Assembly: GCA_030159075.1 (NCBI GenBank)
Contig: BROG01000564.1
Location: 418,001-482,000, forward strand
Length of the DNA: 64,000 bases
Source of the DNA: Atrina japonica
Lineage: Eukaryota; Mollusca; Bivalvia; Pterioida; Pinnidae
Direction of reading: 5' to 3'
The notes beneath the pieces were generated by a model that made no database searches, was not told the origin of the DNA, and saw only the letters and a list, made by a program, of their open reading frames with translations. Below, piece after piece: positions 1-64,000 of this stretch (within the stretch, counting starts at the first letter, position 1; each line of letters opens with the position of its first letter). Position numbers and translations under genes: made by a program.

Positions 1-429
1 GCTCGACATACGATTAGAAACTACTTGATATGAAGCGTTTTTAAAAGTCAACCAGGCGTGACCAGCATGCAATGAGTGTTTACTGCTGCATAACACATGG
101 TCTCACTTCTGAATGTTCCAGAGGTCCGTGATTGGCAAATATGTAGACGTTTATTTTCTTATAAACTTCTTTACAGGAAACACTTCTAGGTGTTTCTTTT
201 GTTGGTTGAATTTTCAATAACAAATATAAATGATTCTGGTATAATTCAATTTGACGACACAAAATTACCACACATGGGTTGATATGTACTGTAAAATTAG
301 TGATGCATTGCATACCGTCCTTTCACTGGAATTAAAGAACTTTAAATAATTTATGACTGCATTAGATAGATATTCAATTTCACGGTAAAAATTATCATAA
401 CTTTTAAATTTTCAAGAAATATGTTTTTT
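1..429. other. Non-coding flank before the satellite
   Basis: AT-rich single-copy-looking sequence. The only open frame (80-313, minus) has low complexity and no recognisable domain, so I do not call a gene. The satellite that follows begins to be recognisable at about position 430. Confidence 0.5.
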
Positions 430-3335
430 TTCTTTTTCTCTATACATTATAATTTTCAAAATTATAGAGGACAAAACTGTCAAAAACATGAAAAATCCTC
501 TTAAAGGGGAAATAACTCTCATAATGGTCAACCTGAAAATTTCGGCCTTATTGGCTTTATTGTAGATGTTTGCGTGTTGAATATTTTTGCTTCTTTAACT
601 TTCTCTCTATCTATTATACTTTTCAAGATAATGTGAAAACATAAAAAAAAACACGAAAAATCCACTTAAAAGGGGAAGTAACTCCCTTAAGGGGTCGATC
701 TGACAATTTTGGCCCTTTGACTTTTTTGTAGATCTTTGCATGCTGAACATCTTTGCTGCTTTCACTTTCTCTCTATCTATTATACTTTTCAAGATAATGT
801 CAAAAACATCCAAACACATGGAAAATCTACTTAAAAGGGGAAAAACTCCAATAAGGGACAGCCTGGCAATTTCAATCCTATTGACGTTTTTGTAGATCTT
901 TGCATACTGAACATTTTTGTTTCTTTCACTTTCTCTCTATTATACTTTTCAAGATAATAGGACAAAACTGTCAAAAAAAAAAAAACATGAAAAATCCACT
1001 TAAAGGGAAATAACTCCCATTAGGGTCAACCTGACAATTTAGTTCCAATAACTTTTTCGTAGATCTTTGCATACTGAACATTTTTGCTTCTTTCTCTTTC
1101 TGTCTATCCATAATACTTTTCAAGACAATAGGACAAAACTGTCAAAAACATGAAAAATCCACTGAAATGGAAAGTAATTCCCATAAGAGTCGACCTGACA
1201 ATTTTGGCCCTTTGACTTTTTGTACATTTTTGCGTGCTGAACATTTTTACTTATTTCACTTTCTTTCTATCTATTATACTTTTCAAGATAATGTCAAAAA
1301 ACATCCAAAAACATGAAAAATCCGCTTAAAAGGCGAAAAAACAACTCCCATTTGGAGCAACCTGACAATTTCAGCCCTATTGACTTTTTGTAGATCTTCT
1401 TTCACTTTCACTTTCTCTTTATCCTTTATACTTTTCAAAGTGATATGACAAAACTGTCAAAAACATGAAAAATCCTCTTAAAGGGGAAATAACTTCCATA
1501 AGGGTCAACCTGAAAATTTCGGCCTTATTGGCTTTATTGTAGATGTTTGCGTGTTGAACATTTTTGCTTCTTTAACTTTCTCTCTATCTATTATACTTTT
1601 CAAGATAATGTGAAAACATCCAAAAACACGAAAAAGCCACTTAAAAGGGGAAATAACTCCCATCAGGGGCAACTTGACAATTTCGGCCCTATTGACTTTT
1701 TGTAGATCTTTGCATGCTGAACATATGTGCTTCTTTCACTTCCTCTCTATCTATTATACTATTCAAGATAATGTCAAAAAACATCCAAAAACATGAAAAA
1801 TCTTCTTAAAAGGGGAAAAAACTCCAATAAGGGACAGCCTGGCAATTTCAATCCTATTGACGTTTTTGTAGATCTTTGCATACTGAACATTTTTGTTTCT
1901 TTCACTTTCTCTCTATTATACTTTTCAAGATAATAGTACAAAACTGTCAATAAACATGAAAAATCCACTAAAAGGGGAAATAACTCCCATAAGGGTCAAC
2001 CTGACAATTTAATTCCTGTAATTTTTTCATAGATCTTTGCATACTGAACATTTTTGCTTCTTTCTCTTTCTGTCTATCTATTATACTTTTCAAGACAACA
2101 ATACAAAACTGTCAAAAACATGAAAAATCCACTTAAATAGAAAGTAATTCCCATAAGAGTCGAACTGACAATTTCGGCCCTTAAACTTTTTGTACATCTT
2201 TGTGCGCTGAACATTTTTACTACTTTCACTTTCTCTCTATCTATTATACTTTTCATGATAACATCCAAAAACACGAAAAATCCGCTTAAAAGGGGAAATA
2301 ACTCCCATCAGGGGCAACTTGACAATTTCGGCCCTATTGACTTTTTGTAGATCTTTGCATGCTGAACATATGTGCTTCTTTCACTTCCTCTCTATCTATT
2401 ATACTATTCAAGATAATGTCAAAAAACATCCAAAAACATGAAAAATCTTCTTAAAAGGGGAAAAAACTCCAATAAGGGACAGCCTGGCAATTTCAATCCT
2501 ATTGACGTTTTTGTAGATCTTTGCATACTGAACATTTTTGTTTCTTTCACTTTCTCTCTATTATACTTTTCAAGATAATAGTACAAAACTGTCAATAAAC
2601 ATGAAAAATCCACTAAAAGGGGAAATAACTCCCATAAGGGTCAACCTGACAATTTAATTCCTGTAATTTTTTCGTAGATCTTTGCATACTGAACATTTTT
2701 GCTTCTTTCTCTTTCTGTCTATCTATTATACTTTTCAAGACAATAGGACAAAACTGTCAAAAACATGAAAAATCCACTTAAATAGAAAGTAATTCCCATA
2801 AGAGTCGAACTGACAATTTCGGCCCTTAAACTTTTTGTACATCTTTGTGCGCTGAACATTTTTACTACTTTCACTTTCTCTCTATCTATTATACTTTTCA
2901 TGATAATGTCAAAAAACATCCCAAAACATGAAAAATCCGCTTAAAAGGCGAAAAAACAACTCCCATTTGGAGCAACCTGACAATTTCAGCCCTATTGACT
3001 TTTTGTAGATCTTCTTTCACTTTCACTTTCTCTTTATCCTTTATACTTTTCAAAGTGATATGACAAAACTGTCAAAAACATGAAAAATCCACTTAAAAGG
3101 GTAAAAACTCACATAAGGGTCAACCTGACAATTTCTTGTATTATTGATTTTTTGTAGATCTTTGCATGCTGAACATTTTGCTTCTTTCTCATTTACTCTA
3201 CCTATTATACTTTTCAATATAAAATAAAAAAAAGATCCAAAAACAAAAAAAATCACAAAAAGGGGAAATAACTCCCATAAGGGTCGACCCGACAATTTCA
3301 ACCAAAATGAAATACTTGTAGATTTATGCAAGCCT
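430..3335. repeat. ~160-bp tandem satellite, about 18 units
   Basis: A phrase close to ACATGAAAAATCCACTTAAA recurs at about 487, 652, 817, 987, 1148, 1312, 1466, 1627, 1792, 1957, 2118, 2272, 2437, 2601, 2763, 2928, 3079 and 3247, giving a period of about 150-170 bp. Each unit also carries a TTTGTAGATCTTTGCATGCTGAACAT-type segment and a CTCTCTATCTATTATACTTTTCAAGATAAT-type segment. Units diverge by substitutions and short indels. Two stretches (about 1627-2272 and 2272-2917) are almost identical over 645 bp. Short minus-strand frames inside the array are by-products of the repeat and not genes. Confidence 0.9.
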
Positions 3336-3435
3336 CTTATTTTAAGGTAATGGTTTTTTTTTCTCTAGCTTTGATACTTGTAATAAATCAAAAATATCTG
3401 CTGACTTATTCGTTCTATATTTAGCCATGGCAGTC

Positions 3436-4077
3436 ATTTTTTGGTCCTAGCCCCTTTTCATCTGCAAACTTTATGCTGCTTTACATGGTTTTACTTCCTG
3501 TCAAGTTTGGTTCAAATTGGTCTTATGGTTCTGGAGAAGTAGTCAAAAATGTTAAAAATTTTACAAAAAAAAAAATCCATTTACTTAGGTGTCTGTGACC
3601 TTCACCTTTAACCCAATGTCAAAATGATCCTCATGTAATTTCTAACAACTTTCTCATATATCTTTGTATACAAAAAGTCGATCAGTTTGGAGTTATTAAA
3701 CAATTTGTGATACAAATATACCCTTTGTTACTGAAGCGCCCCCTAATGACTCGTTTATGGACAGATTTCATTTTTCAAATTTTGTAGATATTGACTTAAC
3801 AATCATGCCTACAAACTTTGAAACTTAATCTGATTATTGGTTCATAAAAAAGATTTTTAAAGATGTACCAAGTTTTGGTCCTATTATGCCCCTTTTAAGG
3901 ATCATATTGGTCCTATCTCTTTTATAGCTTCACATGGGGATCTATATGCCAAGTTTGGTTAAAATTGGCCCATTGGTTCTTGAGAAGATGTTGAAATGCA
4001 AAAGTTAACAGACGGACGACGACGGATGCCGGATCTTTGGAAATAGTTCACTTGGCCCTTCAGGCCAGGTGAACTAA
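3436..4077 (+). repeat. Dispersed repeat, copy A (ends GACGGACGACGACGGATGCC)
   Basis: About 640 bp with recurring phrases such as 'caagtttggtt.aaattgg', 'gttcttgagaagatgtt' and a GC-richer end at about 4010-4070. A related copy lies in the opposite orientation at 53135-53800 (matching 'gtccataaacgagtcatta', 'agaaccaatgatcagatgac' and similar phrases). A shorter degraded copy lies at 31170-31390. It is non-autonomous with no coding capacity seen; the family name is not known to me. Confidence 0.7.
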
Positions 4078-5417
4078 TAAAATATATAATACATTGTAAA
4101 TGGCGGATGTTTTCGCTGGGTCCTTAGTTTTATGTATTTAAAATCGCCAAAATAATATTCTCCAATATATTACCTGCAAGTAGATATATATGTCATTGTC
4201 AATCTTTCGTGAACAGGTAACTGAACTTTGTTCAAAATTGGAACTTTCCGCTTATCAACATGACATGTATTACTTTTGGTCAAATCAGTTCATATTGGTC
4301 AATTCTCGGTGGCTAATCTACTCATGTGTTAAGGTAATTGACAGGATTGTGATACATCAATCTGGGGATTGCCAAAAGTTTCGTATACTTTTCAGACCAA
4401 AATAAAACCTTTCATAATTTAAAAGAAATAATTGAGTATTTTTCTATCTCTGAAGTACTGCGGATGCAAAGAAATCCATGATCATGGAATGAATAGATGA
4501 TGACCAATGGAAATTAAACAGCTGACACGTGACTATGTTCCACATCACAATGGTTTTTAAATTATCCAGAAGTATCAAACAAGACGGTCAGAGAGTAGTG
4601 ATGGGAGCTACTATTCATGATACGGACAATAGGGCTAAAAATGTATATATTTCTGGTTACCCGACCACGCCAGTATTTTAGCGGTCATTTTGAAAATTAT
4701 AGAGACAGTGACATCTTCTTTACACAATCCTTTGTACTTACTCCTGTATATATGTACAGGTGCTTCGACCCGCCCTGGTCTAAAACATTAAATCTCTACG
4801 TACCCTTAATGGGGCATGTTTGATGCCATTGGTTTTTTGTAGCATTTAAATAAAAAGGAATCAGTAACAGAGATTAGCAAATGAGTAGACGTAAGTAAAA
4901 ATGTTGGTAGCCTATGAGTTATCGCATCAACCCTTGAAAAACAATAACTCTTCTATAAATCAGTGACTTAGAGCAATCCAAATATGTTTAAAAGGTGAAT
5001 GGGAAAAGCAAAGGTATAGCGACATATCGTCTGGTCACATACATTCCTTCCATCATTTCTAATAAGAGTTCCACAGAATACATTCCAATCCCGTATACAG
5101 TGCTGACTTAAAGGTTACACAATTCACACATATTTCCTAATATGTACAAAACATGTGAAGAATGGGAATAATGGTTTTAGGGAAGAATATATCCAAGTCT
5201 ACAATGGCTCTGATGGACAGAATAAATCAAGAAACCTTACAGAGTAAAAGTGGTCCAATTAGCTGGCGGTAACTGAATTATCTAATATGTATTAAAACAA
5301 TTAAGAGACTAATTATCATGGCCTTAAATGTAAGGTGGTATCTTGTGTAAAGTTATTTTCAGGCGAGGTTGCACTCTACTATGTATAAATAAAAATACAA
5401 AGTAAATCAGTCTCCGA
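4078..5417. other. Intergenic sequence with a short dispersed repeat
   Basis: No gene is supported; the plus-strand frames at 4190-4405 and 4617-4823 show no domain or splice context. Positions 4918-5005 carry the dispersed motif 'atcaacccttgaaaaacaataactcttctataaatcagtgactta'. Relatives occur at 37697-37790, 48449-48541 and (inverted) 42842-42955. The left end may contain downstream flank of the PLAC8-like gene. Confidence 0.5.
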
Positions 5418-5423
5418 TTTATT
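5418..5423 (-). terminator. Candidate polyadenylation signal of the PLAC8-like gene
   Basis: TTTATT on the plus strand reads AATAAA on the minus strand. It lies about 257 bp downstream of the TAA stop at 5680-5682, a plausible 3'UTR length. This is sequence inspection only; cDNA would decide. Confidence 0.4.
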
Positions 5424-5679
5424 TTTACAAACATGATTTAGTCTTGAGTAACTTGTAACAAATATTTTCTTTTTCGAAAAGTCATAAATAACACTATTGT
5501 GAAAAATCCCCGACATGTCTGTTTGCGCCTTATATATACATGTTATACGCAAGAGACAAAACATATACAGAAAATTACAAACATAGATTTTGTTTGAAAG
5601 AAAAAGAATGATACTATTCAAAGTGAGTATGGTGAAGAAAAATGTTTATCGATAACTTCATGTCATTTTTCATCACGAA

Positions 5680-8600
5680 TTACGGAACTCCCATGTTGTC
5701 AAGCTCACGGCTTTCTTGGCAAGTAGCGCAAGGACCGCAACAGCACCGGATCAAGCAATCATTGCAGATAGATCCCTGTAATACATAAAATAATAATAGT
5801 AGTAATGATAATGGTGATGATGATGTTGATGGTAATGACTAGAACCACCCACCCGTTTTGCAAAAAAAAATACATTTTGGAAAAAAAATCAAATTACATT
5901 CAAATTGGGAAAAAATCAAAGAAATGTTGTTCAGTACCTTCATATGTTTAGCACCAACATATATATGAAGTGGTTTTTTTTAGCTATTTTGAGTTGAATT
6001 TTTCAAACTGGGCTGTAATCTTGACCTTTTATCTGGAGTTTCCTCAGCTATTTCTGAAAATCTTCAATACTAAAACATATGCTTAACATGAACGTTCTAT
6101 ACTTTTCGACTAATTATGAGATGGAATTTTAAAATTAAGCTGTGGCGTAGGCATTTGTTCTGTTATAACACGAAACACAGAAATATTTCAGCATATTTCC
6201 CACAAACCGTCAACTAAAAATACATGTATATATGAAAATTTTAGTTGTTGAGCTATTTGAGTTGTAATTTTCAAATTGGGCTGAGACCTCGACCTATGAT
6301 CTGAAGTGTATTCTGCATATTTCCAAAAAATCTTCATTACTAAGACATATATGAAAGTTCTATACTTTTAAGCTATTTTGAGCTGAAATTTTCAAATTAA
6401 ACCGTGACCTTGACCTATGACCTGATGAACTTGAATCTACATATAAATATAAACATATAAACACATTTTCCACAATTTATTTACACTAACATGTATAATT
6501 ATGTAATTTCTATAGTTTTTTACCTACTTCCAGTTGAAACTTTTATTCAATGAACTTGACATAAATTAAAATCTTATCATATTAGAGATATTAAGGTTTA
6601 AAATTTCTATTACTCTGTCAAATGATGAATTTCCTCATACACATGTGTAAAATAAAAGTGCTTAGTTTTAAAGAAATTCTTATATTTATCTGATTTTGAA
6701 CATACGAAATTGAACCCCTTTTTCAGGGGATAAAGAGATCAAATTTGAAACCAATTTGCAGAACAACATACTTTAGCCTTTCAAAATATTCACACATTAA
6801 ATCTACTGTCAGTGGTTATGAAGGAATTAATAGTACAGCATTGACAATGAAAAAACGGACAATAAAAACCTGTCTGTAGTCTTGGAAGTGTTATAAATGC
6901 TGATGAGTGAAATCAGTTTAGTTGCTTTACTCTACAGAAGATACAAAATTTATTTGAAGAAAAAAAACAAGAAAACGTATCATACTTGTGCTCAGAACAA
7001 AGATAGGTTCTCATGACATGCTGAGGGCAAGGCATGTTAAAGGTAGGCATGGCATGTTAAAGGTAGGCAAGGCAAGTCACAGAAAGTCGGTAAACATGTT
7101 AAAGGTAAGCATGGCATGTTAAAGGTAGGCATGGCATGTTAAAGGTAGGCAAGGCATGTTAAAGGTAGGCAAGGCAAGTCACAGAAAGTCGGTAAACATG
7201 TTAAAGGTAAGCATGGCATGTTAAAGGTAGGCATGGCATGTTAAAGGTAGGCAAGGCATGTTAAAGGTAGGCAAGTCACAGAAAGTCGGTAAACATGTTA
7301 AAGGTAAGCATGGCATGTTAAAGGTAGGCATGGCATGTTAAAGGTAGGCAAGGCAAGTCACAGAAAGTCGGTAAACATGTTAAAGGTAAGCATGGGATGT
7401 TAAAGGTAGGCATGGCATGTTAAATGTAGGCAAGGCAAGTCACAGAAAGTCGGTAAACATGTTAAAGGTAAGCATGGGATGTCAAAATTAGGCATGGCAT
7501 GTTAAAGAAGCTCGATATAGCATGTGAAAAAATGTTGTTGACAATGTAAGTGAAGGTCAGCAAACTTTAAAGAAGTTAAGCATGACATGTTAAAAAGGTA
7601 GACGATGCATATGAAAGAAGGTGGGAAAGGGATGTTCAAGAAAGTTGGCATAACATGTTAGTAAGGTAGACAATGTACATTAAAGAAGTTCGGCATGACA
7701 TTTTAAAGAAGGTAAGAAATGCATGTTAAAGGAGGTTGGCAAGGGATGTTAACGAAGGTTGGCATGACAATTTAAAGACGGTAGGAAATGCATGTTAAAG
7801 GAGGTTGGCAAGGGATGTTAAAGAAGGTTGGAATGACATTTTAAAGAAGGTAGGAAATGCATATTAAAGGAGGTTGGCAAGGAATGTTAACGAAGGTTGG
7901 CATGACAATTTAAAGACGGTAGGAAATGCATGTTAAAGGAGGTTGGCAAGGGATGTTAAAGAAGGTTGGAATGACATTTTAAAGAAGGTAGGAAATGCAT
8001 GTTAAAGGAGGTTGGCAAGGGATGTTAAAGAAGGTTGGCATGGCATTTTAAAGAGTGTAGGCATGTCAAGTGAAAAAGGTAAGCAATGCATGTTTTAAGA
8101 ACCCTGTTATGAATGATAAAATGTCTGTATTAAAGAAAAAATAATAATCTAAATGATCTGACTGGTAAAAAACATATGACTTATCAATATTTCTTTCTTG
8201 AATAAGTGTTCTTATATCAGAGAACAATATTACATACACGAATGCCGCCAATAGTGCGCATCCTCGTCCTCAATATGATGTCAGATCCTGGGACACAACA
8301 TGGAGTACACGCACACTCTCCCATCCTTGAAGCTATCTTACAAATAGCCAACGGGTAGCAGAAAAAGGTAAACAAACCTGAAAATTAATATAAATGCATG
8401 AATATTCATAACTGAACCATTTGTAAATAATAATGATGATTACTGCAAACAGGATCCACTGTCAAATTAACGAAATATTGACTTTAACCCTCTCAACTCT
8501 TTAGGCCATAACTAACTGGTCTAAAAATAGAAAAGAGCATACCATCTAGTTATATAGGGGTGAAGGGGTTAAAAGCCATATCCCATATCCTTGAGACTTA

Positions 8601-9235
8601 TAAATAGGAAGACTGCACTGTCAAAAATGAATGAACTGATCATATGATTCATTAAATCATTTTATTTATTTTACTCGTTTTTTGTATTGCATTGTCGACC
8701 TTTTTAATTGTATGATAATTTTTCAGTAAAATACTACGAAATCATTTTCTGGAAATTTGGAATACATGTACCTGTACATATCTATAGATTCTGTTAGTTT
8801 TGTAATTCAATAAAGAGACAAACAGCCATGTCTAATTTACTATTCAAAAATCATACTGGAAGAAAAATTAGCCTATTTATTTTTAGCGCTGAACAGAAAG
8901 AATTTCACTAATTACTCGTTAAGATAGAAGCACGTAGCAATTACTTTTCATAGAGCCAGTAAAAGGCTTTATACATCATCGTTCTGTACATATAACATTA
9001 GCATGAAGGACCTATTTCACTTACATGACGGGACATCCGCACAGCATTCAAACAGATCTGTCGACCATGCTCTATGTCCATCTAGCCCGGTTGCCATCAG
9101 CTGGTTCTGAACTGACTGGGGCTGATTAACGACAACTGTCACTTGGTTGGGGTTTGCGTAGGCTGGAGGAGCCATCTGCACGGGTGGTCCTGCATCATAT
9201 TTATACTGCGAATCTTGGGTTACGCTAGGATCCAT
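5680..9235 (-). CDS. PLAC8 / cornifelin-type cysteine-rich protein, 148 aa, three coding exons
   Basis: Coding exons are 9235-9025 (211 nt), 8377-8238 (140 nt) and 5775-5680 (96 nt), totalling 447 nt or 148 codons plus stop. Every intron is GT..AG and phases agree (T|GT codon at junction 1, phase 0 at junction 2). The N-terminus (about residues 1-40) is Pro/Gln-rich without a signal peptide. From about residue 57 the protein follows the PLAC8 (Cys-rich/DUF614) pattern: WSTDLFECCADVPSC, then a hydrophobic CYPLAICKIASRMGECACTP-type segment, then RGSICNDCLIRCCCGPCATC and a short ELDNMGVP tail. Paired Cys runs and the CCCGPCA motif are diagnostic of the family. Length fits animal onzin/cornifelin-like proteins. 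Family members are membrane-associated or cytoplasmic; plant relatives act in cell-size control and cadmium resistance, but the function here is unknown. The exon containing ATG has 23 nt of 5'UTR back to an acceptor at 9258/9259, so at least one non-coding upstream exon is expected. Intron 2 contains the minisatellites. Confidence 0.9.
5930..6445. repeat. Degenerate ~130-bp tandem repeat, four units, in PLAC8-like intron 2
   Basis: 'agctattttgagttgaattttcaaa' variants recur at about 5981, 6109, 6249 and 6371. Each is followed by 'tgacctttgacctgga'-like and 'atatttcc..aaatcttcaatactaa' phrases. Divergence between units is high, so the array is old. Confidence 0.6.
7020..7510. repeat. 20/21-bp minisatellite with a ~100-bp higher-order period
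   Basis: The core 'ggcatgttaaaggtaggcat' repeats head-to-tail. It is punctuated by 'gtcacagaaagtcggtaaac' at about 7075, 7178, 7265, 7357 and 7438, which defines a higher-order unit of roughly 80-100 bp. It lies in intron 2 of the PLAC8-like gene. Confidence 0.9.
7560..8095. repeat. 69-bp minisatellite continuing the TTAAAG-rich array
   Basis: 'ggaaatgcatgttaaaggag' starts at about 7716, 7785, 7854, 7923 and 7992, an exact 69-bp spacing. Inside each unit are three TTAAAG(A/G) sub-units of about 23 bp, related to the 7020-7510 core. The two arrays therefore look like successive amplifications of one ancestral ~21-23-bp word. The array ends 140 bp before PLAC8-like exon 2. Confidence 0.9.
8378..9024 (-). 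other. PLAC8-like intron 1
   Basis: 647-bp intron with GTAAGT donor at 9024 and TTTTCAG acceptor at 8378. AT-rich; 8480-8575 resembles the dispersed 'catcaacccc..gaaaa' family weakly. No other feature seen. Confidence 0.7.
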
Positions 9236-9258
9236 TTTTGGTCTTTTGTCAACAAAAT
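9236..9258 (-). other. 5'UTR part of PLAC8-like coding exon 1
   Basis: On the minus strand a poly-pyrimidine tract ending TTTACAG precedes ATTTTGTTGACAAAAGACC and then the ATG. This is a typical acceptor. The longer in-frame extension to 9319 would read through the poly-T tract and is rejected as the start. The upstream non-coding exon was not located. Confidence 0.6.
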
Positions 9259-10864
9259 CTGTAAAAAAAAAAGAATGTGATTTGTCATTTAATGTCGCGC
9301 AACTTTCTTTGAACAGCATATTTCAATGTCTTAATATGACTATAATTAGTGTTATCTAAAGACCGTAGTAAAGGCCTAGGGTTGTAATTGATGTGACCCA
9401 ACAAATGTATTTTGTGTATCAAGAAATAAAACGTAATTTAAGTAATATGAGGTGTCGTCGGTGCAAATTTTATTTGCAGATTTATTTTAACTAAAAACGG
9501 GCTGCTACAATATAAATGAACAATTGTTGAAAGTGGAGTAATCAACATGCAACTTCAAATGCAAAATAGAAGACGGAATCATATGTAAGTGCTTGTATTT
9601 CAAATCCATGCGAAAATTAATATAGATCTAGCTTCAAACTGTGTTTTACCGAAATTGCTTGCGTGGTAAGGTTCTCCGAATGACTGACCTTGAGGTCACA
9701 TGCAAATTTAGGGCTAAGATAAGATAAGACTTTATTACCGATTCAGGACCCTTAAACATAATACATTAAAGATTTAATATATATATAGCATATACGTGAA
9801 TATATTAACGTACACAGGTCTGAAAACGGATAAAATATACTTGGTCTATATAGTTTATTTATAGATGCTACTATTATGTCAGAGTGGTACAGTATTGTAA
9901 TACAGTATATATATTTCATGCCTGACAAACTGTGTTTGCCGTGGCAAATCACGATAAATATCTACCTATTACGTAATTCCGTGTTCAGAGATAACTTCAT
10001 ACAATATGGCGTCGAAGTAAGAATTTAAGGAATTTTAGTGTTAGTGCAGATGCCGTCGTTTGTCAATGTTGTTTTGTTTTAACCGGGCACATCGCAAAGG
10101 CGATAGATACAATGTAGGGTAACATTGGGTGTTATCGACCGTCGCCTATTATCGACACCTTTATCATAATCAAAGTACTGATCTATGTAGTTTGTTGCAA
10201 AATAAATAACTTAATAAGCCATCAGTACTCACGTTAGGCCGATTGTCTGCCCTAATTTTACCAAAATTAAAAGTAATTTTAAATCGTTGTAGAAATTCGA
10301 CCTATACTCAAGTGTGATATAAATGGGAAAGTGGTGTCTTCGTTGTCACTATGACTATTGTTCCTATTCGAAATATAAATGGATAATTCACGCAGTTTAT
10401 TATTTTTTTTGCTGATTTGGAAACTTTTGAAATAACATGCATTTTTCAGTAAAAAGACTGGTGTCATACAGTGACAGTAAATTAAAAATTTACAACATGA
10501 CAGCGATACCCTTTATTGAAATTAACCTGCAATATATTCCAAACATGTGTACACAATCTATAATTTTTCAGTAAACTGACCGTATTATACCTCATTAAAA
10601 CGTAACGATTCTCTGCTCGTAACAGTACTTTCACAGCGATATGATTATAAAACATTGTGCTTACAAACATCGTTTCATCTGTGTTAAATTTCAAGGCTAT
10701 GCGACAGGACAGTATTGTACCCTTACACTATACTTCCCATCTCTAGGTCAATACGTGTGCATGTAAAACATGTTCCCAACTTCAAAGACTGCCGCGAGTA
10801 AGATCACTGAATGACGCGACTTCTATGTCTAACTTCACAGCCTAGATTTGCCAATACACAGTAA
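9259..10864. other. Upstream flank of the PLAC8-like gene; no gene supported
   Basis: Short frames in this stretch lack domains. Positions 9716-9770 ('aagataagataagactttattaccgattcaggaccc') look like the 3' end of a non-LTR retrotransposon in minus orientation. Those often end in TTATCTTATC. A related end occurs at 54716-54790. Positions 10128-10200 carry 'gttatcgacc..attatcgac..atgtagttt', echoed at 11465-11530. Confidence 0.45.
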
Positions 10865-11340
10865 AGCCCCTGTCACACCTTGACGATTTAGCCAGTGTAT
10901 GCCCAACATATGATAAAATCATTAATCGTTGGCATACGTCGAACTTTCGCTGTTTCCCTATCACTCATTAACGATTTGTTGAGCTTATGCGGACGTTATG
11001 AAAAAATTATCAATTAGATCTATTTATAAAACGTTGGCAATACGTCGAACTGTCGCCGTAATTTAGGACACGGTGGCCATTTACAGGTAATATATAGTTC
11101 AGTGTGTTAACGATGGTATAACGTACCTAAAACGTACCTACAACTTACTCCAGCGTATGCGGAGCGTATGGCTCCTACGCTGGCATACGTCGGAAAGTTT
11201 TGTGCATGCACAAAACCTTTTGACGATCTTGGCATACTTCAACTTATGCCAGCGTATACCGACGTGTTGTTAATTTATGCAAAACGTACTTAAAACTTAT
11301 CGGACGTATGCCATAAGTATGGTTTCCATAAAGCCTTTGT
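10865..11340. repeat. Dispersed repeat beginning 'agcccctgtcacacctt'
   Basis: Contains several 'ggcatacgtcgaact' and 'agcgtatgcgg' words in both orientations, for example 'agcgtatgcggagcgtatgg' followed by 'ctacgctggcatacg', so parts fold back on themselves. No coding capacity. I infer a MITE-like or satellite-like element; exact boundaries are uncertain. Confidence 0.5.
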
Positions 11341-11579
11341 TGTACGGTATTAAGCGTCAGCATTTGCTGCTAAAACTGACTAAATATAAACTGTACTATC
11401 GTTGATATCAATTTTTTCTTTGCTGTTTTCAAATCTGACCCTGAAAACGAAGTGGTCGATAATACCCAGACGGAAATCATAAAATCGGGTATTATCGACC
11501 ATAAAGAAAATTAAGTTCATGTAGTTTATTCAATGCCAGATTCTCAGTGCCAAAGTGGTCGAGTGATATTGTGCGTAGA

Positions 11580-11670
11580 TAACAAGATCGGTTACAGCCC
11601 GGTAGCCCGAAGGCCCGTTACTCCGGAGACCCGATACTCCGAAAATCCGTTCATTCGAAAAAGTGCACAT
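11580..11670. repeat. Inverted, degenerate copies of the 16-bp CGGAGTAACGGGCCTT unit
   Basis: 'cccgaaggcccgttactccggagacccgatactccg' is the reverse complement of the tandem unit found at 12635-12723, about 1 kb away. Confidence 0.6.
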
Positions 11671-11984
11671 AATGTTCAATTTCTGAAGAGTGACTAAGCT
11701 GTTATGGTGAACCGTTAGGGCCATGTGCGACAGCGCGAAGGAGTCTTTATGAAAACACTCATGAACGCGGTTTTATACGATGTCCCCATAGGTCATCTGT
11801 AACAGCCCAATGGGGGTTTGTAAAACACCGTTGATGTCGCGCTAACACGCTATCGCTCACTTATCCTATTTTATCCCCTCGCAACAGCGTTGGAGCGGAT
11901 ATAGCAATGCGGCCGTTCGTGTGTGGTTGGGTTAGTGGATGCGTGAGGGCGTCCGCGACACGATACCTTGCGGCACGATACAGA

Positions 11985-12140
11985 CTACAGTTTTTGCCCG
12001 ATCACTTTCAAACTTCACATGCACATTGTTCATGATGAGAGAAGGAACCCTTTTGATTTTGAGTCACGGGTTCAAAAGTCAAGGTTAACTTAAGCCAATA
12101 TCGCAAGGGGATGTCCCGCTTTGCGGAGCCCTTGTTTAAA
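11985..12140. repeat. Dispersed-repeat end ('cttcacatgcacattgttcatgatgaga')
   Basis: The phrase series 'ttcaaacttcacatg', 'catgatgagagaagg', 'gagtcacgggttcaaaagtcaagg' and 'gatgtcccgctttgcggagcccttgttt' has the look of a common molluscan dispersed-repeat terminus. This assignment rests on my recollection; only one copy is visible in the window. Confidence 0.35.
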
Positions 12141-12634
12141 TGTTACAAATTTGCCGTGCAAACGTGCTTTCGTGTTAACGCGCCGTCTCACTAATACGCA
12201 GCCATCGCGCAATCGCGTTATCACGCTATCTCGCTACCGCACAACGCATGAATAAAGTATTGTGCAAACACGTTATCACGCATTTGTTCTTACACTAAAA
12301 AATGAGCGAGGGTGGGGGAGTAAAGATTATCGTCAAAATGATGATGCCACACTGAGGTAAAAAAAATGGTAAGTGGAAAAAAAATTTGAGGGTAAGTGGA
12401 AGGTGTTTCAACTCGGGGAAAAAAGGAAGCCTACTGTTTAGTGATAGTAAAATAATAAAGGAATGCTACAACGAAACAAACAAAAAGGGCCAAACAATAC
12501 CAAAATGATTTGTTTAAGAAACATTAATGCCCAGCGGCAACAAAGTCCGAAACAACTATTTTTAGAATATAGGTCACGGTCATCAGGTCACAAGATTATC
12601 TCAAACCCCATAAAATCGGGCATAATGCAGGTTT

Positions 12635-12723
12635 TTCGGAGTAACGGGCCTTCGGAGTAACGGGCCTTCGTAGTAACGGGCCTTCGGAGTAACGGGCCTT
12701 CGAAGTAACGGGCCTTCGGGTAA
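12635..12723. repeat. 16-bp minisatellite CGGAGTAACGGGCCTT, 5-6 units
   Basis: Perfect or one-mismatch head-to-tail copies (variants cgtagtaa.., cgaagtaa..). GC-rich in an AT-rich neighbourhood. Reading frames across it on either strand are by-products of the repeat. Confidence 0.9.
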
Positions 12724-13689
12724 GTGGGCTGTTCCCCAAAAAATCTGTGATCGTGAGTTCGGTCCCGCCAAGACTAACTTTTTTATTTTCGTGTTCCTAA
12801 AACTAGCGCTATTACCAGTTGTCACAGCTCGTCAAGTGCAGAGAACATTTTACTAAAATTATATGTATCATACGCAGATGTGAAAAAATCATCTTACACG
12901 TGAAAAGTATTACATATTAAGTTATTGAAGTCCAAAACCACACTTCACTGCCTCATGTATATGAAATGGACGGATGTATTTGGGCTATCTAGCGTTCTGT
13001 ATGTTGAAACATACGTAAAATGTAGAAAATATTAACGATAGTTACCGTTGTATTTATGGTCATATTTCTAACATGAACTTTTTTAAGGTGGCAATTAATT
13101 AATGCTTAAATGGTCGGTGATCTAGCTGGCTATAGCGATCGTCGTGTTGTTCGCAATCGATTGTACTTTTGGTGCAGACTTGGTCGCCGTGTTACCGTCA
13201 GAATTAAACTGCGTGTAGCGATGTGATATAGTGCGTGTACAATATATATTACGTCATAAGTAAGTACTGGAAATTTCTTATGTTGTTTTCACAGTGGCTT
13301 CAACGTTATATAAATCATTTATAAAGCAGGGTTTATGTGATTTATGAATACCAGTAAATGTAAAACCGTTTGTATCCCTCCGAATACGAAAAGCCGTAGA
13401 AGGCTGGACAGAGCCCGCGACAGCTAGTCTGGTTTCCGTGTATTACCGTCACAGTGTCAGATGTGTATATGAAATAATGTCTGTATGCTCTGTCAAAAAT
13501 GTATTGAAATTTCCCGATGTTGTCCATGCAGAATTTCATCTTATCATAAATTCTAGTTCATGGCAAACACTTTGTATCTTTCCGCATACGAAGAGCCAGA
13601 GAGGGCTATATAGGCAGGACGCGGGAAAGGTAGGGTAGCCTCCAGAATTAAAATAGGCGATTTTTATGGGTCGCCGTTTTAGTATCCAT
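12724..13689. other. Non-coding stretch
   Basis: No gene supported. Two diverged direct repeats of about 60 bp (13362-13425 and 13562-13625: '..tttgtatc..tccg.atacgaa.agcc..ag..ggct') are visible; their nature is unknown. Confidence 0.4.
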
Positions 13690-14035
13690 TATTTCTGATA
13701 TCAAAAATTCATTTTCGAAAATCATTAGAAAACATGTTTTGATATAAAAAAATCGAATGACTTTCCAAAAATGACTTTCTGATATAAATAAAATCAAATT
13801 TCTGATATCAGAAATTCATTTTTTGATATCAAAAAATTTAATTTCTGATATAAACAAATCACCTCTATTTCCTGATATCAAAAAATCGAATTTCTGATAC
13901 CAAAAATAACCTCTATTTTCTGATATCAAGAATTCGATTTTTTTACATCAAAAACTCGAATTTTTGGTATCAGAAATTCGATTTTTTATATCAAAAAATG
14001 AATTTTTAATATCAGAAAATAGTGAATAAATACTA
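13690..14035. repeat. Array of palindromic TTTCTGATATCAGAAATTC-type words
   Basis: Words built around GATATC ('ctgatatcaaaaattc', 'tttctgatatcagaaattca', 'aattcgattttttgatatc') recur in both orientations about every 25-35 bp. Adjacent units can therefore pair as hairpins. No coding capacity. Confidence 0.75.
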
Positions 14036-14708
14036 AAACGGCGCGACATAAATAGTATTACTTATTACTTTCTGTTATTCATAGCAGATTTGACGGTCTT
14101 CTTACTCCGTTCGACGTTTTTCTTTTTTATAAATTTCAAATCTCTTTATAAAGTTATAAACTGCTGTTCCCAATATATTTGCTAAGTTTTATTAAAGGTA
14201 ATACGATACTATTTCGTCCATTTTATTATTTTCCCTTTTGTGGATTTATTTGATATGTGTAATATGATCGCAGAGTTATTTCAGGGATGGGTACATTGTT
14301 TAAGTTAAAATGCATAAGCACATGTTCCGCCTTTACTTGGTTTTCTGGGCCAGCATTTGTGGATAGTTTAAATACTAGTATCTAGTAAATAGGCCTACCA
14401 CAATCTCACATTATCCCTGATTCTATATTATTGCACCAGGTACATGCTGTTTCTCAATTTTTTAGAGCAAAAAATGTATGGAATCATTGCAGTTTCGTTG
14501 ATAATGTATGTCAACATTACTTTCTATCGATGTCACATGACAGAATTACTATAGGCCTACCGTTAGTAGAAAATACAGGTCTACCCCAAGTGATAAAGTA
14601 ACAATATGCCACTCAATGAATCTTGTAACTCGACTGAATGAAATCCTTGCATCATTTGACAATCGGGTCAACATTTTTTTCGCGAACTCTGTTGGTAATT
14701 GTGTCTGG

Positions 14709-14742
<34 letters not shown>

Positions 14743-16160
14743 CGCCGCTTTTTAAGTGATATTTTAAGTGATATTCGGTGTTTATTCTGTATACTTCCTT
14801 GAGGCCTTGAGGGAAGTACTTTCCTATCAGCACGTGCATCGTATGTGTATACTTGGCAATGTGAACTAGATTTCCTTTGGACTATCGGGCCATCGGACTA
14901 TTGGAATTCGAAAAGTTCTATTCGACCCTCTCAGTATCAAGATGTTCCATTCATCAACACTTCCATTTCTAGATTTTGATCATTTCTTTTTATCGGTGTA
15001 ATGCAATTTGAACACAAAATATGTAAAACTCAAAAGCTGTAACGTTAGGTAAGGAATAGCTGTATATGTTTACATACCAACTGGATTAATCAATCGACAA
15101 CGCATGAAGGCGTTTGGCAAAGTGCCAAATATGTGATGGAACAAAGACTGTTAGCAAAACAACAATAATCGGGTTGTTTCGGGTATTCGTTTTTCTGTAA
15201 AAAAAACTCAATACACAATTTTCTATAAATAGATCAGCATGTAATAAAACGTGTTTTATTGAGTAAACAAATCCCGTCGTGATTTATAAAGTTTCTAGCT
15301 TCACAAATGTTAAAACAACTTTTAAACTCCGTTTTTATCGTGATATTTTGTATGCCTCGATGAGTTTAGTTCAGCAATGATTTAATTTCCCAAGGTCGCT
15401 TTTGCAGCGATGGAATTAGGCAACAGTGATATAGTAACTAGATCTATTTATGTTTTACCAGGGTTGCATTTCTGCTTACCTATAGTGAAAAACGAGTTAC
15501 CATCCATTTATCTCTATAAAGTCAATTAATTATTCTGTGAATTCTAACTACCTTGTTTTATCATATATCATTATATCGAATTGTAAATCCATCATTATTA
15601 GTAAAATCATTTTGCAACATGCAATAAGAGCATATTTAAATCAATATGCTAATTTCAAGATTAATATTTCCATCCCTACAGCCAGTAATAGACTGATCAT
15701 AAACAATTAAAAGAACATACCACTCTGAAGATGGGGGAGGAGTGAAAGGAATAATGTTCTTTTCTTTCTCTTTGAAACCTAACTTTTTGTTTATATTTGA
15801 TTAAAACTATTGCTTTTCTTTAGCTATTTGTACTTTTATCGTTTACTTATATTTTATTTAAATTTTACAACCACATTTATTTTCCACCATCACTTTAACA
15901 CATCCGAAATATTCATTCCATTTGGTAGGTCTATAATTCTTATACCTACATGTATATGCATGTACTACATCCATCGGCTCTTTTATTACACGTAAAATTC
16001 TGTGTCTAGAAACTGCAAGCAACAACACGATATATTCTGTGACATAATAAAATATTTTTATTGGTTTCTCATTTGTCTTTAGATATATGAACTTTAAACA
16101 TGCACAAAAAGATAACTTTAGTTTCGCTATCTCTAGACCTTTTGGCAACGACGAATGACG
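14036..16160. other. AT-rich non-coding stretch with a small (AT)n
   Basis: (AT)n at 14710-14739 is the only clear structure. No frame with a recognisable domain on either strand. Confidence 0.5.
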
Positions 16161-16171
16161 GAGAGACGGGG

Positions 16172-16432
16172 AGCCGGCCTGGCTCAGTCGGTAGCGCGCT
16201 CGACTCTGGATCGTGAGGTCATGAGTTCGAGTCCCGCCGGTGACAGGTTGGTTTCCTGTCTTTCGGATGAGACAGTCAAGGTCCCGTGTCACAGTAGGTG
16301 TCGGCAGGTTAAAGAACCTTCACTGCTCAATGGCCGTAAGTGCCGAGCATAGGCCAAAATTTGAAGCGGCATTTGGTGACGTTTCCATATGAGTGAAATA
16401 TTCTTCAGTGGGACGTTAAAAAAATAAACAAA
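16172..16432 (+). mobile_element. tRNA-headed SINE
   Basis: The head contains a Pol III A box (TGGCTCAGTCGG at about 16189) and B box (GAGTTCGAGTCCC at about 16222). Next comes a middle domain ('gtcggcaggttaaagaacc', 'ggccgtaagtgccgagcat'). The tail is 'gaaatattcttcagtgggacgtt' plus TTAAAAAAATAAACAAACAAAC. The 3' half recurs in minus orientation at 41471-41640. No target-site duplication is clear. The 144-aa minus frame across it (15858-16292) is a shadow. Confidence 0.9.
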
Positions 16433-17041
16433 CAAACAGAGGCTAACAATATGACAGAAGTAACATTATAACACTCAGTTTTAGCACATTCAAGACATTA
16501 TTATAAAACAAATTATCCCACCAAGGCATCCGAAATGATAAAATACACAATTTTATGTTTTAATTCTTAGTCTTATATTATTAGTTATTTGATTATGGTA
16601 CCATTCGCCCTAAAAAGCAACTGGTAACACATGCGTAATCTGCAGATTCGTTCGCCATTTTCGAGTTATTCCGTTCTGTTAATTTTGTCGGAATAGTTTG
16701 TACTTATATCACGTAACTAAACAGAAATCCGGTAAGGTCAGTTTCGATTACGTTTTGTAACGTTGAAAAGTGACATCACTTCATAATGTTGGCTGCTTTT
16801 GAAATAACGCACCTATCACTGCGCTGTATCAACCAGAAGTGGTGCTGCCCTACTTTTTCTTTGTTAGTGCATAGAACTATAATATATTTTAAAGCAGGGG
16901 ATTCATCTTCCAGAAAATGTAGAGGAAACTATCTAGAATTCTTGAAATATTGTTTTACACCAAAACAATGATTTTTCAATTAAATGGAGAAGGAGAAACT
17001 AATTTACACATGATAAATCCAGGACAACACCGTCAACCTTC
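16433..17041. other. Non-coding stretch
   Basis: No gene, repeat array or RNA gene seen; small frames only. Confidence 0.45.
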
Positions 17042-17145
17042 CATATGTAAACTTGTGCTCGAACCTGCGCTCACTAGAAGTAAGGGACCTCATGGTTTCA
17101 AGCGTGATTGGTCTTGTCTAACCACTCGGCTATCGATTCCCAGAA
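17042..17145 (-). mobile_element. Degenerate tRNA-like sequence or SINE head
   Basis: Read on the minus strand it contains 'ATAGCCGAGTGGTTAGACAAG' (A-box-like) and, 60 nt on, 'GCAGGTTCGAGCAC' (B-box-like). Acceptor-stem pairing is poor, so I call a tRNA-derived relic and not a tRNA gene. Confidence 0.5.
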
Positions 17146-18307
17146 ACTACCTATAGGTCTAAGGACACTTACCTGGCCTATTTTTCGTTGTACCTCTCCC
17201 TCTTTAAATGTGAGTGATTAAATGTGAGACTTTTAAATCATTGCCACAAAGAATACAGGCGTGAACCATAAATTTATGGAGCAAGGCAGTTTATTGAATA
17301 GCAAAACATATTAACTCTTTAACAATTGGTTCCCCTTTTATATAATAGATCTTCAGATATATTTTACATGTAACATGAATACCAAGAATTATAATGTAAA
17401 TAATATACATGTAGTCCTATTAACCGACAAAAAAAAAATGCATACGGATGAGAAGTGCTCAGATAGGCTACAGGACGTCGAAGTTAGTTGTTATCGATAG
17501 GTATTCCTGTACTTCAATAAATAATTACAGTACGACGTCACGGGAATCAAGACCGATATACATGCAATTATTCTCATCTGGCAGATGATATGCATCTACG
17601 CTGTAAATAGGTCTATAAAAATATTTTACCATCATTACATATCGTTAATCGCCATTTTTATCCGAATGTGGTCTTATTATATATTTTGTACGAAATCAAC
17701 AAATGTTACTTAAACAGGATCAGAAGCAGGTAGTAGAATATGCTAATTGCTGACAATAAAATGTTTTTGACATAGATTGCATAATTATCTGTAACTCTGA
17801 TTATCAACACCCAAAACTACATCTTCATCAAACATGCATTCAATATAATTTAAAGTAATAGTAAAACATATTATCATGCTGTATCAATCAAATAATCCGA
17901 AAATATCATTTAGAAACCCAAACTAAATCTTACTTACCTCCACAAAGACCTAAACTGTCTATTTCAATAAATGGCGCATGCTCACTGGGATTAATCTACT
18001 TTTATTTCCGTTTGCGTGCGAACGCACTGGTTTTACTTGATTGCGCAACAGAAACAAGAAACACGATATGAATGTCATGTATTTTTGAATAAACTCCCGA
18101 GGACACATTTCAACTATGTCTCGCTTTGTAGGTCGTATTGTATGCCTACACATTAGATTTGTTTTAGGGTAGGCCGTTCCATTGTTAAGCCTGTCTAAAT
18201 GGTGACCAATTTATTTGATTGGGTCGCAGGAAGTTAAATGTAACCCCGTAGTTGTACATTAAACTAAACTTTTGAATGTGAAGGGTATGGTGGCATATTT
18301 CTGCTAT
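17146..18307. other. Non-coding stretch
   Basis: AT-rich, no supported gene. The minus frame at 17959-18153 has no recognisable domain. Confidence 0.45.
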
Positions 18308-18467
18308 CGAGTTGCCGACTTACGACTTAATGATGTCGACATAATTTCGTGATTATGTCGACATGATATGAGAAGATGTCGACATCGTAGAAAAAGATGT
18401 CAACTTATTAATTCAACTTGCAGAGATAATAACGCCGAGATTATTATCTAGCAAGTCGGAAACTCGG
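18308..18467. mobile_element. 160-bp MITE-like element with ~17-bp inverted ends
   Basis: The left end CGAGTTGCCGACTTACGA pairs with the right end GCAAGTCGGAAACTCGG (reverse complement CCGAGTTTCCGACTTGC). Inside are three ATGTCGACAT palindromes (about 18333, 18355 and 18376) and an inner hairpin GATAATAA..TTATTATC at 18425-18448. Non-coding. Target-site duplication not identified. Confidence 0.6.
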
Positions 18468-18499
18468 TTTAATATCGTGTTTATGCTCAGATGTGTTAT

Positions 18500-18672
18500 T
18501 TACTCGTCAGTTATTTATGTCGACATAGTAACCAGAAGATGTCAACATCTAATCTGTAAACCGGAAAAAACGAGTCGGCACCAAAGCAGCATAGTTTAGC
18601 ACACACGTGCTCTTGACACTTGCAAATTTTCTCCATGAGTCTTCCGGATTCCAGATTAGATGTCGACATCCT
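18500..18672. repeat. Related ATGTCGACAT-containing fragment
   Basis: Further 'atgtcgacat' or 'gatgtcaacatc' words at about 18518, 18538 and 18659, plus 'cgagtcggcacc' at about 18569 resembling the end of the neighbouring MITE-like unit. Probably a second, broken copy. Confidence 0.4.
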
Positions 18673-19410
18673 TTAAAACAACATCAAACGTACTCTAAGC
18701 CGGTTTGAAAAAAAGATACTTTCTCGATGTGTAGTAGGCTTTGTTTATTTGCGATAGAGCCTAGCCTAAAGCTTTCTTGGATAGTAGCATAAAATATAAT
18801 ACCTCTATGTTTACAGCTTGAAGTGCTAATTTTGTGGAATGCTACGCTTAATCTGATTGGTCGATATAAATAGGTTTCTTGACCTATCAAGTTCAATAAT
18901 AGAATGGCTCATACCCGCTGTCTATGAACGAAGTGTAGTAGTTAGTCGGGGACCAGCTTAACGTACAGTGAAAGGCGTCAGATTTGAGAAGTAGCCTAAA
19001 AGAATGGCATGACACTCATGACTTACCAATTTTACACCAATCAACATTTACTGATTTAACCGCCCCCCCCCTCCTCAAATGACCTGAAACAAGATGCACA
19101 CTGTGTCATAACTATCATTGAATGTCGTCAATAAAGATATAATTACGAAACCGAAAGTAACCAATTCACATTTCTGTTGACGTCATACTGAACGAAATAT
19201 GGCAACTAGAAAAAGGTCTATTGGAATTGCTATTATGATGCACTCTGATTGTTTTGCGTTATTTCATTGGTCGATGACGATGGAAACTGACAGTGGATTC
19301 ACGTTTACTGCTAGTTTTTTATATGACGTCACACAGACAGTTTTGTTGACCGATTTTGATGCACTTGTTGAACTGTACTGTTTACTTATTTTGTAATACA
19401 ATGTTTATCA

Positions 19411-19619
19411 ATATAAAAATCTCAGATACCAAAGTATAAATCAATAGGATGTCCAGGACATAGATACAAATCCGGTAAAAATGGACAAACACGGACCTCT
19501 GGAAACCAAGAGGTGGGATCAGGTGCCATGGAGGAGTAAGCATCCCCTGTCGACCGGTCACACCCGCCGTGAGTCCACAGTCAAGTCCAATGAAACACGT
19601 GAGGAGTGTATCCTCGTCA
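19411..19619 (-). repeat. Penelope-type tail repeat, copy 1 (209 bp)
   Basis: Matches 19808-20016 over 209 bp with a single difference noticed (ccggtaaaa versus ccgataaaa). The reverse complement encodes a stretch beginning [20 protein letters not shown] that also follows the reverse-transcriptase stop at 29.7 kb. The two direct copies are 188 bp apart, as in the pseudo-LTR arrangement of Penelope-like elements. Confidence 0.85.
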
Positions 19620-19807
19620 TCAAACAATCTCTGCGAGTCTGTGCTCCCGATAGACTTCACAGAAGGACACCTTTTTATACTGGGCGCCGTGTCATCCAGT
19701 ATGCAATTTTTTGGTACTTCTTTATCCATTAAATGTGTATGTACCGAGTGACAAGTATCCTCGGGGACAATATGTCCACCAGCAGTGATACATACTCGGT
19801 GGTAAAA
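19620..19807 (-). other. 188-bp spacer between the two tail repeats
   Basis: A minus-strand frame here (MDKEVPKNC...TDSQRLF) runs in frame into the downstream tail, giving a 115-codon ORF (19382-19729). Near its right side are 'taccgagtgac' and 'catactcggtgg', a small inverted pair. It probably represents the end of another family member upstream of a second tail. Function unknown. Confidence 0.4.
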
Positions 19808-20016
19808 ATATAAAAATCTCAGATACCAAAGTATAAATCAATAGGATGTCCAGGACATAGATACAAATCCGATAAAAATGGACAAACACGGACCTCTGGA
19901 AACCAAGAGGTGGGATCAGGTGCCATGGAGGAGTAAGCATCCCCTGTCGACCGGTCACACCCGCCGTGAGTCCACAGTCAAGTCCAATGAAACACGTGAG
20001 GAGTGTATCCTCGTCA
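19808..20016 (-). repeat. Penelope-type tail repeat, copy 2 (209 bp)
   Basis: Near-identical to copy 1. It is followed directly, in the minus direction's upstream side (20017-20178), by the C-terminal end of the reverse-transcriptase ORF, matching the ORF-to-tail order at 29.6-29.97 kb. Confidence 0.85.
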
Positions 20017-20178
20017 CAATTGGTACAGACGTCTCAATAACTGTCAACGAAAAGGCAACTCAACATTTCTTCCAGCGAAACAGAGTAATCGCAAACAAGA
20101 CTATCATACCGACCGTAAAACTTGCGGAACGTTGACATTAAACGCGGTTTTCGATATCCCTGTGTCAATAATTTGTCA
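20017..20178 (-). pseudogene. Penelope-like reverse transcriptase, C-terminal fragment
   Basis: The reverse complement encodes about 50 residues ending with a DSY stop, with words KLLTQGYRKPRL and STFRKFYGRYDSL. It is almost base-identical to 29572-29720 on the plus strand (one difference noticed: GAA versus GGA before the last methionine). The rest of the RT is absent, so this is a 5'-truncated insertion. The near identity implies recent mobility of the family. Confidence 0.85.
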
Positions 20179-21349
20179 GTGTCTTCAGTGATCCTTGTTC
20201 CATGTCCGAGGTAATGGTTATCTCAATCCTAGTAGTAACTACTTTACTATTGGGGTAGGGAAGCTCTTTCATGGACTTGGTCAACCCTAAATATATAATG
20301 TCCGTTGACGGTCAATAACAAACCCAATTACTAATAGAATTCTGCCTCTGTAGTTGTAGCTTATGTTCAGTTTAAAATTGAAAGCAGAAAATGAGAGCGC
20401 TGGGAGATCTGGTTTTAATAAGTTTGGCTGTAACGCAGAACGTAACAATGTAGATTTACGTTGACTAACATAATATAGCATGTTGATTTATAAGGACCTC
20501 ACAAGCATGAAGACAGTTGATTCCAGAGGAAGCTTACGAGAGAATATCGATCATTCATGATAGCAGATTCATTTAGGAGAACATCCATAAAACGTTGTGT
20601 TAAACAACAAACAAGTAATGACATTCTGAAGAAAGTTAAAATGTGGTTAATGTTTAGAATATTATTGATTTTAATTCTACAGAACGTCAACGATAGAATG
20701 ATTAATGTAAACGACCAATGTGCACAGCTGCTGCACAGAATTTTTTTTCCAATGATCCATTGCATTTATACTCGATGCTTTTCAAAAAATGAAAAACAAT
20801 CCTTATATTTATATATATTACAATTTTCTGTGAATCTGTAGTCAGCTGGTTACGAAATCCATTCTATGTATATGGCTTTGTGTTGTTGTTTTTCATGTGA
20901 CGTAACAGCTAAACATCTCTGTCCGAAAATACTAAATTAAGTTTATTTTTCTTATTTTCATATCATTTTGAAAGAAATTAGTGATATGGAAAATTTTGAA
21001 TAATTGTCAGATTTGTTTTGAGGTTATTTTAAATAATTCGACTGCTTAGTACCGGAAGACTAAATGCGTCAGAAGAGAATTGAAAATGCAAATGGCCGCG
21101 CCCATGGCCATGCTGTATAATGTATTTACAACAAATTTGTGTTTGAATTCTGATATATCGTAGATGGAATATACCATAGAAAGTTTGAGTGTGACTTACG
21201 AGAAGGGAGACAGCTAATATTCATTCATGACAACTGAAAGTAGCCATTTTATTTGACATTTTTTACCAATCAGCTGGGAACCATGATGACTGATTCGTAC
21301 GTAATTAACTTCCGTAAGTATTCACTTGGCCTGATTTCGTCAAACATAT
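20179..21349. other. Non-coding flank left of the TIR element
   Basis: Short opposing frames at 20499-20841 overlap each other and show no domain. No supported gene. Confidence 0.45.
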
Positions 21350-21742
21350 TAGTCCGGGAGCTAGAAGGGTCAACCGTGCACCCCCCACACAAACCTCCGA
21401 ACCAATATTTTTCTGAAGCCTCATGACCCCCTGATCACGAAAATGAATGTTAACATTGCGTAAGTTGGGACGAACTTCCGGTTGTGACGTCATCAATATG
21501 GCCGCCCTAGTGAAATTTACCCAAAATGTGAAAAAACTCATAAAATCGTCATGTGTTGACCAAAGTTAACAAATGAGGTATCAAAATGACTGTAATGGAA
21601 TAACAAACATATCTATCAACAAAAGAAAAACTACTATAAAAAGATTTATTGCTTAAAAAATGAATTTATATCGATTTTGAGGTCAAAATTGAACATTTTC
21701 ACAAAATAATTGGCATTATTTTTTAGGGTCAAATTTCTTCCA
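21350..21742 (+). repeat. Left terminal inverted repeat
   Basis: Inverted match to 26898-27283. Contains the palindrome TGACGTCA (CRE-type, about 21486) immediately beside 'tcaatatggccgcc'. The pairing extends inward through 'gaatttatatcgattttgaggtcaaaatt' and 'cacaaaataattggcat'. Confidence 0.9.
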
Positions 21743-22090
21743 TGCCTGAGAGAGGTTTTTTGAACCCCATTCAATCAACATAAAACACAGATTCATGCCA
21801 ATTTTCAGGAGCGGTCAAACACAACTTCATGAAGACGGACGCCATCATAAAACCTAAAGGAAATACAGTCTTAGCTTTCTTGTTTCATTTGGTTAGAAAA
21901 GCAGTCTATTATATATCTGTTCTAAATATTGCATTTTTGTATGTTACAGATCAAGCATATAGTGATAGGTTCTAATACATACAACGATAATGATGCAAAG
22001 TTCCTCTGATACCCAGGATCCCCCAAAAGATGATGGCCCGCCGCCTCAAAGAGAAGGTGTGGTGAAAATTGTAAAGCATCAACGTCCGGT

Positions 22091-23404
22091 ATGAAACCAA
22101 GATGTGTCATCCATATTCAGGGATTAAAATGTGGACAACTGCAGTTATTCACGAGCATGAAAGATCGCAACAAAGCATTGGACAAAATCAAAGTACGATC
22201 TCTTAGACTTTGCCAACCAGTCGGTTCTATACATAGAATGCAACAGGTGTGTGACCTCATTCCCGAAACTTATACAGACTCTGATGGATATCATCGTGAA
22301 TGTTATCAGAGGTTCCCCATGAACCTTAATCGCCTTAAGGTTCCTCCAGACACGTCGGAAGCAACATGTTCATCTAGAACAAGTCGGCGATCTTCAAATG
22401 ACAGTGATACCATTATCTTCAAGCCCAATTGTATATTCTGTAATTCCGAAGGGCGCAAGAAAATGAAGGTGAAGGGTAGCTGGACAAGTGAAGGAACCTC
22501 TAAGTTTGAGTTTGATGGTTGGAAACGAGTTCTAGGAGTAGCAGAGAAGAAATCCGATGAACAACTCTTGACTAGAATAAGAGGACATGATTTGTTTGCA
22601 TGCGAGGCGCAATTTCACAAGAGCTGTAGAGCCAAGTACATAACAGACCCAAAGCAGTGGAGAAGTACTGGTGACGAGAAGAGGACACACCAGGAAAAGC
22701 TTGAACTGGCACATAGAACATCGTATCACAATGTGTGTGAGAAGATTAACAAAGATGTGATATGCGACAAAAAGATTGTCACAATGTGTGAGCTTCTTCG
22801 GGTCTATATTTCGAGTCTGCAAGATACGGAGTTCGCCAATCCTAACTATCGCAGTGAGAAACTGAAGGTCAAGCTGGCAAAGGATGTCAACTATTGTGGA
22901 AAATTATCATTCTGCCAACTTGATAAGCAGACAAAGTTTACCCCATGCATTGTATACAGCTCTGACATTGATGTAAACCGTGCTGTCAAGAGTGCATATG
23001 CACTAGGTTCCACTGACATGATTAAGGATGTCGCCACTCACCTACACCAATTGATTCTGCGTAGCTTTGAACAATCGACAGAACTGAAATGGCCACCAAC
23101 ATCAACAGACTTAGAAAACAGTGAGGAGATACTCCCACTGCAGCTGAAGAAGTTCTTAAGTTATGTGATCACTGGGACACCAACTGCTGACACGTCACGA
23201 GCCAACAGGCTTGTACTTTCTATTGGCCAAGACATATGCAGGGCCGCTACCAATGAAGAATGTAAATTACCAAAGCATGTGCTTATCTGTATGACAATGC
23301 GACATCTGTTCAGAAGCAAACAACTGATAACCTTATTGAACAGAATGGGACACTCAGAGAGTTACTCCTTCTTGAACTTGAGACAGCTATTGCTCAGGCT
23401 GTAG
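22091..23404 (+). pseudogene. Segment 1: two tandem Cys/His modules and linker (437 codons)
   Basis: Module 1 (about residues 5-75) has CVIHIQGLKCG followed by GYHRECYQRF. Module 2 (about 115-180) has NCIFCNSEGRKK, FDGWKRVLGV and FACEAQFHKSCRAKY. The repeated C-x2-C ... H-x3-C pattern suggests two zinc-binding, probably DNA-binding, units. Residues 200-420 are helical and Lys-rich (KKFLSYVITGTP, SIGQDICRAATNE, CMTMRHLFRSKQLI). The last ~12 residues are out of frame: the true continuation lies one frame over (LLELETAIAQAVEE), locating a frameshift near 23360. Confidence 0.8.
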
Positions 23405-23990
23405 AAGAAACATCAAGTTTTCTGTCCACCCAAATTGTTCGTGATCCTGATGCTCCATCGGTGTTCCATTCAGAATTTGACAACTTTGATCAGCTCTTGA
23501 ACGATCTGACAGGCATGGGGTCTATTCACACTGCTCATGGTATTATGATGCAGGACATCGAAGGAAACCCAGAGCAACAGGAGGGTACTCGTCCTGAAAT
23601 CCCGGCCGTCAGCAGAAGTGGAGCGCGTTCTCTGAAAACAGATCAAGTCGGGAATCTTCCTGAATGCTATGTGACACAACGTAAGAGTCCATCCCTCACA
23701 ATCCAACAGTTGACATGCCCTTGAGGCGAAGAAGCCCTAAAACGCGCCATGAGACGCAATTTTGTCTGGATTCTCATTCGCATGATTCGTACAGCCTCAC
23801 AGGACGTACCTGGTTGGTCAGGCTTCACATCCGTAACTGGTAGGCCACCAACAAATCTCACCACCATCGACTATTACCCAGTCATCACCCAACCCATCAC
23901 CGATTATAAGACCGTGCAAGAATGTCTGAGATATGCTGAAGAGAGGCAACACATGAAGTAAACCAGCAGTATGTCATAACAACCTTCGAC
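23405..23990 (+). pseudogene. Segment 2: linker carrying FDNFD and PGWSGF motifs
   Basis: In frame +1 relative to segment 1: QIVRDPDAPSVFHSEFDNFD and GSIHTAHGIMMQDIEG up to a TGA at 23722. The same frame then continues (NFVWILIRMIRTASQDVPGW, YPVITQPITDYKTVQECL) to about 23945, where another shift restores the frame of segment 3. The residue missing at the TGA cannot be determined. Confidence 0.75.
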
Positions 23991-25358
23991 TTGGGAGTCT
24001 GCATGAAGGCATACCCATTGCTTTGGAACAACCCTAAACGGTATGAGAAGCACATTGTTTTAATTGGTACCTTCCACCTCGTGTGTGCTTATTTGAAGAT
24101 GGTGGGGAAGAAGATGGATGGCTCTGGTTTATCTGACATCCTACTTGAAGCAGGGCTGATTGCCTCGGGTTCATTGCAAGGCGTGATATCCGGAAAGCAC
24201 TATGACAGGGCAATGCACTGCCATAAGCCCATGCTGGAGTGCTTGGAACGGTTGTTATTGGAACAATACATGGCTCACCAAGATGAACTGGAACTGCTCT
24301 CTTCCATCCCAGCGGACTCGATGAAGAAGTTGGATGATTTGTTACAATCACTCACAGAAACCAAATTGGACGCAGCATTAGATGACGATGCATTCAGTAA
24401 CTACATTCAGGGTTACCTGCAGTATAGAGTGGAGGTCAGTGAAGGCAGTCGGGGGAAAACTGCCCAACTTTGGGCTTCCTACATAAATCATATATGGCTA
24501 GTACTCTCTCTCGTACAGGCAGTGAAGCACAATGACTTCCTTGCATATGCACACTGTTTACATCTCATGACAGACATATTTTTTGCATTCGGTGGTCAGA
24601 AGTACGCCCGATATCTCACATACCTCTCCATCTTCCTGGCTAACATTGAGGTATCTCATCCCGGAGCAACTGATTTCATCAAGCGGGGAGCCATGAGTGT
24701 CGCCCGTTCCTTCATACCCGGAAACCGCTGTGCCGTCGACAACACTATGGAGGAAACCTTTATGAGACATGCCAAATCTCATGGTGGGGGTGGTTTTGGT
24801 GTTTCAGGGTTTCTCAGCAACCATGATGCATACCAAAGATGGGTGCGAACAACACACGCGAGATCCCAGTATGTCAACACGACAATGAACATAGCTGACA
24901 TGCTAACAGCTAACAGCCAAAGTGGAACAATGCATCGTGATATACGACCCGCGGAGATCCTGAAAAGTGAGAAATGCGTACGAAAGGCAAAGGAGGCAGT
25001 TGAAAGCTTCATCAATCCATTTATAGTTGGCGACCAAGAGAAACTTATCAGTCTTTCATCTGGAGCTGCAGCCACTGAGATTATAGCAACTGATGTTCTG
25101 GGCGCAGAAAAGTTAGGAAAAGAGGCACAGAAAGCTTTCATAAAAGACCGGCTGGAGAAGAATGAAAACTTCTTTGAACCAATAAAGCGAATGAATCTGA
25201 GAACGCTTGGTGACATGAACAAGAAGATGAAAGTAACAACGGCAAACAACAAAGTAGTCCAATATAAGCAACAAGGAAATATTGCCTTCCAACTATTTGT
25301 GAAATGCCAAAGCCAGGGCTTGCAGTTGGACATGAAGGAGCTGATGACGTACCGCTGA
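23991..25358 (+). pseudogene. Segment 3: central domain, possible transposase core
   Basis: True frame begins upstream at about 23946 (HEVNQQYVITTFDLGVCMKA). Landmarks: TFDLGVCMKA; IVLIGTFHLVCAYLKMVG; MDGSGLSDILLEAGLIASGS; GKHYDRAMHCHKPMLECL; GGQKYARYLTYLSIFLANIE; VDNTMEETFMRHAKSHGGGG. The last corresponds to the family's 'D..xEQ..K..GG' motif (from memory). An Asp in TFDL, the His in GTFH and the Asp/Glu pair in VDNTMEETF are candidates for a catalytic set, but I cannot show an RNase-H fold. Lys/Glu-rich helices follow. Ends in a frameshift near 25340. Confidence 0.75.
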
Positions 25359-25940
25359 CCCCTGTCCCATACAGCATCGGAACAGCAGATGGATTTCTGG
25401 CAAAGACAGACAAATCGAAATCTTTCCAGTATCTGACAAAAGAATGTGAGGATGCACCCGGTTCCATCGGCTGAGTCAGCACTTGTGGTCTATGATGGTA
25501 ATGCCTACTTCTACTACCTCAAGGAGATACCAACGAATTTCAGCTTGATCTGCAACAAGATTTTTGGCATGATGTCAGCGACAACAGATGCGGTGTTCAG
25601 TACAGATATGTATACTCCCAATTCTGTCAAATCCATGGAACGTGAGAGAAGGGGCTGTAGTGAGAAGCTCATTGTAAAGTGACCAAGCACAAAGAAACCT
25701 CCTGATTGGAAGCAGTTCCTGACAAATGATGACAACAAGACACAATTCATCAATCTCCTCTGCAAGACGTGGAGTAATCATTCATATGCCAATAAGCTCC
25801 TTGGAAGAAAAGTCATCATCATATGTGAAGGAGCTGCATACCAGCTGACGTCTGAAGATGGGAAAAGCACAGCGAAACTGGAGATCGAAACTCTACGCTC
25901 GTCCCAAGAAGAAACTGATTCCAGAGTAGTTCTGTACTGC
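25359..25940 (+). pseudogene. Segment 4: start of the PIN/FEN-like region
   Basis: Frame fragments TPVPYSIGTADGFLAKTDKS, SALVVYDGNAYFYYLKEIP, then TGA at 25680 (GGA or similar expected) and PDWKQFLTNDDNKTQFINLL, GRKVIIICEGAAYQLTSEDG. The YDGNA word is reminiscent of the first Asp strand (D-G) of PIN/XPG nucleases. Confidence 0.65.
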
Positions 25941-26755
25941 ATGTATGGGAAGGACAAGGGATATGAGTACATCCGGATCAAAAGTCCAGACAGCGATGTT
26001 CTCTTCTTCATCCTACTGCACTACGCCCTCACATTGCCAAATATAGTTATTCTATTTGACACTGGCACTGGAAATAAGCAGCGATTGATCAACATCACCG
26101 AACTGGCAGAGGGCTATACACAGAACCACTGCACAGCACTCATGTGTCTCCATGCATACACCAGATGTGACACTACCAGCGCATTCAAAGGAATAGGAAA
26201 AATCAAGCCACTGAAAACTCTCCAGAAAACTCCAAAGTTTGCTGCTGTACTCTGCAGGTTGGGGGAAACTTGGGACATAACCTCGTTGATGAATTGGAGG
26301 AATTCACGTGTGCCATATATGGTCGTGCTAGAGTGCGCAAAGTTAATGAGCTGCGATACATCCGCATACAGGAGCTGTGTACCAAGGAAGACCAACCCCA
26401 CCCTTCAAAGAATGTGGACCTGGGATCACTACCACCATGCAGACGTAGTCTGGAGCAACAGGTAAGACGTGTCAACTATCAGGTTGGAATCTGGAAGAGG
26501 GCCCACATTGCTAAACCAGATATTCCAGATGTGAAAGTTGACCATGGATGGGAGGTCAAGGATGGAAAGCTGGAGCCACTGTGGTACAAAGGAGATGTTC
26601 TGCCACCGGAACTCATCAGCATCGCTGGGGAACAACTGGAGTCTGACGACGATGTGGATTCAGATGACTCGGAAACTGTATACCAGCTGACAGATATGTT
26701 AGACCAGTTTAGCGTTCAAAGCAGTGGTGAACGCATAGACAGTGATCTGGCTTGA
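25941..26755 (+). pseudogene. Segment 5: FEN1/XPG (PIN)-like nuclease domain and acidic tail
   Basis: Just before and in this stretch: EETDSRVVLYCMYG, then IRIKSPDSDVLFFILLHYAL, ILFDTGTGNKQRLINI, and LHAYTRCDTTSAFKGIGKIK. This spacing resembles the EAEA ... T(E)DxDxL ... GSDY..GI.GIGPK layout of FEN1-type nucleases: acidic cluster, two-Asp strand, helix-turn-helix with Asp. A frameshift near 26275 moves the frame. The rest reads LGHNLVDELEEFTCAIYG, NYQVGIWKRAHI, WEVKDGKLEPLWYKGDVLP and an acidic C-terminus to a stop at 26753-26755. Homology is inferred by motif order; no structure or search was run. Confidence 0.7.
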
Positions 26756-26897
26756 CAATATGTACCCTCGAATGACATGAACTCATGTTACATGTGTTTG
26801 CTAGAGAAACGGCATATAAACAAAATAGCGTGTAGACATTCAACTTAATAGTGGAAATAAAACATTTCTGAATCATGACTAAGGTTGTTTGCTTTCT

Positions 26898-27283
26898 GGA
26901 AAAGATTTGACCAAAATTATGACAATTATTTTGTGAAAAATGGAAATTTTGACCTAAAAATCGACATAAATTCATTTTTGTTGGAATGAATCTATCAAAA
27001 GTAGTTTATATTGTTAACAGATCTGTTTGTTATTCTATTGCGGTCATTTTGATACCCCATTTGATAAATTTGTTCGACAAATAACGATTTTATGAGTTTT
27101 AACACGTTTGGGGTAAATTTCACTATGGCGGCCATCTTGATGACGTCATAACCGGAAGTTCGTCCCAAGTTACGCAATGTTAACATTTATTTTCGTGATC
27201 AGGATGTCATGGGGCTTCAGAAAAATATTGGTTCGGAGGTTTGTGGGAGGGGTGCACGGTGGACCCTTATAGCTCCCGGCCTA
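26898..27283 (-). repeat. Right terminal inverted repeat
   Basis: Inverted match to the left arm. Carries 'atggcggccatcttgatgacgtca' in two adjoining motifs: CAAGATGGC (YY1-like) on the minus strand and TGACGTCA. The same pair is slightly altered in the left arm. Confidence 0.9.
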
Positions 27284-28149
27284 TATGTGTAATTATGACA
27301 CCACAATCGAATGACGCCAGAAAACGCAAATGAAGAGCCACATGTCAGACATTTGGCGAAAGGTCAATTGTTTCTGACAGGAATCTCGAGTGAAGGCAAA
27401 CAAATCGACCTGTTTATCAGAGATGCTTGACAAAGTTGCACTCGGCCTAACACTCTTTTTTCTGTTGTAATTAAAAAGCAAACCTTCATTTCTCTGATCT
27501 GTGGTTCTGGTCATAACATGACCTAGATATATCGCGATATGGGCCTATAGGCTGTACCATGTGCTACAGATGTAGTCTTGTGTTTCCAATTTCTTTCTGT
27601 GGTTTTTATTTGTTTTGTGGTAGGCCTAATGTATGGCTTTTAAGATTAAATATATAAGAAATAAATATATGATAAATGATATTCTATTCTTTGTTTATTC
27701 GTTCATGTATTCTTACGCTGAAAAGTAAAGCGGTTAATACTCAGGTCAGGCGACTGCAAATACCGAATATACAATATATCGCTCTATATACTTGCAATGA
27801 AGAGAATTGCAGTCGGTATGTAAATATTAATCTTTTGACTATCATACGGATGATTCTACTCACTTATGAAAAGCTGCACGGTAAAATGTTTTATTCCTCA
27901 CTGGATACCCTCTTATGTATAGTGACAAGTAGGAATGATTATTGTAGTCAGTGTAATTTTAATGTTATGCTTTATTTCTTAAAATCTAAACTCGTCCAAG
28001 TTAAAAAAAGGATTCACAAGACTCCATCCCGCCATGTTGTATGGACTTTACTATAGGAGCATCATACAATAATGTGTGGATGCACCTGTGTATGTTAACT
28101 TCGTAATCGTATATTTCCAAAAAGCATTAATTTCGACTGTGCTTAGAGA
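27284..28149. other. Non-coding stretch right of the TIR element
   Basis: A 126-codon plus frame (27676-28056) has no recognisable domain, an AT-rich codon mix and no splice context. I treat it as chance, though an orphan small gene cannot be excluded. Confidence 0.45.
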
Positions 28150-28189
28150 TAGCCTTTAGATGAGCATACGAAATCCAAGCGAAATTGAT

Positions 28190-28500
28190 ACAATGGTTAA
28201 GTTGCTATATTCAGACAGGAATGGTTGAGAATTACAAATGGTGTGAAGCAAGGGTACATGATGTCGGGGTTTTTATTCCTGATGGTGATGTAAAAATGCA
28301 TGCAAGGAGAAACAACTGGAATCATGTGGAATTTTATATCCAAATTAGACGACTTAAATTATGCAGATAACGTAATCATTTTCTCGTCAAGATTTCAAGA
28401 CATACAAAGAAAGACTAAGAAATAAAGATAACAGACGGAAAAGGTGGGATTAAAGATCAATGCCAAGAAAACCAAAGTGATGGGAAGTAAACAACAGCCG
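28190..28500 (+). pseudogene. Non-LTR retrotransposon reverse transcriptase fragment
   Basis: One frame with three internal stops gives ITNGVKQGYMMSGFLFL, then WNFISKLDDLNYADNVIIFS, then VGLKINAKKTKVMGSK. These correspond to the GVRQGC..SP.LF, YADD and GLKIN..KTK blocks of LINE-type RTs (craniofacial-development-protein-2-like/RTE-type sequences, from memory). The second catalytic Asp of YADD reads Asn. Truncated at both ends; directly followed by the Penelope-like copy. Confidence 0.8.
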
Positions 28501-28599
28501 AGCAGGAATACAGATGCACATGGAATCTTTTGGTACGTTATTACAACAAGTGGATGCAATGGTGGCCTCAACAGACGACTAAAAGGAACGAGTAGAGTT

Positions 28600-29720
28600 T
28601 CATCCGCTTATAAAGATTTGGAATATAAGCAAAGATACATAGCAGGATCCAGCAAATGTTCTACCAAACCTTTATCTTTACTCCTTACCAAGATATTGAA
28701 AGCCATTAAGGAGAAACTTCAACAATACTGTACAGTTGCTTATTCCAGAAGCGGTGTAAATCAGATGTGGATACTTAAAAATTCTAAACAGTTTTTAGAA
28801 AATTTGAAGGCACACAATTTTTCTCGAATTCACAGTATCAAAACTTATGACTTCTCTACTCTTTACACTACTATTCTACATAAAGAATTAAAAGAAAGAC
28901 TTTTCAGCATCATAGACAACTGCTTTTTCACTAAAGGTGGTACCCGAAAATTTAAATATCTTGTGATTGGCTATCAGGATACTTATTTCGTCAAACACCA
29001 CTCTGATTCTACACATAAATATACTGAAGTTGATATAAAAACATGCTGGAATTTCTAATAGACAATATATTTGTAATGTAAGGAGACGTGGTCTTTCAAC
29101 AAACTGTCGGCATTCCTATGGGAACCAATTGTGCTCCTTTATTGGCCGACCTGTTCCTTTATTCATACGAAGCAGACTTCATTCAGAAACTGCTGAATCA
29201 AAAGAAGAAAAAGTTAGCGGTGTCCTTTAATTTAACATTTAGATATATCGACGACGTTTTGTCAATTAATAACGACAATTTTCATACATATGTCAATGCG
29301 ATATATCCCACCGAACTAGAAATTAAAGATACAACAGAATCAAGCACACACGCTTCATACTTAGACATTTTACTTAATATAAACACAGACGGGAAATTAG
29401 CAACTAAGCTATACGATAAACGCGACGATTTCGGCTTTCCCATCGTAAATTTTCCACATTTAAGTAGTAATATCCCTCAGTCACCCGCATATGGAGTTTA
29501 TATTTCACAAATGATCCGATATGTCAGGGCGTGTACAACATATGAAGATTTCATATACAGAGGTAAACTACTCACTGACAAATTATTGACACAGGGATAT
29601 CGAAAACCGCGTTTAATGTCAACGTTCCGCAAGTTTTACGGTCGGTATGATAGTCTTGTTTGCGATTACTCTGTTTCGCTGGGAGAAATGTTGAGTTGCC
29701 TTTTCGTTGACAGTTATTGA
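28600..29720 (+). pseudogene. Penelope-like retroelement reverse transcriptase, frameshifted
   Basis: First frame (to about 29035): STKPLSLLLTKILKAIKEKL, RSGVNQMWILKNSKQFLENL, IKTYDFSTLYTTILHKELK (RT motif with catalytic Asp) and YKYLVIGY-like block. A +1 change near 29040 moves to MLEFLIDNIFVM, followed by a TAA and GDVVFQQTVGIPMGTNCAPL, FRYIDDVLSINN (the YxDD box), SASYLDILL-like, LYDKRDDFGFPIVNFPHLSS, SPAYGVYISQMIRYVRAC and the FRKFYGRYDSLV end. The RT active site is intact, but the frameshift and stop disable the copy. Assignment to the Penelope-like group is by remembered motif resemblance; no GIY-YIG endonuclease is seen. Confidence 0.8.
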
Positions 29721-29780
29721 GACGTCTGTACCAATTGTGACGAGGATATTGAGACGTCTGTACCAATTGTGACGAGGATA
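29717..29780 (+). repeat. Perfect 32-bp tandem duplication at the RT stop
   Basis: Two exact 32-bp copies beginning TTGAGACGTCTGTACC (29717-29748 and 29749-29780). The otherwise near-identical copy at 20.0 kb has a single unit, so this duplication is private and young. Confidence 0.9.
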
Positions 29781-29980
29781 CACTCCTCATGTGTTTCATT
29801 GGACTTGACTGTGGACTCACGGCGCGTGTGACCGTTCGACAGGGGATGCGTACTCCTCCATGACACCTGATCCCACCTCTTGGTTTTCAAAGATCCGTGT
29901 TTGTCCATTTTTACAAAATTTGTATCTATGTCCTGAGCATTCTATTGATTTATACTTTGGTATCTGAGATTTTTTATATT
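29770..29980 (+). repeat. Penelope-type tail repeat, copy 3
   Basis: Same ~209-bp tail as at 19411-19619 and 19808-20016, in opposite orientation, with about a dozen differences. Ends near 'tatctgagattttttatatt'. Confidence 0.85.
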
Positions 29981-30054
29981 GTATAACAAAATGAGCTGGA
30001 TGACAGTACTGATATGACAGCCGGAAGGAATGAAAAGAGTAGGAAGACACAAGA

Positions 30055-30345
30055 CAAGCTGGAGGAAAAGAGATGGAAAAGAAACGGAAAATCGGGGATG
30101 GCATAGCTTGGTTGACCCAATACAACCTAAAAGAGAACAGTTGAAAATGAAATAGAAAGCTTGGATGTGAAAGCTCGAGTGACAGCGTGGAAAAGAATAC
30201 ATGTAGTTGAAAGAAAAAAAAGTGAAAAACCTGGAATGGGAAATCTTGGGTGACCCAATACAAACTGGAAAAGAACATTTGAAAAGGAAATGGTAAAGTG
30301 GGATGTGAAAGCTTGTGCGACCCAATACAAACCTTGAAAAATTTT
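30055..30345. repeat. Degenerate tandem repeat, ~65-70 bp units
   Basis: 'gtgacccaatacaaactggaaaagaac' variants recur at about 30110, 30250 and 30315, with 'gaaag..tggaatgggaaatc' or 'gggatgtgaaagctt' segments between. The overlapping minus-strand frames rich in Phe/Ser are by-products. Confidence 0.65.
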
Positions 30346-32966
<2,621 letters not shown>

Positions 32967-33202
32967 CCTCTTACGCACAGAAATCAACTGAAGCATATTT
33001 CAAATCAATTTCAGTCACATCAATCATCAGTTACGGTATGTTTGAACATTAGCAGTATGTTGTAACCAATTATTCAATATTGAAACCTTTTTATTGACTT
33101 AAAAAGCATATGCAGCATAACAAACTGGATCTCAGAGTGAAAAAAATGCAGAGTGCATAGAAATCTCATACACAGAACTTTAACAGAGCAGAACATGATA
33201 TC

Positions 33203-33208
33203 TATATA

Positions 33209-33275
<67 letters not shown>
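33203..33275. repeat. (TA)n microsatellite, ~70 bp
   Basis: Second TA tract 240 bp beyond the first, preceded by 'gatatctatatatctatat'. Confidence 0.95.
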
Positions 33276-33278
<3 letters not shown>

Positions 33279-36227
33279 CTCCCCTGATACAACAGTAGAA
33301 TAAGATTCCAGACTGATAATAATTAACAGTAACTTTAAATCAGAGAATTCCAGAGTTTTTGCACATCTCTCTCTCTATTTTTGTAATCATGATTCAAAAA
33401 TGAGTTTCTATTCTACGAGCACATGTAACCAATATACATATATAATGTCTATTTCTTATGTGTGACAGTAATGTGCATACATCTGTGTATAAGATATACA
33501 GAATAACACAAGCAAATGTTGATTTAGGTTGTGTCTAAACATTAAACAAGGAATGGAGTTACAGAAATTACACAAAAAATTTTAGTATGAAATTTAATTC
33601 TTATCAGCATGCATACGACATCACATCCACACGCTTACATTCACATTGCACAACTAAAGGGCTGTAACTCCAATCAAGACAGAGTATAAATTCTTCTTAA
33701 ACTTGAGATGTTGTTTCCTTTATGGTTATTTTAACCATTTTACAACAGAATGTTAATGACAGATTATAGAAATATTCTGGATGTAGATTAATCATAGACT
33801 TTTTAAAGTTACATGTGTGTGAAATATTATTTGATGAAATGCTTGCTGCACAACCATGAAATGAATGCAAGCTACAACAGACTGCATGGTAGGAGGAAAT
33901 CTTCATTTGCTTTTCAAAACAGAAAAAATCAAGCATTCAACTGCAATTTACAAACAAAATGTTGATGTGTGCAGTACTGTATATTACTCATTTTACTAAC
34001 GACTTTATGATGATATCACAATGCAATATTTTTGCAATTTTTGTTTCTCCATTATATTAAATATTCACCATTGGGAGTTCCCATAAAGTTTAACAATTAT
34101 TTACTTCGTTTTTTTTAATTTAAAATTGAAGTTCCCCATGAACAATGTCATCACTCTAACAAACAAGATTCTGAATAACAAATAACAAGATTTAGGTGAT
34201 GAGGTCAAAGGTCATAACAAATCAGATCAACTTAAAAGTATACCTGAATGTGAAAACGTCAATTTTGGTTGTTGGTCCATTTCATTGTGAAATGTAATTT
34301 ATATAAAATACCTAGCAAAACTCCATTCCATCTGATCAGTTTTGATTTCTTTTTTTCATTAATTGTCTTGCCCTACAAGGCCAATCACCATACAAAATGT
34401 TTAAAATCTAATATAATCTGATTATGTCAATAAAAAATAATACACCTCAAAGTGGAAAATGACTGAGGAATGAAAATTTAGGGCTGTATATGTGGGTAAA
34501 TATTGAAAACTTTTGTTATTTTCCTGTCTCAAGTACCAATATACAGCTGTCTCAAAAAGATATTATGAAGGTCACAAAGGTCAATGAGGAATTAAGATAT
34601 AGAAAACCCATCAGTAACACTGATGCAAGTGATAAAAATTCAGCTAAAAAAAAAAAAGATATACAGCATTGTCTTTTTACAATATGAAACATATTCTAAA
34701 TCTAGAAATAAATACAGTTATTTTAACATTTTCAATACAATAGTATATGCAAATCAATAACAATGACTCGAGTACGACATGTTCTTTTCACTCATGAAAG
34801 ACTTCTATCATAATTACTATTTACTCTAGTTACAGTGAAACCAGTGTCTGAACAAACACCTGTAAACAAGGACAACCTAGAACTCTCTGTAACAGGAGTC
34901 ATTTGACTCCTAAAGACTGGTTGTACTGTAAAGCTACAATTTTATAGAAGACACCAGGGTATTACTCAAAGTATCTTTATACTTAAGATTTTTTAGCTTT
35001 ACAAGAGTCAGATGTTCATAATGGGCAATATTTTACACCAAAAAAAAAATATTTACACCCTTAATAAAGGCCATCTGTAATGTTTTGGACAATACCCTAA
35101 TATGCCTTACTGTAGCATGCAGTAAAATGTTTTGACTTTTACAAAACATCTGCCTGTAATACACAATATATATGGATGGACATTACTGTTATATCAGGCC
35201 TATGGATAATGACCACTTCCCTGTTATGGGCAGTACAAGTACTATGGTCAATGAACTGTAATGTAAATTAGGCATTTTCTTGACAACAGACATCATAATA
35301 CATGATATCAATAAAAATGATAAAGGACTAGTGGTAGATAGGACCAGGCTGTGTCACATGATTAGCCATAAGCGACTCGTATTTAGTCTCAAGGCTGAAT
35401 TTTAAAAACCACAGGTTTAACTGCATGTCAAATGTGTACCTACTTAAGTTCAAACTCTGTAAACAGTAAACACTACTCAAGATGGACAATCTCACAGAAT
35501 CTACAAAGGAGTGTCTTATTGGGAAAAAGTTGATCTTTGCTAGTTAAAAATAGATCAAACAGCAGAAGAACATTTATAAAATGTACTAAATACCCCCATT
35601 CTTTCAATAATCAAACAGAAGTCACGAAGTTAAAATTCATCATACGTAACACCATTCATCTGTCACAGAAATTTGGAGTACATAAAATAATCAGTCTTCA
35701 ATATCACAAAAAGTTACATTCAAATGATGTAGATAAGAATAATCTCTCAGAATGCTGATATCAAATTATCTTCTGATATTCAAAATATTTTGTAGATATT
35801 TGGTACTTCTGTCAGACAAATTTGAAGAAGAACAAAACATGTCAAATTTCTGTGCAGACTTATTTAAACAAAATGGAACAAATTTCATACACAATAACCA
35901 AATTAATAAGTTTGTTCCATCAGAACTTCGAAAAAAAAAAAAATCTACTTGATAACACAAGATATCAGCAAGTTAAAAGCTGTTGAATTTGTTCTTCGAG
36001 ATACATTTTCCCCGTTCAAAAAGTTGTGTACGTAATTATTGTCACGTCTTTCAGCATCTACTGATCCAATCATCAGACGATGACTCGCTTAGTTACCAAG
36101 TCTTCTGATTTAGATCACATCACAATATTTCCTCTAAAAAATTTTGTTTTGTTTCTCACAATGTAAAAATGTCAGTTATTGGACCTTGCAGATCACATGT
36201 TCATAGTTCAGCCAATCAAATTAGCCA
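33276..36227 (-). other. Downstream side of Rab5; probable 3'UTR and flank
   Basis: AT-rich without supported genes. The Rab5 3'UTR must begin at 36227, but I cannot fix its end. Animal rab5 transcripts often have kilobase-long 3'UTRs. An AATAAA on the minus strand is present near 33090 among others; none is decisive. Confidence 0.4.
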
Positions 36228-39200
36228 TTACTTGCAGCAACCACCTTCTGACTGCTGATTCTGTTCACTGTTCAATTTAACACCTCCTGGTTTAGGTTGT
36301 GCTGGACCACCACCTTCATTTTTGGGTAACTTCTTGGCTGCAATTATTAGAACAGGAAAGGTAAAATTTCACTGGTATATTTTTATAGGAACATAAGCAA
36401 ATTTTGATTACATTCATCTTAAATGATATGAACATAAGCTTCACAAATAAATATCGAAATAGACTCAATTATTTTAGAGCTTGGTTGAAATTCAACTACC
36501 GTAACTCACAAACCCCTGTAGCCACATTTCAATACACCAAAATGAATACAATGTACATAGAATAGTCTACTGTCATATTTCAGAAGTAAGCAAATTAAAT
36601 TACACTTACACTTATTGAAGAATTTTGATTTCATAAAGTCTTGAATCCTGACAGTGGATTTTACCATTCTTTGAAATGGTTGAGACCAAATGAGGCCTTA
36701 GGAGTTGATGAACCCAATTTTTATATCGATATAATACCTTATCACATGAAAACAAGAGGCCAAAAGAGCATTATCACACTTTACTAACTGGAAGCCCTTG
36801 ACCAAAAGGTCATACAATTCTTTTTCTTATACTTGATCTAAAGATGTTACCTAAAAATATCATGTTATATCAGATGCCCCAATGGTTGGTTTAATAATTT
36901 CAAAAGTTCACATCAAATGTATGCCAAATACCTGTGGATGCTTGAAATTTGCAAGTAGTCACAAAAAACATAATTGTGCATGTTGAAAACCCATGACAAT
37001 TTTTGTGTGAAAATCTTGCATGTCATGAGAACTGAAATTCAAATAACACAGCATGACACATTATTTAAACAGAAAAGAACCAAAGAAAAATTGAAACTTT
37101 GTTAAGACGCACAGTATCATCCTATAGACCGTTTTCTAGTTGCATTATCAGCTTTGGTTCCAGCAGGGCTCAAACTATAGATGCAAGACTTAGAGACCAG
37201 ATGGAAAATGCTAACTCGACCAGAGAGGCCACACTTATTTTTACAATTAACATTGAAAGTGCCAGGAACATGTATCCAAATCAAAATGACACGATCTCTG
37301 TAGTAACATCATCATTAACATTTTTGAGAATTTACTTGACATTAATTAAATCGACAAGACACGAAAATAATTTATCTATCATCTTAAATTTGTGAATTAT
37401 CTTAATCTTACCTATTGCCAAAAATATTTCATTCACATTCAGGGCAGTTTTGGCTGAAGTTTCCATAAACAACAAGCTGTTTTCTTCTGCATAAGCCTGT
37501 GCTTCCTAAAAAATGATTATTAGAATAATTATCAAAATGCAAGAATTTTTATCTTATAAATGTTTGCTATTTATTGTATTTTTATTGAATGTGATGAACT
37601 GGCTTAACTAACATAGTATCAGACAATGTAAAGCATCTGAAACAGAATCATCCACAACTGATTGTTTTATATCACAATTATCTAAAGAGTAACATAGATC
37701 ATCAACCCCGAAAAACAAATGACTCCTCTGTAAATCAGCGAGTTAGACCAGTTCAAATGTGTCTTTAGGGGAGAGAGGGTTAATTTACAAAAGATGTGAG
37801 TTTCAGCAAAGGTGAATGTGATAGCCACATGTTCTCTGTTGACCAAAGATATAAATGAAAAGTTGTATTTCATATGTAAGTACATTGTAGCTGAAAAAAA
37901 TTATCAAACTGGAATTTAACATTAACAAATGCTTTTTGCATGCAAACATAACTCAGGTAAATGCAAATTAAATATCACAATTTTGTTTGTTCTCAACTCA
38001 CCTCATTTTCTACCATTCGTTTCTGCGACAAATCACATTTATTTCCTGCAAGGGCTATAACTATATTTGGACTTGCTTGTCGCTGCAGCTCTTTAACCCA
38101 ATTTTTTGCTCTTCCAAATGTATCCTAGAATTGAGTATGTAGAATCATCATAATGAGAAACTTGGTGTTATACATACAAATCTTTGTTATACAGAAATAA
38201 TTGTAGTTCTAGGAAAGGGGATTATCTCTAAAAAAAAATCCATAATTTTTTGTTAACTAAAATGCCGCTTTATCCAAACTACTAAATGACTAATTCAACA
38301 TCCCTGTTAATGGATCATACTTCCAAATATCTAACAAAATTAGTATCATCTAGGCAATCACAATGTTGCTTATTGGTAGCAGGCTTGTCTGTAACTATTA
38401 AAAAGTTGGCTATGGGTAGCCAGTTTGTCTTTGACTATTACAGTTGACTATTAGTAGTGTGTCTGTGGCTACTACAGCTAATTATGGGTAGTGTGTCTGA
38501 ACAATTACCTATGGGTAGCAGGGTTGTCTGTGACTATTACAGTTAACTATGGGTAGCATATCTGTGACTATCTCAAAGTTATCTATGGGTAGGAGACTTG
38601 TCTGTGACTATTACAGTTGACTATTAATAGTGTGTCTGTGGCTACTACAGCTGATTATGGGTAGTGTGTCTGAACAATTACCTATGGGTAGCAGGGTTGT
38701 CTGTCACTATTAAGGTTGACTATTAGTAGCCTGTCTGTGACTATTACAGTTGAATATGTTTTGTATGTCTGACTATTAAGTAGGTCTATCTGTGACTATT
38801 ACAGTTGACCATGGGTAGCAGGCTTGTCTGTAACTATTAAAAAGTTGACTATGGGTAGTGTCTGTGACTATTACAATTGACTATGGCTAGCAGGCATGCC
38901 TGTGACTATTACATTAACTATGGGTAGGTCTGTCTGTGACTATTACAGTTGACCATGGGTAGCAGGCTTGTCTATGACTATTACAGTTGATATATGGGTA
39001 GCAGGCTTGCTTGTGACTACTGCAGTTAACTGTGGGTAGCAGACTTGTGGTTTGGCAGTTTAAGATGTACCATTTTACAACTGGGAAATTTCCTTGATCA
39101 ATCAGCTTATGTTATAAGCCAATATGACTAAAGGTGAGAGGCTTTGTAATTTATTGCATGAATCGCTGTAACCAATCAACCACAGAGACAGCCAATCACA

Positions 39201-42200
39201 GAAAGGAACTGTCCAACACTTAAGATTATGTCCTTAAAGACAATACATATGCCAAAAATAACTTTCTATAGATCAGAATTAAAATGTTATGATATGATAG
39301 GCTCTGAACTACCTCTAATATAAATAAGACAACAATCTAAAAATGTCCTAGGCTATTTGGTAACATGAACTGTAACATCCAGGGCATGACCCTAACAATG
39401 ATTATATATACAGTGAAACTTGTATATAAAGACCCCCTGAGGAACACAACAAAACCAGTCTATACAGGGAGGTGGTCTTTATATAGAGGTTGATTTGTAC
39501 ACAAATGGTACTACTGGGGACAGCAAAAAACGGTCTTAGTGACCAGGTGGTCTTTATACACAAGTGGTCACCAAAGCATGTTTTTTTTTTTTTTTTTTTT
39601 GTTTTTTGTTTTTTTTTTTTTTTGTTTTGTTTTTTGTTTTTTTTTTTTTAGTTTTACTGTAATATGATAGGTCAACAAATGAGGCTCTTTTATAACCTAC
39701 ATGAGGAATTTAAAACATCAATATTTATGTATAACAGAAGAGAGTAATAATAATGACAATACCTGATTTGTAATGTCGTAAACAACTATTGCAGCTTGAG
39801 CACCTCTATAGTACATTGGAGCCAAACTATGATATCGTTCCTGTCCAGCTGTATCCCATATTTCAAATTTAACTGTTGTGTCATCTAAACATACTGTCTG
39901 TGTTAAAAATGCCGCTGAAAAATCAATACAAACATTAACTACATGTGCATTGTGTGCTAATATTATCTTCTGTAGTTGTACAAATTGAAAGATGCATTTG
40001 TAATTTAGGGTTCATACATTTATGAAGATTTATACATTCTGTACATGTACGCAATAAATTACTACCTGTAAAACTCATTCCCTAATATAACTTACATGTA
40101 CCAGTACTTATACTTTTGAAAGATTATTAAAATGACTTTTGTGTACTACATTTACATGTAATACATTAATGTCATTATACATAAAGCATAATTTGAGACA
40201 CTGGATATTTCTTTCAAAAAAAATATCATTAACAAAAAAGTATGGCAAACAGAACATAATTTACCCATTATATGTATATATGTATGTCTGTTTTGTTTGT
40301 TGGTGTTGGTTTTTTTTTTTTTTGGGGGGGGGGGGTATAATAACAGACAATATCATAGGTGGGTTTCTGTTTGCAGTCAAAATCTTTAGTGACCTTGACA
40401 TCAGAAGTATGACCTTAAGTCAAGGCCATGACATACCACATTCCCATAGAGAAATCAAATTACACAAATAAAGTATTTTTAAAAGGCTAATATCATGCAT
40501 AGGCGTCGGAGCCGGGGGGGGGGGGGGGGGGGGCTAGATAGGCATAGGTGTTGACGTTTTTGGCGTGTGTGTGTTTTAAGTTGGTTTAGCCCCCCCCACT
40601 TCTGGCGTGTGTGTGTTTAAGTTGGTTCAGCCCCCCCCCCCCCCCACTTTCAATTTGCTTCCGACGCCTATGTCATGTATACATGTATATATCCGTACTC
40701 CTGCTATAATCTGAGATACTCATTGAAATAGAATGGATACGTGAAGGCGGTATATATTCCATATATACTGCTTCAACAGGAGGTATAAACAGTTTTTACT
40801 TGACCTAATATGGGATATTATACACTTCAGTAAATTTCAAATGGGTCTAAAGCTTCACTCTCATCCCATATGGAATTTACTGACAGTGTATATCCCCTAT
40901 TAGGCCAAGAAGAAACTGTGTAAGTTATAATATACACTATCATATTTTCATGTAAATCAAACAAATTATGTTTGTCTACAGCTGACCAACACACTTCTAA
41001 AAGTCTACACACATAGAAAATTTATATGGCGCATTATATGGCCCCATTTACATCATGTATATGTTTATTTCATATGTATGTGTTTAAACTTTGGGTATGC
41101 AAGTGGTCTTATTACTGGGAACAATGGAATCTGTTTCTCTTACTCAACATTAAAAACTGGCTGCCACCATTTATTTAAGATATTATGAAAAAAAAACCAA
41201 ATTACTGGTCAACTGGACCGAAATGGAAAATTACTGGTCATTTGGACCAGTTACCAGATAAATTTCACCGGACTTTTGTAAAATTTACTGGTTTTTCTGG
41301 TAAGATCAATGAATTAAAAAAATTCTGATGTTACTGAAAAATTGTTGAGTGTGGTGTAAAACACCTACAAATAAAAACGTGTATATAGACTGTAGTGCAC
41401 ATGTACTGAACACAAAGATAATAAAGAGCTTGTAGATTATTTTTATGTGAAATACAGTGAAACCTGTATTGGTTTGTTTGTTTGTTTATTGTTGTTTAAT
41501 GTCCTACTCAAGAATATTTCACGCATATGGAGACGTCACCAAATGACCGTGAAGGGCTTCAAATTTTGGCCTATGCTCGGCACTTACGGCCACTGAGCAG
41601 TGAGGGTTCTTTAACGTGCCGACACATACTGTGACATAGGTGGTCTTTATACACAGGTGGTCACTAAAGCAGGTATTACTACTAATTTTAACAAAATTTA
41701 TTTACATATATTATACTCTAGATAGAAGCTTTTGTCAGGTATTTTGTACACAAGGATTTTCCTACCGCCAAAAGTCTGGGTTCAGTGTCCAGAAAATTGG
41801 GAAAATATGCAACATTTTTACTAAAAAAAAACTTAATTTGAAAAATTTGTTTGAAAATACTTTATTTTTTATTTTGAAATTCTAAATTTGGAAAATACAA
41901 GCCATTTCTGTATTGGCAATGGGTCCTGTAACCGAACCCAAATTCAGCCTAGGAATATCCCTGGTACAATTTCATGCAAATCATTATCAGCCAAAAGGTC
42001 ATTGATGGTGAGTTGAAAGCACATCTACAAGTGCAGTATACAGTACATGTATACATGCTAGTATTGATTGTATCACAAATAATGAAATATATACATGTAC
42101 TGGTAGTATAACATGCTGGCTTCAATTTACAAATACATTGTATGCATCTAAGATAACAGCATCTGCTAAATTAGACCACCTATAAAGTAGATTACAGGCC

Positions 42201-45200
42201 CAGCTTGCATTTTGTTTATAACTGAATACTGATACATCAATTCAAGTTATTTTCAGATTCAGCATATGCGATTTGTTTACAATTATTTAGTGTGTCTAAT
42301 AACTGTGTATTGCTACATGTACAACACAACACAATGATGTAATATGAGTTATATAAGCCCTACAATGCCATGGCTTTATGAGAATTTTGACACCAGAAAA
42401 TTCATCAAATGTCAACATATCTGTCACCAGTTTCTTTTTTAATATAAATAAATAAAAAATCACTACATGTATTTGTGACATTGGCAAAGCACAGCATGAC
42501 CCTGGATTTGTTTTATAATTACTTTACATTCTGCCAATGATTTTTCACTCATATGACTGTCACTTGCTTAATTTAAAGTGTCATAAAATTCACTTGTGCT
42601 AAGGACTTATGTCAATGCAGTAAGGAACCTAAGCTTTCAAGGCTCACCTGAAAGACCTGTGACTTTCACTTCTGTAATGTTAAGCTTTTGACATAGGAAC
42701 AGTCACTGCCTTTCTCAAAGTTTTGGGAATCAAAGTGCAGGAAAATTTAAAATGAAAAATAAATAAATGTAGGGAAAAATTTTAATGCCAATGTAAACAA
42801 ACTGCATGTTTCTACATTTGTATAATTCAGAAACTTCAATTACCTCCCCTCTAATGCACTATTTATCTCAGTCACCCCTAAGACACATTTGGACTGGTCT
42901 AAGTCATTGATTTACAGAAGCATCCATTGTTTTTCTGGGGTTGAAGAGTTAAACATACGACCAGTTTTTGCTGGTTTTGTTGGTGTTTATGCTATGCTCA
43001 ACAATTTTTCAGTTATGGTAATATACATGTATGAATCGAAACATGATTATACATGTACATGTAATCAGTTTAATTTTAGTTCAATAAACCATACAAAACT
43101 GACTTGACAAAATTATCTACTTTACATTCAAGATATAGTAATATATGTATATTATTCAGTAGTAATTTACCAAATTTTGGGAAGAATATTGCTGACTTTT
43201 CCCTAAGTGAAAGTCCCTAGTCTCATTCCCAAAATAAAAACAGAGTGCCCTTCAGACACTCAAGAGATATATGAATGTAACACAAATTAAAGGGGATGCA
43301 ATATATTCTACATTTGTCTCCATATTAGACCATCTCTCTTACAATATGTGAGTTAGTCACATGTACATGTACATGATAATTGCATGACATGTGAAGAACT
43401 AAAGGTAATCTGTGTCTCATCTGACATTATCAGACATTCACATGAGTCATTATTTACATTTCAATAAGTTATCATGACAGACACAAAAACTAGATTTAAA
43501 ATTAAAATGTGGATGTTTAGGGAAAGTGCATATGAGTAAGGCACATGGATGATGTATCTAAATATAGACAATGTACTAGATGGCCTGAAAAGGTACACCA
43601 AAGTAAATACAATGTACATGTATGCACAATGTACATGTACGCCTACATTGTATAAATGTATACTTCACCATACTGCAACAGGATATAGTATTCAGTCAAA
43701 CCCATCTTATTGATTCAATGTTTTTAATGATTAAATGTACCTGACTTTGTCACCTAGTATATGAAACCCTCCAAAACATTTTTAAACATGTATATAAATG
43801 ACCTGGTTTGAGCGACTACCTGTCTTAGGTGACTAACCAATGTTTATTTCTACTATTAACACTTTTCACATGACCTTTATCAAGTGACTTTTGAAATGTG
43901 ATAAAGAAGTGAAATATATGTACATATACATGTATATAAACAAGTAACTTTTCAGAGAAATCCTCAAAATTTGCATTCATAAAATGTTTGTCAGAAAATT
44001 TACAGACCCATAATATGATAGACCATACAACTGCAAATAAATTAAGATAACATGTCTGTTAAGTAAACAGAGATCATTTACGTGAAATAAAGGTTTGGAA
44101 AAGGTTTCTCTTTGTTATTGTATTACCATAAAAAATCTCCAATGATCAGAAACTAAAGAGGACACCTGTCATATGTGACCTAATAACATATTAACATAGA
44201 AAATCGCCACTTACTGGAAACTTGACAAACTGAATTAAGAGGACACCTGTCATATGTGTCCTTTTTACATATTAACATAGAAAATCACCACTGACTGGAA
44301 ACTTAACAACTTGAATTAAGAGGCCACTTGTCATATGTGACCTATTTCACATCTTCCTTGGAAGGGTCACTCAAAACAGGTTAGACTATATATTTATATA
44401 CATACATGTACATTGTATAAACAACCCTACCAGTATATCTGTAAATATCTTATCCAAGTCTAAAACCTTCTGTGTAACAGTGAAGCTACAGGAAGTACTA
44501 GTCATTAAGCAGGTACTTGACTTTTGACAAATATCTCATTAACAATAACATATGATAAACGACAGATGTACATAGTACAGTCTAACCTGCCCTAGTAACG
44601 CACTGTATCAGACCATATCATGACTGTTCATATTAACAGTTATATCAGTATGTTTTCTACATATGTGCATGTACATGTTTATACCTTATACACTCTATAC
44701 CAATTGTGACTATTGTTCCTCACATATTTCATTCAGATTTGACTGTGGACTCACTGCGGGTGTGACCAGTCAACAGGGGATGCTTAGTCCTCCATGACAC
44801 CTGATCCCATCTCTTGATTTCAAGAGGTCTGTATTTGTCCAATATTTACCAGATTCATATCTATATCCTGGACATCCTAGAGACTTATACTTTCGTATCT
44901 AAGATTTTTTATATACAGGTATATACTATGTATGTCAGAACTCAGAACAGAAAGGTGATTAAAGTTTTAAAGTAGAAAGATTACAAATACATGTACACAT
45001 CATTTTATTTTGTCATGTACAGCTACAGGTCTACCAAGGTAAAGTGGCACATCCGGTTTCAGTCAAAAACTAAAACAATATGGTCTACTTCCCAAAAACA
45101 GGTTGTACAGGTAAAACACACTGCCTTGCACGGACGGACTCCATGCATTACTGAATATCTAATACTTTTGTGATGACAAGTAGCTTATCACCTCTGTTAT

Positions 45201-45966
45201 GATTTGATTTAGACTCGTTGTGTTTGTAAACATGTGCCAATTAACCTTGGTAGAACTGTACATCAATATATATATCATTAAAGGTCAAATAATGGGTCAA
45301 CAGAATTAAGACTTAATGATCACCTGTCTTTCACTGAAACTATCTCTGAAAACAGTTAAATACAGATAGTTGTGTTTACAGGTAAGAACAGACTCAGTTT
45401 AACAGTAATCTGCTGGAGCTTAATTAACATATATTTATTCTGATAATATCAATTTTGAAGGGATTGTTCTGTATGGCGGTTAATGGATTGGGTTTTTGGT
45501 GCATCTCCATACATCTATAATGTATTCTGTATCTAAAGTCGGCCAATGGACAACAAACATTATTAACTTTAGAGAACACTTTTACAGATCTTGTAAACAT
45601 CTCTAAACTGTGGGTTTTTTTTTAACAAATAAATACCAGAATACTTACCTGATCCAGATGAAATCAGAAAAAGAAATAGGAGTAAAATACAAAATTGTCC
45701 CTATTGGTTACAGGCTTTCTATATACATGTAAATATATGTAAATAATAACATTAGTAGATATTTCATATCACCATGAAAACTGCTACAGGTCATCGTTAT
45801 TACCTCCTATTGTGCTTTCCTGATACTCATGAAACTGTCCTTTCACAAATCTTAGAACTAAACTGGATTTTCCGACGGCTGATTCGCCCAGTAACACAAG
45901 TTTAAACTGACATATTTTGCCTTGCGTAGCTCCATTCGGTCTTTGTGCCCCAGCACGGCCTGCCAT
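36228..45966 (-). CDS. RAB5: Rab5 small GTPase, 213 aa, five coding exons
   Basis: Exons: 45966-45804 (163 nt), 39914-39763 (152), 38124-38002 (123), 37505-37412 (94) and 36337-36228 (110), 642 nt including stop. All introns GT..AG and all phases agree. Rab5 is the early-endosome GTPase that recruits EEA1, Vps34 and CORVET-type effectors for homotypic fusion. Visible motifs: G1 GESAVGKS (27-34), switch-I Thr52 in ESTIGAAF, G3 WDTAGQE (74-80) with Gln79, G4 NKCD (133-136) and G5 ETSAK (161-165). Numbering is identical to human RAB5A at Ser34, Gln79 and Asn133. The hypervariable tail (about 186-208) is Gly/Pro/Gln-rich. The protein ends GGCCK, a two-cysteine prenylation site with one residue after it, where vertebrate RAB5A ends CCSN. 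Length is within two residues of vertebrate Rab5. Introns are AT-rich and loaded with repeats. The gene appears intact. Confidence 0.97.
36500..36720. repeat. Dispersed direct repeat, partner at 46425-46620
   Basis: Shared words: 'aacccctgt..cacattt', 'agtctactgtcata.ttcag', 'cagtgga.tt.accattctt'. The two copies lie in the same orientation, one in Rab5 intron 4, the other upstream of the ATG exon. Moderately diverged. Confidence 0.55.
37697..37790. repeat. Short dispersed repeat, intron 3 of Rab5
   Basis: 'atcaaccccgaaaaacaaatgactcctctgtaaatcagcgagtta' type. Relatives at 4918-5005, 48449-48541 and inverted at 42842-42955. Confidence 0.55.
38345..39060. repeat. ~45-60-bp tandem repeat in Rab5 intron 2
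   Basis: 'tctgtgactattacagttgactatgggtagcaggcttg' and variants recur about 14 times with irregular spacing. Some units lack the 'gcaggcttg' end. Confined to the intron between coding exons 2 and 3. Confidence 0.85.
39409..39560. repeat. Dispersed 'gtggtctttatacacaagtggtcac' repeat
   Basis: Contains 'acagtgaaacttgtatataaagaccccc' and two 'ggtggtctttata' words. The same start and end words flank a SINE at 41456-41680, showing a second copy split by that insertion. Confidence 0.6.
39582..39649. repeat. Poly-T tract with G interruptions
   Basis: About 68 bp of T runs broken by single G residues, in Rab5 intron 2, about 110 bp from exon 2. Confidence 0.9.
40497..40673. mobile_element. MITE-like repeat with poly-G/poly-C and inverted ends
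   Basis: Left end GCATAGGCGTCGGAGC, right end GCTTCCGACGCCTATGT: an inverted pair. Inside: a run of about 20 G at 40515-40534, and two 'ggcgtgtgtgtgtttaagttggtt' direct copies each ending in a C run. Imperfect flanking duplication tcatgcat/tcatgtat. Lies in Rab5 intron 1. Confidence 0.7.
40789..40919. repeat. Fold-back (hairpin) element, ~50-bp arms
   Basis: Arm 40789-40838 ('acagtttttacttgacctaat..atacacttcagtaaatttc') pairs with 40872-40919 ('ggaatttactgacagtgtata..ctattaggccaag..aaactgt') with a loop of about 33 nt and a few mismatches. In Rab5 intron 1. Probably a MITE relic; a structured RNA is an alternative. Confidence 0.75.
41310..41372 (+). mobile_element. SINE 3'-tail fragment
   Basis: 'actgaaaaattgttgagtgtggtgtaaaacacc' matches the tail of the SINE at 62970-63201. 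Confidence 0.6.
41471..41640 (-). mobile_element. 5'-truncated SINE inserted into another repeat
   Basis: Minus-strand copy of the 3' half of the SINE at 16172-16432 (GTGCCGAGCATAGGCC, 'tttggtgacgtctccatatg', then TAAACAACAATAAACAAACA). The tRNA head is missing. The insertion splits the 'gtgaaacctgtatt ... ggtggtctttatacac' repeat seen intact at 39409-39560. Confidence 0.85.
41755..41950. repeat. Dispersed repeat, partner at 46735-46945
   Basis: Direct copies share 'aatttgtttgaaaatactttattttttatt', 'aatacaagccattt', 'ggcaatgg' and 'aa.tcag.c.aggaa.atccctg'. Non-coding. Both copies are in the Rab5 locus. Confidence 0.7.
41951..44154. other. Rab5 intron 1, remaining sequence
   Basis: Many TACATGTA/ACATGTACATGT words (for example 43060, 43365, 43615, 43635). 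An inverted copy of the 'catcaacccc' short repeat at 42842-42955. No gene. Confidence 0.5.
44155..44345. repeat. 81-bp tandem repeat, 2.4 units
   Basis: 'gaggacacctgtcatatgtg' starts at about 44158 and 44239, then 'gaggccacttgtcatatgtg' at 44320. Internal 'acatattaacatagaaaatc.ccact' is conserved. Confidence 0.85.
44695..44920 (+). repeat. Penelope-type tail repeat, copy 4 (diverged)
   Basis: 'ttgactgtggactcactgcgggtgtgacc', 'tgatcccatctcttg' and 'tcctggacatcct..agacttatactttcgtatct' match the tails at 19.4, 19.8 and 29.8 kb with more changes. An older insertion, in Rab5 intron 1. Confidence 0.8.
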
Positions 45967-46082
45967 TTTCGGGCCTCAAAGTTGGATGTTGGCCCCTTTA
46001 AATGCTTCTTCAGAATCAATTCCTTGAATCACTTGTTGAATTCTACTGACCCCTTGGTGAGATCAGTGTACTTTTCTTGGTT
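45967..46082 (-). other. Rab5 5'UTR portion of the ATG exon
   Basis: Minus strand: TTTTTTTTCAG acceptor at 46083, then 116 nt to the ATG. At least one upstream non-coding exon is implied. The first ATG is the Rab5 start ([12 protein letters not shown]). Confidence 0.7.
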
Positions 46083-49000
46083 CTGAAAAAAATAAAATGG
46101 AAATGTTAATTAAACATGAATTACCATTAATACAAAAAGGTATCTATGATATTTTATGATGTTTCATAATAATTTATTTATGTATCAAAATATAAGATGA
46201 AAAAGGTTACGGCTGCAAGTACATGTATATCATAGTCAAAATTCATTACAAAAATGTCATTATTTTGTCCTGCAGGATAAGTGTATCAAAATGCAAATGT
46301 CTCTTGTCCTAGAACTGAATGTACATATAATACAATCAATGAATGCGTATACATGTGAATATGTAATGTATACATGAAGTACATGAGAACTTGTTCTTAA
46401 ATAACATATCTTAACTAATCAACCCCTGTGATCACATTTAGACTCGCCCAAATCAATAAATAGTACAGTCTACTGTCATAATTCAGGAGTGAACAAGTTC
46501 ATATTACATGTGAAATTATCATGAAATTTGGCTTCTAATTCATACATCCCTTAACTCGGTCAGTGGACTTAACCATTCTTTCAGTGTAGTTCCAAATTTG
46601 ACTTAAGGGGGTTGCTGAGTAAAGCCTCTAAAAACGTGGCATCAATAAATTTGATCAAAGTTACATAAACATCCAGAATGAGATGGGGTAAATAATTCAC
46701 AGCCTTTCTTACTTGATATTAGTATCATAAGAGATTTCCCTACCTCCAAAATATTGGAGAAAAACACAACAATCTGACTACAATAGAAACACTTAATTTG
46801 AGATATTTGTTTGAAAATACTTTATTTTTTATTCTGAATTTCAAAATTGGGAATTTTTGCATGATTTGGGAAAAATACAAGCCATTTTGGCAATGGGACT
46901 GGGTATTGTAACTGGACCCAAAATCAGTCAAGGAAAATCCCTGATCATTAAGAATGATTTTTTAAAAATTTAACAATTTTGATTTTTCTCGCTGTATAAT
47001 GTCCAGTTGCCCAACTGCAAAATGGAAAGGTACCAAACAATTGGATATATATGACCACAATGCTGAGCCGTATATATTAAACTGTTTACATTATCTACTG
47101 GTATTTTGAGTTACTGTAGTGTGTAACTATGAAATGTACATCACTACATGTATGAAAGAAGACACCTGGAAAATGAAAATCAATTTCAAATTGCTCCCAA
47201 AACAATTGGAACTGATAAAAAATTTATCAAATGGGAGATGAAAGAAACAAAATTGTTATTAATCAAAGAATTATACCCATTACCTTCACACCAAATGAAT
47301 TGATCTACCATACTTCTATTACAAATCATAGAATAATTCACATACATTTATATACATTTGTACATGTGTATCAGGCATCACAATGACATGTACATGTATA
47401 ATCGTTACTTAAATATAACATACACGCTTGCAATTCTTTTCCACCAACTACATGTAAGGCTAGCATTTTCCCTATTTCCATCTGCCATCCTTTAAAATTA
47501 TTTTCAATGCTTTTCATTGTTAAAATGCACAATGGACTGGTCAGTTATTAGCAGCAGTTTGAACTGTCTGTAAATGTTGACAACACAAAGTTAAAAGTTT
47601 ATTTCTTCAAATCCTCTCAGCTAGACATATGGAATTAGTTTGACCATCAATTGCTGGTTTAATCACATGTCTGTTATATAGGTTTTGTTCAAATGTTGTA
47701 CTATCCAAGGGAGGGGGTGACCTTATAATTTACTTGTTTTTGTGAGGGATTTACTCTGAATTTAGAGCCTTGGATACTCACCACACTCCATTTATCTTAG
47801 AATTTCAATTCATTTGAATCCTCACCTGACTAAGAGTACCTGTATTTTTACAGTGATGGAAAAAATCTGAAAGGTCAGAATGAGATTTTAAAACAGTCCC
47901 CATATCTCCTAATGAACCTTTCTAACTAAGCTACATATGTACATGTACACCTACCTGGTCTTACATAGTTATGGGTAAAAATTCCTTTTGGAACCAAATT
48001 GATTTGGCATAAATCATTACCATATTAATATCAATTACAAACATGTTATTTTAAATTGACAACTAGCGCTTTAGATAAAAAAAAAACAACAACAACAACA
48101 AAAATCCAATAGGGACTCCTATAGCCAGTAAAGAAACTCTTTCCATCGCAATACTGCCTCCATGTTGATTGATGAATGCTATACATTTACTTGGTACTTG
48201 GACATTTCAGTAATTTTGTACTTCTGTCAGTTATAAGCTGCCCATTACTTAAATATGAATGCTAGTTAACTTGGTACTTGGACATCTTGCCATGATCTTG
48301 GTACTTTCATTACTTGAATATGATTAACTTGGTACTTTTATGATCATTGTTATTTTAATTTATAATATTGTTTTCAACTGGGATGAACCTTACCACTAGC
48401 AGTAGACTTTCCTGTCACTATATCTAAAGTGTGTGTAATGTACCTCAACAATTAACTCATCAACCCCTGAAAAATAATGGACTCTTCTCTAAATCAATGA
48501 CTTTGACCAGTCCAAATGAGTATTTAGGGATGAATGGGTTAAACAATGCCAATAATTCACTGTTGTAATAAATGAATTATGACAGAGATTAGGAATAACC
48601 TTAAGTTTAACCAAAATATTTTTTAGTTTTTGTAGGACTGCATTTACATAGACAGTACTCCACAAATCTTTGGAAAGACTTCCTTTTGCAACCCTTACTC
48701 AATTATAAGCCAGAACATAATAAAAAGGTGAAGGGCATTACAAAGTGAAAATTCCGCTGGTATCAATGAAAAATATCAAAAAAAATAATAAATGGATGTA
48801 AAAAGTACCATTTTTTATGTTTTGTGTAATACAAATGTATTTGAGTGGGGGTGCAAAAGGAAGTCTTTTGAATTCAAATGTCCATACTTTGTTAACATAA
48901 CTTTTGACACCAAAGTACAGAAAATTAAATCAGAGTCTGGTGAAGAAGTTACAGATCAAGCTCTGCATAGGCTATTGATCTGAACAGTAATTTCCTGACT

Positions 49001-49134
49001 TGCACAAATGTATTGCAAAATCGGTGTTGTCATTGTTAATTCAGTGTTAGTCTTAATATTGTAACAGTCCTGGATATAAGAAGTTTAACTGTCCAATTGC
49101 TAGATTTTGTGGCTGGACATTTATTGTTAATATT
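46083..49134. other. Probable Rab5 5'UTR intron; non-coding
   Basis: No supported gene. Contains the repeat partners at 46425-46620 and 46735-46945, and the short dispersed repeat at 48449-48541. The Rab5 acceptor at 46083 implies the upstream exon lies in or beyond this stretch. Confidence 0.5.
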
Positions 49135-49225
49135 CATGCACTGAAGTTAAGTAACAGAGAGCTTGGTCAGCACCTGCAGGCTGGATGGGTGACTGTCACA
49201 CTGTATGGTGTGATGCACTCAGTGA
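49135..49225 (+). repeat. 5S-rRNA-like fragment
   Basis: 'gttaagtaac.gagagcttggtcagcacctg..ctggatgggtgactgtc' parallels the 3' half of animal 5S rRNA (GTTAAGCAACG..GCCTGGTTAGTACTTGGATGGGTGACC). The 5' half is absent and substitutions are many. Best read as a 5S pseudogene or remnant of a 5S-derived SINE (SINE3 type). Confidence 0.55.
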
Positions 49226-50590
49226 ACCCCTAATGCATGTTACAGTATTTTCTATCCGTTAAAAATCTACTGAAGCAAAATCACATTTGTTTTACATCCA
49301 ACAAAGAATTAAAGATGTTGCAAGAAATTATCAAAAGTCAACTACCAAAACACAAGTACTGAGTTTATATTGGCAGTTTGGAGCATAGGTACAGAAAAGT
49401 TGTAATACAAGATACAGGGTAAAAATAAAAAGTGTACAATGTTAATTAAGTGAAAATTACATCACAATAAGCATGAACCATATATTTTTGCAACATGTAA
49501 AACAAAACTCTCAATGAAAATTTAAATTCATGAAAAAGTAACCTGTAAAGAATCATATTGCGAAATCATTTATCACACAACACCCTCTAGGTTATAAAAA
49601 AATCCCCGGACTTTTAAAATACTTCACTGACATTAACAACATTGAACAAGCATATACATTTAGAAAATACTTTGAGTACAACAGAATGTAGAAAATAATC
49701 TTTTGATGTAATGTTATGCAATGAACAAAGAAAACATTTTCTTTAGGAAGATCAATAACTACAGTAGGAGTGCTTTGTATACTGCTGTTGGTTCATCCCA
49801 GAAAGGTATAGGCCAGAACTGGCATATAGAAAACACCACTGAACAATAAAATGTCTGAAATTGGACATAATAAATTTACAAACAAACACGAGTTTGTGAC
49901 TCACAATTGATATAAAAGTATCGATCAGCTGATTTAGTGCTTACTTATTTTGATTCATTGTTATGATTAGTGAATAGAGACGCATGACCTAGTTACGGGT
50001 TTGTAAGTCGTCTACAAATCTATTATATTACATATAACATGAAAGAATACATTCCCTTGAATTGTAGGTGTATATATACCGTATGCACATTCGTTTTGTT
50101 TTCTTCGCAGTTACATAAACACGGAAGACTAAATTTATTGTCAGCCATTCACAAAATCTTCAGGATCGTACGATGAAATGGTACGACAAAACACACTCAT
50201 AAATGGACTCGCATCCTCCACACATACTAGATTTCTGAAACTCCTTACCCTTTGTTTTCTATATTTATATTTTGTTGGTGTATCTTTCCAAAATACACCT
50301 GAAAAGACGTATTTTCAGACACGTATTCTTCTATTTTTACGCAGAAACACCCTCTTCGACCTACAACCAATTTCCGTCTAAAACCGGATGTTAAGCCGCA
50401 TTCACATATAGATCATTTGTCGCTATAAATATCGGTTTGTTTGAGGTAATATATTTATTTATCTGATTCAAAGACTTCAACAAAATCGCATTCATAAAAA
50501 CATGGCAACATTTTTAACAAAAATGTACAGAATTTCAAATATTATTTATGTGCGTATGAATATAGGCAAATAATTAGTACCTTGAGCATG
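49226..50590. other. Non-coding stretch, candidate Rab5 upstream exon region
   Basis: Nothing diagnostic. Positions 50100-50400 are less AT-rich than the surroundings and could host the non-coding Rab5 first exon on the minus strand; this is inference only. Confidence 0.35.
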
Positions 50591-50594
50591 AAAA

Positions 50595-50640
50595 GGCACC
50601 CCCGAAGAAATGACGTCACTGCGGAAATTGTAGTTTCTTC
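50595..50640. promoter_or_regulatory. Candidate promoter core: CRE plus ZNF143-like motif
   Basis: 'atgacgtcactgcggaaattgtagtttc' holds a full CRE (TGACGTCA). Adjoining it, on the minus strand, is AAACTACAATTTCC, close to the ACTACAATTCC core bound by ZNF143 in animals. It lies 4.5 kb upstream of the Rab5 ATG exon in the right direction to start the transcript. No TATA box obvious. Confidence 0.35.
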
Positions 50641-52699
50641 TGCTGTAAATATAAAATATAGGATACTTAATATTATGGACAAAGTTTGTAAACAAGTCGT
50701 AACTATTGAAGAAAAAAAGAATGAGAAATAATTGCATTGTTTATTTGTAATGCAGTAATCATCGTTATTTAATTAATGTAATTTGTACCGTTTAGTTCTA
50801 TAAGTAGGCCTGTTGCACAGAAAACGACCCTTTCTGAACTGATGAAAAAATATTTTTCTGTTGTTTTTACTGTCACACAAAAAATATTATATTAGATTCT
50901 ATTTTAGATTATAATGATTGTTTTAATAATCATTTTCAGCGACATACAAAGCAGACTTTATTATCGCTGTTTCATGTCTAGTACAGTGGCGTAGGAAGCA
51001 AACCAAAAGTCGGGGCAGGGGCTAGATCTATTTTTTTATGAAAATGTTTTGCCTGTAAAAATTGTTTTCATGTGCCTTTTGATTATGCATTATATATCTA
51101 CATCAGTGGCGGTTCTAGAAAAAAATTAAAAGGTGGGTGAGTTGAGGCTAGCGACATAAATTTATAATAAGTGTGATGCAATGCATAGCCTACATCATCA
51201 AAAGCAGACTGAGGATTTATAGTTTGAGTGGGTGTAGATTTGGGAAATTTAATTTGTTTTTTTTAATTTCAATTTTCCGACTTTTTTATATAAAAATTAA
51301 AGCGAGGCGCGAAAATTTTGGGATATTTGTTTTTGATTTTCCGACAATTTATAGAAAAACTAACGGTTTTACACCAACCCTATCAACTTTAGGGGCACGC
51401 TATATCCCTGCTCACTACGCAAAATTTCAAATGTTTGGATACTACTGTTGAGGTAATATTTCATTAGTTCATCGTATTTTTCGCAATTAATAAAAAAATA
51501 ATTTTTGAAATTTGGAAGCCCGTAGAAGCATTTTTCTGCCTGCAGACGCGAAAAAAGTCGAATAGGCTTGGGCCCGAAGTCACCAAATTCACTTAATGCT
51601 CAAGTACAAATTTTATTTCATTATTTTGACCATAAACTCGTTTGTAAAATGTTTGGGTTTGAATAATTAGGAAACATTCACATATAAATCTTTATATCAT
51701 ACTTATGATTTTCCTGTAAAAATGAATAAATATGGTGAGTACGGTACTAAAAAATTGATTACGTACTCAAACAATATTTTAATATTTCTGAAGTTTTCTT
51801 CAAATGAGCAATGATTTTGACCATTGTTTACAATTATATGCCGTCAGTATATAAACATGTCCATTTAAGGATAAATTTTGCTTGTTTTTACCATAAAATC
51901 ACGAAAAAATAGTTAAGCCTGAGTACTGAGTACCGAGTAAATTTCGTGACTTCATTGATCACCATTGGGCATATTGATTACCCTCCTCAAAAGAAGGTTG
52001 GATTAGCAAAAAACAAAATCGGGGCAGAAGTTCGCTCTAGTATCCACCAGACATTTAAGTTTTACCTCTTTATCGTTAGAAATATTTCGTTGATAGATTA
52101 ATTCGGGAGCCAGATGAGGTATTCGTTAGCTTCCAGACACAATATCATTGTTTGCCCGTGGCCCAGCTGGGTATGTTTCCCAGAAATGTTAAATTTTAAA
52201 AAGCCCAGAGCTAATTATCACATTCTGAGTCGTTTTTATTCCGGCCAAATATTTCGTTAAATTGGCAGACTTATCAGTGAGAGGCCCCCAATATTTGGTT
52301 TTCGTTCGTTCTTTCTTTCTTTCTTTCTTGTTTTAGGGGGTGGGGGGCAAGACGCCATACACGTGCAAACATTGCGTTCAACATGTGTAAAAAAATAGAT
52401 ACTACTGATGATTAAATTTTCGGATCTTTTAGCTGATAATAACACAAAGAAAATGCGTACAATGCATTTTGATCAAATGTTACAAATAAATTTTTATATA
52501 GATGCTGAAAAAACGAAAATATCTTCATCGATATGTAGGGCAAACCAAATCCATCAAATCCAAAATATACAGACCAAATTTTGGTAGGCCCTAATGTAAG
52601 GGCACTGGGAAGCCCTTTTCTGGTATCCAGACGTGATGATAACATAAAAATTGTATATGAAAAAGTGTGGGTGGGTGGAGGGGGTCCTGCGCCTATGTA
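50641..52699. other. Non-coding stretch with repeat ends
   Basis: 'agtggcgtaggaagcaa' (50992) and 'agtggcggttctaga' (51104) look like the ends of common molluscan dispersed repeats. (TTTC)n at 52312-52330. No gene. Confidence 0.4.
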
Positions 52700-52789
52700 G
52701 TAGATCTAGATCTACTTGATTAAACAAAAACTGAACGGTTCGCGTTCCATTTTTAGCTTCTGAACCGATTTTCTGATCGCGTTTTGTTC

Positions 52790-53110
52790 GTCGCCTGTCT
52801 GTCCGTTAACTCAGTTTCACATTTTCGACTTCTCCTCCAAACCACTGAAGGGATTTTGTTGAAACTTTAAAGGAAGTATGTACTCAAGGTGCTCTACCAC
52901 GTTTGTTAATTTCGACCAGATCGACCTAGAGATGGATCCAGGGTGGAACAAAAGAGACACCAGGGGGTATCCCTCTTTAGAAGTCTTCTCCTCAAGAACC
53001 ACTGCATGGATTGAAAAACTAACAGTATCTGAGTGATCTACATAGATGTATGATTAAAGTTTGTTAATTTCGTAGAAATCGAAAAATAAATTTTTGATGT
53101 GTTTTTGACG
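52790..53110. repeat. Dispersed repeat X, copy 1
   Basis: 'cagatcgacctagagatggatcca.ggtgg', 'cactgcatggattgaaaaacta', 'tgtttttgacgtcttt'. The same series appears at 54060-54470, in the same orientation. Confidence 0.7.
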
Positions 53111-53134
53111 TCTTTTTACACATTGTAATTTTTA

Positions 53135-53800
53135 GGTCACCTGAGGGTGACCTATTGCGAACGTTTTTTGTTTGCCGTCGCGTCCGTCGTTACCATTTAC
53201 ATATTTTCGACTTCTTCTCAAGAACCAGTGGGGTAGTTTTAACCAAACTTGGTATATAGCATCCCCATGTAAAGTCGCAAAAAGTTTGCGAATGAAAAGG
53301 GGCTAGGACCCATAGGGGGCTCAAAAGGGGCCAAAAAGAACCAAAACTTGGTACATCTTTAAAAATCTTCTTCGTATGAACCAATGATCAGATGACTTTC
53401 AAATTTTGTATGCATGGTTGTTAAGTCAATATATACAAAAATGAAATCTGTCCATAAACGAGTCATTAGCGCTTCAGTAATGCAGGGTACAATTTTTTTT
53501 TAACAAATTGTTTAATAACTCAAAACTGATCGACTTTTTGTATAAAAAGATATGAGAAAGTTGTTAGGAATTATCTAAGGATCATTTTGACCAAATTTCA
53601 AGGTCATGGGACAGTTTTGTCCTATTATCTTCAATAACACAGAGTACAGTTGAATAACTCAAAACTATTTGCTTTTTGTATACAAAGATATATGAGAAAG
53701 TTGTTAGGAATTATCTATGGATCATTTTGACAAAATGTCAAGGTCATGGAATCAAAAGTCAAGGTCAAAGACACCCAAGTAAACAGAAATTATCTGGGTT
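53135..53800 (-). repeat. Dispersed repeat, copy B of the 3436-4077 family
   Basis: Inverted relative to the copy at 3.4 kb. Starts 'aggtcacctgagggtgacc', then 'gtttgccgtcgcgtccgtcgt', 'aaacttggtatatagcatccccatg' and 'gtccataaacgagtcatta'. Lies between the two copies of repeat X. Confidence 0.75.
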
Positions 53801-54059
53801 TTTTGGACAAATGTTAGACATTTTCGACTTCTCAAGAACCAGTGGACTAATTTTATTCAAACTTGACATGAAATTGTTTTCTGGTTTTCATTCATATTTG
53901 TATGATTTCTTTGATTTTATCCTCATTTATTCATCATGATGCATTCATTTAAAGTTGTTTTACATGTTATTAGGTAGAGAAATGCTTCTCTGAAATTGAA
54001 TTATATGAATTTTTTTTATGAATCTTTAAAACTGTCAAAAAGAAGGAGGGTACATTTTT

Positions 54060-54475
54060 TCACACACTTGTTCTCTAAAACTGCCGAAGGATAAAAGAAT
54101 CAAGTACGGTGTCTAAGTTCCCCTACCAAATTTATGTTTTTTGACCAGATCAACTCAGAGGTGGATCCAAGGTGGGCAAAATAGGTCTCAGAGGGTACTC
54201 CTCTGTAAAAATCTTCTCCATGTCTGCTGCATGGATTGAAAAACTAATTGCATCTGAGTGATTTACATTGATACATGATTCAATTTCATGGAATAAATTG
54301 GTAAATTAATTTTCGACATGTTTTTGACATCTTTCCCAGCTTTGTCATTTTCATTCATTTTTAAGTCTGCTCCACTCCCATGGAGTGTTAAAATAATTTG
54401 TAAATTTGAGATTCCAATATTTGTAAGATACCAACACAGTTCAGGTGAGTAATGTGGCCCATGGGCCTCTTGTTT
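54060..54475. repeat. Dispersed repeat X, copy 2, with full right end
   Basis: As 52790-53110 but continuing to 'gttcaggtgagtaatgtggcccatgggcctcttgtttg', which I recall as a frequent repeat terminus in bivalve genomes. Confidence 0.7.
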
Positions 54476-54715
54476 GTAATTAAAACAATTTTCTTTGATA
54501 TTTCATTGATCTGAAGTGTTTGTCCACATAAGTTAACTCCTTATAATTACACCTAGAATATTTTTACTCCTTGGTTTTGTTTTTCCCTCCAGCTCTGATT
54601 GATTAAGAAAATGTATAACATCACGGAAGCCCCCCACCCCACCCCAATGACTTAAAACGGCCTGGTTCGTTTCCGGAAAAGAGTCTATAGATGAAGTTAT
54701 GTCGAATCCATCATA

Positions 54716-54790
54716 TATAAGATAAGATAAGATAAGATAAGATAACTTTATTAGTACTAACACATTAGCAAATGGTTTTGGCAACAAAAT
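54716..54790 (-). mobile_element. 3' end of a non-LTR retrotransposon with (TTATC)n
   Basis: (GATAA)6 at 54716-54745 followed by 'ctttattagtactaacac'; on the minus strand this reads as an A/T-rich 3' end closing in (TTATC)n. Sequence up to about 55190 may be the rest of the 3' tail; no RT frame is visible. Confidence 0.45.
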
Positions 54791-55262
54791 GCAAACAAAC
54801 TACAATGAAATATATACAGTGAAGAAGTGATAGTGGATGAGACAAGTATGAGACAAATCATGTGTCTTTCAGTAATGAATTTCTAACCAACAAGCATTCA
54901 TTTAAGTAGTTCACACCAATTTTTATTACTGCAGCGGAATTATTATTTATAATTGAAGTCATAAGATTGTATGATAAAAAAGTATTTTTTTATCAGAAGT
55001 CCATTTTTATTTTCTTGATGAGATTATCTCTCAAGTATTTATAAACAGGACAGAAAATGTAATTCGCCTTCCTCATCCCCATTATTGCAGCAGAGAAATA
55101 TTCTATCCACAGGTACTTGTGGACAGTACCATCTAAATGTGCCTTGCCCATGACCCCTTGATTTTTTTAGTCTCTTTTATTTATCCTTTCCATTAAAACT
55201 TGGTAATTTTGGGATATACCAGGAAATGTGGCCAAACAACAGACTTAACCCAAATGTGGTTA

Positions 55263-55312
55263 CACCCTATATACACCATTTTTATTATATATAGGGTGTA
55301 TATTGGGTGTCA
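55263..55312. repeat. Short hairpin ACACCCTATATACACC / GGGTGTATATTGGGTGT
   Basis: Inverted arms of 16-17 nt separated by about 17 nt. Isolated; no terminator role applies in animal DNA of this kind. Confidence 0.6.
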
Positions 55313-55929
55313 CTGTGTGGTATATGCTCTTTTGTCTAAACTGTTGTCATGTGATGTTACGTACTCGTTGTTGGTTGAGAGTTGTTATGTCCAAGTATGA
55401 AAATGGTCAAGCGAGTTTTCTGAGAGTTTCGCGCGAATTTGCCTGCTAATTACTAATTGCCAACATTCGGACTGAAGCATGGGATCGAGTAAAATGTTTT
55501 AGCTTCCAATGGTAAAGAGAAAACGTCTACATAAATAACTATATTATTTACATTAATAAATTGTCGTTTAATATAAAGTAATGAATTATATAAATTTTGC
55601 TAACGCTTAATCATAATATATACATGTATGTATATATATATAATGTATAATTTTAATTTTTTTAATAGTTATACATTGCATTGTTATAAATGAATTTATA
55701 TGAGAGAAGAATGTAAGCGTATCTATTTTTATTTTGTAGGTCACCATAAATTGATAATTAATAAACGATGCAGGAATTGAAAGGGAGAAAAATATTACCT
55801 AAGTCATTTAATGCCAAAGTTGTTGACACATGGAATCCAGAAATTGTCTGACAGTCAAATCATATTTTGGTACCAGCTGATAATTGTATACTAAAGTAAT
55901 ATTTGGCATTGGTAACACTATTTAAAATT

Positions 55930-56095
55930 CTTCTAAAGCTAAGATAGCCATCTTTTTACAGTGGTTACTCTTAGACGGAATTTGGCTATACGTTTAGATA
56001 TTTTATTTGGCTTTGTCTGATACCACTTTCTCTTTAGAAAAACTATTTAAAATTGTAGCTCAACTGATGAAGTCAGATTTCCCGGACGTCATCAC
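55930..56095. repeat. Direct repeat, partner at 62565-62690
   Basis: Shared words: 'taagata..catttttacagtg..tattcttagac', 'tttaggtatttat', 'gctcaac.gatgaagtc.gat'. The pair brackets the piggyBac and Penelope cluster (56.1-62.5 kb). Diverged, boundaries approximate. Confidence 0.55.
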
Positions 56096-56282
56096 TTTCA
56101 GCATATTTAGGCAAATTAGCGGACTGCAGTAACAAATAAGACACAATAAATGATGGTTTGAAAATTTAATTTCATTAGGTATTTTATTTTTTATTTAAGA
56201 ATGAAATATTTCTTTCTTATAAACACGCACATACGATATATTCATGAAGTTTGTTGCTGATCAATCTAAAATGTAAATGTAC

Positions 56283-57983
56283 CTAATAAACCACGTTGGA
56301 ATGAAATCTGCGAAAACAAACCCCGATATTAAGTCCAACCCGACAGTCTGGGCACCGCATGCCACGAAATGACCCATTAGAACTAGTACTGCATACAACA
56401 CATCGCTTTCTTTTCCTATCCGGGATTAAGTCTACGAAACGAAGGGAACTTAAACGTAATGGAATTCGCCAAACACACGTTACCAACAGTAGCGTGTCCT
56501 GACACATGCCTGTAATTCCCCACTAACCCGTAACATATAGCAAACCGGAATGACAGATGAGACATTTTTTTCTCCATCAAGAAGCACTGCATATAGCAAA
56601 TGTATGCATTCACTGAAAAATAAAATTAACACATAATTCAGAAATCATTTTCCAATTCCCGCAACATAATTCTTTCTAAATAATATTGTAATAATCCTTT
56701 TACCAGTGAAAATATATTAATAATATATAAATTAAAAATGACAGTTTGTTTAAACTTATGGAAATTATTATTGCTGATAATATTTTCTGCATACATCAAT
56801 TTAAATTAGTACTGTAGTGGCTACGGGTGAAATACCTTCTGCTGTGATAATCAAATTGAACAATATTTTCCTCCACAACTTAACGCCTCGGAAATCTGGG
56901 TCGTATCGACTGATCAACTGATCGCCCAAGTCCACACCTCCCATATTTTGTTTGTATCTGTTTACAATATCTGGAACAGTAATGAGTCGACCTTTTGTAT
57001 TTGTTCTATCCGTTAACCTAAATATAAAGATATTCACTTTCATTTTCAAGCAACTTCATGCACGTGGCGAACAAAATTCCCATAAGATGGATACGTGCAT
57101 TTTAATAATATGCCGATTTTAACAGGAAATCACGCAGGTCCCTAGAGTTTTTAGATTTTTATATCATAAAATATCATATTTATCGTTTTCACAGGTATTA
57201 TATAATTATAATATATATTATATTACCACGCCATCTTATATTAGATATCAAATTATAGAAAATGTAAGAGTACCAAAGTTATTGTCATACGGCATTTTTA
57301 ATACCATGCACTTCCAGTGGTGCTAAGCAAGCAAACAGTGCGTCTGTACAACCATAGTAATGCCAATAGAGGACCCTGGACACTAACTGCTGTTCCACCT
57401 TTAGAGACGGATAAGGTGTTGAAGCCTTTTGACATCACTCTCCTTGTTCCCAGGGCGGTGCGAGTAGCAGTCGTATTTGCATTGATTAGGTCATGAAACA
57501 AAGTGGGACTACTGAAAAAACTGTCAACTGTGAGGTGATGGTGCTTGAAAAGGTGTTCCTCCATCAAACTCATTACGACCTCATATCCTTGACCATTTGG
57601 GAAACTGCGTTGTCTACCTTGGCGTCCTGTGTAAATTTCTATCTTTGAAAAATAATAGTAAAATCAGCTGTATAATTTAATAAGTTGTCAATGTAAATCA
57701 CCTTAATTTTCAAAATAACACGTTTCAAAAAGATCCGATACTGTTAGTTTATCCTAGAATGATTTATACAAATATTTTACATAAAAAAGTACTCCAAATG
57801 TGTTAAATTGGCTTCCACACCAACAGACCCTGCAGTATGTACGAATTCTTCTTCTGCAAGTTGGAAATTGTCTTTATCCATTACGTGGAACCACGGCCCT
57901 CGCGTGTAATTTTCACCGTCAAACATTGATGATGATACGGAATCATTTTGTGATTGTAAAAAATCGTTATCATCCATTTCCAC
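56283..57983 (-). pseudogene. piggyBac-derived transposase, copy 1
   Basis: Minus-strand pieces: 57983-57777 (N-terminal acidic region); about 57645-57305 (GRQRSFPNGQGYEVV, HHHLTVDSFFSSPTLFHDL, GTRRVMSKGFNTLS, LLALLWLYRRTVCLLST); 57017-56836 (IVNRYKQNMGGVDLGDQLIS, LWRKILFNLI); 56612-56283 (VNAYICYMQ, HLSFRFAICYGLV, then in another frame RCVVCS...RCPDCRVGLNIGVCF). These are piggyBac blocks: the DNFFTS block with second catalytic Asp, the W.D+R.V..LST block, MGGVDL.DQ and the C-terminal Cys finger. Splice junctions GT..AG fit in phase. Defects: no block with the first catalytic Asp, the third catalytic Asp reads Tyr (TAC for GAC), and a frameshift sits at about 56440-56510. Not active. Confidence 0.85.
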
Positions 57984-58147
57984 GAGAAATGATCGGGCAG
58001 TAATTATGAAATGACGTCATATTTCATAAAACTACGTCACCAATTACCTTGATGGCGTCACATATCAAGGTACAAACATTGTAAAACTTAACAATATTAA
58101 AATATTTTATTCATCTCTATAATGTATTTTAATGTAAAGTAAATTAT

Positions 58148-58552
58148 ACGACACATATGTCGTTATAGCACTGAACTGGAAAACGACACATATGTTGCTT
58201 TGTCACTGTACCGGAAAACGACACATATGTTGCTTTGGCACTGTACCGGAAAACTACACATGTTGCTTTGTCACTGTACCGGAAAACTACATATGTTGCT
58301 TTGTCACTGTACCGGAAAACTACACATATGTTGCTTTGGTACTGTACCGGAAAACGACACATGTTGCTTTGTCACTGTACCGGAAAACTACACATGTTGC
58401 TTTGTCACTGTACCGGAAAACGACACACATGTCGCTTTGACGCTAAGAGGGTTAATGCCACGGCGACATATACGTCCTTGCAGAGTTCGATGCCGTGATG
58501 ACATATAAGTCGTCTGGTGGTTCAGTGCCAAAGCGACATGTATGTCGTTTTA
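58148..58552. repeat. 35-bp minisatellite (TTGCTTTGTCACTGTACCGG...)
   Basis: About 11 units, eight well conserved (58148-58440) and three diverged (58450-58552: 'gatgccgtgatgacatataagtcg' type). The unit contains CACTGTACCGGAAAAC(T/G)ACACATATG. It encodes frames in all phases, which are by-products. Confidence 0.9.
58439..58455 (-). other. Candidate piggyBac terminus at a TTAA site
   Basis: Plus strand 'gacgctaagagggTTAA' reads TTAACCCTCTTAGCGTC on the minus strand, the expected form (TTAA followed by CCCT) for the 5' end of a minus-oriented piggyBac element. It sits 470 bp upstream of the copy-1 N-terminal frame. The matching far end was not found. Confidence 0.4.
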
Positions 58553-59459
58553 CAAAGTTGCATATGTTTAATTTCAAATCATGTTTATAAACAGAAAAAT
58601 AGTCAAAAATAATCTTAAAATGAGTTTTTGTGTTTATTGGGATTTTATTTACGTAAGGCAAGTGACATCATTTGGCATTCACCGTGATAGACATTTCAAA
58701 ATGACGTCATAGTTCTTACAAAGATATTCGAATTATCTCTAAGGAACTGGTTTTTAATACCAAAATAAAGAATAAAACAAGTGAAAGTAAATTATAAGTG
58801 AATTATTAACATATTCCTTTTAGGCTTGGTCTAGACGTATGCATCGATGAAAGAATGATCGGATGACATTATTTGAAACAATATTTAGCTAATAAAAAAC
58901 ACATAGATGGGGAGTGAAAACTTGGGTGCTAGCTGAATCCTATCCTGGTTACACACATCAGGTTGTGGTGTACAATGGCAAATCAAACACACCTCGTTAT
59001 CATCATGGCCAAGGATAAGACATGTACACACATACGGTTTTTAATTTCATAGGTTCTATAAGATGCATATGACTGCTCTGAACCATATACAAAACATACG
59101 GTCATGTTTTATACTAATTACTGCTAATAGAGAACTGCTAAAGGAGAAAAATTACCATGGGTGATTTCGTATATAAATTAATTTTGACTTCAAAATATTT
59201 TAAGGAATTTTCGATGTTTTTATAGAAATGGTCCAAACATTTAATGAAATACGTGTATTTAGAAATTCTACTCTTAAAAAATCGAATTATGTATTGTTTA
59301 TAAGTAATTTGTGACTTTGTCAACCGTTCGAAACATTGAGAAATTATACTCATTAGACTTCGACTTATATATACCCGACTTACATATACTCGACTTATAT
59401 ATAACTAAACTAATTTTGTAAGTTGGCCAGTTTACATGTACGTTCGGAAGGCAGATGAT
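58553..59459. other. Non-coding stretch between piggyBac copies
   Basis: No gene supported. 'cgacttatatatacccgacttacatatactcgacttatatat' at 59357-59402 is a small tandem run. Confidence 0.45.
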
Positions 59460-59545
59460 CTCTCCTCAACCAATAAATCTAGCCGCTACTATATGACTGA
59501 AATAATGTTGAGTGTGGCGTAAAACAACACTCAAATTTCAAAACG
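59460..59545 (+). mobile_element. SINE 3'-tail fragment
   Basis: 'tctcctcaaccaataaat', 'atatgactgaaataatgttgagtgtggcgtaaaacaa': same tail as 62970-63201, head missing. Confidence 0.75.
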
Positions 59546-59591
59546 TGTGTGTGCATGTATAAAGGGTTGATAGTTACGATATATAAACTTT

Positions 59592-59941
59592 GGCAGATAT
59601 CAAGTTGTTATGGAACTTGTGAGACCTCAACTCATAAACCGTCACCATCTCACAATTGACAGTTGGTTTTCTAGCCCTAAATTATTACACGACTTAAAAG
59701 ACATGGGGACATTTGCTACGGGCACAGTTGTTTCAGCCCGTAAAGGGATGCCAAAAAGCTTTAAGACAACACATTTGCCAAAAGGAGATATCCAAGTGCA
59801 ATCGCAGGGTTCAGTTATGGCTGTTCTGTACAGTGACTGAAGACAGGTCACACTACTGACAACGGCTGGCAATGCAAGGTACTCGTATATATTGTCCCAT
59901 GTATGATTCCGATATAATTTTTATAACTGCGCATGTAATCT

Positions 59942-59976
<35 letters not shown>

Positions 59977-60881
59977 AGTATGCACCACTAAAATTCGTTG
60001 CAAAACCTATCGGTTTTCCATCACAATTTTGGTTACATGAGGTGACGTAGTGGTGAATAAAATTATTCCATGAGAACGGAATAATTACTGAGAGAAAAAA
60101 AAAATCATTCCGGAATATTTTTTTCACCATTATGTCACCTCCAGGGCTCCGTATATTTCAATTAAAAATTACACGTAATAATTGCCAATTAATCGGTATG
60201 ATGTTTACTCGCTATGCCACTGGCTGCCCACTTATTTTGTAGCATTAGGTCATTCCAAGTTTTTTCTGCGTCCGCTGATAGATAGGCTTTGAGATAATAA
60301 TTAAAAAAAAAAACAACAACATCAACAACAACCCCCCCAAAAAAACAAAAAAACAAACATACACAAACATGTAGGGAAAACATGGAACATAGCACTAAAA
60401 TAAAAAGTTAAACACGAACTTTTATTTTCATTATTGTGAAAACTTACATTTCATATATTATCTATTAGTATGTGCCAAGGATATGGTTTTTATAAGTTCA
60501 ATTTTGTTTCGTTAACAGGAAAATACTTAAATGTGCATAAAATTGCATTTATTCCCATAAAAATGTCTTGGTGCTTTTTTCTGCCGTTTTGTTAATTTTT
60601 TTCCTGGTAGAAAGATAGGTTTTGGATTTTAGGGTAAACACTTAGCATAAAAATTCTTGGAATGGCCTTAGCAGACGTAACACTAGTTTTAAATAGACAT
60701 TACTTTGAGGTGATTTATCGACATTTTTTCTTCCAGAATGATAAGAAAGATAAAGAGTAAAGGAAAAACTGTGAATGCTCCCTCAGTTGTCCATAGGTAC
60801 AATGAGACAATGGGTGGAGTTGATTTGGGAGACCAGCTCATCAGTCAATACGAATTTAACTTCCTAGTGACAGCAACAGGT
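59592..60881 (+). pseudogene. piggyBac-derived transposase, copy 2, fragment
   Basis: Exon-like pieces 59592-59878 (VVMELVRPQLINRHHLTIDS, WFSSPKLLHDL, TGTVVSARKGMPKSF, MAVLYSD then TGA, RQVTLLTTAGNAR) and 60737-60881 (VNAPSVVHRYNETMGGVDLG, DQLISQYEFNF). The intron 59879-60736 is GT..AG, in phase 2, at the same residue as in copy 1 (57304-57018). The third catalytic Asp is kept here, but the next codon is TGA. 5' and 3' ends are missing. Confidence 0.8.
59939..59978. repeat. (TC)n(GC)n microsatellite inside copy-2 intron
   Basis: About 12 TC repeats running into CGCGCGCGCGCG, a potential Z-DNA-forming stretch. Confidence 0.9.
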
Positions 60882-61086
60882 GACTTTAATATTTAAAACA
60901 TTTATATTTTTAGTTCAAGAAAAAAACCCACCACTAAGCCCGTACATGTATAATTATATAAATGCCTATCTAACATTTTCATCAACGGAATTTTGCTGTC
61001 TGCAAGGTGAATAGTGTTTAAGAGTGGTTTAAAATATGTATATTTTAATTTTCAGTTAATGCCTACCTCTTTCGTGGTACAAAGGA

Positions 61087-62205
61087 AGATGGATCATTTA
61101 TCATAAACACCGCTTCATTGCCGGGTCACCTAAGTGTTCCACCAAGCCTTTATCTATTTTGCTTAACAAACTTCTAATATATATTAAACAGGTATTCAGA
61201 AGTACTGTATAACGGCTACTCAAGAAGCGGAGACAATCAGATGTGGATCCTAAAGAATTCAAAGGAATTGTTGGAACATTTGAAATCTCCAAATTTCAAA
61301 CATATTACAGGCATCAAGTCTTATGATTTTTCGACCCTTTACACAACAATTCCTCATCAAAAACTCAAAAACAGATTAAATCTATTATACAGAACTCTTT
61401 TGTATACAAAAATGGAAATCGCAGATATAAATATTTTGTGTAAGGTCATGAAGAACCTTATTTTGTCAAGGAACACTCTGATTCCAATAACAAGTACACT
61501 GAAGACGATATTATCAATATGCTGGGATTTCTAGTAGACAACATCTCCGTGGTTTTTGCGGGAAAAGTTTCCAACAGATTGTCGGCATTCCAGTGGGTAC
61601 TAATTGTGCATCTCTCTTGGCTTACATATTTTTGTATTCATACTAAGCGGAATTTATACAGGCTCTGCTCTCAAAAGGAAACAAACAGTTAGCATCTCGG
61701 TTCAATTTTACTTACAGGTATATCGACGATGTTCTGTCCATAAATAATTCAGAATTTCAGAATTACCTGAGCCAGATGTATCCTGTTGAGCTAGATATCA
61801 ATGAGACGACAGAGAGCAACACATCTGCTTCTTACCTAGATTTACTCCTGTCGATTGGAAAAAGACGGTCAACTTCACACACCGCTCTATGACAAACGAG
61901 ACGATTTCAATTTCCATATCACAAACTTCCCTTTTCTAAGTAGTAATATTCCATCTTCTCCTGCCTATGGCGTTTTCATTTCACAACTTATATGTTATGC
62001 CAGGGCATGCTCTTCTTATGAATGTTTTAATCTGAGAGCTAAACGACTAGCCAATAAACTACTTACACAAGGTTACGTTGTTGGACGCTTGGAGTCGTCG
62101 TTTAAGAAGTTTTATGGTCGATACGGGGATCTTGTTAAACATTATGAAGTCCCCCTCTCAGATATATTATATAGTATTCTGGATCATGGCCACAGACAGT
62201 GACTC
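61087..62205 (+). pseudogene. Second Penelope-like reverse transcriptase, heavily frameshifted
   Basis: Blocks in changing frames: RSGDNQMWILKNSKELLEHL, IKSYDFSTLYTTIPHQKLK (RT motif with Asp), then an out-of-frame middle ('cagattgtcggcattccagtggg', 'tatatcgacgatgttctgtcc' for VGIPVG and YIDDVLS), then PLYDKRDDFNFHITNFPFLS, SPAYGVFISQLICYARACSS and FKKFYGRYGDLVKHYEVPLS with a stop at 62200-62202. Same family as 28600-29720 but clearly older and from a different subfamily (different tail). Confidence 0.8.
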
Positions 62206-62389
62206 CGTTTCACCAATCATGCTTTTCGCCGAACTTGACCTCACCACCAAACTGGACCTTTTTACCGAATTTGACCCGTTCATCGAACTAGAAAGGTTTC
62301 CATGGAACATTTGCGACGGGTGTGGCATGCCAGCAGAAGACGCTGACTCCTTCCTTGACAACTGGTTTTATCCCGTTTGGGATTCGTAA
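62206..62389 (+). other. Tail ORF after the second RT (ERFPWNICDGCGMPAED)
   Basis: A frame overlapping and extending past the RT stop (62078-62389) reads FAELDLTTKLDLFTEFDPFI then a CDGCGMPAEDAD word and ends at TAA 62387-62389. Such a segment follows RTs of this group elsewhere as I recall. Its coding status is uncertain. Confidence 0.4.
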
Positions 62390-62957
62390 TTGTTCTTCAT
62401 TGTTGAGACCATCTAATTCGTCGTGTTATAATGGACTTGAGTTTTGATTATCAATTGGTACTTCTTCAATTTTACTTGCAAAACATGCAAGTAAACATAT
62501 CTATATACAATAATTTTGCCTTTCAATATTTATTTTATCATTGAAACACTAAACTTCTGAAAACTAAGATATTCATTTTACAGTGAGTATTCTTAGACTG
62601 CAATACATTTAGGTATCTTATTTGTCATTGGATAATACCACTTTTACAATTATATCAAAATTGAGCTCAACCAATGAAGTCTGATCAAGAGAATGGTTCG
62701 CCTTTCGCATTTGTTTTGGACTTTTGTTTTGGTTATTGATTGGTACTTCTTCAATTTTACTTAGTTACAAATGAAATTCATGTTTCGGACAAACAACTTG
62801 TCCACACATTTCAATTAAAGTCAGTTATAAGCATAGAAGACATATAAAGAAATTAAAGATGATCCATTGTTTGATTATGTCATAGACACATTAGGGGAGA
62901 TAACTCTTGAAGTACAACAATTTTTATATTGTCAGATTTTGCTAAAAATAAGTATAG
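62390..62957. other. Retroelement tail region with internal duplication
   Basis: 'attgattggtacttcttcaattttactt' occurs at about 62451 and 62735. 62565-62690 is the partner of the 55930-56095 repeat. No gene. Confidence 0.5.
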
Positions 62958-62969
62958 AGGTATTTCGAT

Positions 62970-63201
62970 TTGATTTTTTGTTTTACGCCATACTCAACAA
63001 TCTGTCAGTCATATGATGGCGTCCAGTTTTTATTGGTGGAGGAGAAACCCCGGTTACCCGGGTAAAGACCACCGACATTCCGCAAGTAAACTGGCAAATT
63101 TTCCCACATAATTCGAAACGACCCTAGCGGGATTCGAACCAGAGGTGAGAGGCCTTGTGATTTAAAGCGCAATGCTCTAACCACTCGGCCACGGAGGCCC
63201 C
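62970..63201 (-). mobile_element. Intact tRNA-headed SINE with 12-bp target-site duplication
   Basis: On the minus strand: A box GTGGCCGAGTGG, B box GGTTCGAATCCC, body 'gtttctcctccaccaataaaaactgg', tail 'gactgacagattgttgagtatggcgtaaaacaaaaa'. Flanked by perfect 12-bp repeats AGGTATTTCGAT at 62958-62969 and 63202-63213, proof of target-primed insertion. Confidence 0.95.
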
Positions 63202-63403
63202 AGGTATTTCGATGATATCTTTTTAATGAAAAAATAGCATTTCATGGTATTTTGGTAAGATGAAATCAATGGTAGATATTACAGAAAGGTTGTTTGCCAT
63301 AGCAACAAAAATAAAGGCCTCTGATTTGTCAAAACAAAGATATATTCAGATTTTGCTCTTTCTATCATGAATTGGCAATGTGCCAGTACTATTTCTCTAA
63401 AAA

Positions 63404-63915
63404 GGGGAGTATTACTTAGCCGTGTATACTGAAAATTAAAATGGGTTGATCTCTATTTCTTTTGTTTAAACAACATATAACAAATTGTATTAATAAAAGA
63501 AAGCTGTCATACTACTTTTACACACATTCTTATTTCACCATTGCTCTTTATATTGTGCATTGACACAAATTTTGGGAACAACAAGAGGATGGCGTAATAC
63601 TTAGCCGTATATACTGAAATCTGATATGGATAGATATTTATTTCTTTTGTTTAAACAACAAATATTAACTTGTATTAATAAAAGAAACTTGTTAAACTAG
63701 TTTTGCACACATTCTTATTTCACCATTGCACTTTATATTGTGTATTGATACAAATTTGGGGGAAAAGCAAGGGGATTTGGGTACAACTAAGCGGTATTTC
63801 CTGAAATCTAATATGGATAAATATTTCTTTCTTTTTATTATACAACATATTTTATGTTGTATTAATGAAGGAAATCTGTTAAACTAGTTTTGCACATATA
63901 TTTTTTGTTATATCT
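63404..63915. repeat. ~190-bp tandem repeat, about 2.7 units
   Basis: 'tacttagccgt.tatactgaaa' begins units at about 63412, 63598 and 63786. 'cacacattcttatttcaccattgc' and 'attgtgtattgatacaaatt' recur within. Non-coding, AT-rich. Confidence 0.85.
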
Positions 63916-63952
63916 ATTTATTTATTCAATGGAGCTATATTTTCCTCTGCCA

Positions 63953-63957
63953 ATATA

Positions 63958-64000
<43 letters not shown>
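63953..64000. repeat. (AT)n microsatellite cut by the window end
   Basis: Runs of AT to the last base of the window. Confidence 0.95.

Follow-up and report, generated by a model that had tools for sequence, protein, structure and literature searches.

A probable AcademX-type DNA transposon in Atrina japonica with a FEN1-like nuclease and a candidate DDE core

Academ and Kolobok transposons with added enzymes

The target-site duplications (TSDs) of AcademX transposons are 3 or 4 bp long and those of AcademH are 9 or 10 bp, a difference that the available text of the describing paper links to the nuclease encoded by AcademX and the helicase encoded by AcademH (PMC10045372). Academ elements have been amplified in bivalves, for which the accessible portion of another paper gives 100 curated consensuses with a mean length of 5,565 bp (PMC10294476). 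A DDD/E transposase together with an accessory nuclease is also described, in the excerpted account, for KolobokE, KolobokP and KolobokD (PMC9587614).

The element considered here lies in a 64,000-nucleotide stretch of Atrina japonica contig BROG01000564.1 (positions 418,001 to 482,000 of the forward strand; hereafter the window, in whose numbering coordinates are given). It is very probably an AcademX-type DNA transposon in degenerate form, an assignment that rests on its anatomy and on AcademX as described in print. The original prediction of a transposon pairing zinc-binding modules with a nuclease is largely right; such a group does exist, but the part of the literature at hand already describes it as AcademX (PMC10045372). 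An AcademX-like make-up is in print there, and the element would add a member.

The element and its broken gene

The element occupies positions 21350-27283 (5,934 bp), bounded by terminal inverted repeats (TIRs) and flanked on each side by TAT (21347..21349 on the left, 27284..27286 on the right). The left TIR (21350..21722, plus strand) starts TAGTCCGGGAGC and the right TIR (26913..27283, minus strand), reverse-complemented, starts TAGGCCGGGAGC. The inverted arms comprise an outer pair of 279 nt, 89% matched (21350-21628/27005-27283), and an inner pair of 100 nt, 80% matched (21623-21722/26913-27012). The TIRs bound seven copies in the genome, and the pairing of the repeats is therefore far beyond chance. 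Inverted repeats of ~390 bp enclosing a single broken plus-strand gene, richer in GC than its surroundings, had been predicted at 21350..27283, and both parts of that description were borne out: the coordinates agree, the repeats align end to end over ~370 bp, and the gene is interrupted by frame changes and stops. GC content in 500-bp windows is 0.42-0.49 inside the gene against 0.30-0.38 in those centred just outside the element, with the exception of an outside patch at 19500-19999 that reaches 0.47.

On the plus strand, the gene extends over roughly 22049 to 26752 and falls into six frame segments, two of which contain an in-frame stop; aligned to the intact homologue P0001, it gives four matched stretches and four internal stops. 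Segment 1 (22049..23374) carries one Cys/His module at 22103-22315 and a second at 22430-22639, and also the stretch that leads to the transposase core. The candidate first catalytic Asp lies in segment 2 (23368..23943; one in-frame stop), in the motif FDNFD (within 23476-23499). Segment 3 (23940..25355) supplies the candidate second Asp in TFDL (within 23979-24002) and the candidate Glu in MEE (within 24744-24767). Segment 3 matches Pfam DUF6589 weakly, at 22.1 bits under a cut-off of 27. Segment 4 (25352..25465) is a linker leading to the nuclease, segment 5 (25470..26252; one in-frame stop) is the FEN1/EXO1-type nuclease, in which the catalytic-type motifs YDGN, STDMY..K..R, EETD, PDSD and RCD are all present, and segment 6 (26264..26752) is the C-terminal region. 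As it stands, the window copy cannot encode the whole protein.

Other repeats in the window include an exact 120-bp direct repeat just outside the element (19500-19619 and 19897-20016, starts 397 bp apart), which may be longer, position 19500 being the edge of the searched stretch. There is also a tandem array of ~17.7 copies of a 163-bp unit at 432-3300, and further arrays with units of 20-185 bp lie at 7026-8094, 38388-39048, 58148-58439 and 63409-63896.

Copies, target-site duplications and an occupied repeat

Sixteen places in the 832-Mb assembly match the 121 bp at the outer end of the left repeat, and they amount to seven full-length copies, the window copy and six elsewhere in the genome, and two single ends. 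The full-length copies measure 5.8-6.2 kb, with substitution differences of 0.47-6.86% between pairs. A search for intact copies with the same TIRs had been proposed; six more full-length copies were found, but the reading frame is broken in 7/7. Private to the window copy are 10 substitutions in ungapped columns and a few longer indels, but no one-base indels, and it would appear to be young. Copy L001 has 89 private one-base indels, and its transversions outnumber transitions; this load probably reflects a low-quality stretch of the assembly rather than age.

A protein search of the same genome finds related sequence on at least 19 further contigs (a lower bound, 41 of 229 candidates having been scored), mostly 37-44% identical to homologue P0044. 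Sixteen of these 19 places were examined as loci L009-L024: ten have both ends, beginning TAG[A/G]CC..GAGC, and six are without one end in the stretch examined. Related elements among them (e.g. L014:7353-8566 and L013:1-1834) have, at one end, subterminal arrays built of ~350-380-bp units in inverted orientation relative to the other end; the two loci scanned hold 3.2 and 5.1 copies of the unit.

The seven copies are flanked by the exact 3-bp duplications TAT, ATA, AAA, TAT, ATA, CTA and TGA. With the ten related elements added, an exact 3-bp TSD is present in 17/17 complete elements and a 4-bp extension in none of the 17; for comparison, 3-mers taken at shifted positions in these flanks agree in 2.0% of cases (1,080 of 55,233). 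A constant TSD length had been proposed as a check on the original prediction, as had empty sites, and both were obtained, the latter for sister copy L002. The claim that the encoded proteins are transposon-borne holds as well: TIRs flanked by a constant 3-bp duplication enclose the seven full-length copies and ten of 16 related loci.

The joined flanks of six copies were used as queries, L007 being left out with part of its left repeat deleted. All 40 places that span the junction, together with one partial match, belong to L002, whose joined flanks match them at 86-91% identity (the best 40 of 7,814 candidates scored). The five empty sites that were read all hold a single AAA where L002 has the element and a duplicated AAA. 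The single AAA at these unoccupied matches means that L002 has inserted into another repeat, and comparison with the unoccupied sites thereby fixes both the ends of L002 and its duplication. The repeat itself is a separate one, represented by L029-L033 and 35 more places and matched over ~240 bp at 86-91%, and L002 sits in one of its copies.

The encoded protein and its candidate DDE core

A query with the read-through protein finds at least 85 homologues among 8,000 candidates scored. Among these the closest full-length protein, P0001, is 78% identical across 1,533 residues, and intact homologues are single proteins of about 1,530 residues. Named homologues are few and include those of Solemya velum, Pinctada imbricata, the fish Coilia grayii and one bacterial symbiont bin. 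Conservation was read from alignment A1, which holds 45 of the 85 homologues.

In P0001 numbering, the two Cys/His modules consist of C5, H8, C55, H69 and C72, and of C115, C118, H177 and C180; these residues are conserved in 31-37 of the 37 rows that include the N-terminus. In the central region, the Asp of the DNxD motif is present in 42/45 rows and that of xFDL in 44/45, the remaining rows being gaps, and the Glu of IEE is present in 45/45. The candidate D-D-E positions in P0001 are 464, 634 and 888. DNxD, xFDL and IEE are taken here as a candidate DDE catalytic set, with D52, D217 and E471 in the numbering of A1, in which the invariant E471 is chosen as the Glu, with E270 (41/45) as the alternative. 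With such a set in place, the central domain is, on residue conservation, most likely the transposase. No classical DDE transposase had been recognised in the original prediction; this stands in so far as no Pfam DDE family is matched in the six homologues scanned, in which DUF6589 is seen below cut-off, but a candidate set is present. NCBIfam gives no match for three proteins, and a literature search for DUF6589 found no papers.

The C-terminal nuclease

Nucleases of the FEN1/XPG family have seven acidic metal-binding residues in a set order, with a Lys and an Arg near the second Asp, and the AcademX nuclease is of the XPG type. In the C-terminal domain, A1 columns D718, D754, K762, R769, D858, D882, D884 and D941 are invariant (45/45), and column E856 is Glu in 44/45 rows and Asp in one. 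The order of these residues is that of FEN1 D34, D86, K93, R100, E158/E160, D179, D181 and D233, and the window copy keeps every one of the corresponding motifs.

A profile of the whole alignment, searched against the PDB, finds Exonuclease 1 alone (E 0.051). Profile A2, built from 12 nuclease segments chosen from the 45, gives five matches to distinct PDB sequences, all Exonuclease 1 (best E 9.5e-6), and the alignment covers the D-K-R and GCD stretches. The predicted pairing of Cys/His modules with a FEN1-like nuclease is thus upheld, by the conserved residues and by the Exonuclease 1 profile match. Pfam XPG models match none of the 12 segments taken singly; chance-level Pfam matches include Flavi_NS4A (E 0.0014, below cut-off) in one of the 12 and 5_3_exonuc_N (E 0.044), also in one. 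When the window nuclease piece alone is searched against the PDB, the match to Mec-8 (E 0.81) is discarded as chance. A genome search with the XPG_I model lists five places, none inside these elements, and the nuclease profile matches four genomic XPG_I loci weakly (best 10.5 bits, E 0.0027, among 195 short frames), from which nothing is drawn.

Built from 44 of the 45 rows, the transposase-region and nuclease-region trees have a tip-distance correlation of 0.976 and hold 21 of 41 splits in common. Among well-supported splits (22 and 21 in the two trees), 13 are common and two well-supported pairs conflict. The close correlation of the trees therefore favours transposase and nuclease regions that have mostly travelled together, with which rare exchange would be compatible.

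Assignment and alternatives

The strongest competitor of the AcademX assignment, itself unlikely, is that the element represents a distinct, undescribed superfamily, whose FEN1-like nuclease was gained independently of AcademX and whose TSD length is alike by chance. The weak matches to known profiles speak for it, DUF6589 reaching 22.1 bits, below cut-off, and NCBIfam giving none for the three proteins. However, a nuclease and TSDs of 3-4 bp are the very features printed for AcademX, in the portion of the source at hand (PMC10045372); Academ is abundant in bivalves and of similar mean length there, according to the available text (PMC10294476); and the bivalves Solemya velum and Pinctada imbricata are among the few named matches.

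It is highly improbable that the FEN1-like nuclease alone serves as the catalytic transposase and that the central region is structural, a reading for which the near-invariance of all the nuclease catalytic-type residues can be cited. The D-D-E set is equally well conserved, down to homologues ~21% identical. Enzymes of the FEN1 family act by hydrolysing DNA and are not known to join ends, and DDE strand transfer typically leaves a short duplication of constant length; both points count against this reading. That a host gene or fragment lies by chance between unrelated inverted repeats, for which the broken reading frame is the one point found, is rejected as having next to no likelihood, given seven copies at different places with both ends in common and TSDs, and the empty sites of L002.

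Proposed mechanism

For an AcademX-type element of this make-up, the Cys/His modules would bind the TIRs or the target DNA, and the central domain (DNxD ... FDL ... IEE) would cut and join with a 3-base stagger. The FEN1-like nuclease may process a DNA flap, a branch or the second strand during excision or integration. We infer this division of labour among the domains; the ends, the duplication, the empty sites of L002 and the residue conservation are observations. A bolder and rather doubtful extension is that the nuclease acts as an obligatory second active site, which would cut the second strand or remove a flap in a two-nuclease route and so help to set the 3-bp duplication. Such a role would be in keeping with nuclease and transposase regions that are mostly inherited together.

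Exact ends, a TSD length and empty sites now connect a set of mostly unnamed multicopy proteins with a mobile-element lineage. The residue-level predictions bear on the reason for a nuclease or a helicase in Academ lineages, and on whether that enzyme sets the length of the TSD.

Comparison with known systems

The Kolobok lineages are work-alikes, in which a transposase is likewise joined by an added nuclease, but their nucleases are lambda-exonuclease-like, His-Me finger or DEDDh enzymes and not of the FEN1/EXO1 type, as the excerpted account has it (PMC9587614). To the FEN1, EXO1 and XPG nucleases the domain is related by the EXO1 profile match (E 9.5e-6) and by a colinear D, D, K, R, E, D, D, D, D; it differs from them in being very divergent, in its C-terminal position on a transposase and in that single sequences are unmatched by Pfam XPG models. 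AcademH is of the same superfamily, Academ, but it has, in the available description, a helicase and a TSD of 9-10 bp (PMC10045372), whereas the TSD here is 3 bp and no helicase match appears in the six homologues scanned. Set against AcademX by its partial printed description alone, the element shows no difference that was found, and its likeness to AcademX extends to the TIRs, the 3-bp TSD within the range of 3-4 bp, the encoded nuclease, a length of 5-6 kb and relatives in bivalves, the window copy measuring 5,934 bp beside the mean of 5,565 bp stated for bivalve Academ elements in the accessible portion of PMC10294476.
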